DNA of 48,770 nucleotides from an uncultured Sphingomonas sp. (GTDB lineage: Bacteria; Pseudomonadota; Alphaproteobacteria; Sphingomonadales; Sphingomonadaceae). Both the position numbers and the translations under genes were made by a program. The DNA is taken from NCBI GenBank assembly GCA_913776045.1, contig CAJYOI010000061.1, positions 1-48,770 of the forward strand, written 5' to 3'. Under the pieces are notes generated by a model. The model was given only the letters and a program-made list of their open reading frames with translations. It was not told where the DNA came from and ran no database searches. How positions within the stretch are numbered: position 1 is the first letter of the stretch; each line of letters begins with the position of its first letter. This document shows, piece by piece, positions 1 through 48,770 of this stretch.

Positions 1-39
1 CGCCGGCAGAAACGCCTCGGCAAACCCACGCTGATCCAT
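1..39 (-). CDS. 5' end of an unidentified gene cut by the left edge
   Basis: Reading leftward from position 39 there is an ATG followed by 12 open codons (MDQRGFAEAFLPA) to the window edge. A purine-rich stretch (GGAAGGG) lies 5 to 12 bases before it and fits a ribosome binding site. It follows smc in the same direction across a gap of about 180 bases that holds a palindromic repeat. Thirteen residues are too few to assign a family, so no function is proposed. Confidence 0.4.
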   Translation of the reverse strand, partial: MDQRGFAEAFLPA

Positions 40-107
40 CCCGATCCCTTCCGCTGCTCTCCAGCAGTGAATCAGATCCATCACCGCCAGTCAGCTACTT
101 TCGCAGA

Positions 108-198
108 GGTCTCGCGAAGGCGGGGATAAATTCTGGCTGGCTAATGTGAATCTGACGACGTTCAGCGACTATTGATCCCCGCCTTCGCGGGGATGACT
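108..198. repeat. Palindromic intergenic repeat, family A copy 1
   Basis: Imperfect inverted repeat with outer arms built on GCGAAGGCGGGGAT and ATCCCCGCCTTCGCGGGGAT. The same arms and much of the centre (ACGTTCAGCGACTATTGATC) recur in opposite orientation at 22800-22919, and a looser copy is at 21970-22065. It lies between smc and the next minus-strand gene, where the RNA hairpin could help end transcription or protect the 3' end. No transposase is linked to it. Confidence 0.75.
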
Positions 199-218
199 GC
201 TGATAGCGAGGGCGCGAA

Positions 219-3200
219 TCACTCCGCCGCCAGCAACCCCTCCGCCCCACCCAGATCGACCGACACCAGCCGACTGACCCCCTTCTCGACCATCGTCACC
301 CCGAACAATCGGTGCATCCGGCTCATCGTCGCGGCATTGTGGGTGACGATCAGGTAGCGCGTATCGGTTTCCGCTACCATCCGGTCGAGCAGGTCGCAGA
401 AGCGGTCGATGTTCGCATCGTCCAGCGGCGCGTCGACTTCGTCCAGCACGCAGATCGGCGCGGGATTGGTCAGGAATAGCGCGAAGATGAGGGCGACCGC
501 GGTCAGCGCCTGTTCGCCGCCCGACAACAGGGTCAGCGATTGCAGCCTTTTGCCCGGCGGCTGCGCCATGATCTCCAGTCCCGCCTCCAGGGGGTCGTCC
601 GAATCGACCAGCGCCAGATGCGCCTGGCCGCCATTGAACAATGTCGTGAACAGCCGCCGGAAATGCCCGTCGACCGCCTCGAACGCGGCGCGCAGCCGTT
701 CGCGGCCCTCCCGGTTTAGCGTACCGATCGATCCCCGCAGCCGGTGGACCGCCTGCGAAAGCTCCTCGCGTTCCTGCGCATTGGTCAGCGCGCCGGCTTC
801 CAGCTCGGCCAGTTCGGTTTCCGCGACCAGATTGACCGGCCCGATGCGCTCGCGATCCTGGGTCAGCCGTTCGTGCCGCGCGGATTCGTCGGCGGGCGAC
901 CCGACCTCGCTCGCGTCGAAGCCGGCGCGGGCTGGCAGCAACGGCGGCGGACATTCGAAGCGTTCGCCCGACAGCCGCCCCATCTCGACCCGGCGCAATT
1001 CCTGGTTCTCCGCCCGCGCCGCCGCCCCGGCCCGCGCCTCGCGCGCGACCGACAGCGCTTCGGCGGCGACGCGGGCCGCGGCTTCCGCGCTGCGCAGCGT
1101 CGCCTCCGCCGCCCGCTCGGCGGCGGCGCGCGAATCGGCCTCGCCCCGCGCCGACGCAGCCTCCGTCTCGGCCGCGACGATGCGATCGGCGAGCTGACCC
1201 GGCCGTGTCGCGAGCCCGGCGCGCTCGTCCGCCAGCGCCGAGCCGCGCTTGGCCATGTCCGCGATTCGCCGTGCGGCTTCCCCGGCCCGCGCCTTCCAGC
1301 CCTTCGCTTCGGCCGCTGCCGCCGCTGCCCGTTCGCGCGCGGACGATGCCTCGCGATCGAGCCCCGCGCGCTCGGCCCGCACCGTCGCCACCGCGCCGCG
1401 CGCCGCGTCCGCCGCGCTGCCGAGTGCCGCTACCCGTGCCCGCGTCTCACTACCGTCGGGCAGTGCCGCAACAGTGGCTTCGGCCCGCGCCAGCTCCGCC
1501 TCCGCCTCACGCGTTTCGTCGGCCAGCCGCGCGGCGCGCGCGTCGAGATCGCCGCGTTGCGCCGCCAGCCGTTCGAGAGTCGCGGTCGCGCGATCCTCGG
1601 CCCGCGTCGCTTCACGCACCGCCACGTCTGTCGCGTCGATCGTCCGTCGTGCCGCCGTCGCGTCGCTGCGGGCTTGGGCTACTGCGGCATCGATCGCGGT
1701 CAGCGCCGCGTCGGCCTGGACCATCGCCGCCTGCGCTGTGGGTCGTGAGGCTTCCAGCGCACGCAGTCGATTCACCCGCTCCAGCCGCTCCGCCGCGGCG
1801 GCCCCGCCGCCGCGCGCGACATAGCCGTCCCAGCGCCGCAGGACACCCGCACGCGTCACCAGCCGTTGGCCGACCGCCAGGCGCTGGCCGGCGTCGGTTT
1901 CCGCCACGAATACCTGCGCCAGCCGGCGCGCGAGTGCATCGGGCGCAGCGACGTGATGCCCAAGCACGATTGTATCGGTCGGCGCGGCGGGGTCGCCCGG
2001 CTGGGGTGCGGCGCCGGCCCAGTGCCGTTCCGCCGCGGCATCCAGCCCGGCGTCGAGATCGTCCCCCAGTGCCGCGGCCAGCGCGCGTTCATATCCCGGG
2101 GCCGGCCGTACCCGGTCGAGCAACCTGTCGCGCGGGCTCGGCTGAACGGTCTTGGCGAGCGCGCGCACTTCGCCGTCGATCGCGGTCAGTTCGGCATGGG
2201 CGACGGACCGCGCCGCTTGCGCGGTGTCCCGCCCGTTCTGCGCCGCGCGTTCGGCAGCCTGCGCGGCCTCCAATGTCGCGCGCGCCGCGTCTCCGCTCTT
2301 TGTCGCTTCCGCCCGCGCGACGACGGCGCGGTCGCGCTCGGCGGCGATCGGCGCGGCATCGGCCAGGGCGGCACGGTCGCGGTCGAGCAGAGCCACATCG
2401 CGCCGTACCCGATCGCCCCGCCCGCGCGCGGAATCGCGCGCGGCGGCGGCGACCCGCGCTTCGGCCGCTTCGCTCGCCTGCGCCGCGAGCGCTTGGGCCA
2501 ACGCGACTTCAGCGTCGCGCGCGGTGCGTTCGGCCTCGGCCAGCTGCGCGTCGATCTGCGGCAGCCGCGCGGCCACGTCGGCGATCCGCGCGTCGAGCAC
2601 CTTGCTTTCTACGGCCAGGCGCTCGATCGCCTCTGCCGCATCCTGCGCCAGCGTGCCCTCGCGCGTGCGGTCGTCGATCAGCCGGGCGATCTGATCGTCG
2701 AGCTCGCCCAAGCGCCGCTCGGCCGCCGTCTTCTGTGCTCTCAGCGCCGACAGCGCGTGACCGACCTCGCTCGCCCGATCGCGCGCGGCGAGCGCCGCGG
2801 TGCGCGCATCGCCCAGCGCATGTGTCGCACGTTCCTGCGCGGTCGTCGTCTCCGCCACCGCCGCCGATCGCTCGGCGACCAGCGCTTCGGCCGCCTTGCT
2901 CTCCGCCTTCGCCGCATCGGCCGCCGCCGCCGCATCGCGCCAGCGCGCGAAGATCATCCGTCCCTCGGCGACGCGAATCTGCGACGACAGCAGTCGGTAG
3001 CGTTCGGCCTGCCGCGCCTGGCGCTTCAGCTGCGCGGCGCGCGCTTCCTGGTCGGAGATGACTTCGTCCAGCCGCGCGAGATTGGTTTCGGTCGCGCGCA
3101 GCTTGCCTTCGGCATCCTTGCGGCGGACGTGAAGGCCTGCGATGCCCGCCGCTTCCTCCAGCATTGCCCGGCGTTCGGCGGGCTTGGCGGCGATGATCGC

Positions 3201-3641
3201 GCCGATCCGCCCCTGGCTGACCAGTGCCGGTGAATGTGCGCCGGTCGCGGCGTCGGCGAAGGCGAGTGCGACGTCCTTTGCGCGTACGTCGCGGCCGTTG
3301 ATGCGGTAGGCGCTGCCCGCTCCCCGCTCGATCCGGCGGACGACTTCGAATTCCTCGGCCTGGCCGGTGCCGACATCGATCACCTGGTCGGCCAGCACCG
3401 ACACTTCGGCGAAATCGCGCGCCGGGCGCGATTGCGTCCCGGCGAAGATCACGTCCTCCATGCCCGCGCCGCGCATCGATTTCGCGCTAGTTTCCCCCAT
3501 CACCCAGCGCAGCGCTTCGAGCAAATTGGACTTGCCGCAGCCGTTGGGGCCGACGACGCCGGTCAACCCGGGTTCGATACGCAGGTCGGCGGGGTCGACG
3601 AAGCTCTTGAAGCCGGTCAGGCGCAGGCGCTTGATGCGCAT
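219..3641 (-). CDS. smc: Chromosome segregation protein SMC
   Basis: SMC ATPase of the condensin complex, which compacts and segregates the chromosome with ScpA and ScpB. At 1140 residues it has the usual length. The N-terminal head holds the Walker A motif GPNGCGKS at residues 31-38. Long Ala/Glu/Arg-rich coiled coils surround a hinge around residues 510-640. The C-terminal head has the ABC signature LLSGGEQAL and a Walker B-type LDEVDAPLDD. The ATG at 3641 opens with MRIKRLRLTGFKSF, a typical SMC start. It is the last gene of a minus-strand run dciA-like, two DsbA-like genes, smc, 83 bases after its neighbour. The coiled-coil DNA is extremely GC-rich and generates long false reading frames on the other strand. 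No scpAB is in the window. Confidence 0.97.
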   Translation of the reverse strand: MRIKRLRLTGFKSFVDPADLRIEPGLTGVVGPNGCGKSNLLEALRWVMGETSAKSMRGAGMEDVIFAGTQSRPARDFAEVSVLADQVIDVGTGQAEEFEVVRRIERGAGSAYRINGRDVRAKDVALAFADAATGAHSPALVSQGRIGAIIAAKPAERRAMLEEAAGIAGLHVRRKDAEGKLRATETNLARLDEVISDQEARAAQLKRQARQAERYRLLSSQIRVAEGRMIFARWRDAAAAADAAKAESKAAEALVAERSAAVAETTTAQERATHALGDARTAALAARDRASEVGHALSALRAQKTAAERRLGELDDQIARLIDDRTREGTLAQDAAEAIERLAVESKVLDARIADVAARLPQIDAQLAEAERTARDAEVALAQALAAQASEAAEARVAAAARDSARGRGDRVRRDVALLDRDRAALADAAPIAAERDRAVVARAEATKSGDAARATLEAAQAAERAAQNGRDTAQAARSVAHAELTAIDGEVRALAKTVQPSPRDRLLDRVRPAPGYERALAAALGDDLDAGLDAAAERHWAGAAPQPGDPAAPTDTIVLGHHVAAPDALARRLAQVFVAETDAGQRLAVGQRLVTRAGVLRRWDGYVARGGGAAAAERLERVNRLRALEASRPTAQAAMVQADAALTAIDAAVAQARSDATAARRTIDATDVAVREATRAEDRATATLERLAAQRGDLDARAARLADETREAEAELARAEATVAALPDGSETRARVAALGSAADAARGAVATVRAERAGLDREASSARERAAAAAAEAKGWKARAGEAARRIADMAKRGSALADERAGLATRPGQLADRIVAAETEAASARGEADSRAAAERAAEATLRSAEAAARVAAEALSVAREARAGAAARAENQELRRVEMGRLSGERFECPPPLLPARAGFDASEVGSPADESARHERLTQDRERIGPVNLVAETELAELEAGALTNAQEREELSQAVHRLRGSIGTLNREGRERLRAAFEAVDGHFRRLFTTLFNGGQAHLALVDSDDPLEAGLEIMAQPPGKRLQSLTLLSGGEQALTAVALIFALFLTNPAPICVLDEVDAPLDDANIDRFCDLLDRMVAETDTRYLIVTHNAATMSRMHRLFGVTMVEKGVSRLVSVDLGGAEGLLAAE

Positions 3642-3663
3642 GGCGTCAGTCGCCCCAAATCTT

Positions 3664-3698
3664 CCGTCCGCTCCAGGACAGGCTCAGAGCGAACGGAT
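3664..3698. repeat. Short hairpin, degenerate family D repeat
   Basis: Arms TCCGTCCGCTC and GAGCGAACGGA pair with one mismatch. The right half resembles the right arm of the repeat at 17093-17187 (GCTCAG.GCGAACGGA). It sits between the lipoprotein-type DsbA gene and smc inside a presumed operon and may be a partial or decayed copy. Confidence 0.5.
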
Positions 3699-3724
3699 GA
3701 CCTGTTACTCCCCCGGCGTGCAGC

Positions 3725-4471
3725 TTACGCCCCCGCAGCCTTCAGCGCGGCTTCGACCTGCTCCCAGCTGACCGTGTTCTCCAGCATCTTGCCGTTCAGC
3801 AGGAAGGTCGGCGTGCCGGGGATCGGGTAATCCTGATTGGCCTTTTCGTTCATCTTCTGCAGGCGCGTCGCCTCCGCAGTGTCGGCCAGGCACTGGCGTG
3901 CCTTCGCTTCAGGGATGCCGCGCTGCTTGACGAAGTCGAGGTAGCCGGCGCCTTCCGCGAACTTCGTCGCCTGCTGACCGAGCGGCAGCTTGCCCAGTTC
4001 CTCGTAATAGCTCTGCGGCAGCTTCTGCAACACGTCCAGCACGCGCGGCTGATCGGCGTACATCTGATTCAGGATGGTGAAGAACGGCCCCGGTCCGCCG
4101 CAGCCGCCGACCAGTGCAGCGGCGATATCGGCGCCGTTACGCAGATAGTCGCGGAATTCGTAGCTCACCTTGCCGCTGGCGACGTAATTCTTCGTCAGCG
4201 GCGTATAGCCCTTTTCGTCGAATTCGCGGCAGACGTGGCAGGTGCGGCTGCCATATTCGACCAGCTTCACCGGCGCGTCCGGGTTACCCATCAGCCAGCC
4301 GCCGTCGGGCGTGCGCGTGACGGTATCCACCCAGTTTGTCCCCGCCGGCGCCGCCTTGCCTGCGACCGGCGCGGCGGCGGTGACGTTGTCGACGGTCGTC
4401 GTATTGCTGCTGTTGCCGACACCGCAGGCGGTGAGCGCGGTGGCGAGAGCCAGGACGGTCAGGAAACGCAT
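3725..4471 (-). CDS. DsbA-family thiol:disulfide oxidoreductase, lipoprotein
   Basis: Thioredoxin-fold protein with a DsbA-type helical insert, 248 residues. The N-terminus is a lipoprotein signal (MRFLTVLALATALTACG) with lipobox LTAC and Cys16 as the probable lipidated residue. A Thr/Ala-rich linker leads to the redox centre C78-H-V-C81. The cis-proline loop GTPTFLLNGK near residue 220 is present. It is expected to act in the periplasm, anchored to a membrane, catalysing disulfide formation or isomerisation. The substrate is unknown. It lies 27 bases after a second DsbA-like gene and upstream of smc in one operon. The CHVC dipeptide differs from the CPHC of classical DsbA, so its redox potential may differ. 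Confidence 0.9.
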   Translation of the reverse strand: MRFLTVLALATALTACGVGNSSNTTTVDNVTAAAPVAGKAAPAGTNWVDTVTRTPDGGWLMGNPDAPVKLVEYGSRTCHVCREFDEKGYTPLTKNYVASGKVSYEFRDYLRNGADIAAALVGGCGGPGPFFTILNQMYADQPRVLDVLQKLPQSYYEELGKLPLGQQATKFAEGAGYLDFVKQRGIPEAKARQCLADTAEATRLQKMNEKANQDYPIPGTPTFLLNGKMLENTVSWEQVEAALKAAGA

Positions 4472-4498
4472 CGTCAGGGTTACTCCTCGGAAACTGGA

Positions 4499-5170
4499 TT
4501 ACTTCGCGCCGGCCGCGCGCAGCTTGGGCTCGAGCATCGCCCAGCTGACGCCGTCGCTCAGCGCGCCGTTGACCTCGGCGCTCGGCGTCGACTTGATCTT
4601 GGCGAAGGCGGCCTCGGTCATCGCGACCAGCTGCTTGGTCTGCGCCGGGTTGGCGAGACACTGGTTGAGCGCGGCGGGTGCCACGCCGGCGCGGGCGGCG
4701 ATGGCGCTCAGCCCCGAATTGTCCGCGATCGCGCGGATCTGAGCCTGCTGTCCCATGCCTTTCAGCGTGTCGAGATTGGCCTGGGCATAGGTGTCGCCCT
4801 TCGTCGTCCAATCCTCCTGCGCGGCAAAGATCGCGCGCGACACCGCGCCGAAGCGCGCCGGGCCGCTGCACTTGGCGACCGACCAGGCGGCCAGATCGAA
4901 CGGGTCACGCACCGCGGCGCGCGTCTCGACGCGAACCGTACCGTCCCGGACCATCGCATCGTGCAGCACAGGTTTCGATTCGGCGACCAGATGGCCGCAA
5001 TGCGGGCAGGTGAAGCTCAGATACTCGACCAGCTTCACCTTCGCTGCCGGATTACCGACGACGATGCTGCCACTCGGCGTCGCGGCGGCGGTCGTGCGCC
5101 AGTCCTTGGTGGCCTGCGGGGCGGCGGCGGCCAGCACGACGGCGGCGGCAAGAGCGAAGGGAATACGCAT
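4499..5170 (-). CDS. DsbA-family protein, secreted
   Basis: 223-residue thioredoxin-fold protein. A Sec signal peptide (about residues 1-18, ending AAAA) is followed by the DsbA-like domain with redox motif C55-P-H-C58, the classical DsbA dipeptide. The C-terminal half has the usual helical insertion and conserved GDTYAQAN-like segment. I take the ATG at 5170: its A overlaps the final base of the upstream stop (TGATG), which implies coupling to the dciA-like gene. A TTG one codon earlier is possible. It is a paralogue of the lipoprotein DsbA encoded next, so this operon supplies one soluble and one membrane-tethered oxidoreductase. Confidence 0.9.
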   Translation of the reverse strand: MRIPFALAAAVVLAAAAPQATKDWRTTAAATPSGSIVVGNPAAKVKLVEYLSFTCPHCGHLVAESKPVLHDAMVRDGTVRVETRAAVRDPFDLAAWSVAKCSGPARFGAVSRAIFAAQEDWTTKGDTYAQANLDTLKGMGQQAQIRAIADNSGLSAIAARAGVAPAALNQCLANPAQTKQLVAMTEAAFAKIKSTPSAEVNGALSDGVSWAMLEPKLRAAGAK

Positions 5171-5700
5171 CAACTGATCTTTCCGAGAAAGGGAATCGGG
5201 ATGGGCGGCGCGCTTTCGACGCCGGCGGCAAGGGCTGCCAGCACCTGCTTCAATTCCGGGTCGGCGATCGTGCGCAGCGATTCGCCCAGTTCGTGGCTGA
5301 CCGGGCGAACGGCGGGCGGCGCGCGGCGAACCTCGCGCTTCACGTCTCCCTGGCGGATCGTCAGCTTGGCGACCGCACCGTACCCGAAGAAGCGGTTCAC
5401 GCGATCGATGATCTCGGGCGCGATGTGCTGCATCATCGTCGCATGCGCGCCCTGTACGACCAGGGTCAGCACCCCGTTCGCGCGCTCGCCATGCGGGAAC
5501 CGAATCGATTCGGGCGAGGACACGCGGGCATAGCGTGTTCCCACGATCTCACCCCAGCGCGTCACCACCGACGACTGGACGAAGCCGAACCGCCGGAACG
5601 CGGCGCGGCCGACGTCGGGCAGCAGTTCGCTGACCTGGCGCACGCGATTGGCGCGCACCGGTTCGGCTTTGACCGGTTTCGGCTGGGGGGGCTTCGGCAT
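5170..5700 (-). CDS. DUF721 protein, DciA-like helicase operator
   Basis: 176 residues with the DUF721 fold in the middle (about residues 20-115), preceded by a basic Pro/Lys tail (MPKPPQPKPVKAEP). DUF721 defines DciA, the ancestral loader or operator of the replicative helicase DnaB in bacteria without DnaC/DnaI; alphaproteobacterial members often sit beside mutY. The ATG at 5700 is chosen because upstream codons do not look like protein and because it begins the recognisable basic N-terminus. This start codon shares bases with the ATG at 5699 of divergent mutY (CATG), so promoters for both genes must lie inside the opposite gene unless mutY starts later. It leads the dsbA-dsbA-smc operon. 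Confidence 0.8.
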   Translation of the reverse strand: MPKPPQPKPVKAEPVRANRVRQVSELLPDVGRAAFRRFGFVQSSVVTRWGEIVGTRYARVSSPESIRFPHGERANGVLTLVVQGAHATMMQHIAPEIIDRVNRFFGYGAVAKLTIRQGDVKREVRRAPPAVRPVSHELGESLRTIADPELKQVLAALAAGVESAPPIPIPFLGKIS

Positions 5701-6757
5701 GCGGTGTGATCCATGCCATAGAGCCGCGGTGTCCGCAAAGGTCTCCCCACAATTCGCCGTCCGCCTGCTCGCCTGGTACGATGCGCATGCCCGCACGCTG
5801 CCGTGGCGCAGCCCCCCGGGCAGTCCGCCGCCCGATCCATATCGCGTCTGGCTGTCGGAAGTGATGCTGCAACAGACGACGGTCGCCGCGGTGCGCCCGC
5901 GCTTCGAGAGTTGGGTGGCGCGCTGGCCGACGCTGGAGGCGTTCGCGGCGGCGTTGGATGAAGACGTCATGGCGGCATGGGCGGGACTTGGCTATTATGC
6001 CCGCGCCCGCAACCTGCTCAAATGCGCGCGCGCGGTCGTCTCGAACCACGGCGGACGCTTTCCCGATACCGAGGCCGAATTGCGTTCGCTGCCGGGCCTG
6101 GGCGACTACACCGCCGCCGCCATCGCCGCGATCGCCTTCGGTCGGCGCGCGGTGGTGATCGATGCCAATGTGAAGCGGGTTGTCGCGCGGTTGTTCGCCG
6201 ACGACGGAACGAACCTCCGCGCCCAGGCCGATTCGATAACCCCCGACACCCGCGCCGGCGATTTCGCGCAGGCGATGATGGACCTCGGCTCAGGCATCTG
6301 CACGACGCGCGCGCCCAAATGCCTGCTCTGCCCGCTGCGTGACGACTGCGCCGGCTTTGCGAGCGGCGACCCCGAGGCGTTTCCGGCGAAGAAGGCGAAG
6401 GCCGCCAAGCCCACACGCTACGGCACCATCTTCTGGCTGACGTGGGGCGACGAGGTGCTCCTTGTCCGCCGCGCCGAAAAGGGCCTGCTCGGCGGCATGC
6501 GCGCGCTGCCGACCGGGCCGTGGAGCGACGACGCGCCGGACCTCGCCGACGCGCCCGCCCAGGCCGACTGGCAATGGCGGGATGACGAAATCATCCACGT
6601 CTTCACGCATTTTCGCCTGATCTGCCGGCTTGCCGCGGCGCGCGTGGAGGCGCAGACAGCGGGGGCTGGCGGCGAATGGTGGCCGGTCGCACGGCTTGCC
6701 GAGGCAGGCCTGCCGACCCTGTTCGCAAAGGCAGCGGACAAGTTTCGGAGGGATTGA
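5699..6757 (+). CDS. mutY: A/G-specific adenine glycosylase MutY
   Basis: Base-excision repair glycosylase that removes adenine mispaired with 8-oxoguanine. The HhH-GPD domain carries the catalytic Glu in WLSEVMLQQTTV and the catalytic Asp in the helix-hairpin-helix LPGLGDYTAAAI region. The [4Fe-4S] loop C-x6-C-x2-C-x5-C is visible as CTTRAPKCLLCPLRDDC. The C-terminal NUDIX-like 8-oxoG recognition domain starts near YGTIFWLTWG. Length is about 350 residues, as expected. The ATG at 5699 overlaps the start of divergent dciA. A GTG at 5729 (VSAKVSPQFAV) is a good alternative. The stop overlaps the next gene's ATG by one base. Confidence 0.95.
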   Translation: MRCDPCHRAAVSAKVSPQFAVRLLAWYDAHARTLPWRSPPGSPPPDPYRVWLSEVMLQQTTVAAVRPRFESWVARWPTLEAFAAALDEDVMAAWAGLGYYARARNLLKCARAVVSNHGGRFPDTEAELRSLPGLGDYTAAAIAAIAFGRRAVVIDANVKRVVARLFADDGTNLRAQADSITPDTRAGDFAQAMMDLGSGICTTRAPKCLLCPLRDDCAGFASGDPEAFPAKKAKAAKPTRYGTIFWLTWGDEVLLVRRAEKGLLGGMRALPTGPWSDDAPDLADAPAQADWQWRDDEIIHVFTHFRLICRLAAARVEAQTAGAGGEWWPVARLAEAGLPTLFAKAADKFRRD

Positions 6758-8076
6758 TGCGCTCGAAGGTCGTGATTGCGTTGGCGCTGGCGGTGGGCAG
6801 CACGGTGGCGGCCCATGCCTGGGAAGGACAGCGCAGTCCGCAACCGGTACCCCGACCCGCGCAGGCTCAGGGCCACGCCGCGATCCGGGCGCTGTTTGAC
6901 GGATACGTCTCGACCAAGAAGATGCCCGGCATCGTCGGCGCCTTTGGCCGCGGCGACGCCCCGACTCTGTTCGTGTCGGCCGGCAGCATCTCGCTCGACC
7001 CCGACGCCGCGAAGGCGGGTCCCGACACGCTGTGGCGCGTCTATTCGATGACCAAGCCGATCACCGCGATGGCGGCGATGATGCTGATCGAGGACGGCAA
7101 GCTGAAACTCGACCAGCCGCTGAGCGACATCTACCCCGAATTCAATCAGATGCGCGTGCTGACCAGCCCGGACACGTCGCTCGAATCGGTACCTGCGACG
7201 CGGCCGATCACCATCCGTATGCTGCTGACCCACACTGCGGGATTGAGCTACAATATCTCGGCCAAGGGCCCGCTGCTGAAGGAATACGAACGCCTCGGCC
7301 TGCTGCCCGGTGCGATCAACGCCGCGGTCGAGGCGCAGGCGAAGCTCGCGCGGCCCAAGTCGCTCCAGGACTTCGCGCGCCGCGTCGCCCAGGCGCCGCT
7401 GATCGCCCAGCCGGGGACGAAATGGAGCTATTCGATCGGCCTCGACCTGACCGCCGCGGTGGTCGAGAAGGTGTCGGGCGTGTCCTTCGAACGCTTTGTC
7501 CAGACACGACTGTTCGATCCGCTCAAGATGCGGTCGAGCTACTGGACCGTGCCGCAGTCGGAGATCGGCCGCTTCGCCGACAACTACCTGATCGCGGGCA
7601 CGACGCTGACCCCGCTCGATCCCGCCAAGGCCTCGGCCTTCACCCAGCCACCGAGCTTCCCCTATGGAGGCGCCGGGTTGGTGTCCTCGGCGCGCGATTA
7701 CGACCGCTTCCTTCACATGCTGGTCGACGAAGGCACCCTCGACGGCGTCCGGGTGATGAAGCCGCAGACGGTGCGCCTCGCCCTGTCGAACCTGCTGCCG
7801 CCCGGCGTCACCTTTCAGGGCGTCGGCGGCGCGACCGGGGGCACGCAGGGGCCGCCGATGGGCTATGGCGCGGGCGGATCGGTGTACCTTGCCGACGTGC
7901 CCGGCGGCGCGAGCAAGGGCACTTATGGCTGGGGCGGGGCGGCCGGCACGATCGCCTGGGTCGATCCGGTCAAGAAGATCCGCGGCACCGTGATGGTCAA
8001 CTATTTCCCCGCCGACCGCTGGCCGGTACGCAGCGACGTGGTGAAGGCGCTCTACGCCGACTCGGCGCAGAAGTGA
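6757..8076 (+). CDS. Class C beta-lactamase-like serine hydrolase, secreted
   Basis: 439 residues. A signal peptide (about residues 1-21, ending AHA) is followed by a beta-lactamase-fold domain of the penicillin-binding-protein-like/esterase group. The nucleophile motif is S97-M-T-K100 (SxxK) and the second motif is WSYSIG (YxN-like, with Ile-Gly instead of Asn). Such proteins include esterases, D-aminopeptidases and lactonases, and the substrate cannot be told from sequence. A strong Shine-Dalgarno (GGAGGG) precedes the ATG, which overlaps the mutY stop (TGATG). The stop overlaps the GTG of nudC. The link to two nucleotide-hygiene genes may be only organisational. Confidence 0.88.
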   Translation: MRSKVVIALALAVGSTVAAHAWEGQRSPQPVPRPAQAQGHAAIRALFDGYVSTKKMPGIVGAFGRGDAPTLFVSAGSISLDPDAAKAGPDTLWRVYSMTKPITAMAAMMLIEDGKLKLDQPLSDIYPEFNQMRVLTSPDTSLESVPATRPITIRMLLTHTAGLSYNISAKGPLLKEYERLGLLPGAINAAVEAQAKLARPKSLQDFARRVAQAPLIAQPGTKWSYSIGLDLTAAVVEKVSGVSFERFVQTRLFDPLKMRSSYWTVPQSEIGRFADNYLIAGTTLTPLDPAKASAFTQPPSFPYGGAGLVSSARDYDRFLHMLVDEGTLDGVRVMKPQTVRLALSNLLPPGVTFQGVGGATGGTQGPPMGYGAGGSVYLADVPGGASKGTYGWGGAAGTIAWVDPVKKIRGTVMVNYFPADRWPVRSDVVKALYADSAQK

Positions 8077-8939
8077 TCGCAACCGGCTTCACCGGCGGCT
8101 GGCTCGACCGGTCCGACGCCGTCCGCGGGGACGAACCGGCGCTGGCCGCGGCGCTCGCCAACCCGCGCGCGCGGCTGATGCGGCTGGTCGGGGGCGATCC
8201 CGCGGTCGATCCGGACGGCGCGATCGCTTGGGATTCGATCGCGACGGCGGAGGGTACGCCGATCTTCCTCGGCTTCGATCGCGAGCAGCGACCCTTTTTT
8301 GCGGAAAGCCGACCGGGCGACACCGCCACGCCCGCCCGATCGGGCGCGCTGATGCGAATGCTAGACGCGATGCCGCCGGGCGATGCCGCGATCTTCGGCA
8401 CGGTGCGCAGCGTCACCGGCTGGCACGCGCGCAATGGCTTCTGCGCCAATTGCGGCACCGCGACCGCGATTATCAAGGGCGGCTGGGCGCGCTCCTGCCC
8501 CAACTGCGGGGCCGAGCATTTCCCGCGTGTCGACCCGGTCGTCATCATGCTCGCCGAACACGACGGTCGCGCGCTGGTCGGACGACAGGCCGCCTTCCCG
8601 CCGGGGCGCTACTCGGCATTGGCGGGCTTCGTTGAACCTGGCGAATCGCTGGAGGAAGCCGTCGCGCGCGAACTGTTCGAGGAGGCGGGCGTGCGCGTGT
8701 CCGATGTGCGATACCTCGCCAGCCAGCCCTGGCCGTTCCCGGGGCAGCTGATGCTGGCGGCGATCGCGACGGCGGAGAGCGATGTGCTGACGATCGACGC
8801 GAAGGAGATCGAGGACGCCTTCTGGGTAACGAAGGGCGAGGTTCGTGCGGCGCTGGCGGGGGTGGAGGATGCGAAGTTCCTACCGCCGCCACCCTACGCG
8901 ATTGCCCGAACGCTCCTAGAAGAATGGGCGGCCGCTTAA
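8073..8939 (+). CDS. nudC: NAD(+) diphosphatase / NADH-RNA decapping hydrolase NudC
   Basis: 288-residue NUDIX hydrolase cleaving NAD(H) to NMN(H) and AMP; family members also remove NAD caps from RNA. Domain order is a divergent N-terminal domain, a zinc ribbon (CANC and CPNC, 18 residues apart), then the NUDIX domain with the box G-x5-E-x7-REL-x-EE-x-G in GFVEPGESLEEA...RELFEEAG. The NudC-specific SQPWPFP motif follows. The GTG at 8073 overlaps the previous stop by four bases (GTGA) and gives the normal family length, although the frame stays open far upstream. Confidence 0.95.
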   Translation: MIATGFTGGWLDRSDAVRGDEPALAAALANPRARLMRLVGGDPAVDPDGAIAWDSIATAEGTPIFLGFDREQRPFFAESRPGDTATPARSGALMRMLDAMPPGDAAIFGTVRSVTGWHARNGFCANCGTATAIIKGGWARSCPNCGAEHFPRVDPVVIMLAEHDGRALVGRQAAFPPGRYSALAGFVEPGESLEEAVARELFEEAGVRVSDVRYLASQPWPFPGQLMLAAIATAESDVLTIDAKEIEDAFWVTKGEVRAALAGVEDAKFLPPPPYAIARTLLEEWAAA

Positions 8940-8940
8940 G

Positions 8941-9051
8941 CCCTCTCCCCTTCAGAGGAGAGGGTTTGGGAAAGGGGGGAGATGTCTCACCGAGACTAAC
9001 GCCCGCGGACAGGCCCCTCTCCCAACCCTCTCCCCGATCGGGGAGAGGGCT
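8941..9051. repeat. Palindromic intergenic repeat, family B copy 1
   Basis: Inverted repeat built on CCCTCTCCCC and GGGGAGAGGG blocks, with a second nested CTCTCCCCGATCGGGGAGAG hairpin. It separates nudC from the convergent pheA region, so it may act as a bidirectional 3' structure. Related C/G-block repeats occur at 19318-19418, 20017-20160, 35629-35728 and 38254-38355. Confidence 0.7.
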
Positions 9052-9160
9052 AAAAGATCGCCCGACCGATGACCTTTCCCCAGTCCACGCCGACTTGAAA
9101 CGCGACGAATCACAGCGCCGCAATTCCCACGATCAACGCGATCGCCCGCCGCTGCGTCAC
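9050..9160 (-). pseudogene. Mini-ORF coupled to pheA, interrupted by TGA
   Basis: A GTG at 9160 overlaps the pheA stop by four bases (GTGA), the coupling pattern used elsewhere here. It opens a 36-codon frame that reads as a small membrane protein: a basic start (VTQRRA), a hydrophobic stretch (IALIVGIAAL), then FVAFQVGVDWGKVIGRAIF and a TAG. Codon 17 is TGA, so as written the product would be 16 residues. The sequence on both sides of the TGA reads as one coherent single-span protein, which suggests a recent nonsense mutation (for example of TGG) or a base-call error. I do not recognise the family. It could also be chance; only the overlap and hydrophobicity support it. Confidence 0.4.
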
Positions 9161-10047
9161 CCCCGCACCCGCGCCTGAGGGTACGTCCCCAGCACCCGCA
9201 CCCATTTCGAATGGTACCGCAGTTCGTCCATCGCCCGGTCGACCGCCGCATCCCCCGGCATGCCGACGATATCCGCATAGAATTCGGTCGCCGAGAACCG
9301 CGCCTCGCGCTGGTAGCTTTCCAGCTTCGTCATGTTGACGCCGTTCGTCGCGAAGCCGCCCAGCGCCTTGTAGAGCGCGGCCGGGATATTCTTCACCTCG
9401 AACACGAATGTCGTGATGAACGGCCCCGCACCCTCGACCGGCAGTCCGGCGCGCGCCAGCGTCACGAAGCGCGTGACGTTCTGCGCGGCGTCCGACACGT
9501 CCGCTTCCAGCACGGTCAGCCCATACAGCTTCGCCGCCGCCGGTGGCGCAAGCGCCGCCACCGCCGGATCCTTCAGGTCGGCGACGACTGCCGCCGCCCC
9601 GGCGGTGTCGGGATAGGCGACCGGCTTGATGCCTGCCTCCCGCAGCCAGTGGCGGCACTGGCCCAGCGCCTGCGGATGGCTCATCGTCTCGCGTACGTCC
9701 GCGCGCCCGCCGACCGCCAGCAGGGCATGACGGATGTTTAGGAAATGCTCGCCGGTGATGACCAGCCCCGATTCCGGCAGCAGGAAGTGCATGTCGGCGA
9801 CGCGGCCGTGCAGCGAATTTTCGATCGGGATGATCGCGCAATCTGCGATGCCCGTCTGTACCGCCTCGATCGCGTCGGCAAAGTCGAAGCACGGCAGGGG
9901 CAGCCCGTCGGGAAAGGCTTCCATTGCGGCGACATGGCTGTTGGCGCCCGGCGCGCCCTGGAACGCGACGGCGCGGTTCGGTTCGCTCCGGGCTGCTTCG
10001 GTCATCCGCGCCACGATCGGGCGCGCGGGGGGCGCGTAATTTTCCAT
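9157..10047 (-). CDS. pheA: Prephenate dehydratase
   Basis: Converts prephenate to phenylpyruvate in phenylalanine synthesis. The monofunctional form has no chorismate mutase domain. The catalytic PDT domain opens with VAFQGAPGANSH and contains IPIENSLHGRV and the TRF triplet (QNVTRFV). The C-terminal ACT domain (FVFEVKNIPAALYKAL, ending LESYQ) binds phenylalanine for feedback inhibition. I place the start at the ATG at 10047 (MENYAPPARP), which gives about 296 residues and matches the beginning I expect for sphingomonad PheA. ATGs at 10071 and 10086 in the same frame are alternatives, and none has a strong Shine-Dalgarno. It is divergent from the cytochrome c gene. Confidence 0.95.
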   Translation of the reverse strand: MENYAPPARPIVARMTEAARSEPNRAVAFQGAPGANSHVAAMEAFPDGLPLPCFDFADAIEAVQTGIADCAIIPIENSLHGRVADMHFLLPESGLVITGEHFLNIRHALLAVGGRADVRETMSHPQALGQCRHWLREAGIKPVAYPDTAGAAAVVADLKDPAVAALAPPAAAKLYGLTVLEADVSDAAQNVTRFVTLARAGLPVEGAGPFITTFVFEVKNIPAALYKALGGFATNGVNMTKLESYQREARFSATEFYADIVGMPGDAAVDRAMDELRYHSKWVRVLGTYPQARVRG

Positions 10048-10137
10048 AAGAGCAGGCCGCGTAATCGCCATGCTTGCGATGGGCAATCCCGCGCTTTAAG
10101 GGCGGGGGACTTACAACTCTTTTCCAAACGGGCGGCA

Positions 10138-10830
10138 ATGGACAATAAGACCAACACGATCGCGGGCTGGGTGCTGGCGGGCTGCGTCTGCGCGCTGGGG
10201 CTGTCGATCGCGAGCGGCATGGCGTTCCACGGCGGTCGTCCGGAAAAGATGGGCTATCCGATCGAGGGCGTTGAAGAAGGCGGTGCCGGCGGCGGTTCGG
10301 CCGAAGCGCCGATCGCAGCGCGTCTCGCCACCGCCGACGTTGCCAAGGGCCAGGCGAGCTTCGCCAAGTGCGCCGCCTGCCACACGATCAATCAGGGCGG
10401 CGCCAACGGCGTGGGTCCCAACCTGTGGGCGACGCTGGGCGAGGGCATCGCGCAGGGCAAGGCGGGCTTCGCCTTTTCCGAAGCGCTGAAGGCGAAGGGC
10501 GGCACCTGGACGTTCGACGCGATGGACGCCTGGCTGAAGAGCCCGCGCAAGTTCGCCGATGGCACCAAGATGACGTTCGCGGGTCTGGGCAATGCCGAGG
10601 AACGCGCGAACGTGATCGCCTACCTCAATGCGCAGGGCTCCAACCTGCCGCTTCCGGCCGCCCCGGCAGCGGGCGCCGCGCCTGCCGAAGGCACCCCGGC
10701 GCCGGATGCTGCGACCAACAAGGAAGGCACCGGCACGCTCGGCAACACCGCCGACGTCCAGAACGCCGCGACGCCCGCCAGCGGCGCGCCGTCGGTCGAT
10801 CCGGCTGCGAAGGAACGCGCGCCGAAATAA
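10138..10830 (+). CDS. Membrane-anchored cytochrome c
   Basis: 230 residues. An uncleaved N-terminal membrane segment (GWVLAGCVCALGLSIASG, about residues 10-27) tethers a single class I cytochrome c domain to the periplasmic face. Haem attaches at C78-A-A-C81-H82, and the sixth ligand is probably Met145 in DGTKMTF. The arrangement resembles CycM-type cytochromes that carry electrons from the bc1 complex to terminal oxidases. After the haem domain comes a tail of about 60 residues rich in Ala, Pro, Gly and Thr with no obvious fold, longer than usual for this group. A purine-poor leader precedes the ATG, so translation signals are weak. A terminator follows at 10912. Confidence 0.92.
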   Translation: MDNKTNTIAGWVLAGCVCALGLSIASGMAFHGGRPEKMGYPIEGVEEGGAGGGSAEAPIAARLATADVAKGQASFAKCAACHTINQGGANGVGPNLWATLGEGIAQGKAGFAFSEALKAKGGTWTFDAMDAWLKSPRKFADGTKMTFAGLGNAEERANVIAYLNAQGSNLPLPAAPAAGAAPAEGTPAPDAATNKEGTGTLGNTADVQNAATPASGAPSVDPAAKERAPK

Positions 10831-10911
10831 CGGGCGAGTCGCCACGACGGGCGGCGGTGCGAGCAAAGCTCGCTCCGTCTGACGGCATGGCGGACACACG
10901 CAAGTGCATGG

Positions 10912-10938
10912 AGCCGGGGCCACATCCCCGGCTTTTTC
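10912..10938 (+). terminator. Rho-independent terminator after cytochrome c gene
   Basis: Perfect 8-bp stem AGCCGGGG / CCCCGGCT with a 6-base loop, followed by TTTTTCTTT. It ends the cytochrome c transcript about 80 bases past the stop. The 80 bases between carry only a smaller hairpin (GCGAGCAAAGCTCGC). Confidence 0.85.
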
Positions 10939-11005
10939 TTTGCCTCTGCGCCTCTCGCAAAAATCACACCTTCTGCAATCGTCCGCGAATGACTAACTTT
11001 GGTCG

Positions 11006-11395
11006 ATGCTCGCGATCCCGTCCCTTCGCCGCCTGATCTATTCCAGCCGCGCCATCGGCCGCGATCCGCGGGCGGACAAGCACGACATCCTCGCCGAATC
11101 GCGCCGCAACAACGGCATGGACGGCATTTCCGGTATCCTGTGGAGCGACGGCGACCGGTACCTTCAGGTGCTCGAGGGACCATCGAACAGCATCGACGAC
11201 GCCTTCGATCGCATTCGCCGCGACGCGCGTCACACCGACGTCCGCATCCTGGAGGATCGCGGCACCACCGACCGTCAGTTCGGCGACTGGGCGATGGCCG
11301 GAATGCCGGGCGACCATCCCGAAGATGCGAAGGAACGCTTGCGACTGCTGTTGCGCGACGTCGATGCGGAGGTGGCACGGTTCTTCGCGGGGTGA
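11006..11395 (+). CDS. BLUF-domain blue-light sensor protein
   Basis: 129-residue protein consisting of a BLUF domain (sensor of blue light using FAD) and a short C-terminal helix pair. The flavin-site residues can be seen: Tyr12 in RRLIYSS, Asn35/Asn36 in RRNNGMDGISG, and Gln54 in YLQVLEGP; a Trp-x-Met segment (DWAMAGM) lies near residue 100. There is no GGDEF, EAL or cyclase output domain, so this is a short BLUF that would signal by binding a partner. The next genes encode a small membrane protein and a TPR protein. A link between them is only inferred from position. Confidence 0.93.
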   Translation: MLAIPSLRRLIYSSRAIGRDPRADKHDILAESRRNNGMDGISGILWSDGDRYLQVLEGPSNSIDDAFDRIRRDARHTDVRILEDRGTTDRQFGDWAMAGMPGDHPEDAKERLRLLLRDVDAEVARFFAG

Positions 11396-11450
11396 GCCAA
11401 CCGGATGCGGCGTTGCGCGCAATCGAGTCGCGACGCATCTCCGTCGACCG

Positions 11451-11663
11451 ATGAACGATTGGATCCCGCCGCAGATCTGGGCTTCGATCGCCCTCGCCGC
11501 TGCATTCGCGCCTGCGCGCTATGTCGTCGATTATTTCCGATATGCGCCGTCGCGCCGGGATGTAACGCAGCCGCAGTCCGACATCCGGTGGCGCCCGCGT
11601 CCGCGCTTCCTGGCCAATCTCGCCGTCGGGATCGGGCTGCTGGCAGTCAGCATCCTGATCTGA
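11451..11663 (+). CDS. Small two-helix membrane protein
   Basis: 70 residues from the ATG at 11451 (MNDWIPPQIW). It has an N-terminal hydrophobic segment (IWASIALAAAFAPARYVV), a central basic loop rich in Arg/Pro, and a C-terminal hydrophobic segment (FLANLAVGIGLLAVSILI). This predicts two membrane spans with the basic loop in the cytoplasm. I do not recognise a family. It starts 55 bases after the BLUF gene on the same strand and could be its partner or simply a neighbour. Confidence 0.6.
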   Translation: MNDWIPPQIWASIALAAAFAPARYVVDYFRYAPSRRDVTQPQSDIRWRPRPRFLANLAVGIGLLAVSILI

Positions 11664-11724
11664 ACGCCGACTGCTGAACGCTTCGCGCAGTCGGCCGCTT
11701 TCGCGCCGACGCTGCTGCTGCTGC

Positions 11725-12486
11725 TTGGTGGGTTCGCCACGGCCGGTGTCGTGCGCTCTCTCGGCAACGTTCGAGCGGAACGGTCAACCCCGGCGCTATG
11801 GGTCATCCCTGCTGTGGAATGGCGTTCCGGGACTGTCGCTGGCCGGCTTTGGGCTCCGGCTCGCCATAGACCTGCCGCGACAGACGCTTCGAGAGGCGTG
11901 TGCGGGGCGGGAAAAGCAGCCCGGCGACATTCAGGCGTGCAATCGCCTGATCGCAGAGCATGATCTCAAGGGCGAGGATCTGGCAGAGGCGATCGGCGAA
12001 ACTCTTGCCGCGATCCACTACTATATCGTGGCCCTAAATCGCGACCCCGATAATATCGATGCGCATTTGTATCGTGGCATTCTGGCGCTCAACGTCGGCG
12101 ATCTGCAGGTCGCCTCGGACGATTTCGATGCCGTCTTGCGGGCGCGGCCGGTAAATGTCGATGCGCGCGCAAATCGCGGCCTGACGCATGTCTGGCGCGG
12201 GGATGCCAACCTTGCGCGCGCGGATTTTTCGGCCGTTCGTGCGGCGGGACCGCAGCACCCGGCGATGCTTCGTGGCGAGGTCGCCCTCGCGCTACGCGCA
12301 GGCGACGGAGACACGGCTCTATGGCACCTCGACGCGGCGTTGAGAGCCGATCCGAATGACCACCGGGCTCTCGAGCGGCGCAGTGCGATCTTCAGGAGTC
12401 TTGGAGACACGGCAAAAGCGGCAGCCGACCCGGAGCGACTGCGCATGGTCGAGCGGGCGGAGTATCGGCGGCAGTACGAGCACTAG
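11725..12486 (+). CDS. Tetratricopeptide-repeat protein, start uncertain
   Basis: At least two clear TPR units (HYYIVALNRDPDNIDAHLYRG and the DDFDAVLRARPVNVDARANRG region) plus two weaker ones, ending in a basic tail. TPR arrays mediate protein-protein contacts, and no catalytic function is expected. The true N-terminus is unclear. The frame opens with TTG at 11725, but its first 40 codons look unlike protein, while another frame over 11676-11800 encodes a hydrophobic stretch (FAPTLLLLLGGFATAGVV). A frameshift or a start further in (about 11880, before LREACAGREKQ) is possible. The DNA is visibly less GC-rich than its neighbours. Confidence 0.7.
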   Translation: MVGSPRPVSCALSATFERNGQPRRYGSSLLWNGVPGLSLAGFGLRLAIDLPRQTLREACAGREKQPGDIQACNRLIAEHDLKGEDLAEAIGETLAAIHYYIVALNRDPDNIDAHLYRGILALNVGDLQVASDDFDAVLRARPVNVDARANRGLTHVWRGDANLARADFSAVRAAGPQHPAMLRGEVALALRAGDGDTALWHLDAALRADPNDHRALERRSAIFRSLGDTAKAAADPERLRMVERAEYRRQYEH

Positions 12487-12556
12487 GAGTGTCGCCGCGT
12501 CGTCAGACGGAGCCGGCTGTGCCGGCGCCGCTGTCCGATTTGGCGAGGCCGTCGGG

Positions 12557-13432
12557 TTACAGCGTTGGGTCATGCTCCGCGTAATGCTGGCGCACGACTT
12601 CCCAGCCTTCCTCCGCCGTTTCGCAATAGGTGAACAGCGACAGGTCCTTCTCGGAGATGACGCCTTCTTCCACCAGCGCGGGGAAGTTGACGACGCGTTC
12701 CCAGAAGGCACGGCCGAACAGGAGCACCGGGATCGGCTTGATTTTGCCGGTCTGAATCAGGGTCAGCAGCTCGAACAGCTCGTCGAACGTCCCGAACCCG
12801 CCGGGGAAGGCGGCGAGCGCACGGGCGTGGAGCAGGAAGTGCATCTTCCTGAGCGCGAAATAGTGGAACTGCATGCTCAGCGCCGGCGTGACGTACGGGT
12901 TCGGCGCCTGTTCGTGCGGCAGGACGATGTTCAGGGCGACCGAATCGGCGCCGACGTCGCACGCGCCGCGGTTGGCGGCTTCCATGATCGACGGCCCGCC
13001 GCCCGAACAGACGACGAAGTGGCGCATGCCGGCTTCGTCGAGCGGGAAGTTGCTGACCTTGCGCGCCAGCTCGCGCGCGACGTCGTAAAATTTGGACTTC
13101 TCGACCAGCCGCTCGGCGATCCGGCGCTGCGGGCCGTCGGCGGGCGCGGCGTCGAGCAGCGCGCGGGCCTTTTCAGGTTCGGGAATGCGCGCCGAGCCGT
13201 AGAAGACGAAGGTCGAGGCGATCTTCGCTTCTTCCAGGATCAGCTCGGGCTTCAGCAGTTCGAGCTGAAAGCGGACCGGCCGCAGGTCTTCGCGCAGCAG
13301 GAAGTCCATGTCCTGGAAGGCGAGGCGGTAGGAAGGATGCTCGGTCTGGGGGGTCGACACGCCCTGCTTGGCGGTTTCGGCATCCTGTTTCGCGCGCGGA
13401 AAGACGCGCTCTGGCACTTTGGTATCTGTCAT
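12557..13432 (-). CDS. LOG-family protein (TIGR00730 type, Rossmann fold)
   Basis: 291 residues. It contains the LOG/lysine-decarboxylase-like signature PGGFGTFDELFE and the upstream SGGGPSIMEAANRG nucleotide-binding loop. Members act as nucleotide 5'-monophosphate phosphoribohydrolases (cytokinin-activating LOG, or PpnN-like in bacteria). The long N-terminal extension of about 100 residues before the Rossmann core resembles bacterial type II LOG proteins. The start is taken at the ATG at 13432 (MTDTKVPERVF), since upstream sequence belongs to the extensin-like gene in another frame. The exact substrate is not determinable. Confidence 0.88.
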   Translation of the reverse strand: MTDTKVPERVFPRAKQDAETAKQGVSTPQTEHPSYRLAFQDMDFLLREDLRPVRFQLELLKPELILEEAKIASTFVFYGSARIPEPEKARALLDAAPADGPQRRIAERLVEKSKFYDVARELARKVSNFPLDEAGMRHFVVCSGGGPSIMEAANRGACDVGADSVALNIVLPHEQAPNPYVTPALSMQFHYFALRKMHFLLHARALAAFPGGFGTFDELFELLTLIQTGKIKPIPVLLFGRAFWERVVNFPALVEEGVISEKDLSLFTYCETAEEGWEVVRQHYAEHDPTL

Positions 13433-13457
13433 TTTGTCAGGGACTACGCGCCTTTTA

Positions 13458-14123
13458 TTACCGGCACAATGCGGCACCGCCGAGATCGAGGTGCAGGTGG
13501 TTATAGTGCGCCGCGTTGTAATCGGGCGACAGCACGGTCCGGAACCGACGGCAGGCCGATTGGCGGATGACCTGCAGAAAGCGCTGCACGTCAGGGTCCA
13601 TCGTCCGCCAGTCGCGCTCGATGGTGATCCGGCGCCCGTCGGCGAGCACGAAGGCGGAGATGTCGACCGCATTGCCCGTGGCATGTTCGGACAGGCGCGA
13701 GGTCGCTGTGCCGACGCGGTTGCGACAGGCATAGGTGCCGAACGTCTCGACCTTGCGCACGTCGCTACCCAGGATCTCGCGCCCCGCCGGCACCACGCCG
13801 TTGCGGACCCAGGCGATGAAGGTGCGCGCCAGCGGACAGGCCATCGCCTTCAGACTGGTCGTCGGCACGCCGTAATCGATCAGCTGGACCGTGCCGACGA
13901 GCAGGCAGCCACCACCGAAGTCGCGGTCGGGCAGCGGCGAATAGCGGACATTCTCGCGCGACAGGTCGGCAAAACATTGCTGTGTGGCGCGGCTGGGCGG
14001 CTGGTTTAGCGTGACCGGCGGCGCTCCGGCGGGACGCGATGGCTGTTGCGGGCGCCCGCTGCCGCAGGCGGCGAGCGACAGGGCGAGGGCAAGCGCGAGA
14101 AACCGGAACACGCGTGCAATCAT
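13458..14123 (-). CDS. Extensin-like C-terminal domain lipoprotein
   Basis: 221 residues. The start at the ATG at 14123 gives a lipoprotein signal MIARVFRFLALALALSLAAC with its Cys at residue 20. A Pro/Gln-rich linker leads to the extensin-like C-terminal domain (PF06904 family). Conserved features are CPLARTFIAWV, ACRNR, the LSEHATGNAVDISAF motif and the C-terminal HYNHLHLDLG. The His/Asp pattern resembles a metal-dependent peptidase fold of the VanY/MepA-like group, so a cell-wall role is plausible but inferred. A GTG one codon before the ATG is an alternative start. Confidence 0.85.
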   Translation of the reverse strand: MIARVFRFLALALALSLAACGSGRPQQPSRPAGAPPVTLNQPPSRATQQCFADLSRENVRYSPLPDRDFGGGCLLVGTVQLIDYGVPTTSLKAMACPLARTFIAWVRNGVVPAGREILGSDVRKVETFGTYACRNRVGTATSRLSEHATGNAVDISAFVLADGRRITIERDWRTMDPDVQRFLQVIRQSACRRFRTVLSPDYNAAHYNHLHLDLGGAALCR

Positions 14124-14202
14124 CACGGGGCGGGCGCGCTTTGTCACGCGGGCTTCGTCGCGCCGCACCACCGGTCGGGCGCAATCGTAACCGATGTTAC
14201 GT

Positions 14203-14287
14203 TTGACAGACGCTTCCGCATCGTTAGGCCCGCCGACGGGCCACGCGGTCCCAACGCCGCGCGTGCTCTCTGTGAGGAGAGTCTGAC
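14203..14287 (+). promoter_or_regulatory. serC leader: promoter-like box and serC RNA motif candidate
   Basis: A TTGACA at 14203 resembles a -35 box; the -10 region is not clear. Between 14227 and 14281 the leader can form three hairpins. GGCCC/GGGCC closes 14227-14242. ACGCGG pairs with CCGCG(C)GT across 14243-14264. CTCTC (14266-14270) pairs with GAGAG (14277-14281). The last stem covers the GAGGAG Shine-Dalgarno of serC. This layout fits the alphaproteobacterial serC RNA motif described by comparative genomics upstream of serC-serA. The ligand, if any, is unknown to me, and my match is by memory of the layout. Confidence 0.6.
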
Positions 14288-15418
14288 ATGACTGAACTAC
14301 CCCTCGCCCCGGCGACCAAGCCGGCGCGTCCGTTTTTCTCTTCCGGTCCTTGCGCAAAGCCGCCGGGCTGGGCCCCCGAAAATCTTGCCACCGAATCGCT
14401 CGGCCGCTCGCACCGGTCAAAGATCGGCAAGGCGCGCCTCCAATACTGCATCGACCTGATGCGCGAGCTGCTGGCCCTGCCCGACACGCATCGCATCGGC
14501 ATCGTGCCCGGCTCGGACACCGGCGCGTTCGAAATGGCGATGTGGACGATGCTGGGCGCGCGTCCGGTTACGACGCTCGCGTGGGAAAGCTTCGGTGAAG
14601 GTTGGGTCACCGACGCGGTCAAGCAGCTGAAGCTCGATCCCACCGTCCTGCGCGCCGATTACGGCCAGCTGCCGGACCTGGGTGCGGTCGACTGGTCGAC
14701 CGACGTACTCTTCACCTGGAACGGCACCACCAGCGGCGTGCGCGTGCCGAACGGCGATTGGATCGCCGATACCCGTGAAGGTCTCAGCTTCGCCGACGCA
14801 ACCAGCGCGGTGTTCGCCTACGACCTGCCGTGGGACAAGATCGACGTCGCGACCTTCAGCTGGCAGAAGGTGCTGGGCGGCGAAGGCGGCCACGGCGTCC
14901 TGATCCTCGGCCCCCGCGCGGTCGAGCGGCTGGAAAGCTATACGCCGGCCTGGCCGCTGCCGAAGGTCTTCCGCCTCGTCTCAAAAGGCAAGCTGGCCGA
15001 AGGCATCTTCAGGGGCGAGACGATCAACACGCCCTCGATGCTGGCGGTCGAGGATTGTATCGCCAGCCTGGAATGGGCGAAGTCGCTGGGTGCGGGCGGG
15101 CTGATCGCGCGGTCGGACGCGAACGCTGCGGCGCTCGACAAGATCGTCGCCGAGCGCGACTGGCTCGGCCATCTCGCCGCGGACGAAGCCTCGCGGTCGA
15201 AGACCAGCGTGTGCCTGACCGTCGCCGGGGCGGACGAGGGCTTCATCAAGACGATGGCCGGTGCGCTGGAAAAGGTCGGCGCGGCGTACGACGTCGCCGG
15301 CTATCGCGACGCCCCCCCCGGCCTGCGCATCTGGTGCGGTGCGACCGTCGACACCGCCGATATCGAAGCGCTCGGCCCCTGGCTCGACTGGGCCTACGCG
15401 ACCGCGAAGGCGGGCTGA
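14288..15418 (+). CDS. serC: Phosphoserine aminotransferase
   Basis: PLP enzyme converting 3-phosphohydroxypyruvate and glutamate to phosphoserine and 2-oxoglutarate, the second step of serine synthesis; it can also serve pyridoxal synthesis. 376 residues, the length of the alphaproteobacterial subtype. The N-terminus has FFSSGPCAKPPGW. The PLP-binding lysine is Lys194 in SWQKVLGGEGGHG. Substrate-binding HRSK (SLGRSHRSKIG) is present. The ATG follows GAGGAG, which may be sequestered by the leader hairpin. serA is the next gene, 86 bases on, with a palindromic repeat between them. Confidence 0.97.
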   Translation: MTELPLAPATKPARPFFSSGPCAKPPGWAPENLATESLGRSHRSKIGKARLQYCIDLMRELLALPDTHRIGIVPGSDTGAFEMAMWTMLGARPVTTLAWESFGEGWVTDAVKQLKLDPTVLRADYGQLPDLGAVDWSTDVLFTWNGTTSGVRVPNGDWIADTREGLSFADATSAVFAYDLPWDKIDVATFSWQKVLGGEGGHGVLILGPRAVERLESYTPAWPLPKVFRLVSKGKLAEGIFRGETINTPSMLAVEDCIASLEWAKSLGAGGLIARSDANAAALDKIVAERDWLGHLAADEASRSKTSVCLTVAGADEGFIKTMAGALEKVGAAYDVAGYRDAPPGLRIWCGATVDTADIEALGPWLDWAYATAKAG

Positions 15419-15423
15419 CCCTG

Positions 15424-15489
15424 TTCCCCGGCGAAGGCCGGGGCCCAGCTTCCACACACATCGTAACTGGGCCCCGGCCTTCGCCGGGG
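15424..15489. repeat. Palindromic repeat, family C, in the serC-serA gap
   Basis: Long inverted repeat: CCCCGGCGAAGGCCGGGGCC at the left and its near-perfect reverse complement GGCCCCGGCCTTCGCCGGGG at the right, separated by about 26 bases. In RNA this would be a very stable hairpin inside the serC-serA transcript and could stabilise or attenuate it. Confidence 0.85.
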
Positions 15490-15504
15490 TACGGAGAAGT
15501 AAGA

Positions 15505-17082
15505 ATGCCCAAAGTCCTCATCAGCGACAAAATGGACCCCAAGGCCGCGCAGATCTTTCGTGAGCGTGGGTTGGAGGTCGACGAGATCACCGGCAAGACG
15601 CCGGAAGAACTGATCGCGATCATCGGCGACTATGATGGCCTCGCCATCCGCAGCTCGACCAAGGTGACCAAGGCGATCCTCGACGCCGCGACCAATTTGA
15701 AGGTCGTCGGCCGCGCCGGCATCGGTGTCGACAACGTCGACATCCCCGCCGCCTCCGCGAAGGGCGTGGTCGTCATGAATACCCCGTTCGGCAACTCGAT
15801 CACCACCGCCGAACATGCCATCGCGCTGATGTTCGCGCTGGCCCGCCAGCTGCCCGAAGCCAACGCGCAGACCCAGGCAGGGACGTGGCCGAAGAACGGC
15901 TTCATGGGCGTCGAGGTCACCGGCAAGACGCTCGGCCTGATCGGCGCGGGCAACATCGGCTCGATCGTCGCCGACCGCGCGCTGGGCCTGCGCATGAAGG
16001 TCATCGCCTTCGATCCGTTTCTCAGCCCCGAGCGCGCCGTCGAACTGGGCGTCGAGAAGGTCGAGCTCGACCAGCTGCTCGCGCGCGCCGACTTCATCAC
16101 GCTGCACACGCCGCTGACCGACCAGACCCGCAACATCCTGTCGGCCGAAAACCTCGCCAAGACCAAGAAGGGCGTGCGCATCATCAACTGCGCGCGCGGC
16201 GGGCTGATCGACGAAGCGGCGCTCAAGGAGTTGCTCGATTCGGGTCACATCGCGGGTGCAGCACTCGACGTGTTCGTGACCGAGCCGGCCAAGGAACATG
16301 CGCTATTCGGCACCCCGAACTTCGTCGCGACCCCGCATCTCGGCGCCTCGACCAGCGAAGCGCAGGTCAACGTCGCGATCCAGGTCGCCGAACAGATGGC
16401 CGATTTCCTGATGACCGGCGGCGTCACCAACGCGCTCAACAGCCCGTCGATCTCGGCCGAGGAAGCGCCGCGGGTGAAGCCGTACATGGCGCTCGCCGAA
16501 AAGCTTGGGTCTCTGGTCGGCCAGCTGTCGACCGGCGCCATCCCGCGCATCTCGATCCACAGCGAGGGTGCGGCCGCCGAGGTCAACCAGAAGCCGATCG
16601 TCTCCGCGGTGCTCGCCGGCTTCCTGCGCACCCAGACCGACACGGTGAACATGGTCAACGCGCCCTTCCTGGCGAAGGAACGCGGCGTCGAAGTGCGCGA
16701 AGTCCGCACCGAGCGCGAAGGCGACTATCACACGCTGCTGCGCGTGTCGGTGAAGACCGACGCGGGCGAACGATCGGTCGCCGGCACCCTGTTCGGCAAC
16801 CGCGCGCCGCGCCTGGTCGAACTGTTCGGCATCAAGGTCGAGGCCGATCTGGCCGGCCACATGCTCTACGTCGTCAACGAGGACGCGCCAGGCTTCATCG
16901 GGCGCCTGGGGTCGCTGCTGGGCGAGGCGGGCGTCAATATCGGCACCTTCCACCTCGGCCGCCGCGAAGCCGGTGGCGAGGCAGTGCTGCTGCTGAGCGT
17001 CGACGGAGCGGTGAGTGCCGACCTGCTGGCCAAGGTCAAGGCGCTGGGTGGGGTCAAGACCGCGATGGCGCTGTCGTTCTGA
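15505..17082 (+). CDS. serA: D-3-phosphoglycerate dehydrogenase
   Basis: First step of serine synthesis: oxidises 3-phosphoglycerate with NAD. At 525 residues it is the long form, with substrate and NAD domains (nucleotide loop GLIGAGNIGS), catalytic Arg-Glu-His positions in the INCARGGLIDE and TPHLGAST segments, an allosteric substrate-binding domain, and a C-terminal ACT domain (MLYVVNEDAPGFIGRLG) for serine feedback. The ATG at 15505 has GGAG 10 bases upstream and begins MPKVLISDKMD, as in the family. The frame is open much further upstream but that part overlaps serC. Confidence 0.98.
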   Translation: MPKVLISDKMDPKAAQIFRERGLEVDEITGKTPEELIAIIGDYDGLAIRSSTKVTKAILDAATNLKVVGRAGIGVDNVDIPAASAKGVVVMNTPFGNSITTAEHAIALMFALARQLPEANAQTQAGTWPKNGFMGVEVTGKTLGLIGAGNIGSIVADRALGLRMKVIAFDPFLSPERAVELGVEKVELDQLLARADFITLHTPLTDQTRNILSAENLAKTKKGVRIINCARGGLIDEAALKELLDSGHIAGAALDVFVTEPAKEHALFGTPNFVATPHLGASTSEAQVNVAIQVAEQMADFLMTGGVTNALNSPSISAEEAPRVKPYMALAEKLGSLVGQLSTGAIPRISIHSEGAAAEVNQKPIVSAVLAGFLRTQTDTVNMVNAPFLAKERGVEVREVRTEREGDYHTLLRVSVKTDAGERSVAGTLFGNRAPRLVELFGIKVEADLAGHMLYVVNEDAPGFIGRLGSLLGEAGVNIGTFHLGRREAGGEAVLLLSVDGAVSADLLAKVKALGGVKTAMALSF

Positions 17083-17092
17083 ACCAAACGAC

Positions 17093-17187
17093 GTTCGTGC
17101 TGAGCCTGTCGAAGCACTGTTCTTTTCTTCGTGCCGCGAGCAATGCGGTAAGAAGCAAGGCAGCCCTTCGACAAGCTCAGGGCGAAC
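17093..17187. repeat. Palindromic repeat, family D
   Basis: Arms GTTCGTGCTGAGCCTGTCGA and TTCGACAAGCTCAGGGCGAA are inverted copies separated by about 40 bases. The TTCGACAAGCTCAGG core is a common REP-type element in GC-rich proteobacteria. It lies between serA and hisZ. Confidence 0.85.
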
Positions 17188-17229
17188 GGATATGGGGCGG
17201 CGCATGATCGCTCTTTCCAGCACCTTCAG

Positions 17230-18330
17230 ATGACCGGCCTCCTCCCCGAAGGGTTCGACGATCGCCTGCCGCCGCTGGCGGATGTCGCCGCGCGGATCGA
17301 GCGGGGCGTGCTCGATGTCGCGCGTGGGTATGGCTATGAGCAGGTCGACCCGCCGCTCGCGGAGTTCGAAGACGAGCTGAGCGCGCGGCTGAAGGCCGGT
17401 GGTGCGCACGGCGCGGTGCGGTTCGTCGATCCGGTGTCGCAGCGCAATCTCGCGATCCGGCCGGACATCACCGCGCAGGTCGGCCGCATCGCCGCCACCC
17501 GCATGGGCCACCATCCGCGACCGCTGCGGCTGTCCTATGCCGGCCCGGTGCTCAAACTGCGCGGCAGCGATCTCAATCCGGCGCGCGCGATGCGGCAGCT
17601 CGGCATCGAGCTGATCGGCCTCGATTCGGTCGCCGCCGCGCGCGAAGTCGTGTCGGTCGCGGTCGAGGCGCTGACCCAGGCGGGAATCACCGGCGTGTCG
17701 GTCGATTTCACGTTGCCCGACCTGGTGCCGACGCTGGCCGAAAACTGGCCCGACGCGCGCCTGACCGAACTCCGCGAGGCGCTCGATGCGAAGGACGCCG
17801 GCGGCGTCGCCGCGATCGACCCGCGCTATCTGCCGCTGATCGAGGCTGCCGGGCCGTTCGATGCCGCCATCGCGAAGCTGCGCGCCCACGACACCGGCGG
17901 CGCGCTCTCGGGGCGGATCGACGGATTGGAAAAGATCGCCGCCGCATTACCCGCGGGCACGCAACTGACACTCGACCCGACCGAACGCCATGGCTTCGAA
18001 TATCAGAGCTGGTTCGGCTTCTCGATCTTCGCCGCCGGCGCGTTGCGCGAGATCGGGCGCGGCGGCAGTTACGTCATTCTCCACGCCGATGGCCGCGAGG
18101 AGCCGGCGGTCGGCATGTCGCTGTTCCTCGACCCCGTGCTCGGCAGCCTGGCGCGCACGCCGGAGCGGCGACGGCTGTTCCTGCCGGTCGGCACCGACCC
18201 GGCCGAGGGCGCGAAGCTGCGCAGCGAAGGTTGGGTCACCGTCGCCGCACTGGAGGCGACCGACACGCCCGAGGCGCAGCTGTGCACGCACGTCTGGCTC
18301 GCCGGTCGCGCGGAGCTGGCCGGCGCTTGA
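17230..18330 (+). CDS. hisZ: ATP phosphoribosyltransferase regulatory subunit HisZ
   Basis: 366 residues, histidyl-tRNA synthetase-like catalytic fold without the anticodon-binding domain. HisZ pairs with the short form of HisG to catalyse and regulate the first step of histidine synthesis. Recognisable pieces are FVDPVSQRNLAIRPDITAQV (motif 2-like) and LSYAGPVLKLRG. The C-terminal FGFSIFAAGALREIGRGGSY resembles the motif 3 region with changes that rule out aminoacylation. The ATG at 17230 is the first in frame and gives normal length. hisG is not in this window. In relatives as I recall them purA often follows hisZ; here the NHEJ genes follow. Confidence 0.93.
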   Translation: MTGLLPEGFDDRLPPLADVAARIERGVLDVARGYGYEQVDPPLAEFEDELSARLKAGGAHGAVRFVDPVSQRNLAIRPDITAQVGRIAATRMGHHPRPLRLSYAGPVLKLRGSDLNPARAMRQLGIELIGLDSVAAAREVVSVAVEALTQAGITGVSVDFTLPDLVPTLAENWPDARLTELREALDAKDAGGVAAIDPRYLPLIEAAGPFDAAIAKLRAHDTGGALSGRIDGLEKIAAALPAGTQLTLDPTERHGFEYQSWFGFSIFAAGALREIGRGGSYVILHADGREEPAVGMSLFLDPVLGSLARTPERRRLFLPVGTDPAEGAKLRSEGWVTVAALEATDTPEAQLCTHVWLAGRAELAGA

Positions 18331-18420
18331 TCTTGAGCAGCGAGGTCTGACCGCCAACAGCGGAACCCGACTCGCCCACCGATAATTGAATCGGCCTCGC
18401 AACGACACGGGGACGCTTCG

Positions 18421-19317
18421 ATGGCCGCACGCGCCTATTGGCAGGGACAGATCCGGCTCGCGCTCGTGTCGATCCCAGTCGAAATCTATTCGGCGACCAA
18501 ATCGGGTGCGCAGATTGCGTTCCACCAGGTCCACGAACCCAGCGGCAAGCGGGTGAAGTACGAGAAGGTCGTCCCCGGTCTGGGGCCGGTCGATACCGAC
18601 GAGATCGTGAAGGGCTTTGCGCTGTCGAAGGACGAATATGTCCTGCTCGAACAGGACGAGATCGACGCGGTGAAGCTCGAATCGAAGAAGACGCTGGAGC
18701 TGACCCAGTTCGTCGATGCCGACGAGATCGACGTGCTCTATTACGAACGCCCCTATTTCGTCGTCCCCGCCGACGATCTGGCGGAAGAAGCCTTCATCGT
18801 GCTGCGCGAGGCGCTGCGCAAGGCGCGCAAGGTGGGCCTGGGTCAACTGGCGATGCGGGGCCGCGAATATGTCGTCAGTCTGAAGCCCTGCGGTCGCGGC
18901 ATGGTGCTGGAAACGCTGCGCTACGCCGACGAGGTCAACAAGGCGCAAGGCTATTTCCGCGACATCCCCGACGACAAGCCCGATGCCGACCTGCTCGACC
19001 TCGCCTCGACGCTGATCGAGAAGAAGACGTCGAAGTTCGATCCGCAGGAATTCCACGACCGCTACGTCGATGCGCTGAAGGACCTGATCGAGCGGAAGAA
19101 GAAGGCGAAGGGCCGCAAGATTATCGAGGACGCGGATTCGGGCACACGTCCGTCGGGCGGCAACGTCGTCGACCTGATGGCGGCGCTGAAGAAGTCGCTG
19201 GAGGGGAAGGGGGGGACTGCCCTGTCGAAGGCCGCTCCCGCGAAGAAGGCACCTGCGCGCAAGCCCGCGGCGAAGAAGGAGCCGGCAAAGAAAACTCCGG
19301 CAAAGAAGCGTGCCTAG
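18421..19317 (+). CDS. ku: Non-homologous end-joining protein Ku
   Basis: Bacterial Ku homodimer that rings DNA ends and recruits LigD. The Ku core spans about residues 1-255 (opening AYWQGQIRLALVSIPVEIYS; DEIDVLYYERPYFVVP). The last 45 residues form a basic, low-complexity tail of Lys-Ala-Pro repeats (KKAPARKPAAKK, KKTPAKK), similar to histone H1-like tails in some bacterial Ku proteins that add non-specific DNA binding. The ATG at 18421 begins the conserved Ku N-terminus. It precedes ligD by about 100 bases that hold a family B repeat. Confidence 0.96.
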   Translation: MAARAYWQGQIRLALVSIPVEIYSATKSGAQIAFHQVHEPSGKRVKYEKVVPGLGPVDTDEIVKGFALSKDEYVLLEQDEIDAVKLESKKTLELTQFVDADEIDVLYYERPYFVVPADDLAEEAFIVLREALRKARKVGLGQLAMRGREYVVSLKPCGRGMVLETLRYADEVNKAQGYFRDIPDDKPDADLLDLASTLIEKKTSKFDPQEFHDRYVDALKDLIERKKKAKGRKIIEDADSGTRPSGGNVVDLMAALKKSLEGKGGTALSKAAPAKKAPARKPAAKKEPAKKTPAKKRA

Positions 19318-19418
19318 CTCCCCTCCCTGGAAGGGAGGGGCCGGGAGTGGGTGGCTCTCCACGAGCGCTACCGCCCGCGGCCGATCCGCCCCTGACCCCT
19401 CCCTGCCCGGGAGGGGAA
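19318..19418. repeat. Palindromic intergenic repeat, family B copy 2
   Basis: CCCTCCCTGGAAGGGAGGGG at the left and CCCCTCCCTGCCCGGGAGGG at the right, with a GC-rich centre. It fills the ku-ligD gap and ends a few bases before the ligD GTG, so it replaces any normal ribosome binding site spacing there. Confidence 0.8.
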
Positions 19419-19419
19419 T

Positions 19420-21954
19420 GTGAGCAGCGACCCGCTTGAAAAATACAACGCCAAGCGCGACTTCGCGAAGACCGCCGAGCCCGCGGGCGAGATCGCGGCC
19501 GGCACCGGCAATCGTTTCATGGTGCAGAAGCACGATGCGACGCGGCTGCACTGGGACTTCCGGCTCGAACTCGACGGCGTGCTCAAAAGCTGGGCGGTGA
19601 CCCGCGGGCCAAGCCTCGACCCGGCGGAAAAGCGCCTTGCGGTCAGGACCGAGGATCACCCGCTGTCCTACGCCGATTTCGAAGGGACGATCCCCAAGGG
19701 CGAATATGGCGGCGGCACCGTCATGCTGTGGGACGATGGGCTGTGGGCGCCGATCGAGGGCAAGAGCGCGAAGGATCTGGAGAAGGGCCACCTGCACTTC
19801 CGCCTGCAGGGGACACGGATGCGCGGCGAATGGCTGCTGATCCGCCTGAAACCGCGCGGCAAGGAAAGCCGAGAGAACTGGTTGCTCCGCAAGATCGACG
19901 ATGCTGACGCGGGCGGCGCCGACGAACTGGTCGAGGCCGGGCTGACCAGCGTGAAGACCGGTCGGACGATGCAGGAGATCGCCGAGGGCAAGACAGCGAA
20001 GGATCTGAAAAGCTGGCCCCCTCATAAATTCCTCCCCGGTACGGGGAGGGGGACCGCCAGCGACGCTGGTGGTGGAGGGGGCGGGCCGCAAACGACTCGT
20101 TCGAGGAGAACCCCCTCCACCGCTTCGCGGTCGCCGTCCCCGTTCCGGGGACGATTTCCCAAGTTCCGCCCGCTGCAACTCTGCACCCTCGTCGACAGCG
20201 TCCCCACCGGAAACGGCTGGCTCCACGAGATGAAGTACGACGGCTACCGCGCCTTGATCGCGGTCGCCGGGGGCAAGGCGAAGGTTTTCACCCGCACCGG
20301 GCTCGACTGGACCGATAAATTCCCCGGCATCGTCGCCGCCGCGGCGCAATTGTCCGTCGACAGTGCGCTGATCGATGGCGAGGTCGTCGCGTTCAAGGAC
20401 GGCAAGCCCGACTTCTCGACCCTGCAGAACGCGATCTCGAGCGGCGGCGATGGCCTCGCGATGTTTGCCTTCGACCTGCTCGAACTGGATGGCGAGGATC
20501 TCGCCCCCCGCCCGCTCGTCGAGCGCAAGGATCGACTCCGCCCCCTGTTCGATGGCGCTGACGATACGCTGCGCTACTCCGAACACGTCGTCGGATCGGG
20601 CGAGAAGCTGTTCGAGGCGATGTGCGCGGAGGGGTTCGAAGGCGTCGTGTCGAAACAGGCCGACGCCCCCTATCGTGGCACCCGGACGAAGGGCTGGGTG
20701 AAGACCAAATGCACCCTGCGCCAGGAGTTCGTCATCGTCGGCTGGTCGGAAAGCGACAAGGCCGGCCGCGGCTTCCGGGCGCTATTACTCGGACTGAACG
20801 GCCCGAATGGCTTACGCTATGCGGGCAAGGTCGGGACGGGCTTCTCGAGCGAATCGATGCTCGATCTGCGCGCGAAACTCGACAGACTCGCGCGCAAGAC
20901 CGCTCCGGTCGACGTCCCCCGCGCCGCCGCGCGGGGCGCGCATTGGGTCAGCCCGAAACTGGTCGCCGAAGTCGCCTTCGCCGAATTCACCGCCGAGGGC
21001 GTCGTCCGCCACGCGAGCTTCTTAGGCTTACGCGAGGACAAACCGGCGAACGAGGTCGTCGCGGAGAAGCCCGCCGATCCACCCGCCAGCACCGCGTCGA
21101 TCAAGATCAGCAGTCCCGACCGCATCATCGATCCGACCAGCAAGCTGACCAAGGGCCAGCTCGCCGCCTATTACGAAGCTTTGGCCCCGGCGATGCTGCC
21201 GTGGCTGGCCAACCGCCCGATCAGTCTGGTGCGGTGTCCGCAAGGTCGCGCGAAACAGTGTTTCTTCCAGAAGCACGACGCGGGGTCGTTCGGCGAGTTC
21301 GTCCACCACGTCGACATCCGCGAAAAGGACGGATCGACCGAACCCTATCTCTACATCGACAGCGCGGATGGGATGCTGGCGTGCGTCCAGATGGGGACGA
21401 TCGAGTTTCACGGCTGGGGAAGTCTGGTGTCGGACGTCGAGAAGCCCGACCGCATGGTCTTCGACCTCGACCCCGACGAAGGGCTCGGCTTCGACGACGT
21501 GAAACGCGCGGCGGAGGATATCAAGCAGCACCTCGCCGACATCGGTCTCACCAGCTACCCGATGCTGTCGGGCGGCAAGGGCGTCCATGTGATCGTGCCG
21601 CTGAAGCCCGATGCGGAGTGGCCCGCAGTCAAATCCTTCGCCGAACGCTTCGCCCGCGCTCTGGGGGAGGCCGAAAGCCACCGCTTCACCGCGAACATGA
21701 AGAAGGCGGAGCGAAAGGGTCGCATCTTCCTCGACTGGCTGCGCAATCAGCGCGGGAGCACCGCGGTGTTGCCATATGTCGTGCGCGCGCGGGCGGGGGC
21801 GGGCGTGGCGACGCCGGTGACGTGGAGCGAGTTGAAGCACATCGACAGCCCGGCGGCGTTCACGGCGCGCGATCTAGATACGCTGCTGAAGCGGGCAAAC
21901 GGCCGATCGCTGACGCATTGGGGGATTTCGGACCAGGTGTTGCCGGAGGTCTGA
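19420..21954 (+). CDS. ligD: Multifunctional DNA ligase LigD (PE-LIG-POL)
   Basis: ATP-dependent end-joining ligase, 844 residues, with all three modules. The N-terminal 3'-phosphoesterase has HDATRLHWDFRLELDG (His38, His44, Asp46). The central ligase has its adenylation Lys272 in EMKYDGYRALI plus the OB fold with KTKCTLRQEFVIVGW. The C-terminal primase-polymerase has the metal-binding FDLDPDE (Asp682, Asp684) and the SGGKGVHVIVPL loop. The GTG at 19420 begins MSSDPLEKYNAKRDF. Residues about 200-247, between PE and LIG, are encoded by a repeat like the intergenic ones and read as Gly/Arg/Ser/Pro low complexity. It forms an NHEJ pair with ku. Confidence 0.97.
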   Translation: MSSDPLEKYNAKRDFAKTAEPAGEIAAGTGNRFMVQKHDATRLHWDFRLELDGVLKSWAVTRGPSLDPAEKRLAVRTEDHPLSYADFEGTIPKGEYGGGTVMLWDDGLWAPIEGKSAKDLEKGHLHFRLQGTRMRGEWLLIRLKPRGKESRENWLLRKIDDADAGGADELVEAGLTSVKTGRTMQEIAEGKTAKDLKSWPPHKFLPGTGRGTASDAGGGGGGPQTTRSRRTPSTASRSPSPFRGRFPKFRPLQLCTLVDSVPTGNGWLHEMKYDGYRALIAVAGGKAKVFTRTGLDWTDKFPGIVAAAAQLSVDSALIDGEVVAFKDGKPDFSTLQNAISSGGDGLAMFAFDLLELDGEDLAPRPLVERKDRLRPLFDGADDTLRYSEHVVGSGEKLFEAMCAEGFEGVVSKQADAPYRGTRTKGWVKTKCTLRQEFVIVGWSESDKAGRGFRALLLGLNGPNGLRYAGKVGTGFSSESMLDLRAKLDRLARKTAPVDVPRAAARGAHWVSPKLVAEVAFAEFTAEGVVRHASFLGLREDKPANEVVAEKPADPPASTASIKISSPDRIIDPTSKLTKGQLAAYYEALAPAMLPWLANRPISLVRCPQGRAKQCFFQKHDAGSFGEFVHHVDIREKDGSTEPYLYIDSADGMLACVQMGTIEFHGWGSLVSDVEKPDRMVFDLDPDEGLGFDDVKRAAEDIKQHLADIGLTSYPMLSGGKGVHVIVPLKPDAEWPAVKSFAERFARALGEAESHRFTANMKKAERKGRIFLDWLRNQRGSTAVLPYVVRARAGAGVATPVTWSELKHIDSPAAFTARDLDTLLKRANGRSLTHWGISDQVLPEV
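20017..20160. repeat. Family B palindromic repeat inside ligD, translated
   Basis: Within the ligD frame lie several nested hairpins: CCTCCCCGGTACGGGGAGG (20031-20049), ACCGCCAGC/GCTGGTGGT (20053-20073), GGTGGAGGGGG pairing with CCCCCTCCACC (20071-20081 with 20111-20121), ACCGCTTCGCGGT, and GTCCCCGTTCCGGGGAC (20137-20153). The left and right halves are inverted relatives of each other and of the intergenic family B elements. The 144-base insert keeps the reading frame and adds about 48 residues. Confidence 0.8.
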
Positions 21955-21969
21955 CTCGCCCCACTCCCT

Positions 21970-22065
21970 CGTCATCCCCGCGGAGGCGGGGATCAATTCT
22001 GGCTGAACTTACGGAAAGAACTTCATGGTCAGCCACAATTGATTCACGCCTTCGCGGGAATGACG
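21970..22065. repeat. Palindromic intergenic repeat, family A copy 2
   Basis: Arms CGTCATCCCCGCGGAGGCGG (continuing into GGATCAATTCTGGCTGA) and TCAGCCACAATTGATTCACG (continuing into CCTTCGCGGGAATGACG) pair with a few mismatches. It lies between ligD and dedA and belongs with copies at 108-198 and 22800-22919. Confidence 0.85.
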
Positions 22066-22133
22066 GATGGGAGAGTGCGGCGCATCGCTTTGCCTCTGGC
22101 CTTTCACCGCATCATCGGCCACCACCCGCACCC

Positions 22134-22799
22134 ATGGTCGAGCAAATCCTGTCGTTCCTGGCGAACATCGTCATCAGCGTGATCGAAGCCACCGGCTATT
22201 GGGGCGTCGCGCTGCTGATGGCGATCGAAAGCGCCTGCGTGCCGCTGCCGTCCGAACTCATCATGCCGTTCGCGGGCTATCTGGTCAGCCAGGGTAAGAT
22301 GGACATCTGGCTCGCCGCGACCGCGGGCGCGCTGGGCTGCAATCTCGGCTCGATCGTCGCCTATGAAGTCGGCAAGCGCGGCGGGCGGCCGTTCGTGCTG
22401 CGCTACGGCAAATATCTGCTGATCGGCGCCGACGAACTCGACGCTGCCGACCGTTTCTTTGCGCGCTGGGGATCGGCGGCGGTGTTCGTGGGACGTCTGC
22501 TGCCAGTCATCCGCACCTTCATCGCCTTCCCCGCCGGGGTCGCGCGGATGAAGCTGGTGCCGTTCCACATCTACACTTTCGTCGGCAGCTGGCCGTTCTG
22601 CTTCGCGCTGGCCTGGGTCGGGCGCGAACTGGGCGAGGCCTGGCACGGCGACCCGCGCGTGCGGGCGGTGTTCCACTCGCTCGACGCGGTGATCGGGGTG
22701 GCGATCGTCGTCGCGGTGATCTGGTACGTCCGCCACCGGTTGAAGGCGATTCGCAAGTCCAAGGCCGAGCTGGCGGCGATCGACCGGGCCGAGGGGTAA
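22134..22799 (+). CDS. DedA-family membrane protein
   Basis: 221-residue polytopic protein of the DedA/VTT (SNARE-associated) superfamily. Bacterial members support undecaprenyl-phosphate or phospholipid flipping and membrane homeostasis. Hallmarks are the re-entrant segment with IESACVPLPSELIMPFAGYL and the FVGRLLPVIRTFIAFPAG motif with its conserved Gly and Arg residues. At least four hydrophobic segments and a cytoplasmic basic tail (RHRLKAIRKSK) are visible. The ATG at 22134 begins MVEQILSFLANIV. The frame is open far upstream, but that part overlaps ligD. It converges with the M16 peptidase gene. Confidence 0.92.
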   Translation: MVEQILSFLANIVISVIEATGYWGVALLMAIESACVPLPSELIMPFAGYLVSQGKMDIWLAATAGALGCNLGSIVAYEVGKRGGRPFVLRYGKYLLIGADELDAADRFFARWGSAAVFVGRLLPVIRTFIAFPAGVARMKLVPFHIYTFVGSWPFCFALAWVGRELGEAWHGDPRVRAVFHSLDAVIGVAIVVAVIWYVRHRLKAIRKSKAELAAIDRAEG

Positions 22800-22919
22800 C
22801 ACGCTTTTACGACCGTCATCCCCGCGGAGGCGGGGATCAATAGTCGCTGAACGTCGTGGGTCTCACGAAAGTGAGCCAGAATTTATCCCCGCCTGCGCGG
22901 GGATGACGGTTGTAAGCGT
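22800..22919. repeat. Palindromic repeat, family A copy 3, between convergent genes
   Basis: Outer arms ACGCTTTTACGACCGTCATC and GATGACGGTTGTAAGCGT extend the family core CCCCGCGGAGGCGGGG / CCCCGCCTGCGCGGGG. The element fills the space between the dedA stop and the stop of the convergent M16 gene and probably serves as a bidirectional 3'-end structure. It matches copy 1 (108-198) over its length in reverse orientation. Confidence 0.85.
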
Positions 22920-22939
22920 GATCCTCGCGAAAGCCGGCA

Positions 22940-25846
22940 TTACTTCGCCGACTTGCCCGGGGCCTTTGGCAACACCGTCATCGTCCACGCCTTCGCAGGT
23001 ACCAGATACTTCGCTGCCAGCGCCTGCAACTCCTGCGGCGTGATCGTCGTCAGGTCGCTCGCGATCGTGTCGAGCGCCTTGAGCCGCTTGGGATCGAAGC
23101 TGCCGCCCTCGGTCTGCATCAGCCAGAACTGGTTGCCCGTCGACAGCCGTGCGACATACTGAACAACCGGCACCAGCGCGCGGCGCAACTCGTCCGCATC
23201 GACCGGCTTCGCCACCAGGTCGGCAGCGATGTCGCGCGACAGGTCGAAGAAATAGCCGGTCTTGTCGGGCGGCACGCTGCCGATCGCCATGATCCGCCCG
23301 CCGCCGTTCAGGCCCACCGGCCAGTTCGACGCGACGTTGGGCGTATAGCTGATCCCCGCCGACGACCGCAGCTTGTCGAGCAACCGGTCGCGGAAGATCG
23401 CCGCGAGGACTTCCAGCTTGCGACCCGTCGCGATTCCGTCGCTGCCGCCGCCGGTCGGCCACGCGATGACCGCTGCCGCCTGCGTGTCACGCCCGTCGTG
23501 CGTGCGCGTGACGGGCGTCGTAGTCGGTGCGGGGAAGCGGATCGGCGCGGTCGCTATGGTCGCATCCTTGCGCGGCTTCAGTGCGCCCAGCGACGACGCG
23601 ACCGCGGCGATCGCCGCATCGGACTTCATGTCGCCATAGATCTGCACTTCGATCGGACCGCTGGCCAGGATCGGCTCCCACAAGGCGCGGAACGACTTGG
23701 CGTCGAGCTTCTCCAGGTCCGCACGCGTCGGCGTACCCCAGCGCGGGTCACCGTCGTGGAGCAGCCGGTCGAGGTCGCGCCCCAGCACCCCATCGGGCGA
23801 AGCACCCATCGACGCATAGCTCGCCAGCATCACCGCCTTGGCACGCGCGACGGGCTTCGGGTCCCAGCCCGGTGTGTTCAGCTTGGCCGCGATCAGCTTC
23901 AGCTGGTCGGCCAGGTCGGCGGCCGATGTCGTCGATCCGAACAGGAACGCATCTTCGTCCACCGCGAAGTCTAGCGAGATCCGCCGCCCGCTGGTGATGC
24001 GGTCGATCTCTTCCTGCCCCAGCTTGCCGATCCCGCTGGCGGCCAGGGCCAGGTCGCCGGCATAGGCGGGCGTCTGCCGATCCGACGGCAGCCCGGCGAT
24101 CCCGCGGCCGAAGCGGACACGGACGTAAACGCGACTCGCTTCCGACGGATTCTCGAACAGCAGCAGGTTCACGCCGTTTGCGAACGTGACCTTCTCGATC
24201 TTCGGGTCGTTCACCGCGACCGTCCGCGCGACGACCTTGCCCGGTGCGCCGAGCTTGGGCAGCGCGTCGAAGCCGAGCGTGCCGAGCTTGCTGCCGGTCG
24301 CCGTGCCCGGCTTCACCTCGGCGGTCAGCGCCGCCTGAAGCGCGGCGGCGGCATTCTCCTGCGGTTGCGGCGTGTTGACGACCCCGCGCAGCGCAACGCC
24401 CGAGAACACCGCCTTCGCCGACGCCTGCACCGCGGCCGGTGTGAACATCTTCTTGGCGATCGCATCCTGCAGGATGCCCAGACTTGTCTGCGGAGTGGTC
24501 GTCGTCTCCTTGATGTCGACCGCCTCGACCAGATCATCGGCCTTCTTCGCGCCCGCCTCGACCCGCGCTTGGTCGACCGACGCCTTCATCGCGGTCTGAA
24601 TCTCGGTCAGCTCGCGATCGATCTCGCCCTGCGTCGGCGGCGTCGCGATGGCGTCGGCGATGCCGGTGCGCACGTCCTTCAACGCTGTCTGCCAGTCGTT
24701 GCCGAGCGGCAGGATGTTCATCAGCGTCGCGTTGGCCGACCGCGAGATGTCTTCCAGGTTCGCGCCCGCCGAAATGAAGCTGCCGCCGCCGCGCGCGCGG
24801 CTTTCCAGCCGGCGGTTGACGATACGGATCGCGACCATGTCGATCATCCGCTTCTGGTTGAAGATCACCGTATCGTCGCCGACCGTCCACGGGCGCAGCC
24901 ACGCCAGGCTGACGAGCGGTGGCAGCTGCGGCTCGACCAGCGCCGCCGTGTCCGACTTGGCGGGCTTCGGGCTGCCGAAATCGGGGGCGGGGACGGGCGC
25001 GCCGTTGCCGCGCCAGTCGGCGAAATGCTTGACGATCGCGGCTTCGAACAGCGCCGGGTCCATGTCGCCCGAAATCACGACGACCGCGCGTTCGGGGCGG
25101 TACCAGCGGTCGTGGAACGCCTTCACGCTCGCCGCCGTCGCCGCGCCAAGCGTCTCGGTGGTGCCGATCGGCGACCGGTTGGCGAGCGGCTGGCCGGCGA
25201 AGAACACTTCGCGCGTCGTATCGCCCAGCCGGACCTGCGGCCCGGGCTGTTCGCGCGCTTCCGACAGCACGACCGGCCGTTCGGCATCCAGTGCGGCCTG
25301 GGTCAGGCTGGGGCCCGCCATCATGCCCGACAGGATCTTCAGGCTTTCGTCCAGCCCGCCCGCGTTCGCCATCGGCAGGTCGAGCTTGTAGACGGTCTGG
25401 GTGAAGCTGGTCGATGCGTTGGTATCGGCGCCGAACGTCACGCCCATCCGCTGCCAGATCCGCTTCGCCTCGCCGTCGGGAACGTGTTCTGATCCGCGGA
25501 AGCTCAGATGCTCGATCAGATGCGCGAAGCCGCGCTCGTCGTCCTTTTCGTGTAGCGAGCCGACGTCCATCCGCACCCGGATCGCGACCTGCCCCGGCGG
25601 CACCCCGTTCTTGCGCACGGCGTAGCGCAGGCCGTTCGGCAGCGTCCCGAACCGCCAGTCGGGATCGGGCGTGATGTCGCTGCCCTTGTACAACCACGCG
25701 CTCTTGTCGACCGGTACCGCCGGGGCCTGGATGGTCGCGGCGGGCTGAGGCGCCTGTTGCGCAGGCAGGGCGCCGGCGATCAGGAGGAAGGGAAGCGTGG
25801 CGAAGGCGACGCGGCTTAGCCGGGAAGGACGTAGCATCGCGCTCAT
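22940..25846 (-). CDS. M16-family zinc metallopeptidase, secreted
   Basis: 968 residues with a signal peptide (about residues 1-29, ending GALPAQ). It has two tandem M16 units. The first holds the inverted zinc motif H109-L-I-E112-H113 within GFAHLIEHLSFRGSEH, with the distal Glu downstream. The second (from about residue 520, KIEKVTFANGVNLLLFENP) lacks HxxEH, as is normal for the inactive half that closes the chamber. It should act in the periplasm on peptides, like pitrilysin or PqqL-type enzymes. The ATG at 25846 was used; an ATG three codons later is equivalent. It is divergent from nfuA. Confidence 0.93.
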   Translation of the reverse strand: MSAMLRPSRLSRVAFATLPFLLIAGALPAQQAPQPAATIQAPAVPVDKSAWLYKGSDITPDPDWRFGTLPNGLRYAVRKNGVPPGQVAIRVRMDVGSLHEKDDERGFAHLIEHLSFRGSEHVPDGEAKRIWQRMGVTFGADTNASTSFTQTVYKLDLPMANAGGLDESLKILSGMMAGPSLTQAALDAERPVVLSEAREQPGPQVRLGDTTREVFFAGQPLANRSPIGTTETLGAATAASVKAFHDRWYRPERAVVVISGDMDPALFEAAIVKHFADWRGNGAPVPAPDFGSPKPAKSDTAALVEPQLPPLVSLAWLRPWTVGDDTVIFNQKRMIDMVAIRIVNRRLESRARGGGSFISAGANLEDISRSANATLMNILPLGNDWQTALKDVRTGIADAIATPPTQGEIDRELTEIQTAMKASVDQARVEAGAKKADDLVEAVDIKETTTTPQTSLGILQDAIAKKMFTPAAVQASAKAVFSGVALRGVVNTPQPQENAAAALQAALTAEVKPGTATGSKLGTLGFDALPKLGAPGKVVARTVAVNDPKIEKVTFANGVNLLLFENPSEASRVYVRVRFGRGIAGLPSDRQTPAYAGDLALAASGIGKLGQEEIDRITSGRRISLDFAVDEDAFLFGSTTSAADLADQLKLIAAKLNTPGWDPKPVARAKAVMLASYASMGASPDGVLGRDLDRLLHDGDPRWGTPTRADLEKLDAKSFRALWEPILASGPIEVQIYGDMKSDAAIAAVASSLGALKPRKDATIATAPIRFPAPTTTPVTRTHDGRDTQAAAVIAWPTGGGSDGIATGRKLEVLAAIFRDRLLDKLRSSAGISYTPNVASNWPVGLNGGGRIMAIGSVPPDKTGYFFDLSRDIAADLVAKPVDADELRRALVPVVQYVARLSTGNQFWLMQTEGGSFDPKRLKALDTIASDLTTITPQELQALAAKYLVPAKAWTMTVLPKAPGKSAK

Positions 25847-25953
25847 CCTAGAGGCTCGACAACCTTGCGCCTAGCTGAACCATGCCCCCGGCAACACAGC
25901 GTTTCCGCGAAAGCGCGCTTGATCGCGCGTCTGCACCGGCCCACATGGGTAGT

Positions 25954-26529
25954 ATGCTGATCGAAACCGAACTCACGCCGAATCCGGCGACGCTCAAGTT
26001 CCTGCCCGGCCGCACGGTCATGGACGCCGGCACCCGCGATTTCGCGACGCCGGAGGAGGCGGAAGCCTCGCCGCTCGCCGATGCGCTGTTCGGTCTGGGC
26101 GACGTGACCGGCGTGTTCTTCGGCCGCGATTTCGTCAGCGTCACCGCGGCGCCCGGCGTCGACTGGGCGGGGCTGAAGCCCGACGTGCTGGCGGTGCTGC
26201 TCGACCATTTCAGCGCGAACATGCCGCTCTTCCGCCCCGGATCGGCCGCCGGCATCAGCGTGCCCGGCGACGACGCGACCTTCGGCGACGATCCCGAGGA
26301 TGCCGACATCGTCGCGCAGATCCGCGAACTCATCGACACACGCGTGCGGCCGGCGGTCGCGAACGACGGCGGTGACATCGTCTATCGCGGGTTCGACAAA
26401 GGTAAGGTCTATCTGCAGATGCAGGGCGCCTGCTCGGGCTGCCCCTCGTCCAGCGCGACGCTGAAACAGGGCATCGAGCAGTTGCTGCGCCATTACGTCC
26501 CCGAAGTGACCGAGGTCCGCGCGGTCTGA
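25954..26529 (+). CDS. Fe-S cluster carrier Nfu/NifU-like protein
   Basis: 191 residues in two domains: an Nfu N-terminal domain (opening MLIETELTPNPATLKFLPG) and the C-terminal NifU domain with the cluster-binding C160-S-G-C163 in QGACSGCPSSSATL. It transfers [4Fe-4S] clusters to target enzymes; MiaB, encoded about 3 kb downstream, is a radical-SAM client of such carriers in other bacteria. ATGs at 25945 and 25954 are three codons apart; the second matches the family start best. The reading frame extends upstream to 25882 but without family similarity. Confidence 0.94.
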   Translation: MLIETELTPNPATLKFLPGRTVMDAGTRDFATPEEAEASPLADALFGLGDVTGVFFGRDFVSVTAAPGVDWAGLKPDVLAVLLDHFSANMPLFRPGSAAGISVPGDDATFGDDPEDADIVAQIRELIDTRVRPAVANDGGDIVYRGFDKGKVYLQMQGACSGCPSSSATLKQGIEQLLRHYVPEVTEVRAV

Positions 26530-26588
26530 CTGACCGACCCCTACCGCTCTCGACTTCCCGACAATCGACACATACCGGAGACCTGCAC

Positions 26589-27182
26589 ATGGGCCAGCCG
26601 CTCGACGATACCGCGCTCGACACGATCTTCCGCACCGCGCGCACCTATAACGGTTACCTCGACAAGCCCGTGAGCGAGGATCAGCTTCACGCGATCTGGG
26701 ATGTCATGAAGTTCGGCCCGACCTCGGCCAACCAGCTGCCCGCGCGGCTGGTGTGGTGCGTCAGCGACGAGGCGAAGGAAAAGCTCGCGTCGTGCGCCAG
26801 CGACGCCAATGCCGACAAGATCCGCAAGGCGCCCGTCTCGGTCGTCATCGGTATGGACGAGAATTTCCACGAGCATCTGCCCGAGCTGTTCCCGCATACC
26901 GATGCGAAGTCGTGGTTCGACGGCAACCTCGACCTGCGCAAGGCGTCTGCCTTCCGCAATTCCTCGCTTCAGGGCGCCTATTTCATCATCGCCGCGCGCG
27001 CGCTGGGGCTCGATACCGGGCCGATGTCGGGCTTCGACGGCGGCGCGGTGGACAAGGCGTTCTTCGCCGATCAGCCCGGCGTGACGGTCAATTTCATCTC
27101 GACGCTCGGCTATGGCGATCCGGCGACGATCTACGACCGCAGCCCGCGGCCCGATTTCGGCAAGTTCAACCGGATCGCCTGA
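26589..27182 (+). CDS. Nitroreductase-family protein, RutE/HadB-like malonic semialdehyde reductase
   Basis: 197-residue FMN-dependent nitroreductase fold. It resembles the RutE subgroup: early RTYNGYLDKPVSEDQL, FGPTSANQLPARLVW for the flavin site, and the C-terminal GYGDPA segment. RutE reduces malonic semialdehyde in uracil breakdown, but no other rut gene is near, so the real substrate is open. A clear GGAG lies 10 bases before the ATG. It stands between nfuA and tsaB in a same-strand run. Confidence 0.88.
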   Translation: MGQPLDDTALDTIFRTARTYNGYLDKPVSEDQLHAIWDVMKFGPTSANQLPARLVWCVSDEAKEKLASCASDANADKIRKAPVSVVIGMDENFHEHLPELFPHTDAKSWFDGNLDLRKASAFRNSSLQGAYFIIAARALGLDTGPMSGFDGGAVDKAFFADQPGVTVNFISTLGYGDPATIYDRSPRPDFGKFNRIA

Positions 27183-27186
27183 CCCC

Positions 27187-27798
27187 TTGGGCCTGACGCT
27201 GGTCATCGACACCGCGACCGCGGCCTGTTCGGTCGCGCTGATCGATGGCGACCGCGTGATCGCCAGCGCGCACCAGGTCGTCGGTCGCGGCCATGCCGAG
27301 CGGCTGGTGCCGATGATCGCCGAATTGCCGGGCGGCGGCCGGGCGGAGGCGATCCTGGTCGATTGCGGCCCCGGCAGCTTTACCGGAGTTCGCGTCGGGA
27401 TCGCCGCGGCGGTCGGGCTCGGCATCGGCTGGGGCGTGCCCGTATCGGGATACAGCTCGACTGCGCTGATCGCGGCGGCGGGGCTCGCGGATAACATAGA
27501 TTGGGAAGGGCTTGCCGTCGTGCTTGAAGGCGGGCACGGTGAGCTGTTCGTGCAACCCTATGACCGCCCCCTCGCCCCCGCCGGCCCGCTCGCGTCGCTG
27601 AAGCCCGATGCTGCCTTGGCCGCGATCGGCGACCGTCCGGCGATCGGCACGGGCGTGCGCTGGCTGGGCGATGCGGGCGGTGTCGAGGCGTTGCCGGATG
27701 CGGCGCGCGCCATCCTGCTGCCCCAGGCGCTTCGCACGTTGCCGCCGCGCCCCATCTACGGCCGCGCGCCCGATGCCAAACCCCAGGCGCCGAAATGA
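27187..27798 (+). CDS. tsaB: tRNA threonylcarbamoyladenosine biosynthesis protein TsaB
   Basis: 203 residues, partner of TsaD and TsaE in making t6A37 of ANN-decoding tRNAs. The ASKHA-type fold starts with LVIDTATAACSVALIDG. The VDCGPGSFTGVRVGIA motif is diagnostic. The best start is a TTG at 27187 (LGLTLVIDT), four bases after the previous stop; no ATG or GTG gives the conserved N-terminus. The end overlaps rimI by four bases (ATGA). tsaD and tsaE are not in the window. Confidence 0.92.
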   Translation: MGLTLVIDTATAACSVALIDGDRVIASAHQVVGRGHAERLVPMIAELPGGGRAEAILVDCGPGSFTGVRVGIAAAVGLGIGWGVPVSGYSSTALIAAAGLADNIDWEGLAVVLEGGHGELFVQPYDRPLAPAGPLASLKPDAALAAIGDRPAIGTGVRWLGDAGGVEALPDAARAILLPQALRTLPPRPIYGRAPDAKPQAPK

Positions 27799-28274
27799 GC
27801 ACGGCGCCGCGTCTGGTCGATCTGCGCGTCGGCGACATCAATGACCTGAATTCCGTCGTCCACATCATGAACCGCGCCTTCGATCCGCACTTCGGCGAGG
27901 CGTGGTCCTCGGCACAGTGCATCGGGATGCTCGCGCTCCAGGGCGTGTGGCTGACGCTGGCGTGCGAGGGTGAGGCACTGGTCGGCTTCGCGATGGCGCG
28001 CGCGGTGGCCGGCGACGGCGAACTGCTGTTGCTGGCGGTCGAGCCGGAGCGGCGCGGGCGCGGCATCGGCGGCACGCTTCTGCGCAGCGTCATCGCCGAC
28101 GCGCGCGACAGGCGGGCGGAGCGGCTGCACCTGGAAATGCGCGCGGGCAATCCGGCGCTCGCGCTCTACCGCGCGCATGGCTTCACCCAGGTCGGGCAGC
28201 GTCGTGCATATTACCGCGGACTGACCGGCGAAGCGTTCGACGCGCACACCTATGCGATGGCGCTGACCGACTGA
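27795..28274 (+). CDS. rimI: Ribosomal-protein-alanine N-acetyltransferase RimI
   Basis: 159-residue GNAT acetyltransferase. The acetyl-CoA loop is RRGRGIGGTLL, followed by LEMRAGNPALALYRAHGF (GNxxAxxLYxxxGF), typical of RimI. It is expected to acetylate the N-terminus of ribosomal protein S18 or other proteins. The ATG overlaps the tsaB stop, and tsaB-rimI pairing is common in bacteria. Confidence 0.9.
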   Translation: MSTAPRLVDLRVGDINDLNSVVHIMNRAFDPHFGEAWSSAQCIGMLALQGVWLTLACEGEALVGFAMARAVAGDGELLLLAVEPERRGRGIGGTLLRSVIADARDRRAERLHLEMRAGNPALALYRAHGFTQVGQRRAYYRGLTGEAFDAHTYAMALTD

Positions 28275-28292
28275 CATCGCGCTCGCCGGCAA

Positions 28293-28310
28293 ATTGCGAG
28301 TCGCTTGCGC
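28293..28310 (+). promoter_or_regulatory. Possible Fur/Mur-type operator before fur
   Basis: ATTGCGAGTCGCTTGCGC contains the palindrome GCGA-G-TCGC and repeated TTGCG blocks, reminiscent of alphaproteobacterial Fur/Mur boxes. It is 35 bases before the fur start, where autoregulation would act. The outer positions do not match symmetrically, so this is tentative. Confidence 0.3.
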
Positions 28311-28345
28311 TTCCAACCCGCGTCCGCATCCCTTACATCACGCCC

Positions 28346-28768
28346 ATGCCTCGCAAGATCGATCTCGAAGCCCTGTGTCATCAGAAGGGCCTGCGCATCA
28401 CCGAACAGCGCAAGGTCATCGCGCGCGTCCTGTCCGAAGCCGAAGACCATCCCGATGTCGAAAAGGTCTATGAGCGCGCCTCGGCGATCGATCCGGGCAT
28501 CTCGATCGCGACCGTGTACCGCACCGTCCGCCTGTTCGAGGAGGCCGGCATCCTCGACCGCCACGACTTCGGCGACGGCCGCGCCCGCTACGAGCCTTCT
28601 CCCGAAGCGCATCACGATCATCTGATCGACGTCGAGACGGGCAAGGTCATCGAGTTCGTCGATCCCGAATTGGAACTGCTCCAGAAGCAGATCGCCGAGC
28701 GGCTGGGCTTCCGGTTGGTCGACCACCGGATGGAGTTGTACGGGGTCAGTTTAGACCGGAAGGTTTGA
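28346..28768 (+). CDS. fur: Fur-family metalloregulator (Fur/Mur)
   Basis: 140 residues. A winged helix (residues about 1-80, with GLRITEQRKVIARVL and the recognition helix ISIATVYRTVRLFEEAGI) is followed by a dimerisation domain with the HHDHLID metal motif at residues 89-95. The C-terminal Cys pairs of enterobacterial Fur are absent; the only Cys is Cys11. In alphaproteobacteria such proteins respond to iron or manganese (Mur), so the metal is uncertain. It follows rimI by 71 bases and precedes plsC. Confidence 0.93.
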   Translation: MPRKIDLEALCHQKGLRITEQRKVIARVLSEAEDHPDVEKVYERASAIDPGISIATVYRTVRLFEEAGILDRHDFGDGRARYEPSPEAHHDHLIDVETGKVIEFVDPELELLQKQIAERLGFRLVDHRMELYGVSLDRKV

Positions 28769-28874
28769 GGGGTAGGCCGCACGTGAGCAGCGACAGCTGG
28801 GCACCAGACGGGCAAGCCCGGCCGGCGGGCCTTCGACCCGTCCGACGACGCGGCTTTGCCGCGGCGGGCATAAG

Positions 28875-29624
28875 ATGACCGCCGTCGCCCTCCACCCCCG
28901 CTATTCGCTCGCGGCGAACCTCCGCTTCGCCGTCCGCCTGACCGGGATCGCGCTCGCGCTCCTCCTCGCGCTCCCCGTCCACGGCCTGTGGCGAGTGTTC
29001 CGCCGATCGTCTCCCTGGCCGATGTATTTCCTCGCCGCTGTCGCCTGGATCATCGGCGCGCGCCGCCGCACGATCGGGCATTCGCTCAAACGCGACGTGG
29101 TGTTTCTTTCGAACCATCTCAGCTGGCTCGACATCCCGCTGCTCGCCGGGCGGAACGGTACGGCGTTCGTCGCCAAGTCGGACCTGGAGAAGGTCCCGGT
29201 GATCGGCTGGCTGTGCGGCCTGAACCGCACGCTCTTCGTCGATCGCACCGCGCGGATGGGCGTCGCCGACCAGATCGCCCAGTTGCGCGATGCGCTGGCG
29301 GAGGTGTGGTCGATCACCATCTTTGCCGAAGGGACAACCGGCGACGGCACGACCCTGTTGCCGTTCAAGCCCGCGCTGCTCGCGGTGCTCGACCCCCCGC
29401 CGCCGGGCGTCCGCGTCCAGCCGGTCCTGATCGATTACGGACCGGCGATGGCCGACCTCGCGTGGCTCGGCGACGAACCCGGCGCGATCAACGCCCGCCG
29501 CGTCCTGTCGCGCCCGGGCACCTTCACCGCGACGCTGACCTTCCTCGATCCGTTCGACCCGGCGGACTATCCTGGCCGCAAGGCGGTTGCGGCGGAGGCA
29601 CGCGTGCGGATGCTCGCCGCCTAG
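28875..29624 (+). CDS. plsC: 1-acyl-sn-glycerol-3-phosphate acyltransferase
   Basis: 249 residues. It makes phosphatidic acid from lysophosphatidic acid at the inner membrane. An N-terminal membrane span (GIALALLLALPVHGLW) precedes the acyltransferase motifs: NHLSWLD (NHx4D) and FAEGTTGDG (block III, EGTT). The ATG is at 28875; the 106 bases before it are GC-rich with a GCGGCTTTGCCGC hairpin and no clear Shine-Dalgarno. It continues the same-strand cluster between fur and miaB. Confidence 0.92.
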   Translation: MTAVALHPRYSLAANLRFAVRLTGIALALLLALPVHGLWRVFRRSSPWPMYFLAAVAWIIGARRRTIGHSLKRDVVFLSNHLSWLDIPLLAGRNGTAFVAKSDLEKVPVIGWLCGLNRTLFVDRTARMGVADQIAQLRDALAEVWSITIFAEGTTGDGTTLLPFKPALLAVLDPPPPGVRVQPVLIDYGPAMADLAWLGDEPGAINARRVLSRPGTFTATLTFLDPFDPADYPGRKAVAAEARVRMLAA

Positions 29625-29660
29625 CGATTCCTGTGCTTTGCGGCTAAGGCCCGCGTCATC

Positions 29661-30959
29661 ATGACCGCGCCAAAAACCTTTCACGTCAAATCCTTCGGCT
29701 GCCAGATGAACGTCTACGACGGCGAGCGGATGGCCGAGGCGATGGCGGCGGCGGGGTACACGGCGGGGGGCGACGACGCCGATGTGGTCGTGCTCAACAC
29801 CTGCCACATCCGCGAAAAGGCGACCGAAAAAGTCTACTCCGATATCGGTCGGATGAAGAAGCACCACCCTGATCAGATGATCGCGGTCGCCGGCTGCGTC
29901 GCGCAGGCCGAGGGGGCGGAAATCATTCGTCGCGCCAAGGTCGACGTCGTCGTCGGCCCGCAGGCGTATCACAATCTGCCGCAGCTGGTCGCCGATGCCG
30001 CAAAGGGCACCGCGACGCTCGACACCGACATGCCGGCCCTGAGCAAGTTCGGCGCGCTGCCGGCACGCCGCCGCGTCGGGCCATCGGCGTTCCTGACCGT
30101 GCAGGAAGGCTGCGACAAATTCTGTACCTATTGCGTCGTGCCCTACACGCGTGGCGCGGAGATCAGCCGGCCGTTCGCCGCAATCGTCGACGAAGCCAAG
30201 GCGCTGGTCGATGCGGGCGCCAAGGAAATCACGCTGCTCGGGCAGAATGTGAATGCGTGGAGCTCGGACGGCGAGGATCTGGGCAGCCTGATCCGCACGC
30301 TCGACCGCATCCCCGGCCTCGCGCGCATCCGCTATACGACCAGCCACCCGAACGACATGACCCAGGGGCTGATCGACGCGCACCGCGACGTCGAATCGCT
30401 GATGCCATTCCTCCATCTGCCGGTGCAGTCGGGCAACGACCGCATCCTGAAGGCGATGAACCGCAGCCACACGCGCGACAGCTATCTGGCGATCCTCGAC
30501 CGCGTCCGTGCCGCGCGGCCCGATATCGCACTGTCGGGCGACTTCATCGTCGGCTTCCCCGGAGAGACGGAGGCCGAGTTCGCCGATACGCTGAGTCTGG
30601 TCGCCGAAGTGCGCCATGCGATGGCGTTCAGTTTCAAGTACAGCCCGCGCCCCGGCACGCCCGCTGCCGACCTGCCCGACCAGATCGCGCCGGAGGTGAT
30701 GGTCGAACGGCTCGCCCGCCTGCAGGACGCGCTCGGCCGCGATCAGGCGGCATTCAACGCCGATACGGTCGGCCGTCGCTGCACGATCCTGATCGAACGC
30801 CCGGGCCGCAAGGCGGGACAAATGATCGGCAAGTCGCCGTGGCTGCAATCGGTAGTGGTCGAAAACGGCCCGGCGATCGGCACGTTGCTCGACGTCGATA
30901 TCACCGCAGCGGGGCCGGTGTCGCTGACCGGTGTTCCGGTCCTCGCGCACGCCGCCTGA
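29661..30959 (+). CDS. miaB: tRNA-2-methylthio-N6-dimethylallyladenosine synthase MiaB
   Basis: 432-residue radical-SAM methylthiotransferase modifying A37 of tRNAs. The N-terminal UPF0004 domain has its cluster cysteines in [15 protein letters not shown] and VAGCVAQ. The radical-SAM motif is [12 protein letters not shown] (CxxxCxxC). The C-terminal TRAM domain covers about residues 360-430. Length and motif set are complete. It begins 36 bases after plsC. Confidence 0.97.
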
Positions 30960-30969
30960 TCCGCAAACG

Positions 30970-31875
30970 GTGACCGATCGCCGCACCCTGCGGCCGTACG
31001 CCATGCTGGCGGCGGCAATGCTGTTCTGGGCGGGCAACGCGATCGCCGGCCGGGTGGTCCGCGACGACATTCCGCCCGCGACGCTCAGCCTGATGCGCTG
31101 GGTGGGCGCGCTGGCGCTGCTGCTGCCTTTCGCCTGGCCGCATCTCGTCCGCGACCGGGCGATCCTGATCGCCGCATGGCCGCGGGTCGTGGTGATCGGG
31201 CTGCTCGGCATCGCGGCGTTCAACGCGATCTATTATTTCGGGCTGCACTACACGACCGCCAGCAACGGGCTGCTGCTCCAGGCGCTGATTCCGACGCTCG
31301 TGCTGATCTGCGACCGGCTGATCTTCGGCATCCGCCCCGGGTGGAGCGCGGTCGCGGGGGTGGCGGTGTCGACAATCGGCGTCGCCTTCATCGTGTTTCG
31401 CGGCGATCCGGCGCTTCTGACGGGCTTCGTCCTCAGTCGCGGTGACGCCATCATCCTGGTCGCTGTCGTGGTCTGGGCGCTCTACACCAGTCTGCTCAGG
31501 ACCAAACCCGATGCGCATCCGCTGGCGTTTCTGGCCGCGACCTTCGCGGTCGGGCTCGCTGCCCTCCTACCGCTTGCAGTCGCCGAACTGACGAGCGGTG
31601 CGCAGCTTCGCTGGACGTCCACGACGGTTGCGGTGGTCGGCTATGTCGCGGTCTTTCCCTCGCTGCTGTCCTATTCGCTGTTCAGCGCCGGCGTCGCCGC
31701 GCTGGGGGCGGGGCGCGCCGGGCAGACGATCAACCTGATGCCGCTGTTCGGGGCTCTGCTCGCCGCCGCGTTGCTCGGCGAGACGCTGCATGGCTACCAC
31801 GCCATCGGCATGGCGCTGATCCTGATCGGTCTGGCGATCGGCCTGCTCGGCGCGCGGGCGCTCAGGCGAACGTGA
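30970..31875 (+). CDS. EamA/DMT-family transporter
   Basis: About 301 residues with ten hydrophobic segments in two EamA repeats (AMLFWAGNAIAGRVVRDDIP near the start; DAIILVAVVVWALYTSLLR opening the second). Members export amino acids or other metabolites; the substrate cannot be read from sequence. A GTG at 30970 sits 11 bases after the miaB stop; an ATG at 31003 is also possible. Its 3' end overlaps the convergent PPOX-fold gene by 14 bases. Confidence 0.9.
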   Translation: MTDRRTLRPYAMLAAAMLFWAGNAIAGRVVRDDIPPATLSLMRWVGALALLLPFAWPHLVRDRAILIAAWPRVVVIGLLGIAAFNAIYYFGLHYTTASNGLLLQALIPTLVLICDRLIFGIRPGWSAVAGVAVSTIGVAFIVFRGDPALLTGFVLSRGDAIILVAVVVWALYTSLLRTKPDAHPLAFLAATFAVGLAALLPLAVAELTSGAQLRWTSTTVAVVGYVAVFPSLLSYSLFSAGVAALGAGRAGQTINLMPLFGALLAAALLGETLHGYHAIGMALILIGLAIGLLGARALRRT

Positions 31876-32296
31876 TTTCGCCCTGATCCTCTCCGTCCCA
31901 ATAATGGATGCGGTCGGCGTGGACCTTGATCAGCACCAGTCCGGGCGTGTCGGTGCCTTGTTCGAACCAGCGTTCAAGATCCTTCACCCAATGCGCCTCG
32001 AACGCGGCCTTGTCGCGGATGATCTCGGCCTTGCCTTCGGCGGCGATGAAGATCGGCGGCTTGCCCAACAGCCCCTTGTTGCCGTGCAGCGTCAGGCCGA
32101 CGTTGGGATCGGCCTGGATTTCCTGCACCGTGTGCGTGCTGTCGAGCGCGAAGAAATAGCTGTCGCCGTCATAGTCGACGTCGCGATTGTTGCTCATCGG
32201 CCGCGCGGCGATACCGCCGTCGGCGGTCTTGGTCGACAGCATCGTGAAGTCGATGTCGCGCATGATTTCGGCGAGATCGGTCAGGGACTTGGGCAT
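31862..32296 (-). CDS. Pyridoxamine 5'-phosphate oxidase-fold (general stress protein 26-like)
   Basis: 144 residues. The FMN-binding split-barrel has DIDFTMLSTKTADGGIAARPM at its start and the RIHYWDG end typical of the COG3871 stress-protein group, which bind FMN/FAD or pyridoxal phosphate. The ATG at 32296 has a strong AAGGAG 10 bases upstream. It is the only minus-strand gene within this plus-strand cluster and is convergent with the transporter gene. Confidence 0.88.
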   Translation of the reverse strand: MPKSLTDLAEIMRDIDFTMLSTKTADGGIAARPMSNNRDVDYDGDSYFFALDSTHTVQEIQADPNVGLTLHGNKGLLGKPPIFIAAEGKAEIIRDKAAFEAHWVKDLERWFEQGTDTPGLVLIKVHADRIHYWDGEDQGEITFA

Positions 32297-32469
32297 CGGG
32301 GGCTCTCCTTTTCGAAGCCCCAAGCGGACGACTCGGCCCTGCGGTTCCGCCGCCCCTGTTGCGCAGCCGCTACGCGCTCCCCAAATCGGTGGCGTCACAC
32401 AAATGCCGTTGTCTTTCGCGGCCCCTCTGTCAGACTTCCCTCAACCGTGACGCGACCCCAAGGAGCCCG

Positions 32470-33471
32470 ATGAGCCGAAAGCCCGTTCCCGCCCAGTCCG
32501 GCGAGCGCAGCCGTACCGAAGTCGTCTTCGACCGTCCGGAGCTGCTGCCGCAGCTGTTCGGGGAGTTCGACACCAATCTGGTGGCGCTGGAAAACCGGCT
32601 GGGAGTGTACATTACCGCGCGCGGCAACCGGGTGCAGGTGGAGGGGACGGCGGAGCAGGTGGCGCTGGCGCGCGACGTTCTGAACGGCCTCCATACCCGC
32701 ATCCTCCAGGGGCAGGACATCGACCCCGGCATGGTCGACGCCGTGATAGCGCTGGCCGCGCAACCGGTGCTCGACGGCATCATCTCGACAGAGCGCGGCC
32801 ACGGCATCCCGCCGATCATGATCCGGACGCGCAAGAAGACGATCGTGCCGCGGACGATCGCCCAGACGCATTACATGCGCGACCTGGTCGGCCACGACAT
32901 CATCTTTGCGCTGGGGCCGGCCGGTACCGGCAAGACCTATCTCGCGGTAGCCCAAGCTGTGTCGCAGCTGATCACCGGCAGCGTCCAGCGCCTGATCCTG
33001 TCGCGACCGGCGGTGGAGGCGGGCGAGAAGCTCGGCTTCCTGCCCGGCGATATGAAGGAGAAGGTCGACCCCTATCTCCGCCCGCTGTACGACGCGCTCC
33101 ACGACTGCCTGCCCGCCGAGCAGGTCGAGCGCCGGATCGCTAGCGGCGAGATCGAAATCGCCCCGATCGCCTTCATGCGCGGCCGGACGCTGGCGGATGC
33201 GTTCATCATCCTTGACGAGGCACAGAACACGACGCCTGCGCAGATGAAGATGTTCCTGACCCGCTTCGGCGAAGGCAGCCGCATGGTTGTCTGCGGCGAC
33301 CCGAAACAGGTCGACCTGCCCGGCGGCGTAGCTGCCTCGGGTCTGGCCGACGCGGTCGCACGGCTGGAAGGCGTCGAAGGCATCGCTGTCACCCGCTTCA
33401 GCGCCGCCGACGTCGTCCGCCACCCGATCGTCGGTCGGATCGTCGAAGCCTATGAGGGGCAGGAAAGTTGA
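32470..33471 (+). CDS. phoH: PhoH-family ATPase
   Basis: 333 residues. A KH-like N-terminal part precedes the PhoH P-loop domain: Walker A GPAGTGKT at 149-156, Walker B AFIILDEAQNTTP, and the sensor segment VVCGDPKQVDLP. PhoH proteins are ATPases linked to RNA metabolism and in many bacteria sit beside ybeY, which acts in rRNA 3' maturation. AAGGAG precedes the ATG by 6 bases. Here a vapBC pair separates it from ybeY. Confidence 0.95.
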   Translation: MSRKPVPAQSGERSRTEVVFDRPELLPQLFGEFDTNLVALENRLGVYITARGNRVQVEGTAEQVALARDVLNGLHTRILQGQDIDPGMVDAVIALAAQPVLDGIISTERGHGIPPIMIRTRKKTIVPRTIAQTHYMRDLVGHDIIFALGPAGTGKTYLAVAQAVSQLITGSVQRLILSRPAVEAGEKLGFLPGDMKEKVDPYLRPLYDALHDCLPAEQVERRIASGEIEIAPIAFMRGRTLADAFIILDEAQNTTPAQMKMFLTRFGEGSRMVVCGDPKQVDLPGGVAASGLADAVARLEGVEGIAVTRFSAADVVRHPIVGRIVEAYEGQES

Positions 33472-33477
33472 AACCAG

Positions 33478-33497
33478 GGATATCCCGCCGTATATCC
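33478..33497 (+). promoter_or_regulatory. Candidate VapBC operator
   Basis: Inverted repeat GGATAT-N8-ATATCC lies in the 47 bases between phoH and vapB and about 20 bases before the vapB start. Toxin-antitoxin pairs are usually autorepressed through such palindromes. The AT-rich half sites stand out from the GC-rich surroundings. A -10-like TATATCC overlaps the right arm. Confidence 0.45.
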
Positions 33498-33518
33498 TTG
33501 TCCTGAAGGAGTGCGGTG

Positions 33519-33794
33519 ATGGCGTCGCTGTACATCAAGGACGAAGAGACGGCGGCCCTGGCGGCGGAAGTCGCGCGTCGGATGGGTACGACCAAAACCG
33601 AGGCGGTGCGGTCTGCCCTTCGTGAGAAAAAGGCGACCTTTGCGCCGGAAACGCGACAGCCTGACTTGGTGGCGTGGGTAAAGGCGTATCATCAGCGCAA
33701 TCCACTGCCGCCCTCTGACGGCTTCACCGCCGACAAGGCGTTCTTCGACTGGCTTTCGGGTGAGGAAGACGTCGAAGATGCGTCCAGGCGATGA
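33519..33794 (+). CDS. vapB: VapB-type antitoxin (Rv0623/PSK family)
   Basis: 91 residues. The N-terminal ribbon-helix-helix-like part (MASLYIKDEETAALAAEVAR, then MGTTKTEAVRSALRE) would bind DNA. The C-terminal part should wrap the toxin. AAGGAG ends 7 bases before the ATG; a GTG one codon earlier is possible. Its stop overlaps the vapC start (ATGA). The family is that of transcription factors paired with PIN toxins. Confidence 0.87.
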   Translation: MASLYIKDEETAALAAEVARRMGTTKTEAVRSALREKKATFAPETRQPDLVAWVKAYHQRNPLPPSDGFTADKAFFDWLSGEEDVEDASRR

Positions 33795-34186
33795 CGGTAT
33801 TCGTAGACGCGTCGGTGATTGTCGCGATTCTCAATAATGAAGACGACGCACTCGGCCAAGCCGCGCGGCTGGCCTCGTGCGCCGACCCGGTGACGTCGCC
33901 GATCGCGTGTTGGGAAGCGACGATCGTGGTCGCGAAGCGCCGATCCGAAGACATGGCGCTGGCATCCCGGCGGGTCCAGGATCTCTTGACCGCTGCCGAC
34001 GTTCGGACGGTTTCCATCGGGACGGACGAGATGCGGGCTGCGATCGACGCGTTCGAACGGTACGGCAAGGGTCGCCACGACGCGCAATTGAACATGGGCG
34101 ATTGCTTCGCCTACGCCTGCGCCAGGACGAACGGTGCGAAACTGCTCTACAAGGGCGACGATTTCTCTAAGACGGACCTCGCATGA
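33791..34186 (+). CDS. vapC: VapC-type PIN-domain ribonuclease toxin
   Basis: 131 residues with the PIN metal-binding acids: Asp6 (FVDASVIVAIL), Glu42 (CWEATIV), Asp104 (NMGDCFAYACA) and Asp123/124 (LLYKGDDFSKTD). The set is complete, so the toxin should be active. VapC toxins cut specific tRNAs or rRNA. It overlaps vapB upstream and ybeY downstream, each by an ATGA, so toxin and rRNA-maturation gene are probably co-translated. Confidence 0.93.
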   Translation: MTVFVDASVIVAILNNEDDALGQAARLASCADPVTSPIACWEATIVVAKRRSEDMALASRRVQDLLTAADVRTVSIGTDEMRAAIDAFERYGKGRHDAQLNMGDCFAYACARTNGAKLLYKGDDFSKTDLA

Positions 34187-34695
34187 TCGACATCGCCGTC
34201 CTCCGCGAAGAACCCTGGCCCGACGCGACCGACTGGGAAGCCCTCGCCACGCGTGCCGCCACCGCCGCGATTCGGGCGACCCCGCAGCGCGAATGGATCG
34301 CGCACCCCGTCCAGATCGAGATCGCAGTACGCCTGACATCGGACGACGAGGTGCACACGCTCAACCGCCAGTATCGCGACAAGGACAAGCCGACCAACGT
34401 CCTGTCCTTCCCGATGGTCCAGCCTGACCTGCTCGATACCGTCACCCAAGGCTCCGACGACGGCGAGGTGCTGCTGGGGGATATCGTCCTCGCCCATGGC
34501 GTCTGCACGGCCGAAGCGGCGGACAAGGGCGTATCGGTCGAGGATCACGCCACCCATTTGATTGTCCATGGCACGCTGCATCTGCTAGGCCACGACCACG
34601 GCACCGATGCGGAGGCCGAGGTGATGGAGGGGCTGGAGCGCGATGTGCTCGCCGGCCTCGGCATTGCCGACCCCTATCTGATCCGCGAGGACTGA
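34183..34695 (+). CDS. ybeY: Endoribonuclease YbeY (rRNA maturation factor)
   Basis: 170-residue metalloprotein needed for 16S rRNA 3' maturation and ribosome quality control. The zinc motif HGTLHLLGHDH gives His129, His133 and His139. The conserved NRQYRDKDKPTNVLSFP segment is present. The ATG overlaps the vapC stop by four bases. In related genomes ybeY normally follows phoH directly. Confidence 0.95.
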   Translation: MIDIAVLREEPWPDATDWEALATRAATAAIRATPQREWIAHPVQIEIAVRLTSDDEVHTLNRQYRDKDKPTNVLSFPMVQPDLLDTVTQGSDDGEVLLGDIVLAHGVCTAEAADKGVSVEDHATHLIVHGTLHLLGHDHGTDAEAEVMEGLERDVLAGLGIADPYLIRED

Positions 34696-34706
34696 AACTC
34701 AAACCT

Positions 34707-35618
34707 ATGGCCGAGGACCGAAGTCGCGCCGGAAACGGCGACTCCGAAAATGGCAGCATCTGGACGGGTCTCAGGACCCTGATCTTCGGCGATGAATCCG
34801 CCGAGACGCTGCGCGACCAACTCGAGGAAGTCATCGAACGCCACGATGACGAAAAGGCTCGGCCGATCGCCGGCGACCTGGCGCCGATCGAGCGCCAGAT
34901 GCTCAAGAACCTGCTTCATTTCGGCGAGCGCGATGCGGGCGACATGGGCGTACCGCGCGCCGACATCATCGCGGTGGAGGAAGGGACCAGCTTCGACGCG
35001 CTCGTCGCGCTGTTCGCAGATGCCGGCCACAGCCGCCTGCCGGTCTATCGCCAGCGGCTCGATACGATCGTCGGCATGGTCCACATCAAGGACGTGTTCG
35101 CGATTCTCGCGACCGGCGTCGAGAAGCCCGCGACGATCGGGGGGCTGATCCGCCAGCCGCTCTACGTGCCGCAATCGATGGGCGCGATCGACCTGCTCGC
35201 GCAGATGCGCGCCAGCCGCACCCATCTCGCGGTCGTGCTCGACGAATATTCGGGCACCGAAGGCCTCATCACGATCGAGGATCTGATCGAGGAGATTGTC
35301 GGCGAGATCGAGGACGAGCATGACGAGGCGCCCGAAGCGCTGATCGTGCCGCTCGGCGGCGGCGCCTGGCAGGCCGACGCCCGCGCCGAGCTGGAGGACA
35401 TCGCCGAGGCGATCGACCCGCGGCTGGGCGAGGTCGAGGAGGATGTCGACACCATCGGCGGCCTCGCGGTCGTGCTGGCGGGCCATGTTCCGGAAGCGGG
35501 CGAGACGCTGACCCACGACAGCGGCTGGCAGATCGAGGTGGTCGAATCGGACGCCAAACGCGTGTCGAAGCTGCGTCTGCACCCGCCAAAACCGGTACCC
35601 GAGGGCGTCGAGGCTTAG
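34707..35618 (+). CDS. corC: CorC/HlyC-type CBS-domain protein
   Basis: 303 residues with no membrane domain. Two CBS domains (GVPRADIIAVEEGTSFDAL and LYVPQSMGAIDLLAQMRASR) are followed by a C-terminal CorC_HlyC domain (DVDTIGGLAVVLAGHVP). Family members are implicated in Mg2+/Co2+ efflux or transporter regulation. It starts 11 bases after ybeY. In many relatives lnt follows; here the cluster stops and katG comes next. Confidence 0.92.
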   Translation: MAEDRSRAGNGDSENGSIWTGLRTLIFGDESAETLRDQLEEVIERHDDEKARPIAGDLAPIERQMLKNLLHFGERDAGDMGVPRADIIAVEEGTSFDALVALFADAGHSRLPVYRQRLDTIVGMVHIKDVFAILATGVEKPATIGGLIRQPLYVPQSMGAIDLLAQMRASRTHLAVVLDEYSGTEGLITIEDLIEEIVGEIEDEHDEAPEALIVPLGGGAWQADARAELEDIAEAIDPRLGEVEEDVDTIGGLAVVLAGHVPEAGETLTHDSGWQIEVVESDAKRVSKLRLHPPKPVPEGVEA

Positions 35619-38155
<2,537 letters not shown>

Positions 38156-38194
38156 GGGTCTGTACCCTCACCCTTCGGTGAGATCGTAAGCAGG

Positions 38195-38231
38195 ACGGCC
38201 GCGGGGGTTCCTCCCTCCCCGCGGCCGTTTT
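38195..38231 (+). terminator. Terminator after katG
   Basis: Perfect 12-bp stem ACGGCCGCGGGG / CCCCGCGGCCGT with a 10-base loop and a TTTT run. It starts 40 bases after the katG stop. Confidence 0.88.
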
Positions 38232-38253
38232 GCGTCTCGTCGGGGCCGTCCTG

Positions 38254-38355
38254 CTCCCTTCCCCTTCAGGGGAGGGGCTGGGGGTGGGACCTATCCGCGG
38301 GCATGGAGAATGCGGCACCGCCCCACTCCAACCCCTCCCCTGAAGGCGAGGGGCT
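38254..38355. repeat. Palindromic intergenic repeat, family B copy
   Basis: CCCTTCCCCTTCAGGGGAGG at the left and CCCCTCCCCTGAAGGCGAGG at the right enclose a second inverted pair (CTGGGGGTGGG / CCCCACTCC). It is close in sequence to the element at 35629-35728, so katG is flanked on both sides by related repeats. Confidence 0.8.
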
Positions 38356-38630
38356 CAAGACGACTACCCCATCCTCTGAGCAGGACGTCGCGCCTCCGAA
38401 TTGCAATGTTGGAATTCATTTGCTTCGGTCCCGATCGGCCGCGCGGCCGTCGCTCCTTGACCTCGTAAGCTTCCCCACGCGCACCTGCGCAACGTGCGGC
38501 CCCCTTACGTCAAAAGTGACAAAAGTGACGAAGGCTGACGAATTGACCGCGGTATCGCAACTTTTGCCGGATGACCGCCGGTTCCGCAGGGCGATTGCGC
38601 CGCCGGGCTTGGCCGCGTAACCTTGTATCC
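38356..38630. other. 275-base gap before the sugar dehydrogenase
   Basis: Together with the terminator and repeat just upstream this makes about 475 bases without a gene. It is less GC-rich than its surroundings and has no convincing reading frame on either strand. The most striking element is the TGAC array at 38509-38547, listed separately. Confidence 0.55.
38509..38547 (+). promoter_or_regulatory. TGAC repeat cluster, possible operator
   Basis: GTCAAAAGTGAC is followed directly by AAAAGTGAC, then GAAGGCTGAC and GAATTGAC: one inverted pair plus four TGAC units at intervals of about 8 to 10 bases. It stands about 85 bases before the start of the sugar dehydrogenase, a natural place for a transcription-factor site. 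No regulator can be named. Confidence 0.35.
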
Positions 38631-39965
38631 ATGCGCAAACACATCCTCATCGTGCTCGGCATCTTCCTCGTCATCGCAGGAGGCGCGGCCTATTATCTGA
38701 CGCGACCCGATGTCGCGCGGCTGCCGGTCGAAGCGGTGATGGGCGTGCGGCCCAATATCTCGGAACCGCGCAAGCAGTGGTTCCCGACGATCGGCATTGC
38801 GGAGGTCGTCGGCTGGAACGGCGGCAAGCCGACGCCGGGCGCGGGGCTGCAGGTCGCCGCGTTCGCGCAAGGACTCGACCATCCGCGCTGGCTGTACCGC
38901 CTGCCGAACGGTGACGTGCTTGTCGCCGAGAGCAATTCGCCGCCGCGGGACGGCGGCGGGATCACCGGCTGGGCGATGAAGCTGCTGATGGGCCGTGCGG
39001 GAGCCGACACGCCTTCGGCCAACCGTATCACCCTGCTGCGCGACGCGAATGGCGACGGGATGGCGGAGACGAAGACCGCCTTCATGACCGGGCTCAATTC
39101 GCCGTTCGGCATGGCCCTGGTCGGCGACTGGCTGTACGTCGCCAACACCGACGCGCTGGTCCGCGTGCGTTACACGGCCGGCGCGACGAGGATCACCACC
39201 AAGCCGGAGGTCGTCACCACCTATCCGGGCGGCGGCAACCACTGGACCCGCGGGCTGGTCGCGGCGCCCGATGGCAAGACGCTGTACGTGTCGGTCGGCT
39301 CGGCGTCGAACATCGGCGAAAACGGGATGGACGTGGAAAAGAACCGCGCCGGCATCCTGCAGGTATTCCCCGACAATAAGTACAAGCGCCTCTATGCCGC
39401 CGGCCTGCGCAACCCGGTCGGGCTGGCGATCGAGCCGCGCTCGCAGCGGCTGTGGACGGTCGTCAACGAACGCGACATGCTGGGTTCCGACGTGCCGCCC
39501 GACTATATGGCGGCGGTCGATCTGGGCGATAACTTCGGCTGGCCCTGGTATTATTGGGGCGGCTATCCCGACACTCGAGTCGAGCCCAAGAACCCCGCGC
39601 TGCAGGAATATTCGAAGCGCCCCGACTATGCGCTGGGCGCACACACCGCCTCGCTCGGCCTGACCTTCGCGGGTGACGCGAAGCTTGGGCCGCGCTTCAC
39701 CAACGGCGCGTTCGTCGGCCAGCACGGATCGTGGAACCGCGAGCCCAAGGCCGGGTACAAGGTGCTCTACGTGCCCTTCGGCGCCAACGCCTTCCCCGAC
39801 CCCCGCGCCAAGCCGATCGACGTGCTGACCGGCTTCCTCGATGCAGAGGGGCGCGCGAAGGGGCGGCCGGTCGGCGTGATCACCGACGCGAACGGCGGTC
39901 TGCTGGTCGCGGACGACGTCGGTAACGTCATCTGGCAGGTGCGGGCGGCAGCCGGCCAGCAGTAG
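38631..39965 (+). CDS. PQQ-dependent sugar dehydrogenase-like (sorbosone dehydrogenase family)
   Basis: 444 residues. An N-terminal membrane anchor (ILIVLGIFLVIAGGAAYYL, residues about 4-22) is followed by a six-bladed beta-propeller of the soluble glucose/sorbosone dehydrogenase group. Recognisable blades are GLDHPRWLYRLPNGDVLVAE, GLRNPVGLAIEP, and the C-terminal FVGQHGSWNR with GVITDANGGLLVADD. It should oxidise sugars or aldoses in the periplasm using PQQ. No pqq synthesis genes are in the window, so the cofactor would be made elsewhere or imported. The ATG at 38631 begins the anchor. Confidence 0.88.
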   Translation: MRKHILIVLGIFLVIAGGAAYYLTRPDVARLPVEAVMGVRPNISEPRKQWFPTIGIAEVVGWNGGKPTPGAGLQVAAFAQGLDHPRWLYRLPNGDVLVAESNSPPRDGGGITGWAMKLLMGRAGADTPSANRITLLRDANGDGMAETKTAFMTGLNSPFGMALVGDWLYVANTDALVRVRYTAGATRITTKPEVVTTYPGGGNHWTRGLVAAPDGKTLYVSVGSASNIGENGMDVEKNRAGILQVFPDNKYKRLYAAGLRNPVGLAIEPRSQRLWTVVNERDMLGSDVPPDYMAAVDLGDNFGWPWYYWGGYPDTRVEPKNPALQEYSKRPDYALGAHTASLGLTFAGDAKLGPRFTNGAFVGQHGSWNREPKAGYKVLYVPFGANAFPDPRAKPIDVLTGFLDAEGRAKGRPVGVITDANGGLLVADDVGNVIWQVRAAAGQQ

Positions 39966-40093
39966 CTGGCCGGCGGACTCGCCGCGGCGGGCAGCAGGCT
40001 GGTGCAGCCAGCCTGTCTGACGGTGCGGCTATGGGACACGGGCTTGAGCCTAGACGCTTTTCGCCGGTCCTCGCTTCGGGCACACCGGCTGGC

Positions 40094-41674
40094 GTGATCG
40101 AGGAAGCGGACATCGTTGTCGTCGGGGGCGGATCGGGCGGCGCGGCGGTTGCCGGCCGGCTGGCCCAAGACCCGCGGCTGAGCGTCACCGTCATCGAACC
40201 GGGCGGGCGCAACACCGGCTGGCGCACGACGATGCCCGGCGCGATACCGTTCCAGACCGCCGCGACCAACTGGGCCTATCAGACGGTGCCGCAATCGGGC
40301 CTGAACGGCCGCCGCGGCTTCCAACCCCGTGGTCGTGGGCTCGGCGGATCGAGCGCGATCAACGCGATGCTCTACATCCGCGGGCACCCGACGGATTACG
40401 ACGCCTGGGCGTCGCTGGGGTGCATGGGCTGGGCGTACGACGACGTGCTGCCCTGGTTCCGGCGCACCGAGTCGAACACGCGGGGCGCGGACGCGTGGCA
40501 TGGCGGCGAAGGTCCCTTGTGGGTGAGCGACCAGAGCCACGTCCAGCCGGCGTCCCACGCCTTCGTGGCGGCGGCGGCCAGTTTGCAGATCCCGGTCAAC
40601 GCCGACTTCAACGGCGCGACCCAGGACGGGGTCGGGCTGTACCAGGTCACGCAGAAGGACGGCGAACGCTGGACGAGCGCGCGCGCCTATCTGACGCGCC
40701 GGCCGAACCTGCACCTGCTGACCGGCACGACCGTCGAGCGTGTGCTGTTCGATGGCGACCGCGCCTGGGGTGTCGCGTGCTCGCGTGATGGCCAGCGTCA
40801 TGTCGTGCGGGCCCGGGGCGGGGTCGTGCTGGCGGGCGGCGCGTTCGGCACGCCGCAGCTGCTGATGCTGTCGGGCATCGGCCCGGCGCGGCACCTGGTC
40901 GACCATGGAATCGCGGTGAAGGTCGCCCGCGCTGCGGTGGGGGCCGATCTGCAGGACCATATCGACTATACCGCCAGCTTCGATTGCGACGCGCCGGGGC
41001 TGCTCGGGCGGTCGCTGAAGGGGCAGCTCGCGGGCGTCGCGGCGATGGCACAGTGGTTCCGCCGCCGGACCGGGCCGATGACGACGCCGTTCGCCGAGGC
41101 CGGCGGGTTCCTGCGCACGCTGCCCGATGTGCCGGCGCCCGACGTCCAGCTGCACTTCGTCATCTCGGTCGTCGAGGATCATGGTCGCGCCAAGGTGGCG
41201 GGGCATGGCTATAGCTGCCACGTCTGCGTGCTGCGCCCCGAGAGCCGGGGCACGGTGCGGCTGGCGGATGGCGATGTGCTGAGCGCGCCGGTGATCGATC
41301 CCGCCTTCCTGACCGACCCCGCCGACATGGCGACGATGATGCGCGGCGTGCGGGCGATGTACCGCATCCTGGAGGCGCCGGCGATGCGCGCGCTGGGTGG
41401 ACGCGACCGCAATCCGATCGACCATGCCGACGACGATGCACTCGAACGGCTGATCCGGGCGCGCGCCGACACCGTCTATCATCCGGTCGGGACGGCACGG
41501 ATGGGATCGGACGCGGACGCCGTCTGTACGCCACGGCTAGCGGTGCGTGGGGTCGACCGTTTGTGGATCGCCGATGCTTCGGTCATGCCGCGCCTGATCG
41601 GCGGCAACACCAACGCGCCGACGATTATGATCGGCGAACGCTGTGCCGACTTCATCGCCGCGGACCTTCGCTGA
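40094..41674 (+). CDS. GMC-family FAD oxidoreductase (choline dehydrogenase-like)
   Basis: About 526 residues. The FAD loop is DIVVVGGGSGGAAVA, and the second GMC signature region (RGLGGSSAINAMLYIRG) is complete. The catalytic pair is His463 (YHPVGTARMG) and Asn505/507 (GGNTNAPTIM). Family members oxidise alcohols such as choline, aryl or aliphatic alcohols; the substrate is unknown. I prefer the GTG at 40094 (VIEEADIVVVGG), which matches how relatives start; the ATG at 40031 adds 21 residues that do not look like protein. The 128-base gap from the sugar dehydrogenase is GC-rich and hairpin-prone. Confidence 0.93.
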   Translation: MIEEADIVVVGGGSGGAAVAGRLAQDPRLSVTVIEPGGRNTGWRTTMPGAIPFQTAATNWAYQTVPQSGLNGRRGFQPRGRGLGGSSAINAMLYIRGHPTDYDAWASLGCMGWAYDDVLPWFRRTESNTRGADAWHGGEGPLWVSDQSHVQPASHAFVAAAASLQIPVNADFNGATQDGVGLYQVTQKDGERWTSARAYLTRRPNLHLLTGTTVERVLFDGDRAWGVACSRDGQRHVVRARGGVVLAGGAFGTPQLLMLSGIGPARHLVDHGIAVKVARAAVGADLQDHIDYTASFDCDAPGLLGRSLKGQLAGVAAMAQWFRRRTGPMTTPFAEAGGFLRTLPDVPAPDVQLHFVISVVEDHGRAKVAGHGYSCHVCVLRPESRGTVRLADGDVLSAPVIDPAFLTDPADMATMMRGVRAMYRILEAPAMRALGGRDRNPIDHADDDALERLIRARADTVYHPVGTARMGSDADAVCTPRLAVRGVDRLWIADASVMPRLIGGNTNAPTIMIGERCADFIAADLR

Positions 41675-41714
41675 CCCTGCCGGCGTTGTCCCTTTGCAAC
41701 GAGGAGACGATGCG

Positions 41715-41831
41715 ATGATCGACGATCCCAAGAAGACCGAGCAGCAGCAACCCGAGCAGGATGCGGACGCGATGGAGGCCGTGCAGGAAGAAGCCGCGCA
41801 CGAGCGTGAAAAAGACCGCGGCTATCAATGA
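41715..41831 (+). CDS. Small charged protein, 38 residues
   Basis: MIDDPKKTEQQQPEQDADAM opens a very hydrophilic peptide of 38 residues, rich in Glu, Asp, Gln and Lys and ending in KDRGYQ, with no hydrophobic core and probably disordered. A good GAGGAG lies 8 bases before the ATG, which argues that it is translated. I do not recognise a family. It follows the GMC gene by about 40 bases and faces the amtB terminator. Confidence 0.6.
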   Translation: MIDDPKKTEQQQPEQDADAMEAVQEEAAHEREKDRGYQ

Positions 41832-41833
41832 GT

Positions 41834-41868
41834 CAAAAAAAAGGGCCGGTAGCTTGCGCCACCGGCCC
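41834..41868 (-). terminator. Terminator of glnK-amtB
   Basis: Read on the minus strand: GGGCCGGT / ACCGGCCC stem with a 10-base loop followed by eight T's. It lies 24 bases past the amtB stop. Confidence 0.9.
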
Positions 41869-41891
41869 AGTCGTCCGCAGGAGGAACCTCG

Positions 41892-43247
41892 TCAATAGTT
41901 GTACGCGCGCTCGCCATGTTCGCCGAGGTCGAGACCTTCGCGCTCGACATCTGCGGTGACGCGACCGCCGGTCACGGCCTTGGCGGCGAAATAGGCGATA
42001 GTGGTGCCGATCGCGGCCCAGACGATCGTCGTGCCGACCGCGAGCAGCTGGACGACCAGCTTGGCGCCGATCTCGTAATCCGCCGCACCCGGCCCGCCCA
42101 GCGACGGGGCATAGACCACCGCCGTGCCGATCGCGCCGACGATACCGCCGACGCCGTGGATGCCGAAGGCGTCGAGGCTGTCGTCATAGCCCAGCTTCGG
42201 CTTCACGACCGTGACCGCGTAGAAGCAGATGACGGAAGCGACGGCGCCCAGCACGATCGCACCAAACGGACCCGAGTTGCCCGCAGCCGGGGTGACCGCG
42301 ACCAGGCCGGCGATGATCCCTGAGCAGAAGCCCAGCGCCGAGCCCTTGTGGCCGTTGACGCGCTCCATCAGCATCCAGAACAGGCCGGCGCTGGCGGTGG
42401 CGACGAGCGTGTTGATCATGGCGAGGGCCGCCGAACCATTGGCTTCGAGCGCCGAGCCGGCGTTGAAGCCGAACCAGCCCACCCACAGCAGGCCGGTGCC
42501 GACCATCGTCAGCGTCAGCGAGTGCGGTGCCATACGCTCCTGCGGGAAGCCGATGCGCTTGCCGAGCAGCAGGGCGGCGACCAGCGCCGAGACACCTGCG
42601 TTGATGTGCACCACGGTGCCGCCGGCGAAGTCGAGCGCCCCCATGTCGAAGAACAGGCCACCCGCCGCCCAGACCATGTGGGCGATGGGGAAATAGACGA
42701 TCGTCAGCCAGATCGCGGCGAACAGCATCACCGCGCTGAACTTGATGCGCTCGATCACCGACCCCAGCACCAGCGCGATGGTGATCGCGGCAAAGGTCAT
42801 CTGGAAGCAGACGAAGACGTACTCGGGGATCTCGACCCCCTTGGTGAAGGTCGCGGCCTGCGACGCAGGCGTGATACCGGCGAGGAACGCCTTGCCGAAG
42901 CCCGACAGGATCTTGCCCGCCGACCCGTCGAGATTGGGGCCGAACGCCAGCGAATAGCCGTACATGACCCACAGCAGCATCGCCAGGCAGGCGGCGGCGC
43001 CGATCTGGGTCATCACCGACAGCATGTTCTTGGTGCGGGCGAGGCCACCGTAGAACAGCGCCAGACCCGGCAGGATCATCATCAGGACGAGGACGGTCGA
43101 CGTCATCATCCAGGCGGTGTCGCCCTTGTCGACGGTCGCGGCGCTGATGGCGGCGGGCGGCGCTTGGAGCGCGCCCTCCTGCGCCCATGCCGGCAGGGCA
43201 GCGAAGAGTGCGGCGCCTGCGGCCGCGAATCTGGTCGAAAGCTTCAT
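41892..43247 (-). CDS. amtB: Ammonium transporter AmtB
   Basis: About 451 residues. A signal peptide (MKLSTRFAAAGAALFAALPAWAQ) precedes eleven membrane spans. The ammonium channel has its twin histidines in FPIAHMVWAAGG and FGIHGVGGIVGAIG, and the Amt signature DFAGGTVVHINAGVSAL. It imports ammonium and is blocked by its partner GlnK. The ATG at 43247 has AAGGGGG eight bases upstream. A GTG at 43262 overlaps the glnK stop (GTGA) and could start a form five residues longer; either way the two genes are coupled. Confidence 0.97.
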   Translation of the reverse strand: MKLSTRFAAAGAALFAALPAWAQEGALQAPPAAISAATVDKGDTAWMMTSTVLVLMMILPGLALFYGGLARTKNMLSVMTQIGAAACLAMLLWVMYGYSLAFGPNLDGSAGKILSGFGKAFLAGITPASQAATFTKGVEIPEYVFVCFQMTFAAITIALVLGSVIERIKFSAVMLFAAIWLTIVYFPIAHMVWAAGGLFFDMGALDFAGGTVVHINAGVSALVAALLLGKRIGFPQERMAPHSLTLTMVGTGLLWVGWFGFNAGSALEANGSAALAMINTLVATASAGLFWMLMERVNGHKGSALGFCSGIIAGLVAVTPAAGNSGPFGAIVLGAVASVICFYAVTVVKPKLGYDDSLDAFGIHGVGGIVGAIGTAVVYAPSLGGPGAADYEIGAKLVVQLLAVGTTIVWAAIGTTIAYFAAKAVTGGRVTADVEREGLDLGEHGERAYNY

Positions 43248-43258
43248 TGCGTCCCCCT

Positions 43259-43597
43259 TCACAGCGCGGTCTGATCGGTTTCGCCGGTGCGGATGCGCAC
43301 TGCATGGCCGACATCGAGCACGAAGATCTTGCCGTCGCCGATCGCGCCGGTGTTGGCGGCCGCCTGGATCGCCTCGATCGCGTTCGCCGCCACGTCGGAC
43401 GCACAGACGACCTCGATCTTGATCTTGGGCACCATGTTGGTGCTGTATTCGGCGCCGCGGTAGATTTCGGTCTGGCCCTTCTGGCGGCCGAACCCCTTCA
43501 CCTCGGTCACGGTCATCCCCGCCACGCCGATTTCGGTCAGCGCCTCACGCACCTCGTCGAGCTTGAACGGTTTGATGATGGCGATGATCAGCTTCAT
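43259..43597 (-). CDS. glnK: Nitrogen regulatory protein PII (GlnK)
   Basis: 112-residue PII signal protein. The uridylylated T-loop Tyr51 is in GQTEIYRGAEYSTN, and the B-loop and C-loop glycine segments (GKIFVLDVGHAVRIRTGE) bind ATP/ADP and 2-oxoglutarate. It regulates AmtB and the Ntr response. The ATG at 43597 has AAGGGGG upstream. Transcription is predicted from the sigma-54 promoter at 43631-43646. Confidence 0.97.
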   Translation of the reverse strand: MKLIIAIIKPFKLDEVREALTEIGVAGMTVTEVKGFGRQKGQTEIYRGAEYSTNMVPKIKIEVVCASDVAANAIEAIQAAANTGAIGDGKIFVLDVGHAVRIRTGETDQTAL

Positions 43598-43630
43598 GCG
43601 CGCCCCCTTCGCGGTTCCGCCGGGAAGCAT

Positions 43631-43646
43631 CGCAAGCGGCGTGCCA
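43631..43646 (-). promoter_or_regulatory. Sigma-54 (RpoN) promoter of glnK-amtB
   Basis: On the minus strand TGGCAC-N5-TTGCG matches the -24/-12 consensus TGGCAC-N5-TTGCA with the invariant GG and GC dinucleotides at the right 10-base spacing. Transcription would start about 10 bases on, leaving a leader of about 20 to 25 bases before glnK. Upstream (43650-43740) is AT-rich and should carry NtrC sites, though none is clear. Confidence 0.85.
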
Positions 43647-43742
43647 GAGTGGTTAGTGTTTAAGTATCAGTATGATAGCTAGCTGGAGTGATCGTTATGC
43701 CCCGTTAATTTTTGTGCAAGCGCGAAAAGTTATGCTCAAAAA

Positions 43743-43943
43743 TCAGGCAGGGTCCAGGAACTGTTTGGCGTCGTCCAGGTCGACTTCGTCGACCATGACG
43801 CGCACCGGAATCAGCAGCCAACTGCCATCGGCAATACTCGCACCCCCATCGAAGGCGAGGGCGGGGATGCCTTCGCTCTCCAGGCGCCCGACGATGATGT
43901 TCGCCAGGGTGCGATCCACCCGCGCCAGTTCGACCAGTGCCAT
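43743..43943 (-). CDS. DUF2007-type putative signal-transducing protein
   Basis: 66 residues: MALVELARVDRTLANIIVGR followed by LESEGIPALAFDGG and VMVDEVDLDDAKQFL, a ferredoxin-like small domain of the DUF2007 type. The function is unknown; some relatives resemble PII-like folds. It is coupled to the upstream PPOX-fold gene by a one-base TGATG overlap. Confidence 0.78.
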   Translation of the reverse strand: MALVELARVDRTLANIIVGRLESEGIPALAFDGGASIADGSWLLIPVRVMVDEVDLDDAKQFLDPA

Positions 43944-44500
43944 CAGTCGGCGGCCGGAATGAACGCCTGAACGCGCACCGGCAGGCCATCGATGCTGCGG
44001 TCGCGCGATCGATTCACTTCCATCCGCGCGATCGGGTCCTGCTGGGCATGGAACTTCACCAGCGTCTGGCGTTCGGCGTCCAGCGTCATTCGCGGCACGC
44101 CCCAGCCACAGCTCGTTTGCACACTCTCGATATGGACCACGAACACCTGCCGCACGCCGGGTAGCTTCGGGAACCGCTCGGCGAGATCGGAAAAGCCGTC
44201 ATCCTGCGGCAACACCGCGACACCGCGGCCATACAGCCGCAGGATCAGCGCGGGATTGTCGAAGGCGCAGAACATGATCGTGATCCGCCCGTCCGCCGCC
44301 AGATGCGCCTGCGTCTCGTTGCCCGACCCGCCCAGATCGAGATAGGCGACGGTGCTGGCATTGATCACCCGGAACGCGTCATAGCCCTTCGGACTGATAC
44401 TGACCCGCGCCCCTTCCGCCGCGGTTGCGACGAAGAACATCGACTGGCGCGCGATGAAATCAACATGCGCGTCGGTCAGGGCGGGGAAGAACTCGGCCAT
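43943..44500 (-). CDS. Pyridoxamine 5'-phosphate oxidase-fold protein
   Basis: 185 residues from the ATG at 44500 (MAEFFPALTDAHVDFI), which has AGGAAAGG upstream. The split-barrel flavin fold shows RQSMFFVATAAEGARVSISP, VAYLDLGGSGNETQAHL and ITIMFCAFDNP. The frame is open upstream to 44599 but that would run through the divergent ccdA gene. Its end overlaps the DUF2007 gene. The physiological role is unknown. Confidence 0.88.
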   Translation of the reverse strand: MAEFFPALTDAHVDFIARQSMFFVATAAEGARVSISPKGYDAFRVINASTVAYLDLGGSGNETQAHLAADGRITIMFCAFDNPALILRLYGRGVAVLPQDDGFSDLAERFPKLPGVRQVFVVHIESVQTSCGWGVPRMTLDAERQTLVKFHAQQDPIARMEVNRSRDRSIDGLPVRVQAFIPAAD

Positions 44501-44516
44501 TGATCGCGCCTTTCCT

Positions 44517-44535
44517 TGCGCATAGATTGTGCGCA
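44517..44535 (+). promoter_or_regulatory. Candidate CcdAB operator overlapping the ccdA start
   Basis: TGCGCA-N7-TGCGCA, two identical self-complementary hexamers, fill the 34-base gap between the divergent PPOX and ccdA genes. The second hexamer's last A is the first base of the ccdA ATG. CcdA-type antitoxins repress their own operon, so this is a good operator candidate. There is no room for a Shine-Dalgarno, so ccdA might be leaderless. Confidence 0.45.
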
Positions 44536-44780
44536 TGAAGCATGAATTGATCCGCTCGGGCAAGCGGTTGTCCGTCAATATGTCGATAGATTCCGGCATT
44601 GTCGCCGCAGCGAAGGAAGCGGGTGTGAACCTGTCGAAAATCAGCGAGGGCGCTTTGGCGATCGCGACGCGCGAAGCCCAAGATGCGCGGTGGAAAGCGG
44701 AAAATCGGGACTGGATCGATGCTCATCGCACTTGGGTCGATGCGAACCAACTTCCGCTGGAAAAGTATCGGCTGTTCTGA
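44535..44780 (+). CDS. ccdA: CcdA-family antitoxin
   Basis: 81 residues. The N-terminal ribbon-helix-helix part is RLSVNMSIDSGIVAAAKEAG. The C-terminal toxin-binding tail ENRDWIDAHRTWVDANQLPL, ending EKYRLF, is characteristic of CcdA. A GTG at 44529 is an alternative start two codons earlier. The DNA is clearly less GC-rich than its surroundings, consistent with acquisition. The stop overlaps ccdB by one base. Confidence 0.9.
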   Translation: MKHELIRSGKRLSVNMSIDSGIVAAAKEAGVNLSKISEGALAIATREAQDARWKAENRDWIDAHRTWVDANQLPLEKYRLF

Positions 44781-45076
44781 TGGCTCGCTTCGACGTGTAT
44801 CAATTGGCCGATGGCGCGTTGGTCGTCGATTGCCAGGCCGAATTTCTTGATGACATCGGCACGCGATTTTGTGTCCCTCTCATTCCACTGGGTGAGGGGC
44901 CACCGCCAAATGCGCGGATCAATCCCGAATTCGACGTCGCGGGTGAACGGGTGGTACTCATCACGCAACTTGCCGCCGCGATCCGTACGAGCGAATTGCG
45001 CCGGCGCGTCGGGACGCTTGATCGCGAACATCTGCGAGTGACCGGAGCCATCGACATCCTTATCGGCACCGCCTGA
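44780..45076 (+). CDS. ccdB: CcdB-family gyrase-inhibitor toxin
   Basis: 98 residues, the usual CcdB length. It opens ARFDVYQLADGALVVDCQAE and contains RFCVPLIPLGEGPPP and the C-terminal LRVTGAIDILIGTA. The C-terminal residues that contact gyrase in F-plasmid CcdB (Trp-Gly-Ile) are here Gly-Thr-Ala, so potency on GyrA is uncertain. It converges with tldD, seven bases apart. Confidence 0.88.
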   Translation: MARFDVYQLADGALVVDCQAEFLDDIGTRFCVPLIPLGEGPPPNARINPEFDVAGERVVLITQLAAAIRTSELRRRVGTLDREHLRVTGAIDILIGTA

Positions 45077-45083
45077 CCGGCCC

Positions 45084-46508
45084 TCACCCCGTCCCGCCGA
45101 CCGTCAGCCCATCGACCAGCAGCGTCGGCTGCCCGACTCCGGCGGGCACGCTTTGCCCGCCCTTGCCGCACATGCCGATGCCTTCGTCGAGCGCCATGTC
45201 GTTACCGATGCCCCGCACGCGGGTCAGCACCGACGGGCCGTCGCCGATCAGCGTCGCGCCCTTGATCGGCGCCCCCAGCTTGCCGTTCTCGATGCGGTAC
45301 GCCTCGGTGCAGCTGAACACAAATTTGCCCGAAACGATGTCGACCTGCCCGCCGCCGAACGACTTAGCGAAGATGCCGGTCTTGACGCGCGACAGCAACT
45401 CGGCCGGATCGTCCTGCCCGCCGCGCATGAAGGTGTTGGTCATCCGCGGCATCGGTGCGTGGGCGAAGCTCTCGCGGCGTCCGTTGCCGGTGGGGGCAAC
45501 GCCCATCAGCCGCGCGTTCAGCCGGTCCTGGATATAGCCCTTCAGGATGCCGTCCTCGATCAGGATATTATCCTGTGTCGGGGTGCCTTCGTCATCGATG
45601 CTCAGCGACCCGCGGCGGTCGTGGATCGACCCGTCGTCGACGACGGTCACGCCGGGTGCCGCCACCCGCTCGCCAATGCGGCCCGAAAAGGCCGACGATC
45701 CCTTGCGGTTGAAATCGCCCTCCAGCCCGTGGCCGATCGCTTCGTGCAGAAGCACGCCCGGCCAGCCCGGTCCCAGCAGCACGGTGAACTCGCCGGCCGG
45801 TGCCGCGACCGAATCGAGATTGACCAGCGCCTGCGCCAGCGCCTCGTCGATCGCGCGGTTCCAGGTGGCGGGCTCGAGCAGACGGTCGTAGGTCGTGCGC
45901 CCGCCGGTGCCGAAGCTGCCCGTCTCGCGGCGCCCGTTCGCCTCGACCACGATCGTCACATTCAGCCGCACCAGCGGGCGCACGTCGGTCGCGATGAAAC
46001 CATCGGCACGGACGATCTCGACGACGCTCCAGCTGCCGAGCAAAGACACCGACACCTGCGCCACCCGCGGATCGCGCGCCCGCGCCGCCGCGTCGATCGT
46101 CTGGCAGAGGTTCACCTTGTCGGCGAAGGGGACCAGATCGAGCGGATCGGCATCGGTGTAGAGATGGCGGTTGGTCTTGGCCGGCGGGGCAGGGCGGGGG
46201 CCGGTCGCGGGATCGATCAGCGCCATCGTCTCGGCCGCACGCTTGATCGCGGCTTCGGACAGCTCGTTGGCGTGGGCGAAGGCGGTCGTCTCGCCAGATA
46301 CCGCGCGCAGGCCGAAGCCGGCATGGGTATCATAGCTCGCGGTCTTCAGCCGCCCGTCGTCGAAACCGAACGCCTCCGACTTGCGGTATTGGAGGTAAAG
46401 CTCGCCGTCATCGGCCCGCGCCAGCGCACTCGCGGTCAATCTCTGGGCGGCGTCGGGGTCGAGACCCGAGCGATAAAGGAACTGGCGAGGATCGGTCGGA
46501 GCGTTCAT
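45084..46508 (-). CDS. tldD: Metalloprotease TldD
   Basis: 474 residues. Zinc motif H255-E-A-I-G-H260 in HEAIGHGLEGDF, followed by the conserved GRIGE and GTPTQDNILIEDG segments. TldD forms a heterodimer with TldE/PmbA that degrades unfolded or small peptides and processes microcins; no tldE is in the window. The ATG at 46508 begins MNAPTDPRQFLYR. Confidence 0.96.
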   Translation of the reverse strand: MNAPTDPRQFLYRSGLDPDAAQRLTASALARADDGELYLQYRKSEAFGFDDGRLKTASYDTHAGFGLRAVSGETTAFAHANELSEAAIKRAAETMALIDPATGPRPAPPAKTNRHLYTDADPLDLVPFADKVNLCQTIDAAARARDPRVAQVSVSLLGSWSVVEIVRADGFIATDVRPLVRLNVTIVVEANGRRETGSFGTGGRTTYDRLLEPATWNRAIDEALAQALVNLDSVAAPAGEFTVLLGPGWPGVLLHEAIGHGLEGDFNRKGSSAFSGRIGERVAAPGVTVVDDGSIHDRRGSLSIDDEGTPTQDNILIEDGILKGYIQDRLNARLMGVAPTGNGRRESFAHAPMPRMTNTFMRGGQDDPAELLSRVKTGIFAKSFGGGQVDIVSGKFVFSCTEAYRIENGKLGAPIKGATLIGDGPSVLTRVRGIGNDMALDEGIGMCGKGGQSVPAGVGQPTLLVDGLTVGGTG

Positions 46509-46538
46509 GCGGGGAATATAGGGTGCCGACCGCGCAAG

Positions 46539-47135
46539 TCACCGTATCTGCGTGACGAACAGGCTTCCGCCCGGCAGCGAACGGCAGAATTCGGCGCTCG
46601 GAACGGCCGGATCGAGCCATCGATCCCAATCGTCGCGGCCCAGCACCACGACCTGACGGTCGTGGTAGGGCGCGATGTCGGCGCCGGGCGGGCAGGTCAG
46701 CATCGACCATGCCTCACCCACCTGTGGATCGTTTCGCCAGATGCCGGCGATGCAAAACCAGTCGTGGCCGGCCCAGGTGAACGCCCATTTCGATTTGGGC
46801 TGGCGGCCGCCGACGTCGGGATCCTTGGGCGGATCGGTGAATTCGAAGAAGCCATCAACCGGGATCAGGCAGCGTCCGGCATCGATCCGGCGTCCGTCCG
46901 AGCGGAAGTTATAGACCGGGCGCCCAGCCGGCGCCGGCCAGCTCCAGCGGCGCACGACGAGTTCAGGCGTACCGCCGTCGGCCCGGCGGATGATCGGCGC
47001 GCGGTCGGTGATGCGGATCGAGGGCTGCTCACCGATGTTGGGCAGGCCTTCGGGGAAGACGAGCGGAATGCGCGTTTCGCCCCAATCGCGGGCGATCTCA
47101 CCGATCTGCGTGCAGCGATAGGCTTCGTTGCACAT
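46539..47135 (-). CDS. SRAP-domain protein (YedK/HMCES-like)
   Basis: 198 residues. It starts Met-Cys (MCNEAY): Cys2 becomes N-terminal after Met removal and crosslinks to abasic sites in single-stranded DNA. Other hallmarks are the RCLIPVDGFFEF segment and a conserved His near residue 160 (PYHDRQVVVLG). The FFEF in place of the usual FYEW is a small deviation. It is followed by tldD on the same strand, 31 bases away. Confidence 0.93.
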   Translation of the reverse strand: MCNEAYRCTQIGEIARDWGETRIPLVFPEGLPNIGEQPSIRITDRAPIIRRADGGTPELVVRRWSWPAPAGRPVYNFRSDGRRIDAGRCLIPVDGFFEFTDPPKDPDVGGRQPKSKWAFTWAGHDWFCIAGIWRNDPQVGEAWSMLTCPPGADIAPYHDRQVVVLGRDDWDRWLDPAVPSAEFCRSLPGGSLFVTQIR

Positions 47136-47153
47136 GACGAAGCCCGCGCTCGA

Positions 47154-47384
47154 TCAGTTGCTCGCGCCCTCGGAGATGTCGGGCAGCGTCGCCTGGTCGA
47201 CGCCGTCCGCCGGGCCGCCGATCAGCACGAAGCGCCGGTCGCAATAGCCGCAGTCGACATAGCCGTGTTCGTCGATCTGCAACCACACCCGCGGATGGCC
47301 GAGCGCTGCGGGCAGGCCGTCGTGGGCGCCGTCGCAGGCGACGCGGGCGGTGGTGACGCGGGTGACTTCGGGCGGGGCGATCAT
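47154..47384 (-). CDS. CHCC zinc-finger protein (NDUFS6-like)
   Basis: 76 residues with Cys-x-His-x-Cys-x2-Cys: ACDG, GHPRVWL, DEHGYVDCGYCDRRF. This is the zf-CHCC pattern found in the complex I subunit NDUFS6 and its bacterial relatives. The ATG at 47384 begins MIAPPEVTRV. It is 18 bases upstream of the SRAP gene and probably co-transcribed. Confidence 0.9.
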   Translation of the reverse strand: MIAPPEVTRVTTARVACDGAHDGLPAALGHPRVWLQIDEHGYVDCGYCDRRFVLIGGPADGVDQATLPDISEGASN

Positions 47385-47450
47385 GGGTGTTCCGATAGCA
47401 ATCGCGCGGGCGCCCTTCAATCGGGCATGTGAAGGGGGTAAGGGGCAGCC

Positions 47451-48395
47451 ATGACCGACGCTGCCATCTCGATCCGCGACCTGTGCAAGACCTACGCCGC
47501 CGCTGGGTCGGCCGCGCCGAAGCGGGCGTTGGATGGGGTAAGCTTCGACGTGCCGCGGGGGCAGATCTTCGGGCTGCTGGGGCCGAATGGCGCCGGCAAG
47601 TCGACGCTGATCAACATCCTGGCGGGCCTCGTCAACAAGACCAGCGGATCGGCCAGCATCTGGGGCTTCGACATCGACGCCCATCCGCGCAACGCCAAGG
47701 CATCGATCGGGATCGTCAACCAGGAGATCCTGTTCGACCCGTTCTTCACGCCGGTCGAAACGCTGGAGATCCAGGCGGGGCTCTACGGCGTGCCAAAGGC
47801 GAAGCGCCGATCGATGGACCTGCTGCGCGCGGTGCATCTGGAAGACAAGGCGAAGGCCTATGCCCGGACCCTGTCGGGCGGCATGAAGCGCCGGCTGATG
47901 GTCGCGAAGGCGCTGGTCCACAACCCGCCGGTGCTGGTGCTCGACGAGCCGACCGCAGGCGTCGACGTAGAACTGCGCCGCCAGCTGTGGGAACTGGTCG
48001 GAGAGATGAACCGCGAGGGCGTGACGGTCGTGCTGACGACGCACTACCTCGAGGAAGCGGAGGAACTGTGCGACCGAATCGCCATCATCAATCATGGCAA
48101 GCTGATCGCCAACAAGACGACGCGGGAACTCGTCGACATGGCGCGGGAGAAGATTGTTGTTTTGACTTTGGACCGCGATCTTGCTGCTGCGCCGCAGCAC
48201 GAAGCGTTCCTCAAGAGCCAGATTTCCGGCGAGCGCCAGGTCGAGATCAGTTACGACAAGGATCGCACCACGGCAGGCGAAGTCATGTCGCTGGTGCAAG
48301 GACAGGGCTTTGCGATCGTCGATGTCTCGACGCGCGAGGCTGATCTGGAGGACGTCTTCGTCAGCCTGACCAGCGCGCCGAAGGAAGCGGCGTAA
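47451..48395 (+). CDS. ABC transporter ATP-binding protein (YadG-like)
   Basis: 314 residues. Walker A GPNGAGKST, signature LSGGMKRR, Walker B VLVLDEPTAGVD and the H-loop TTHYLEEAEEL are all intact. A C-terminal accessory domain of about 75 residues follows. It resembles export ATPases paired with ABC-2 permeases. AAGGGG precedes the ATG. No permease is adjacent within the window; the next gene is on the other strand. Confidence 0.94.
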   Translation: MTDAAISIRDLCKTYAAAGSAAPKRALDGVSFDVPRGQIFGLLGPNGAGKSTLINILAGLVNKTSGSASIWGFDIDAHPRNAKASIGIVNQEILFDPFFTPVETLEIQAGLYGVPKAKRRSMDLLRAVHLEDKAKAYARTLSGGMKRRLMVAKALVHNPPVLVLDEPTAGVDVELRRQLWELVGEMNREGVTVVLTTHYLEEAEELCDRIAIINHGKLIANKTTRELVDMAREKIVVLTLDRDLAAAPQHEAFLKSQISGERQVEISYDKDRTTAGEVMSLVQGQGFAIVDVSTREADLEDVFVSLTSAPKEAA

Positions 48396-48419
48396 GGCCT
48401 GAATATTGCTGCAAAAGCT

Positions 48420-48578
48420 TCAGGCGGGCTTGCTTGCCCGCCATCCGCCACCCTCCTGCCGGCGGATCGGCGCACCGCAATGACGGCAGGAGCCAACGAA
48501 GGCGCGACCGTCCCATTCGACGCCAGACCGCTTCGGACGATGGCGGTTGAGGATGCAAAGCACGCGTGAAGGAAGCAT
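48420..48578 (-). CDS. Small CxxC protein, 52 residues
   Basis: ATG at 48578 to TGA at 48422-48420. The product has a start MLPSRVLCILNRHRPKRSGV, then EWDGRAFVGSCRHCGAPIRR and a basic tail with a Trp. Cys8, His13, Cys31 and Cys34 could bind one zinc (C-x4-H...C-x2-C). Codon use is GC3-rich and the WDG..FVG.CRHCG pattern recalls small conserved sphingomonad proteins, though I cannot name the family. No good Shine-Dalgarno is visible. The stop lies 25 bases past the ABC gene, so the two converge. Confidence 0.65.
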   Translation of the reverse strand: MLPSRVLCILNRHRPKRSGVEWDGRAFVGSCRHCGAPIRRQEGGGWRASKPA

Positions 48579-48606
48579 TGACCGACGTTCCGGCGAAAGG
48601 GGGGAT

Positions 48607-48622
48607 TACGTATGAATACGTA
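48607..48622. promoter_or_regulatory. 16-base palindrome at the right edge
   Basis: TACGTAT-GA-ATACGTA is an inverted repeat with 7-base arms, AT-rich in a GC-rich setting, 29 bases upstream of the small CxxC gene. It could be an operator for that gene or for one beyond the right edge. The rest of 48623-48770 contains GTTAA-N5-TTAAC and a GACTC but no clear gene. Confidence 0.35.
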
Positions 48623-48770
48623 TCATGCTGCGGGTGCGAAGCAAAGCGGGCAAAGTGGTTAAGACCATTAACTTTTTTGTCTTTGGACTCAGTCAGATGA
48701 ATGCTCCGCTTCCGTGCGAGGCAATGTCGGGTTAGGGGCAGGCAGCTAAATCTCGGGAGATGACCGCTTG

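Follow-up and report, generated by a model that had tools for sequence, protein, structure and literature searches.

How does a stretch of DNA that looks like an intergenic palindromic repeat come to be translated inside a DNA-end-joining enzyme, and what could have brought it there? The question is raised by the ligD gene of an uncultured Sphingomonas sp., which lies in a stretch of 48,770 nt (the window). The features concerned are as follows.

18421..19317, + strand: ku, the NHEJ partner of ligD (Pfam Ku, 2.1e-47)
19420..21954, + strand: ligD, encoding DNA ligase D (NCBIfam), an open reading frame of 844 amino acids with a GTG start
19435..19902, + strand: 3'-phosphoesterase domain of LigD, residues 6-161 (TIGR02777); solved relatives align up to query residues 144-189
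20029..20155, + strand: family A palindromic element forming the LigD linker (model R1, fold, multicopy), read in frame 1 (ILPGTGRGT type)
20212..21042, + strand: ligase domain of LigD, residues about 265-541 (Pfam); in solved LigDs it begins at query residue 265

The modules of LigD follow the order phosphoesterase (PE)-ligase-polymerase, with the Pfam domains LigD_N (36-142), DNA_ligase_A_M (264-430), DNA_ligase_A_C (449-541) and LigD_Prim-Pol (577-825). The insert contains no stop codon and encodes residues about 204-246 (the FLPGTGRGTASDAGGGGGGPQTTRSRRTPSTASRSPSPFRG region) between the phosphoesterase and ligase domains, where the limits given by Pfam, NCBIfam and the solved relatives suggest a flexible linker. 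A covariance model, R1, was trained on 32 other family A copies of the same genome; with the LigD copy thus excluded it recognised positions 20029-20155 of the window with 110 bits (E 1.7e-20). The insert folds with -88.3 kcal/mol (z -4.9), and none of 200 shuffled sequences was equally stable. Against Rfam, positions 19250-23000 of the window gave nothing at any family's own threshold and four rows below it (two microRNA families, one sRNA family). It might be thought that the segment is an ordinary GC-rich linker of low complexity with a palindrome formed by chance, and the sole point in favour is that GC-rich linkers are common here. The score of a model that had not seen the LigD copy, 80 aligned pieces across the genome and the stability of the fold leave this a negligible probability, and it was rejected. 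The linker between the PE and ligase domains of LigD is translated from a family A palindromic element. The initial annotation had recognised a translated palindromic repeat at the right place in an open frame; its extent of 144 bases was slightly wide, the element measuring about 127 bp.

Family A units are about 130 bp long. Alignment and fold showed an inverted pair of hairpin units, in which two inverted arms (ATCCTCCCCGGCACGGGGAGGGGGACC-hairpin-GGTGGAGGGGG) enclose a variable spacer; the consensus ends are ATCC...GGAT, with neither a GTAG nor a CGTC tag. Three pairs of the inner hairpin stay paired despite two-sided changes in 8, 10 and 12 of the 32 copies. The expectation that the repeat would be found elsewhere in the genome was borne out: a DNA search gave the 80 aligned pieces, on both strands, and R1 gave 125 rows at E<=0.01, counted as about 66 distinct places, four of which are arms of DUF559 genes and the weakest of which may belong to family C. 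The lengths of 31 copies outside genes showed no bias modulo 3 (8, 12 and 11).

The insert had also been likened to the C/G blocks at 8941, 19318, 35634 (35629) and 38254. That it shares a family with them did not hold, since those blocks score only 17-25 bits with R1. They belong to family C, which is separate from A and has its own alignment (A3) and model (R3). A third family, B, starts with CGTCATCCCCGCG and shows the CGTC end and head-to-head dimer of CGTC/dRS3-like repeats (alignment A2). The copies of C and B in the window, with no strand assigned, are:

8939..9052: family C element (alignment A3; R1 19.7 bits)
19318..19418: family C element that occupies the space between ku and ligD (R1 only 24.6 bits; R3 73 bits; locus L030, an R3 training copy)
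35629..35730: family C element (alignment A3; R1 18.5 bits)
38252..38357: family C element (alignment A3; R1 17.3 bits)
113..197: family B element
21971..22064: family B element directly 3' of ligD (alignment A2; R2 81 bits, training copy)
22815..22907: family B element (alignment A2; R2 105 bits, training copy)

The same linker was searched across the Sphingomonadaceae with models trained on copies of the own genome, those in LigD being excluded. The set comprised 35 whole-genome loci and the best 80 of 330 candidates, without genome G007 and second LigD copies; because the two locus sets overlap in strains, distinct counts use 101 of the 115. Elements occupied the linker in 65 of 115 loci and in 58 of 101 distinct genes (A 31, B 23, C 4, by best-scoring model), while no element was detected in the other 43. 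Outside the linker no match at E<=0.01 was seen in ligD coding sequence, except in L154 and L056, where an element overlaps the start of the gene by a few bases. At least 32 changes among the four linker states are needed on the LigD tree, in support of the suggestion that these elements are gained and lost in this linker. Family A was read in frames 1, 2 and 3 in 8, 16 and 1 of the 25 copies scored. The locus of Leaf33, the nearest named relative (L173), shares the insertion site, but its element includes a stretch of N, and in L053 the linker is interrupted by a frame break; both loci stayed in the tree. A segment lying within the A copy of L047/L202 was considered as another multicopy family, but its genome yielded a single full match and a partial one.

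One clear case that suggests replacement came from the sister genes L160 and L142, where B stands in the place of A and a scar of A is left. It recalls IS1272, for which the replacement of a stem-loop by another element is described (PMC5678879), although that element is an IS of 1.9 kb that encodes a transposase of its own. The turnover might instead reflect homologous recombination, the linkers being exchanged between species via the conserved domains rather than inserted. Recombination tracts do occur in the ligD genes of the S. faeni group, where blocks of 0-1% divergence adjoin blocks of 4-16% (L193/L195), and in L193/L046 the flanks adjoining the linker differ by 9 and 6%, more than most of the gene does. 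In L142/L160, by contrast, the blocks beside the swap are 2 and 4% diverged against 6-14% for most others (range 3-29%), and the A scar precedes B. Moreover, exchange can create neither the first insertions nor a second site in truB. We therefore consider recombination a quite unlikely source of the turnover.

Does the element do something for LigD? In one group of genes pN/pS was 0.78 in the linker and 0.71 in the spacer, compared with 0.03 and 0.08 in the conserved flanking domains. These values, the 43 LigDs in which no element was detected and the frequent swapping of families speak against recruitment, i.e. a useful DNA or mRNA hairpin or a useful basic Gly/Arg/Pro linker acting through translational pausing, DNA binding or length tuning. 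The linker carries a mean net charge of +8 to +11 when an element is present and of +8 when there is none, which could be counted in favour of such a role. So could the arms inside ligD of the S. faeni group, in which none of 23 silent sites varied, compared with 133 of 192 silent sites of the domains (p 2.6e-11, 11 genes); this points to constraint at the nucleotide level rather than plain neutrality, although five other groups gave no significant effect. The arms of intergenic copies adjoining ligD also look conserved by eye, so that the constraint need not concern LigD. Recruitment thus appears improbable, and we infer that what LigD has in the insert is, in the main, a basic linker that it tolerates and not an acquired function.

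LigD is not the only host. Copies within genes were sought among open reading frames spanning an element; ten proteins were put through Pfam and the others were judged by flank length and GC3. Among 58 places of family A scanned in the own genome, in-frame copies were found in LigD and in five further genes recognised by Pfam (TruB, GlyRS-beta, methylmalonyl-CoA mutase, an ImuB-like protein and GluQ-RS). These six are a minimum, because only ten candidate proteins went through Pfam. The names GluQ-RS and ImuB go beyond the Pfam matches (tRNA-synt_1c; IMS, IMS_C and DUF6504) and are what we take these proteins to be. The truB gene is a second site used by more than one family, with A and/or B at one position in 12 of 21 genes.

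A parallel with the Rickettsia palindromic elements (RPEs), already drawn in the initial annotation, is apt for a dispersed palindrome whose in-frame translation forms the linker between the PE and ligase domains. RPEs are palindromes of 100-150 bp found between genes and in frame in conserved genes, and the product of one such gene, gmk, has been shown to be active, according to the accounts in PMC2229807 and PMC3733652. By description the elements are alike in size, dispersal and in-frame occurrence in conserved genes, and truB is a common host, with RPE-1 in R. conorii truB and A or B here. The RPE hosts belong to a different order from Sphingomonas. What differs here is that three families use a single linker across dozens of genomes and that there is a candidate partner gene. 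Family B, with its CGTCATCCCCGCG start and head-to-head dimer, resembles the CGTC-REP/dRS3 repeats as described in PMC3733652, whereas family A lacks the CGTC tag as well as GTAG. In that account CGTC-REPs have no dedicated transposase (Di Nocera 2013); intragenic cases lie in DNA-repair and tRNA genes, including truB of S. alaskensis and E. litoralis, and in two Xanthomonas species recB is interrupted at the same site (PMC3733652). The available text of the same paper does not mention the Sphingomonas LigD linker and names a DNA ligase only for O. terrae; 'sphingo' does not occur in its main text.

Which enzyme could move these elements? A RAYT-type transposase had been suggested as something to look for. 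No match to PF01797 was found in the own genome, while five of 14 control genomes were positive. Within the genus it was absent from 26 of 28 genomes, the own one included, and one of the two positive genomes (G006) has no family A. RAYT was therefore rejected as the mobiliser. A different candidate came from the elements themselves: at C19:45371-45814 of the own genome an A element contains a DUF559 gene in place of its spacer. Over 57 nt its left arm differs from the A consensus at three positions, and its right arm and both arms of a second DUF559 gene (C41) align as well; the arms of the third (C45) do not.

Matched inverted arms, either of family A or C-like, proved to be the rule for the DUF559 genes of the genus. 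With a score cut of 20, which was set after the same- and cross-locus scores had been seen, 61 of 72 genes of the genus had them; lower scores were found for 11 of these 72, for one of three outgroup genes and for 12 of 29 in other genera of the class. Controls were clearly different: 50 of 57 DUF559 genes against none of 336 random spans and two of 77 ligD gene ends, and 17 of the 29 new loci covered in the class-wide test against none of 193 spans. The 57-gene test did not include four loci whose flanks were cut, which were then fetched whole and counted among the 72; matches inside very long open reading frames, one fragment and locus L356 were omitted. The median arm score was 31.5 within loci and 11.0 across loci. 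Loci of the same family or from related genomes have arms in common. For this reason the highest cross-locus control scores reach far (99th percentile 74.4, maximum 143.5), further than any of the 61 same-locus scores, and the contrast sits in the medians.

Arm type also followed the phylogeny of the proteins. In a tree of 75 DUF559 proteins the A-armed genes fell into one clade, which included one C-like gene (L369); the A label required 4 changes compared with 17.1 after shuffling, and all labels 17 compared with 36.1. Rows of family A, counted on both strands among the 73 or fewer candidates scored in each genome, ranged from 5 to at least 73 in the 13 genomes with an A-armed DUF559 gene and from 0 to 8 in the 10 without (p 7e-5). 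With a cut of 10 rows, set after the copy numbers had been seen, six independent pairs gave six agreements, or five and one tie, and no disagreement. One genome (G005) has two A-armed genes and only 5 rows of A. No family B arms were recognised by eye at any of the 72 genes. We consider DUF559, a predicted Vsr-like PD-(D/E)XK endonuclease, the candidate partner of families A and C.

An explanation that we regard as probable is that families A and C derive, as MITE-like elements without a coding gene, from palindromic elements that encode DUF559, and we infer that they are mobile. The DUF559 protein would have its cognate arms, or hairpins, as its target, and repair of the breaks would insert an element or replace an existing palindrome. 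Most insertions in genes would be lost, and those that keep the frame in tolerant inter-domain linkers or surface turns, as in the six host proteins named above, would persist, all the more easily because stop codons are scarce in family A.

It could also be supposed that a separate enzyme moves the elements, the DUF559 proteins being cargo or repair nucleases that live between palindromes by chance. Caulobacter VsrA, of the same Pfam family as the arm-flanked genes described here, is read as a very-short-patch repair nuclease and causes a DNA-damage response in vivo in cells without cytosine methyltransferase, as reported in PMC12907096, a paper without any word beginning 'palindrom'. In addition, the sequences compared showed no transposition, excision or empty site of A or of a DUF559 unit, and B, which has no DUF559 partner among the 72 genes, is nearly as frequent in LigD linkers, so that DUF559 cannot explain all of the turnover. 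Yet random cargo is not expected to give matched arm pairs, co-segregation of arm type with the protein phylogeny and a link with copy number, and such a separate mover is in our view unlikely. The preferred arrangement, a DUF559 gene between cognate arms, resembles the REP/REPIN-RAYT (TnpA-REP) system, in which inverted hairpin pairs flank a dedicated enzyme gene and many non-coding copies lie elsewhere; it differs in having a DUF559 nuclease instead of a tyrosine transposase and in the lack of both GTAG and PF01797. No account of a link between DUF559 and palindromes was found in the literature searched.

Taken further, there is perhaps an even chance that these elements form an undescribed class of mobile element in many alphaproteobacteria, composed of DUF559 genes between cognate palindromic arms and swarms of non-coding copies. 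It would spread by cutting hairpins and copying or joining into the break, turning the LigD linker and the TruB turn into hot spots. Every palindrome would then be a landing pad, which would explain why unrelated palindromes swap at one site.

Translated palindromes as such were already known, and how palindromic repeats spread when they lack a known mobiliser has long been puzzling; DUF559 may provide a testable partner in the case of A and C though not of the CGTC-type B. The LigD and TruB sites offer dozens of natural replicates of mobile-type DNA turned into protein, with frame and family known, so that tolerance and recruitment can be tested directly against each other. If the proposal is true, mobile DNA would continually rewrite the linkers of proteins in these bacteria, including that of their DNA-end-joining enzyme.

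The ligD gene lies close to ku in a genome of 3.15 Mb, of which the window is contig C61, and carries a palindromic element between the stretches encoding its 3'-phosphoesterase (PE) and ligase domains:

18421-19317, ku, upstream of a 101-bp palindromic element that is followed by ligD
19420-21954, ligD, 3' of ku and the 101-bp element
20029-20155, palindromic element of family A, inside ligD

The initial annotation held that a dispersed palindromic element is translated here as the LigD linker, and this was correct in substance. A covariance model of family A, built from 32 copies other than the one in LigD, matched 20029-20155 with 110 bits (E 1.7e-20). The element has the layout ATCCTCCCCGGCACGGGGAGGGGGACC-(small hairpin)-GGTGGAGGGGG-spacer-reverse complement. 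Pairing in the small hairpins is kept despite sequence variation, both sides being changed at three pairs in 8, 10 and 12 of the 32 copies. A search of this genome for further copies, which the annotation had proposed, gave 125 matches at E<=0.01, by our count 66 places, the weakest of which may belong to family C instead. At E<=1e-8 family A was present in 25 of 28 genomes of the genus and in none of 18 other genomes of the order. Among named records, Sphingomonas sp. Leaf33 had the closest LigD, with 89% over its best-matching segment.

The LigD repeat had also been likened to the intergenic blocks at 8941, 19318, 35634 and 38254, but the model of family A scored these at only 17-25 bits. 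They constitute a separate family, C, whose layout resembles that of A with different arms. The third family, B (93 bp, starting CGTCATCCCCGCG), matches the description of CGTC REPs in PMC3733652.

A comparison of LigD linkers across the genus showed that the insert is one case of many. The sample comprised 115 loci, of which 35 came from whole genomes and 80 were the top-ranking of 330 in a named collection; 101 had distinct domains. Using models of the three families with no training copy from inside LigD, and assigning double matches to the better score, we found palindromic elements in the linkers of 65 loci (A 36, B 25, C 4), or 58 of the 101 distinct LigDs (A 31, B 23, C 4). Beyond the linker, the ligD coding sequences gave no match at E<=0.01 except few-base overlaps at the gene start in two loci (L154, L056). 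The LigD linker is a site occupied repeatedly by different palindromes. The 25 A copies scored were read in frame 1 (8 copies), frame 2 (16) or frame 3 (1). On a LigD tree built without the linker, the four linker states required 32 changes against a shuffled mean of 47.8, which shows partial inheritance of the states as well; the figure was 21 for A taken alone, 17 for B and 3 for C, all being minimum counts on a quick tree with gains and losses pooled. In the linker of loci L047 and L202 an extra inverted-repeat segment is nested in the first-hairpin loop of the A element, with the frame kept.

Two sister loci, about 0.035 changes per column apart on the LigD tree, differ in their element: L142 has A, while in L160 seven bases matching the start of A (TTCCTCC) precede a B element, as if B had taken the place of a former A. 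A foreign recombination tract is unlikely at this linker, because the 90-base blocks adjoining it differ by 2 and 4% whereas most other ligD blocks differ by 6-14% (range 3-29%). Recombination tracts are present in ligD of the S. faeni group, and exchange may account for some linker swaps, for example that between L193 and L046. In the gap before ligD (about 480-600 in L180-L208), some S. faeni-group genomes have family C and others a B-type element, in 6 and 4 of 11 aligned loci respectively; judged from this gap, replacement seems to occur between genes too. In L053 (genome G033, about 1467-1617) the linker A element has shrunk to a 23-bp hairpin and no longer keeps the frame, leaving ligD broken into a PE and a ligase-polymerase ORF.

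Eleven S. faeni-group LigDs (L044, L046, L181, L182, L195, L199, L201, L204, L206, L207 and L208) share the same A insertion. Their pN/pS was 0.78 in the linker, compared with 0.03 and 0.08 for the domain stretches on either side, so the linker residues are of little importance. In the same genes all 23 fourfold sites of the A arms were invariant, whereas 133 of 192 such sites varied in the domains (p 2.6e-11, indicative only, the sites lying on one tree). These invariant sites count against simple neutrality. No significant effect was seen in five other element-carrying groups (C 8/24; B 4/17, 6/23 and 8/25; A 3/18). The arms of intergenic elements adjoining ligD in the S. faeni group appeared by eye to be equally conserved, and we read the frozen sites as a constraint on the element arms rather than on LigD function.

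Other genes also carry elements in frame. Family A does so in at least 6 of the 58 places scanned in the window's genome (36 plus 22, the latter including weak matches), the Pfam-recognised hosts being LigD, an ImuB-like protein, GlyRS beta, GluQ-RS, TruB and methylmalonyl-CoA mutase, where the insert falls between the two domains. The corresponding figures were at least 1 of 37 for B and 0 of 7 for C. TruB is a second recurrent site, with elements in 12 Sphingomonas genomes (L274-L284 and L287): among 21 truB genes of the genus readable in one frame, ten have A (L274-L283) and one has B (L284), while L287 has A and B adjacent at the same turn. Aligned to 1sgv, the TruB insert falls in a short turn bounded by residues 161 and 167; aligned to 7yse, the GlyRS-beta insert likewise falls in a short turn, bounded by residues 378 and 385. 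Di Nocera et al. (PMC3733652) list truB among the REP-carrying genes of S. alaskensis and E. litoralis and cite RPE-1 in R. conorii truB. Outside recognised genes, A copies had on average 4.81 of six frames open (3.76 when shuffled) and B copies 1.85 (2.68). Such a surplus would ease the survival of A in genes, yet B is common in LigD linkers too. Two individual segments were also seen: a B copy read in frame within the C-terminal portion of a nucleotidyltransferase that is uncharacterised (PF14907; L126, 624-1781, + strand), and a different repeat-like segment (..FGIHGAVD..WILKQVQDDG) at the truB turn of L288, which matched neither the A nor the B model.

The RAYT-type transposase that had been suggested was not found in the genome: a PF01797 search gave no match there, 5 of 14 control genomes being positive, and the domain occurred in only 2 of 28 genomes of the genus, one of them without family A. 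Instead, the LigD repeat led us to DUF559 proteins as a candidate enzyme for the repeats. The three DUF559 genes of this genome are:

contig C19, 45371-45814 (L067, 2371-2814), DUF559 gene at the spacer position between two facing half-elements of family A
contig C41, about 209649-210106 (L374), DUF559 gene framed by arms of family A, at the position of the short spacer in non-coding copies
contig C45, 47589-47888 (L375), DUF559 gene with only weak arms

When 220-base flanks were compared, matched inverted arms (score >=20, a threshold chosen after same- and cross-locus comparison) bordered 50 of 57 DUF559 genes and none of 336 random same-size spans drawn from LigD and TruB loci; 2 of 77 ligD gene ends reached this score. 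With further loci the figures were 61 of 72, and 2 of 3 for outgroup genes. In other genera of the class 17 of 29 loci scored >=20, against 0 of 193 control spans. Median scores were 31.5 within and 11.0 between loci. Cross-locus scores extend far above their median (99th percentile 74.4; maximum 143.5, exceeded by no same-locus score) because arms are shared among loci belonging to the same family or to related genomes.

In a weakly resolved DUF559 tree (75 proteins, 107 columns) all A and A-variant arms fell in one 26-row clade (SH-aLRT 96), together with three weak rows and one C-like row. No B-armed gene was seen among those examined. Thirteen genomes with an A-armed gene had 5-73 A matches and ten without had 0-8 (p 7.4e-5, kinship ignored). 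On a LigD tree of 21 of these genomes, with a cut of 10 A matches picked when the counts had already been seen, gene and count agreed in six independent pairs in most random pairings; the remainder gave five agreements and one tie, and no pair disagreed (median p 0.03). A DUF559 relative of known structure is the endonuclease-like protein 3hrl (E 1.7e-14), and PMC12907096, on Caulobacter VsrA, describes DUF559 proteins as Vsr-like PD-(D/E)XK nucleases.

That paper contains no word beginning 'palindrom', and, judged by titles and abstracts, we found no paper tying DUF559 to palindromic repeats in the open-access library searched, outside which lie most subscription papers and preprints. The same library gave nothing on Sphingomonas with REPIN and RAYT and, for LigD with in-frame palindromic elements, only papers unrelated by title and abstract. 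As far as these searches reach, neither the link to DUF559 nor the site in LigD has been reported. Translated palindromes are of a kind already known; should a partnership of DUF559 with palindromic repeats be shown to mobilise DNA, it would represent a new one.
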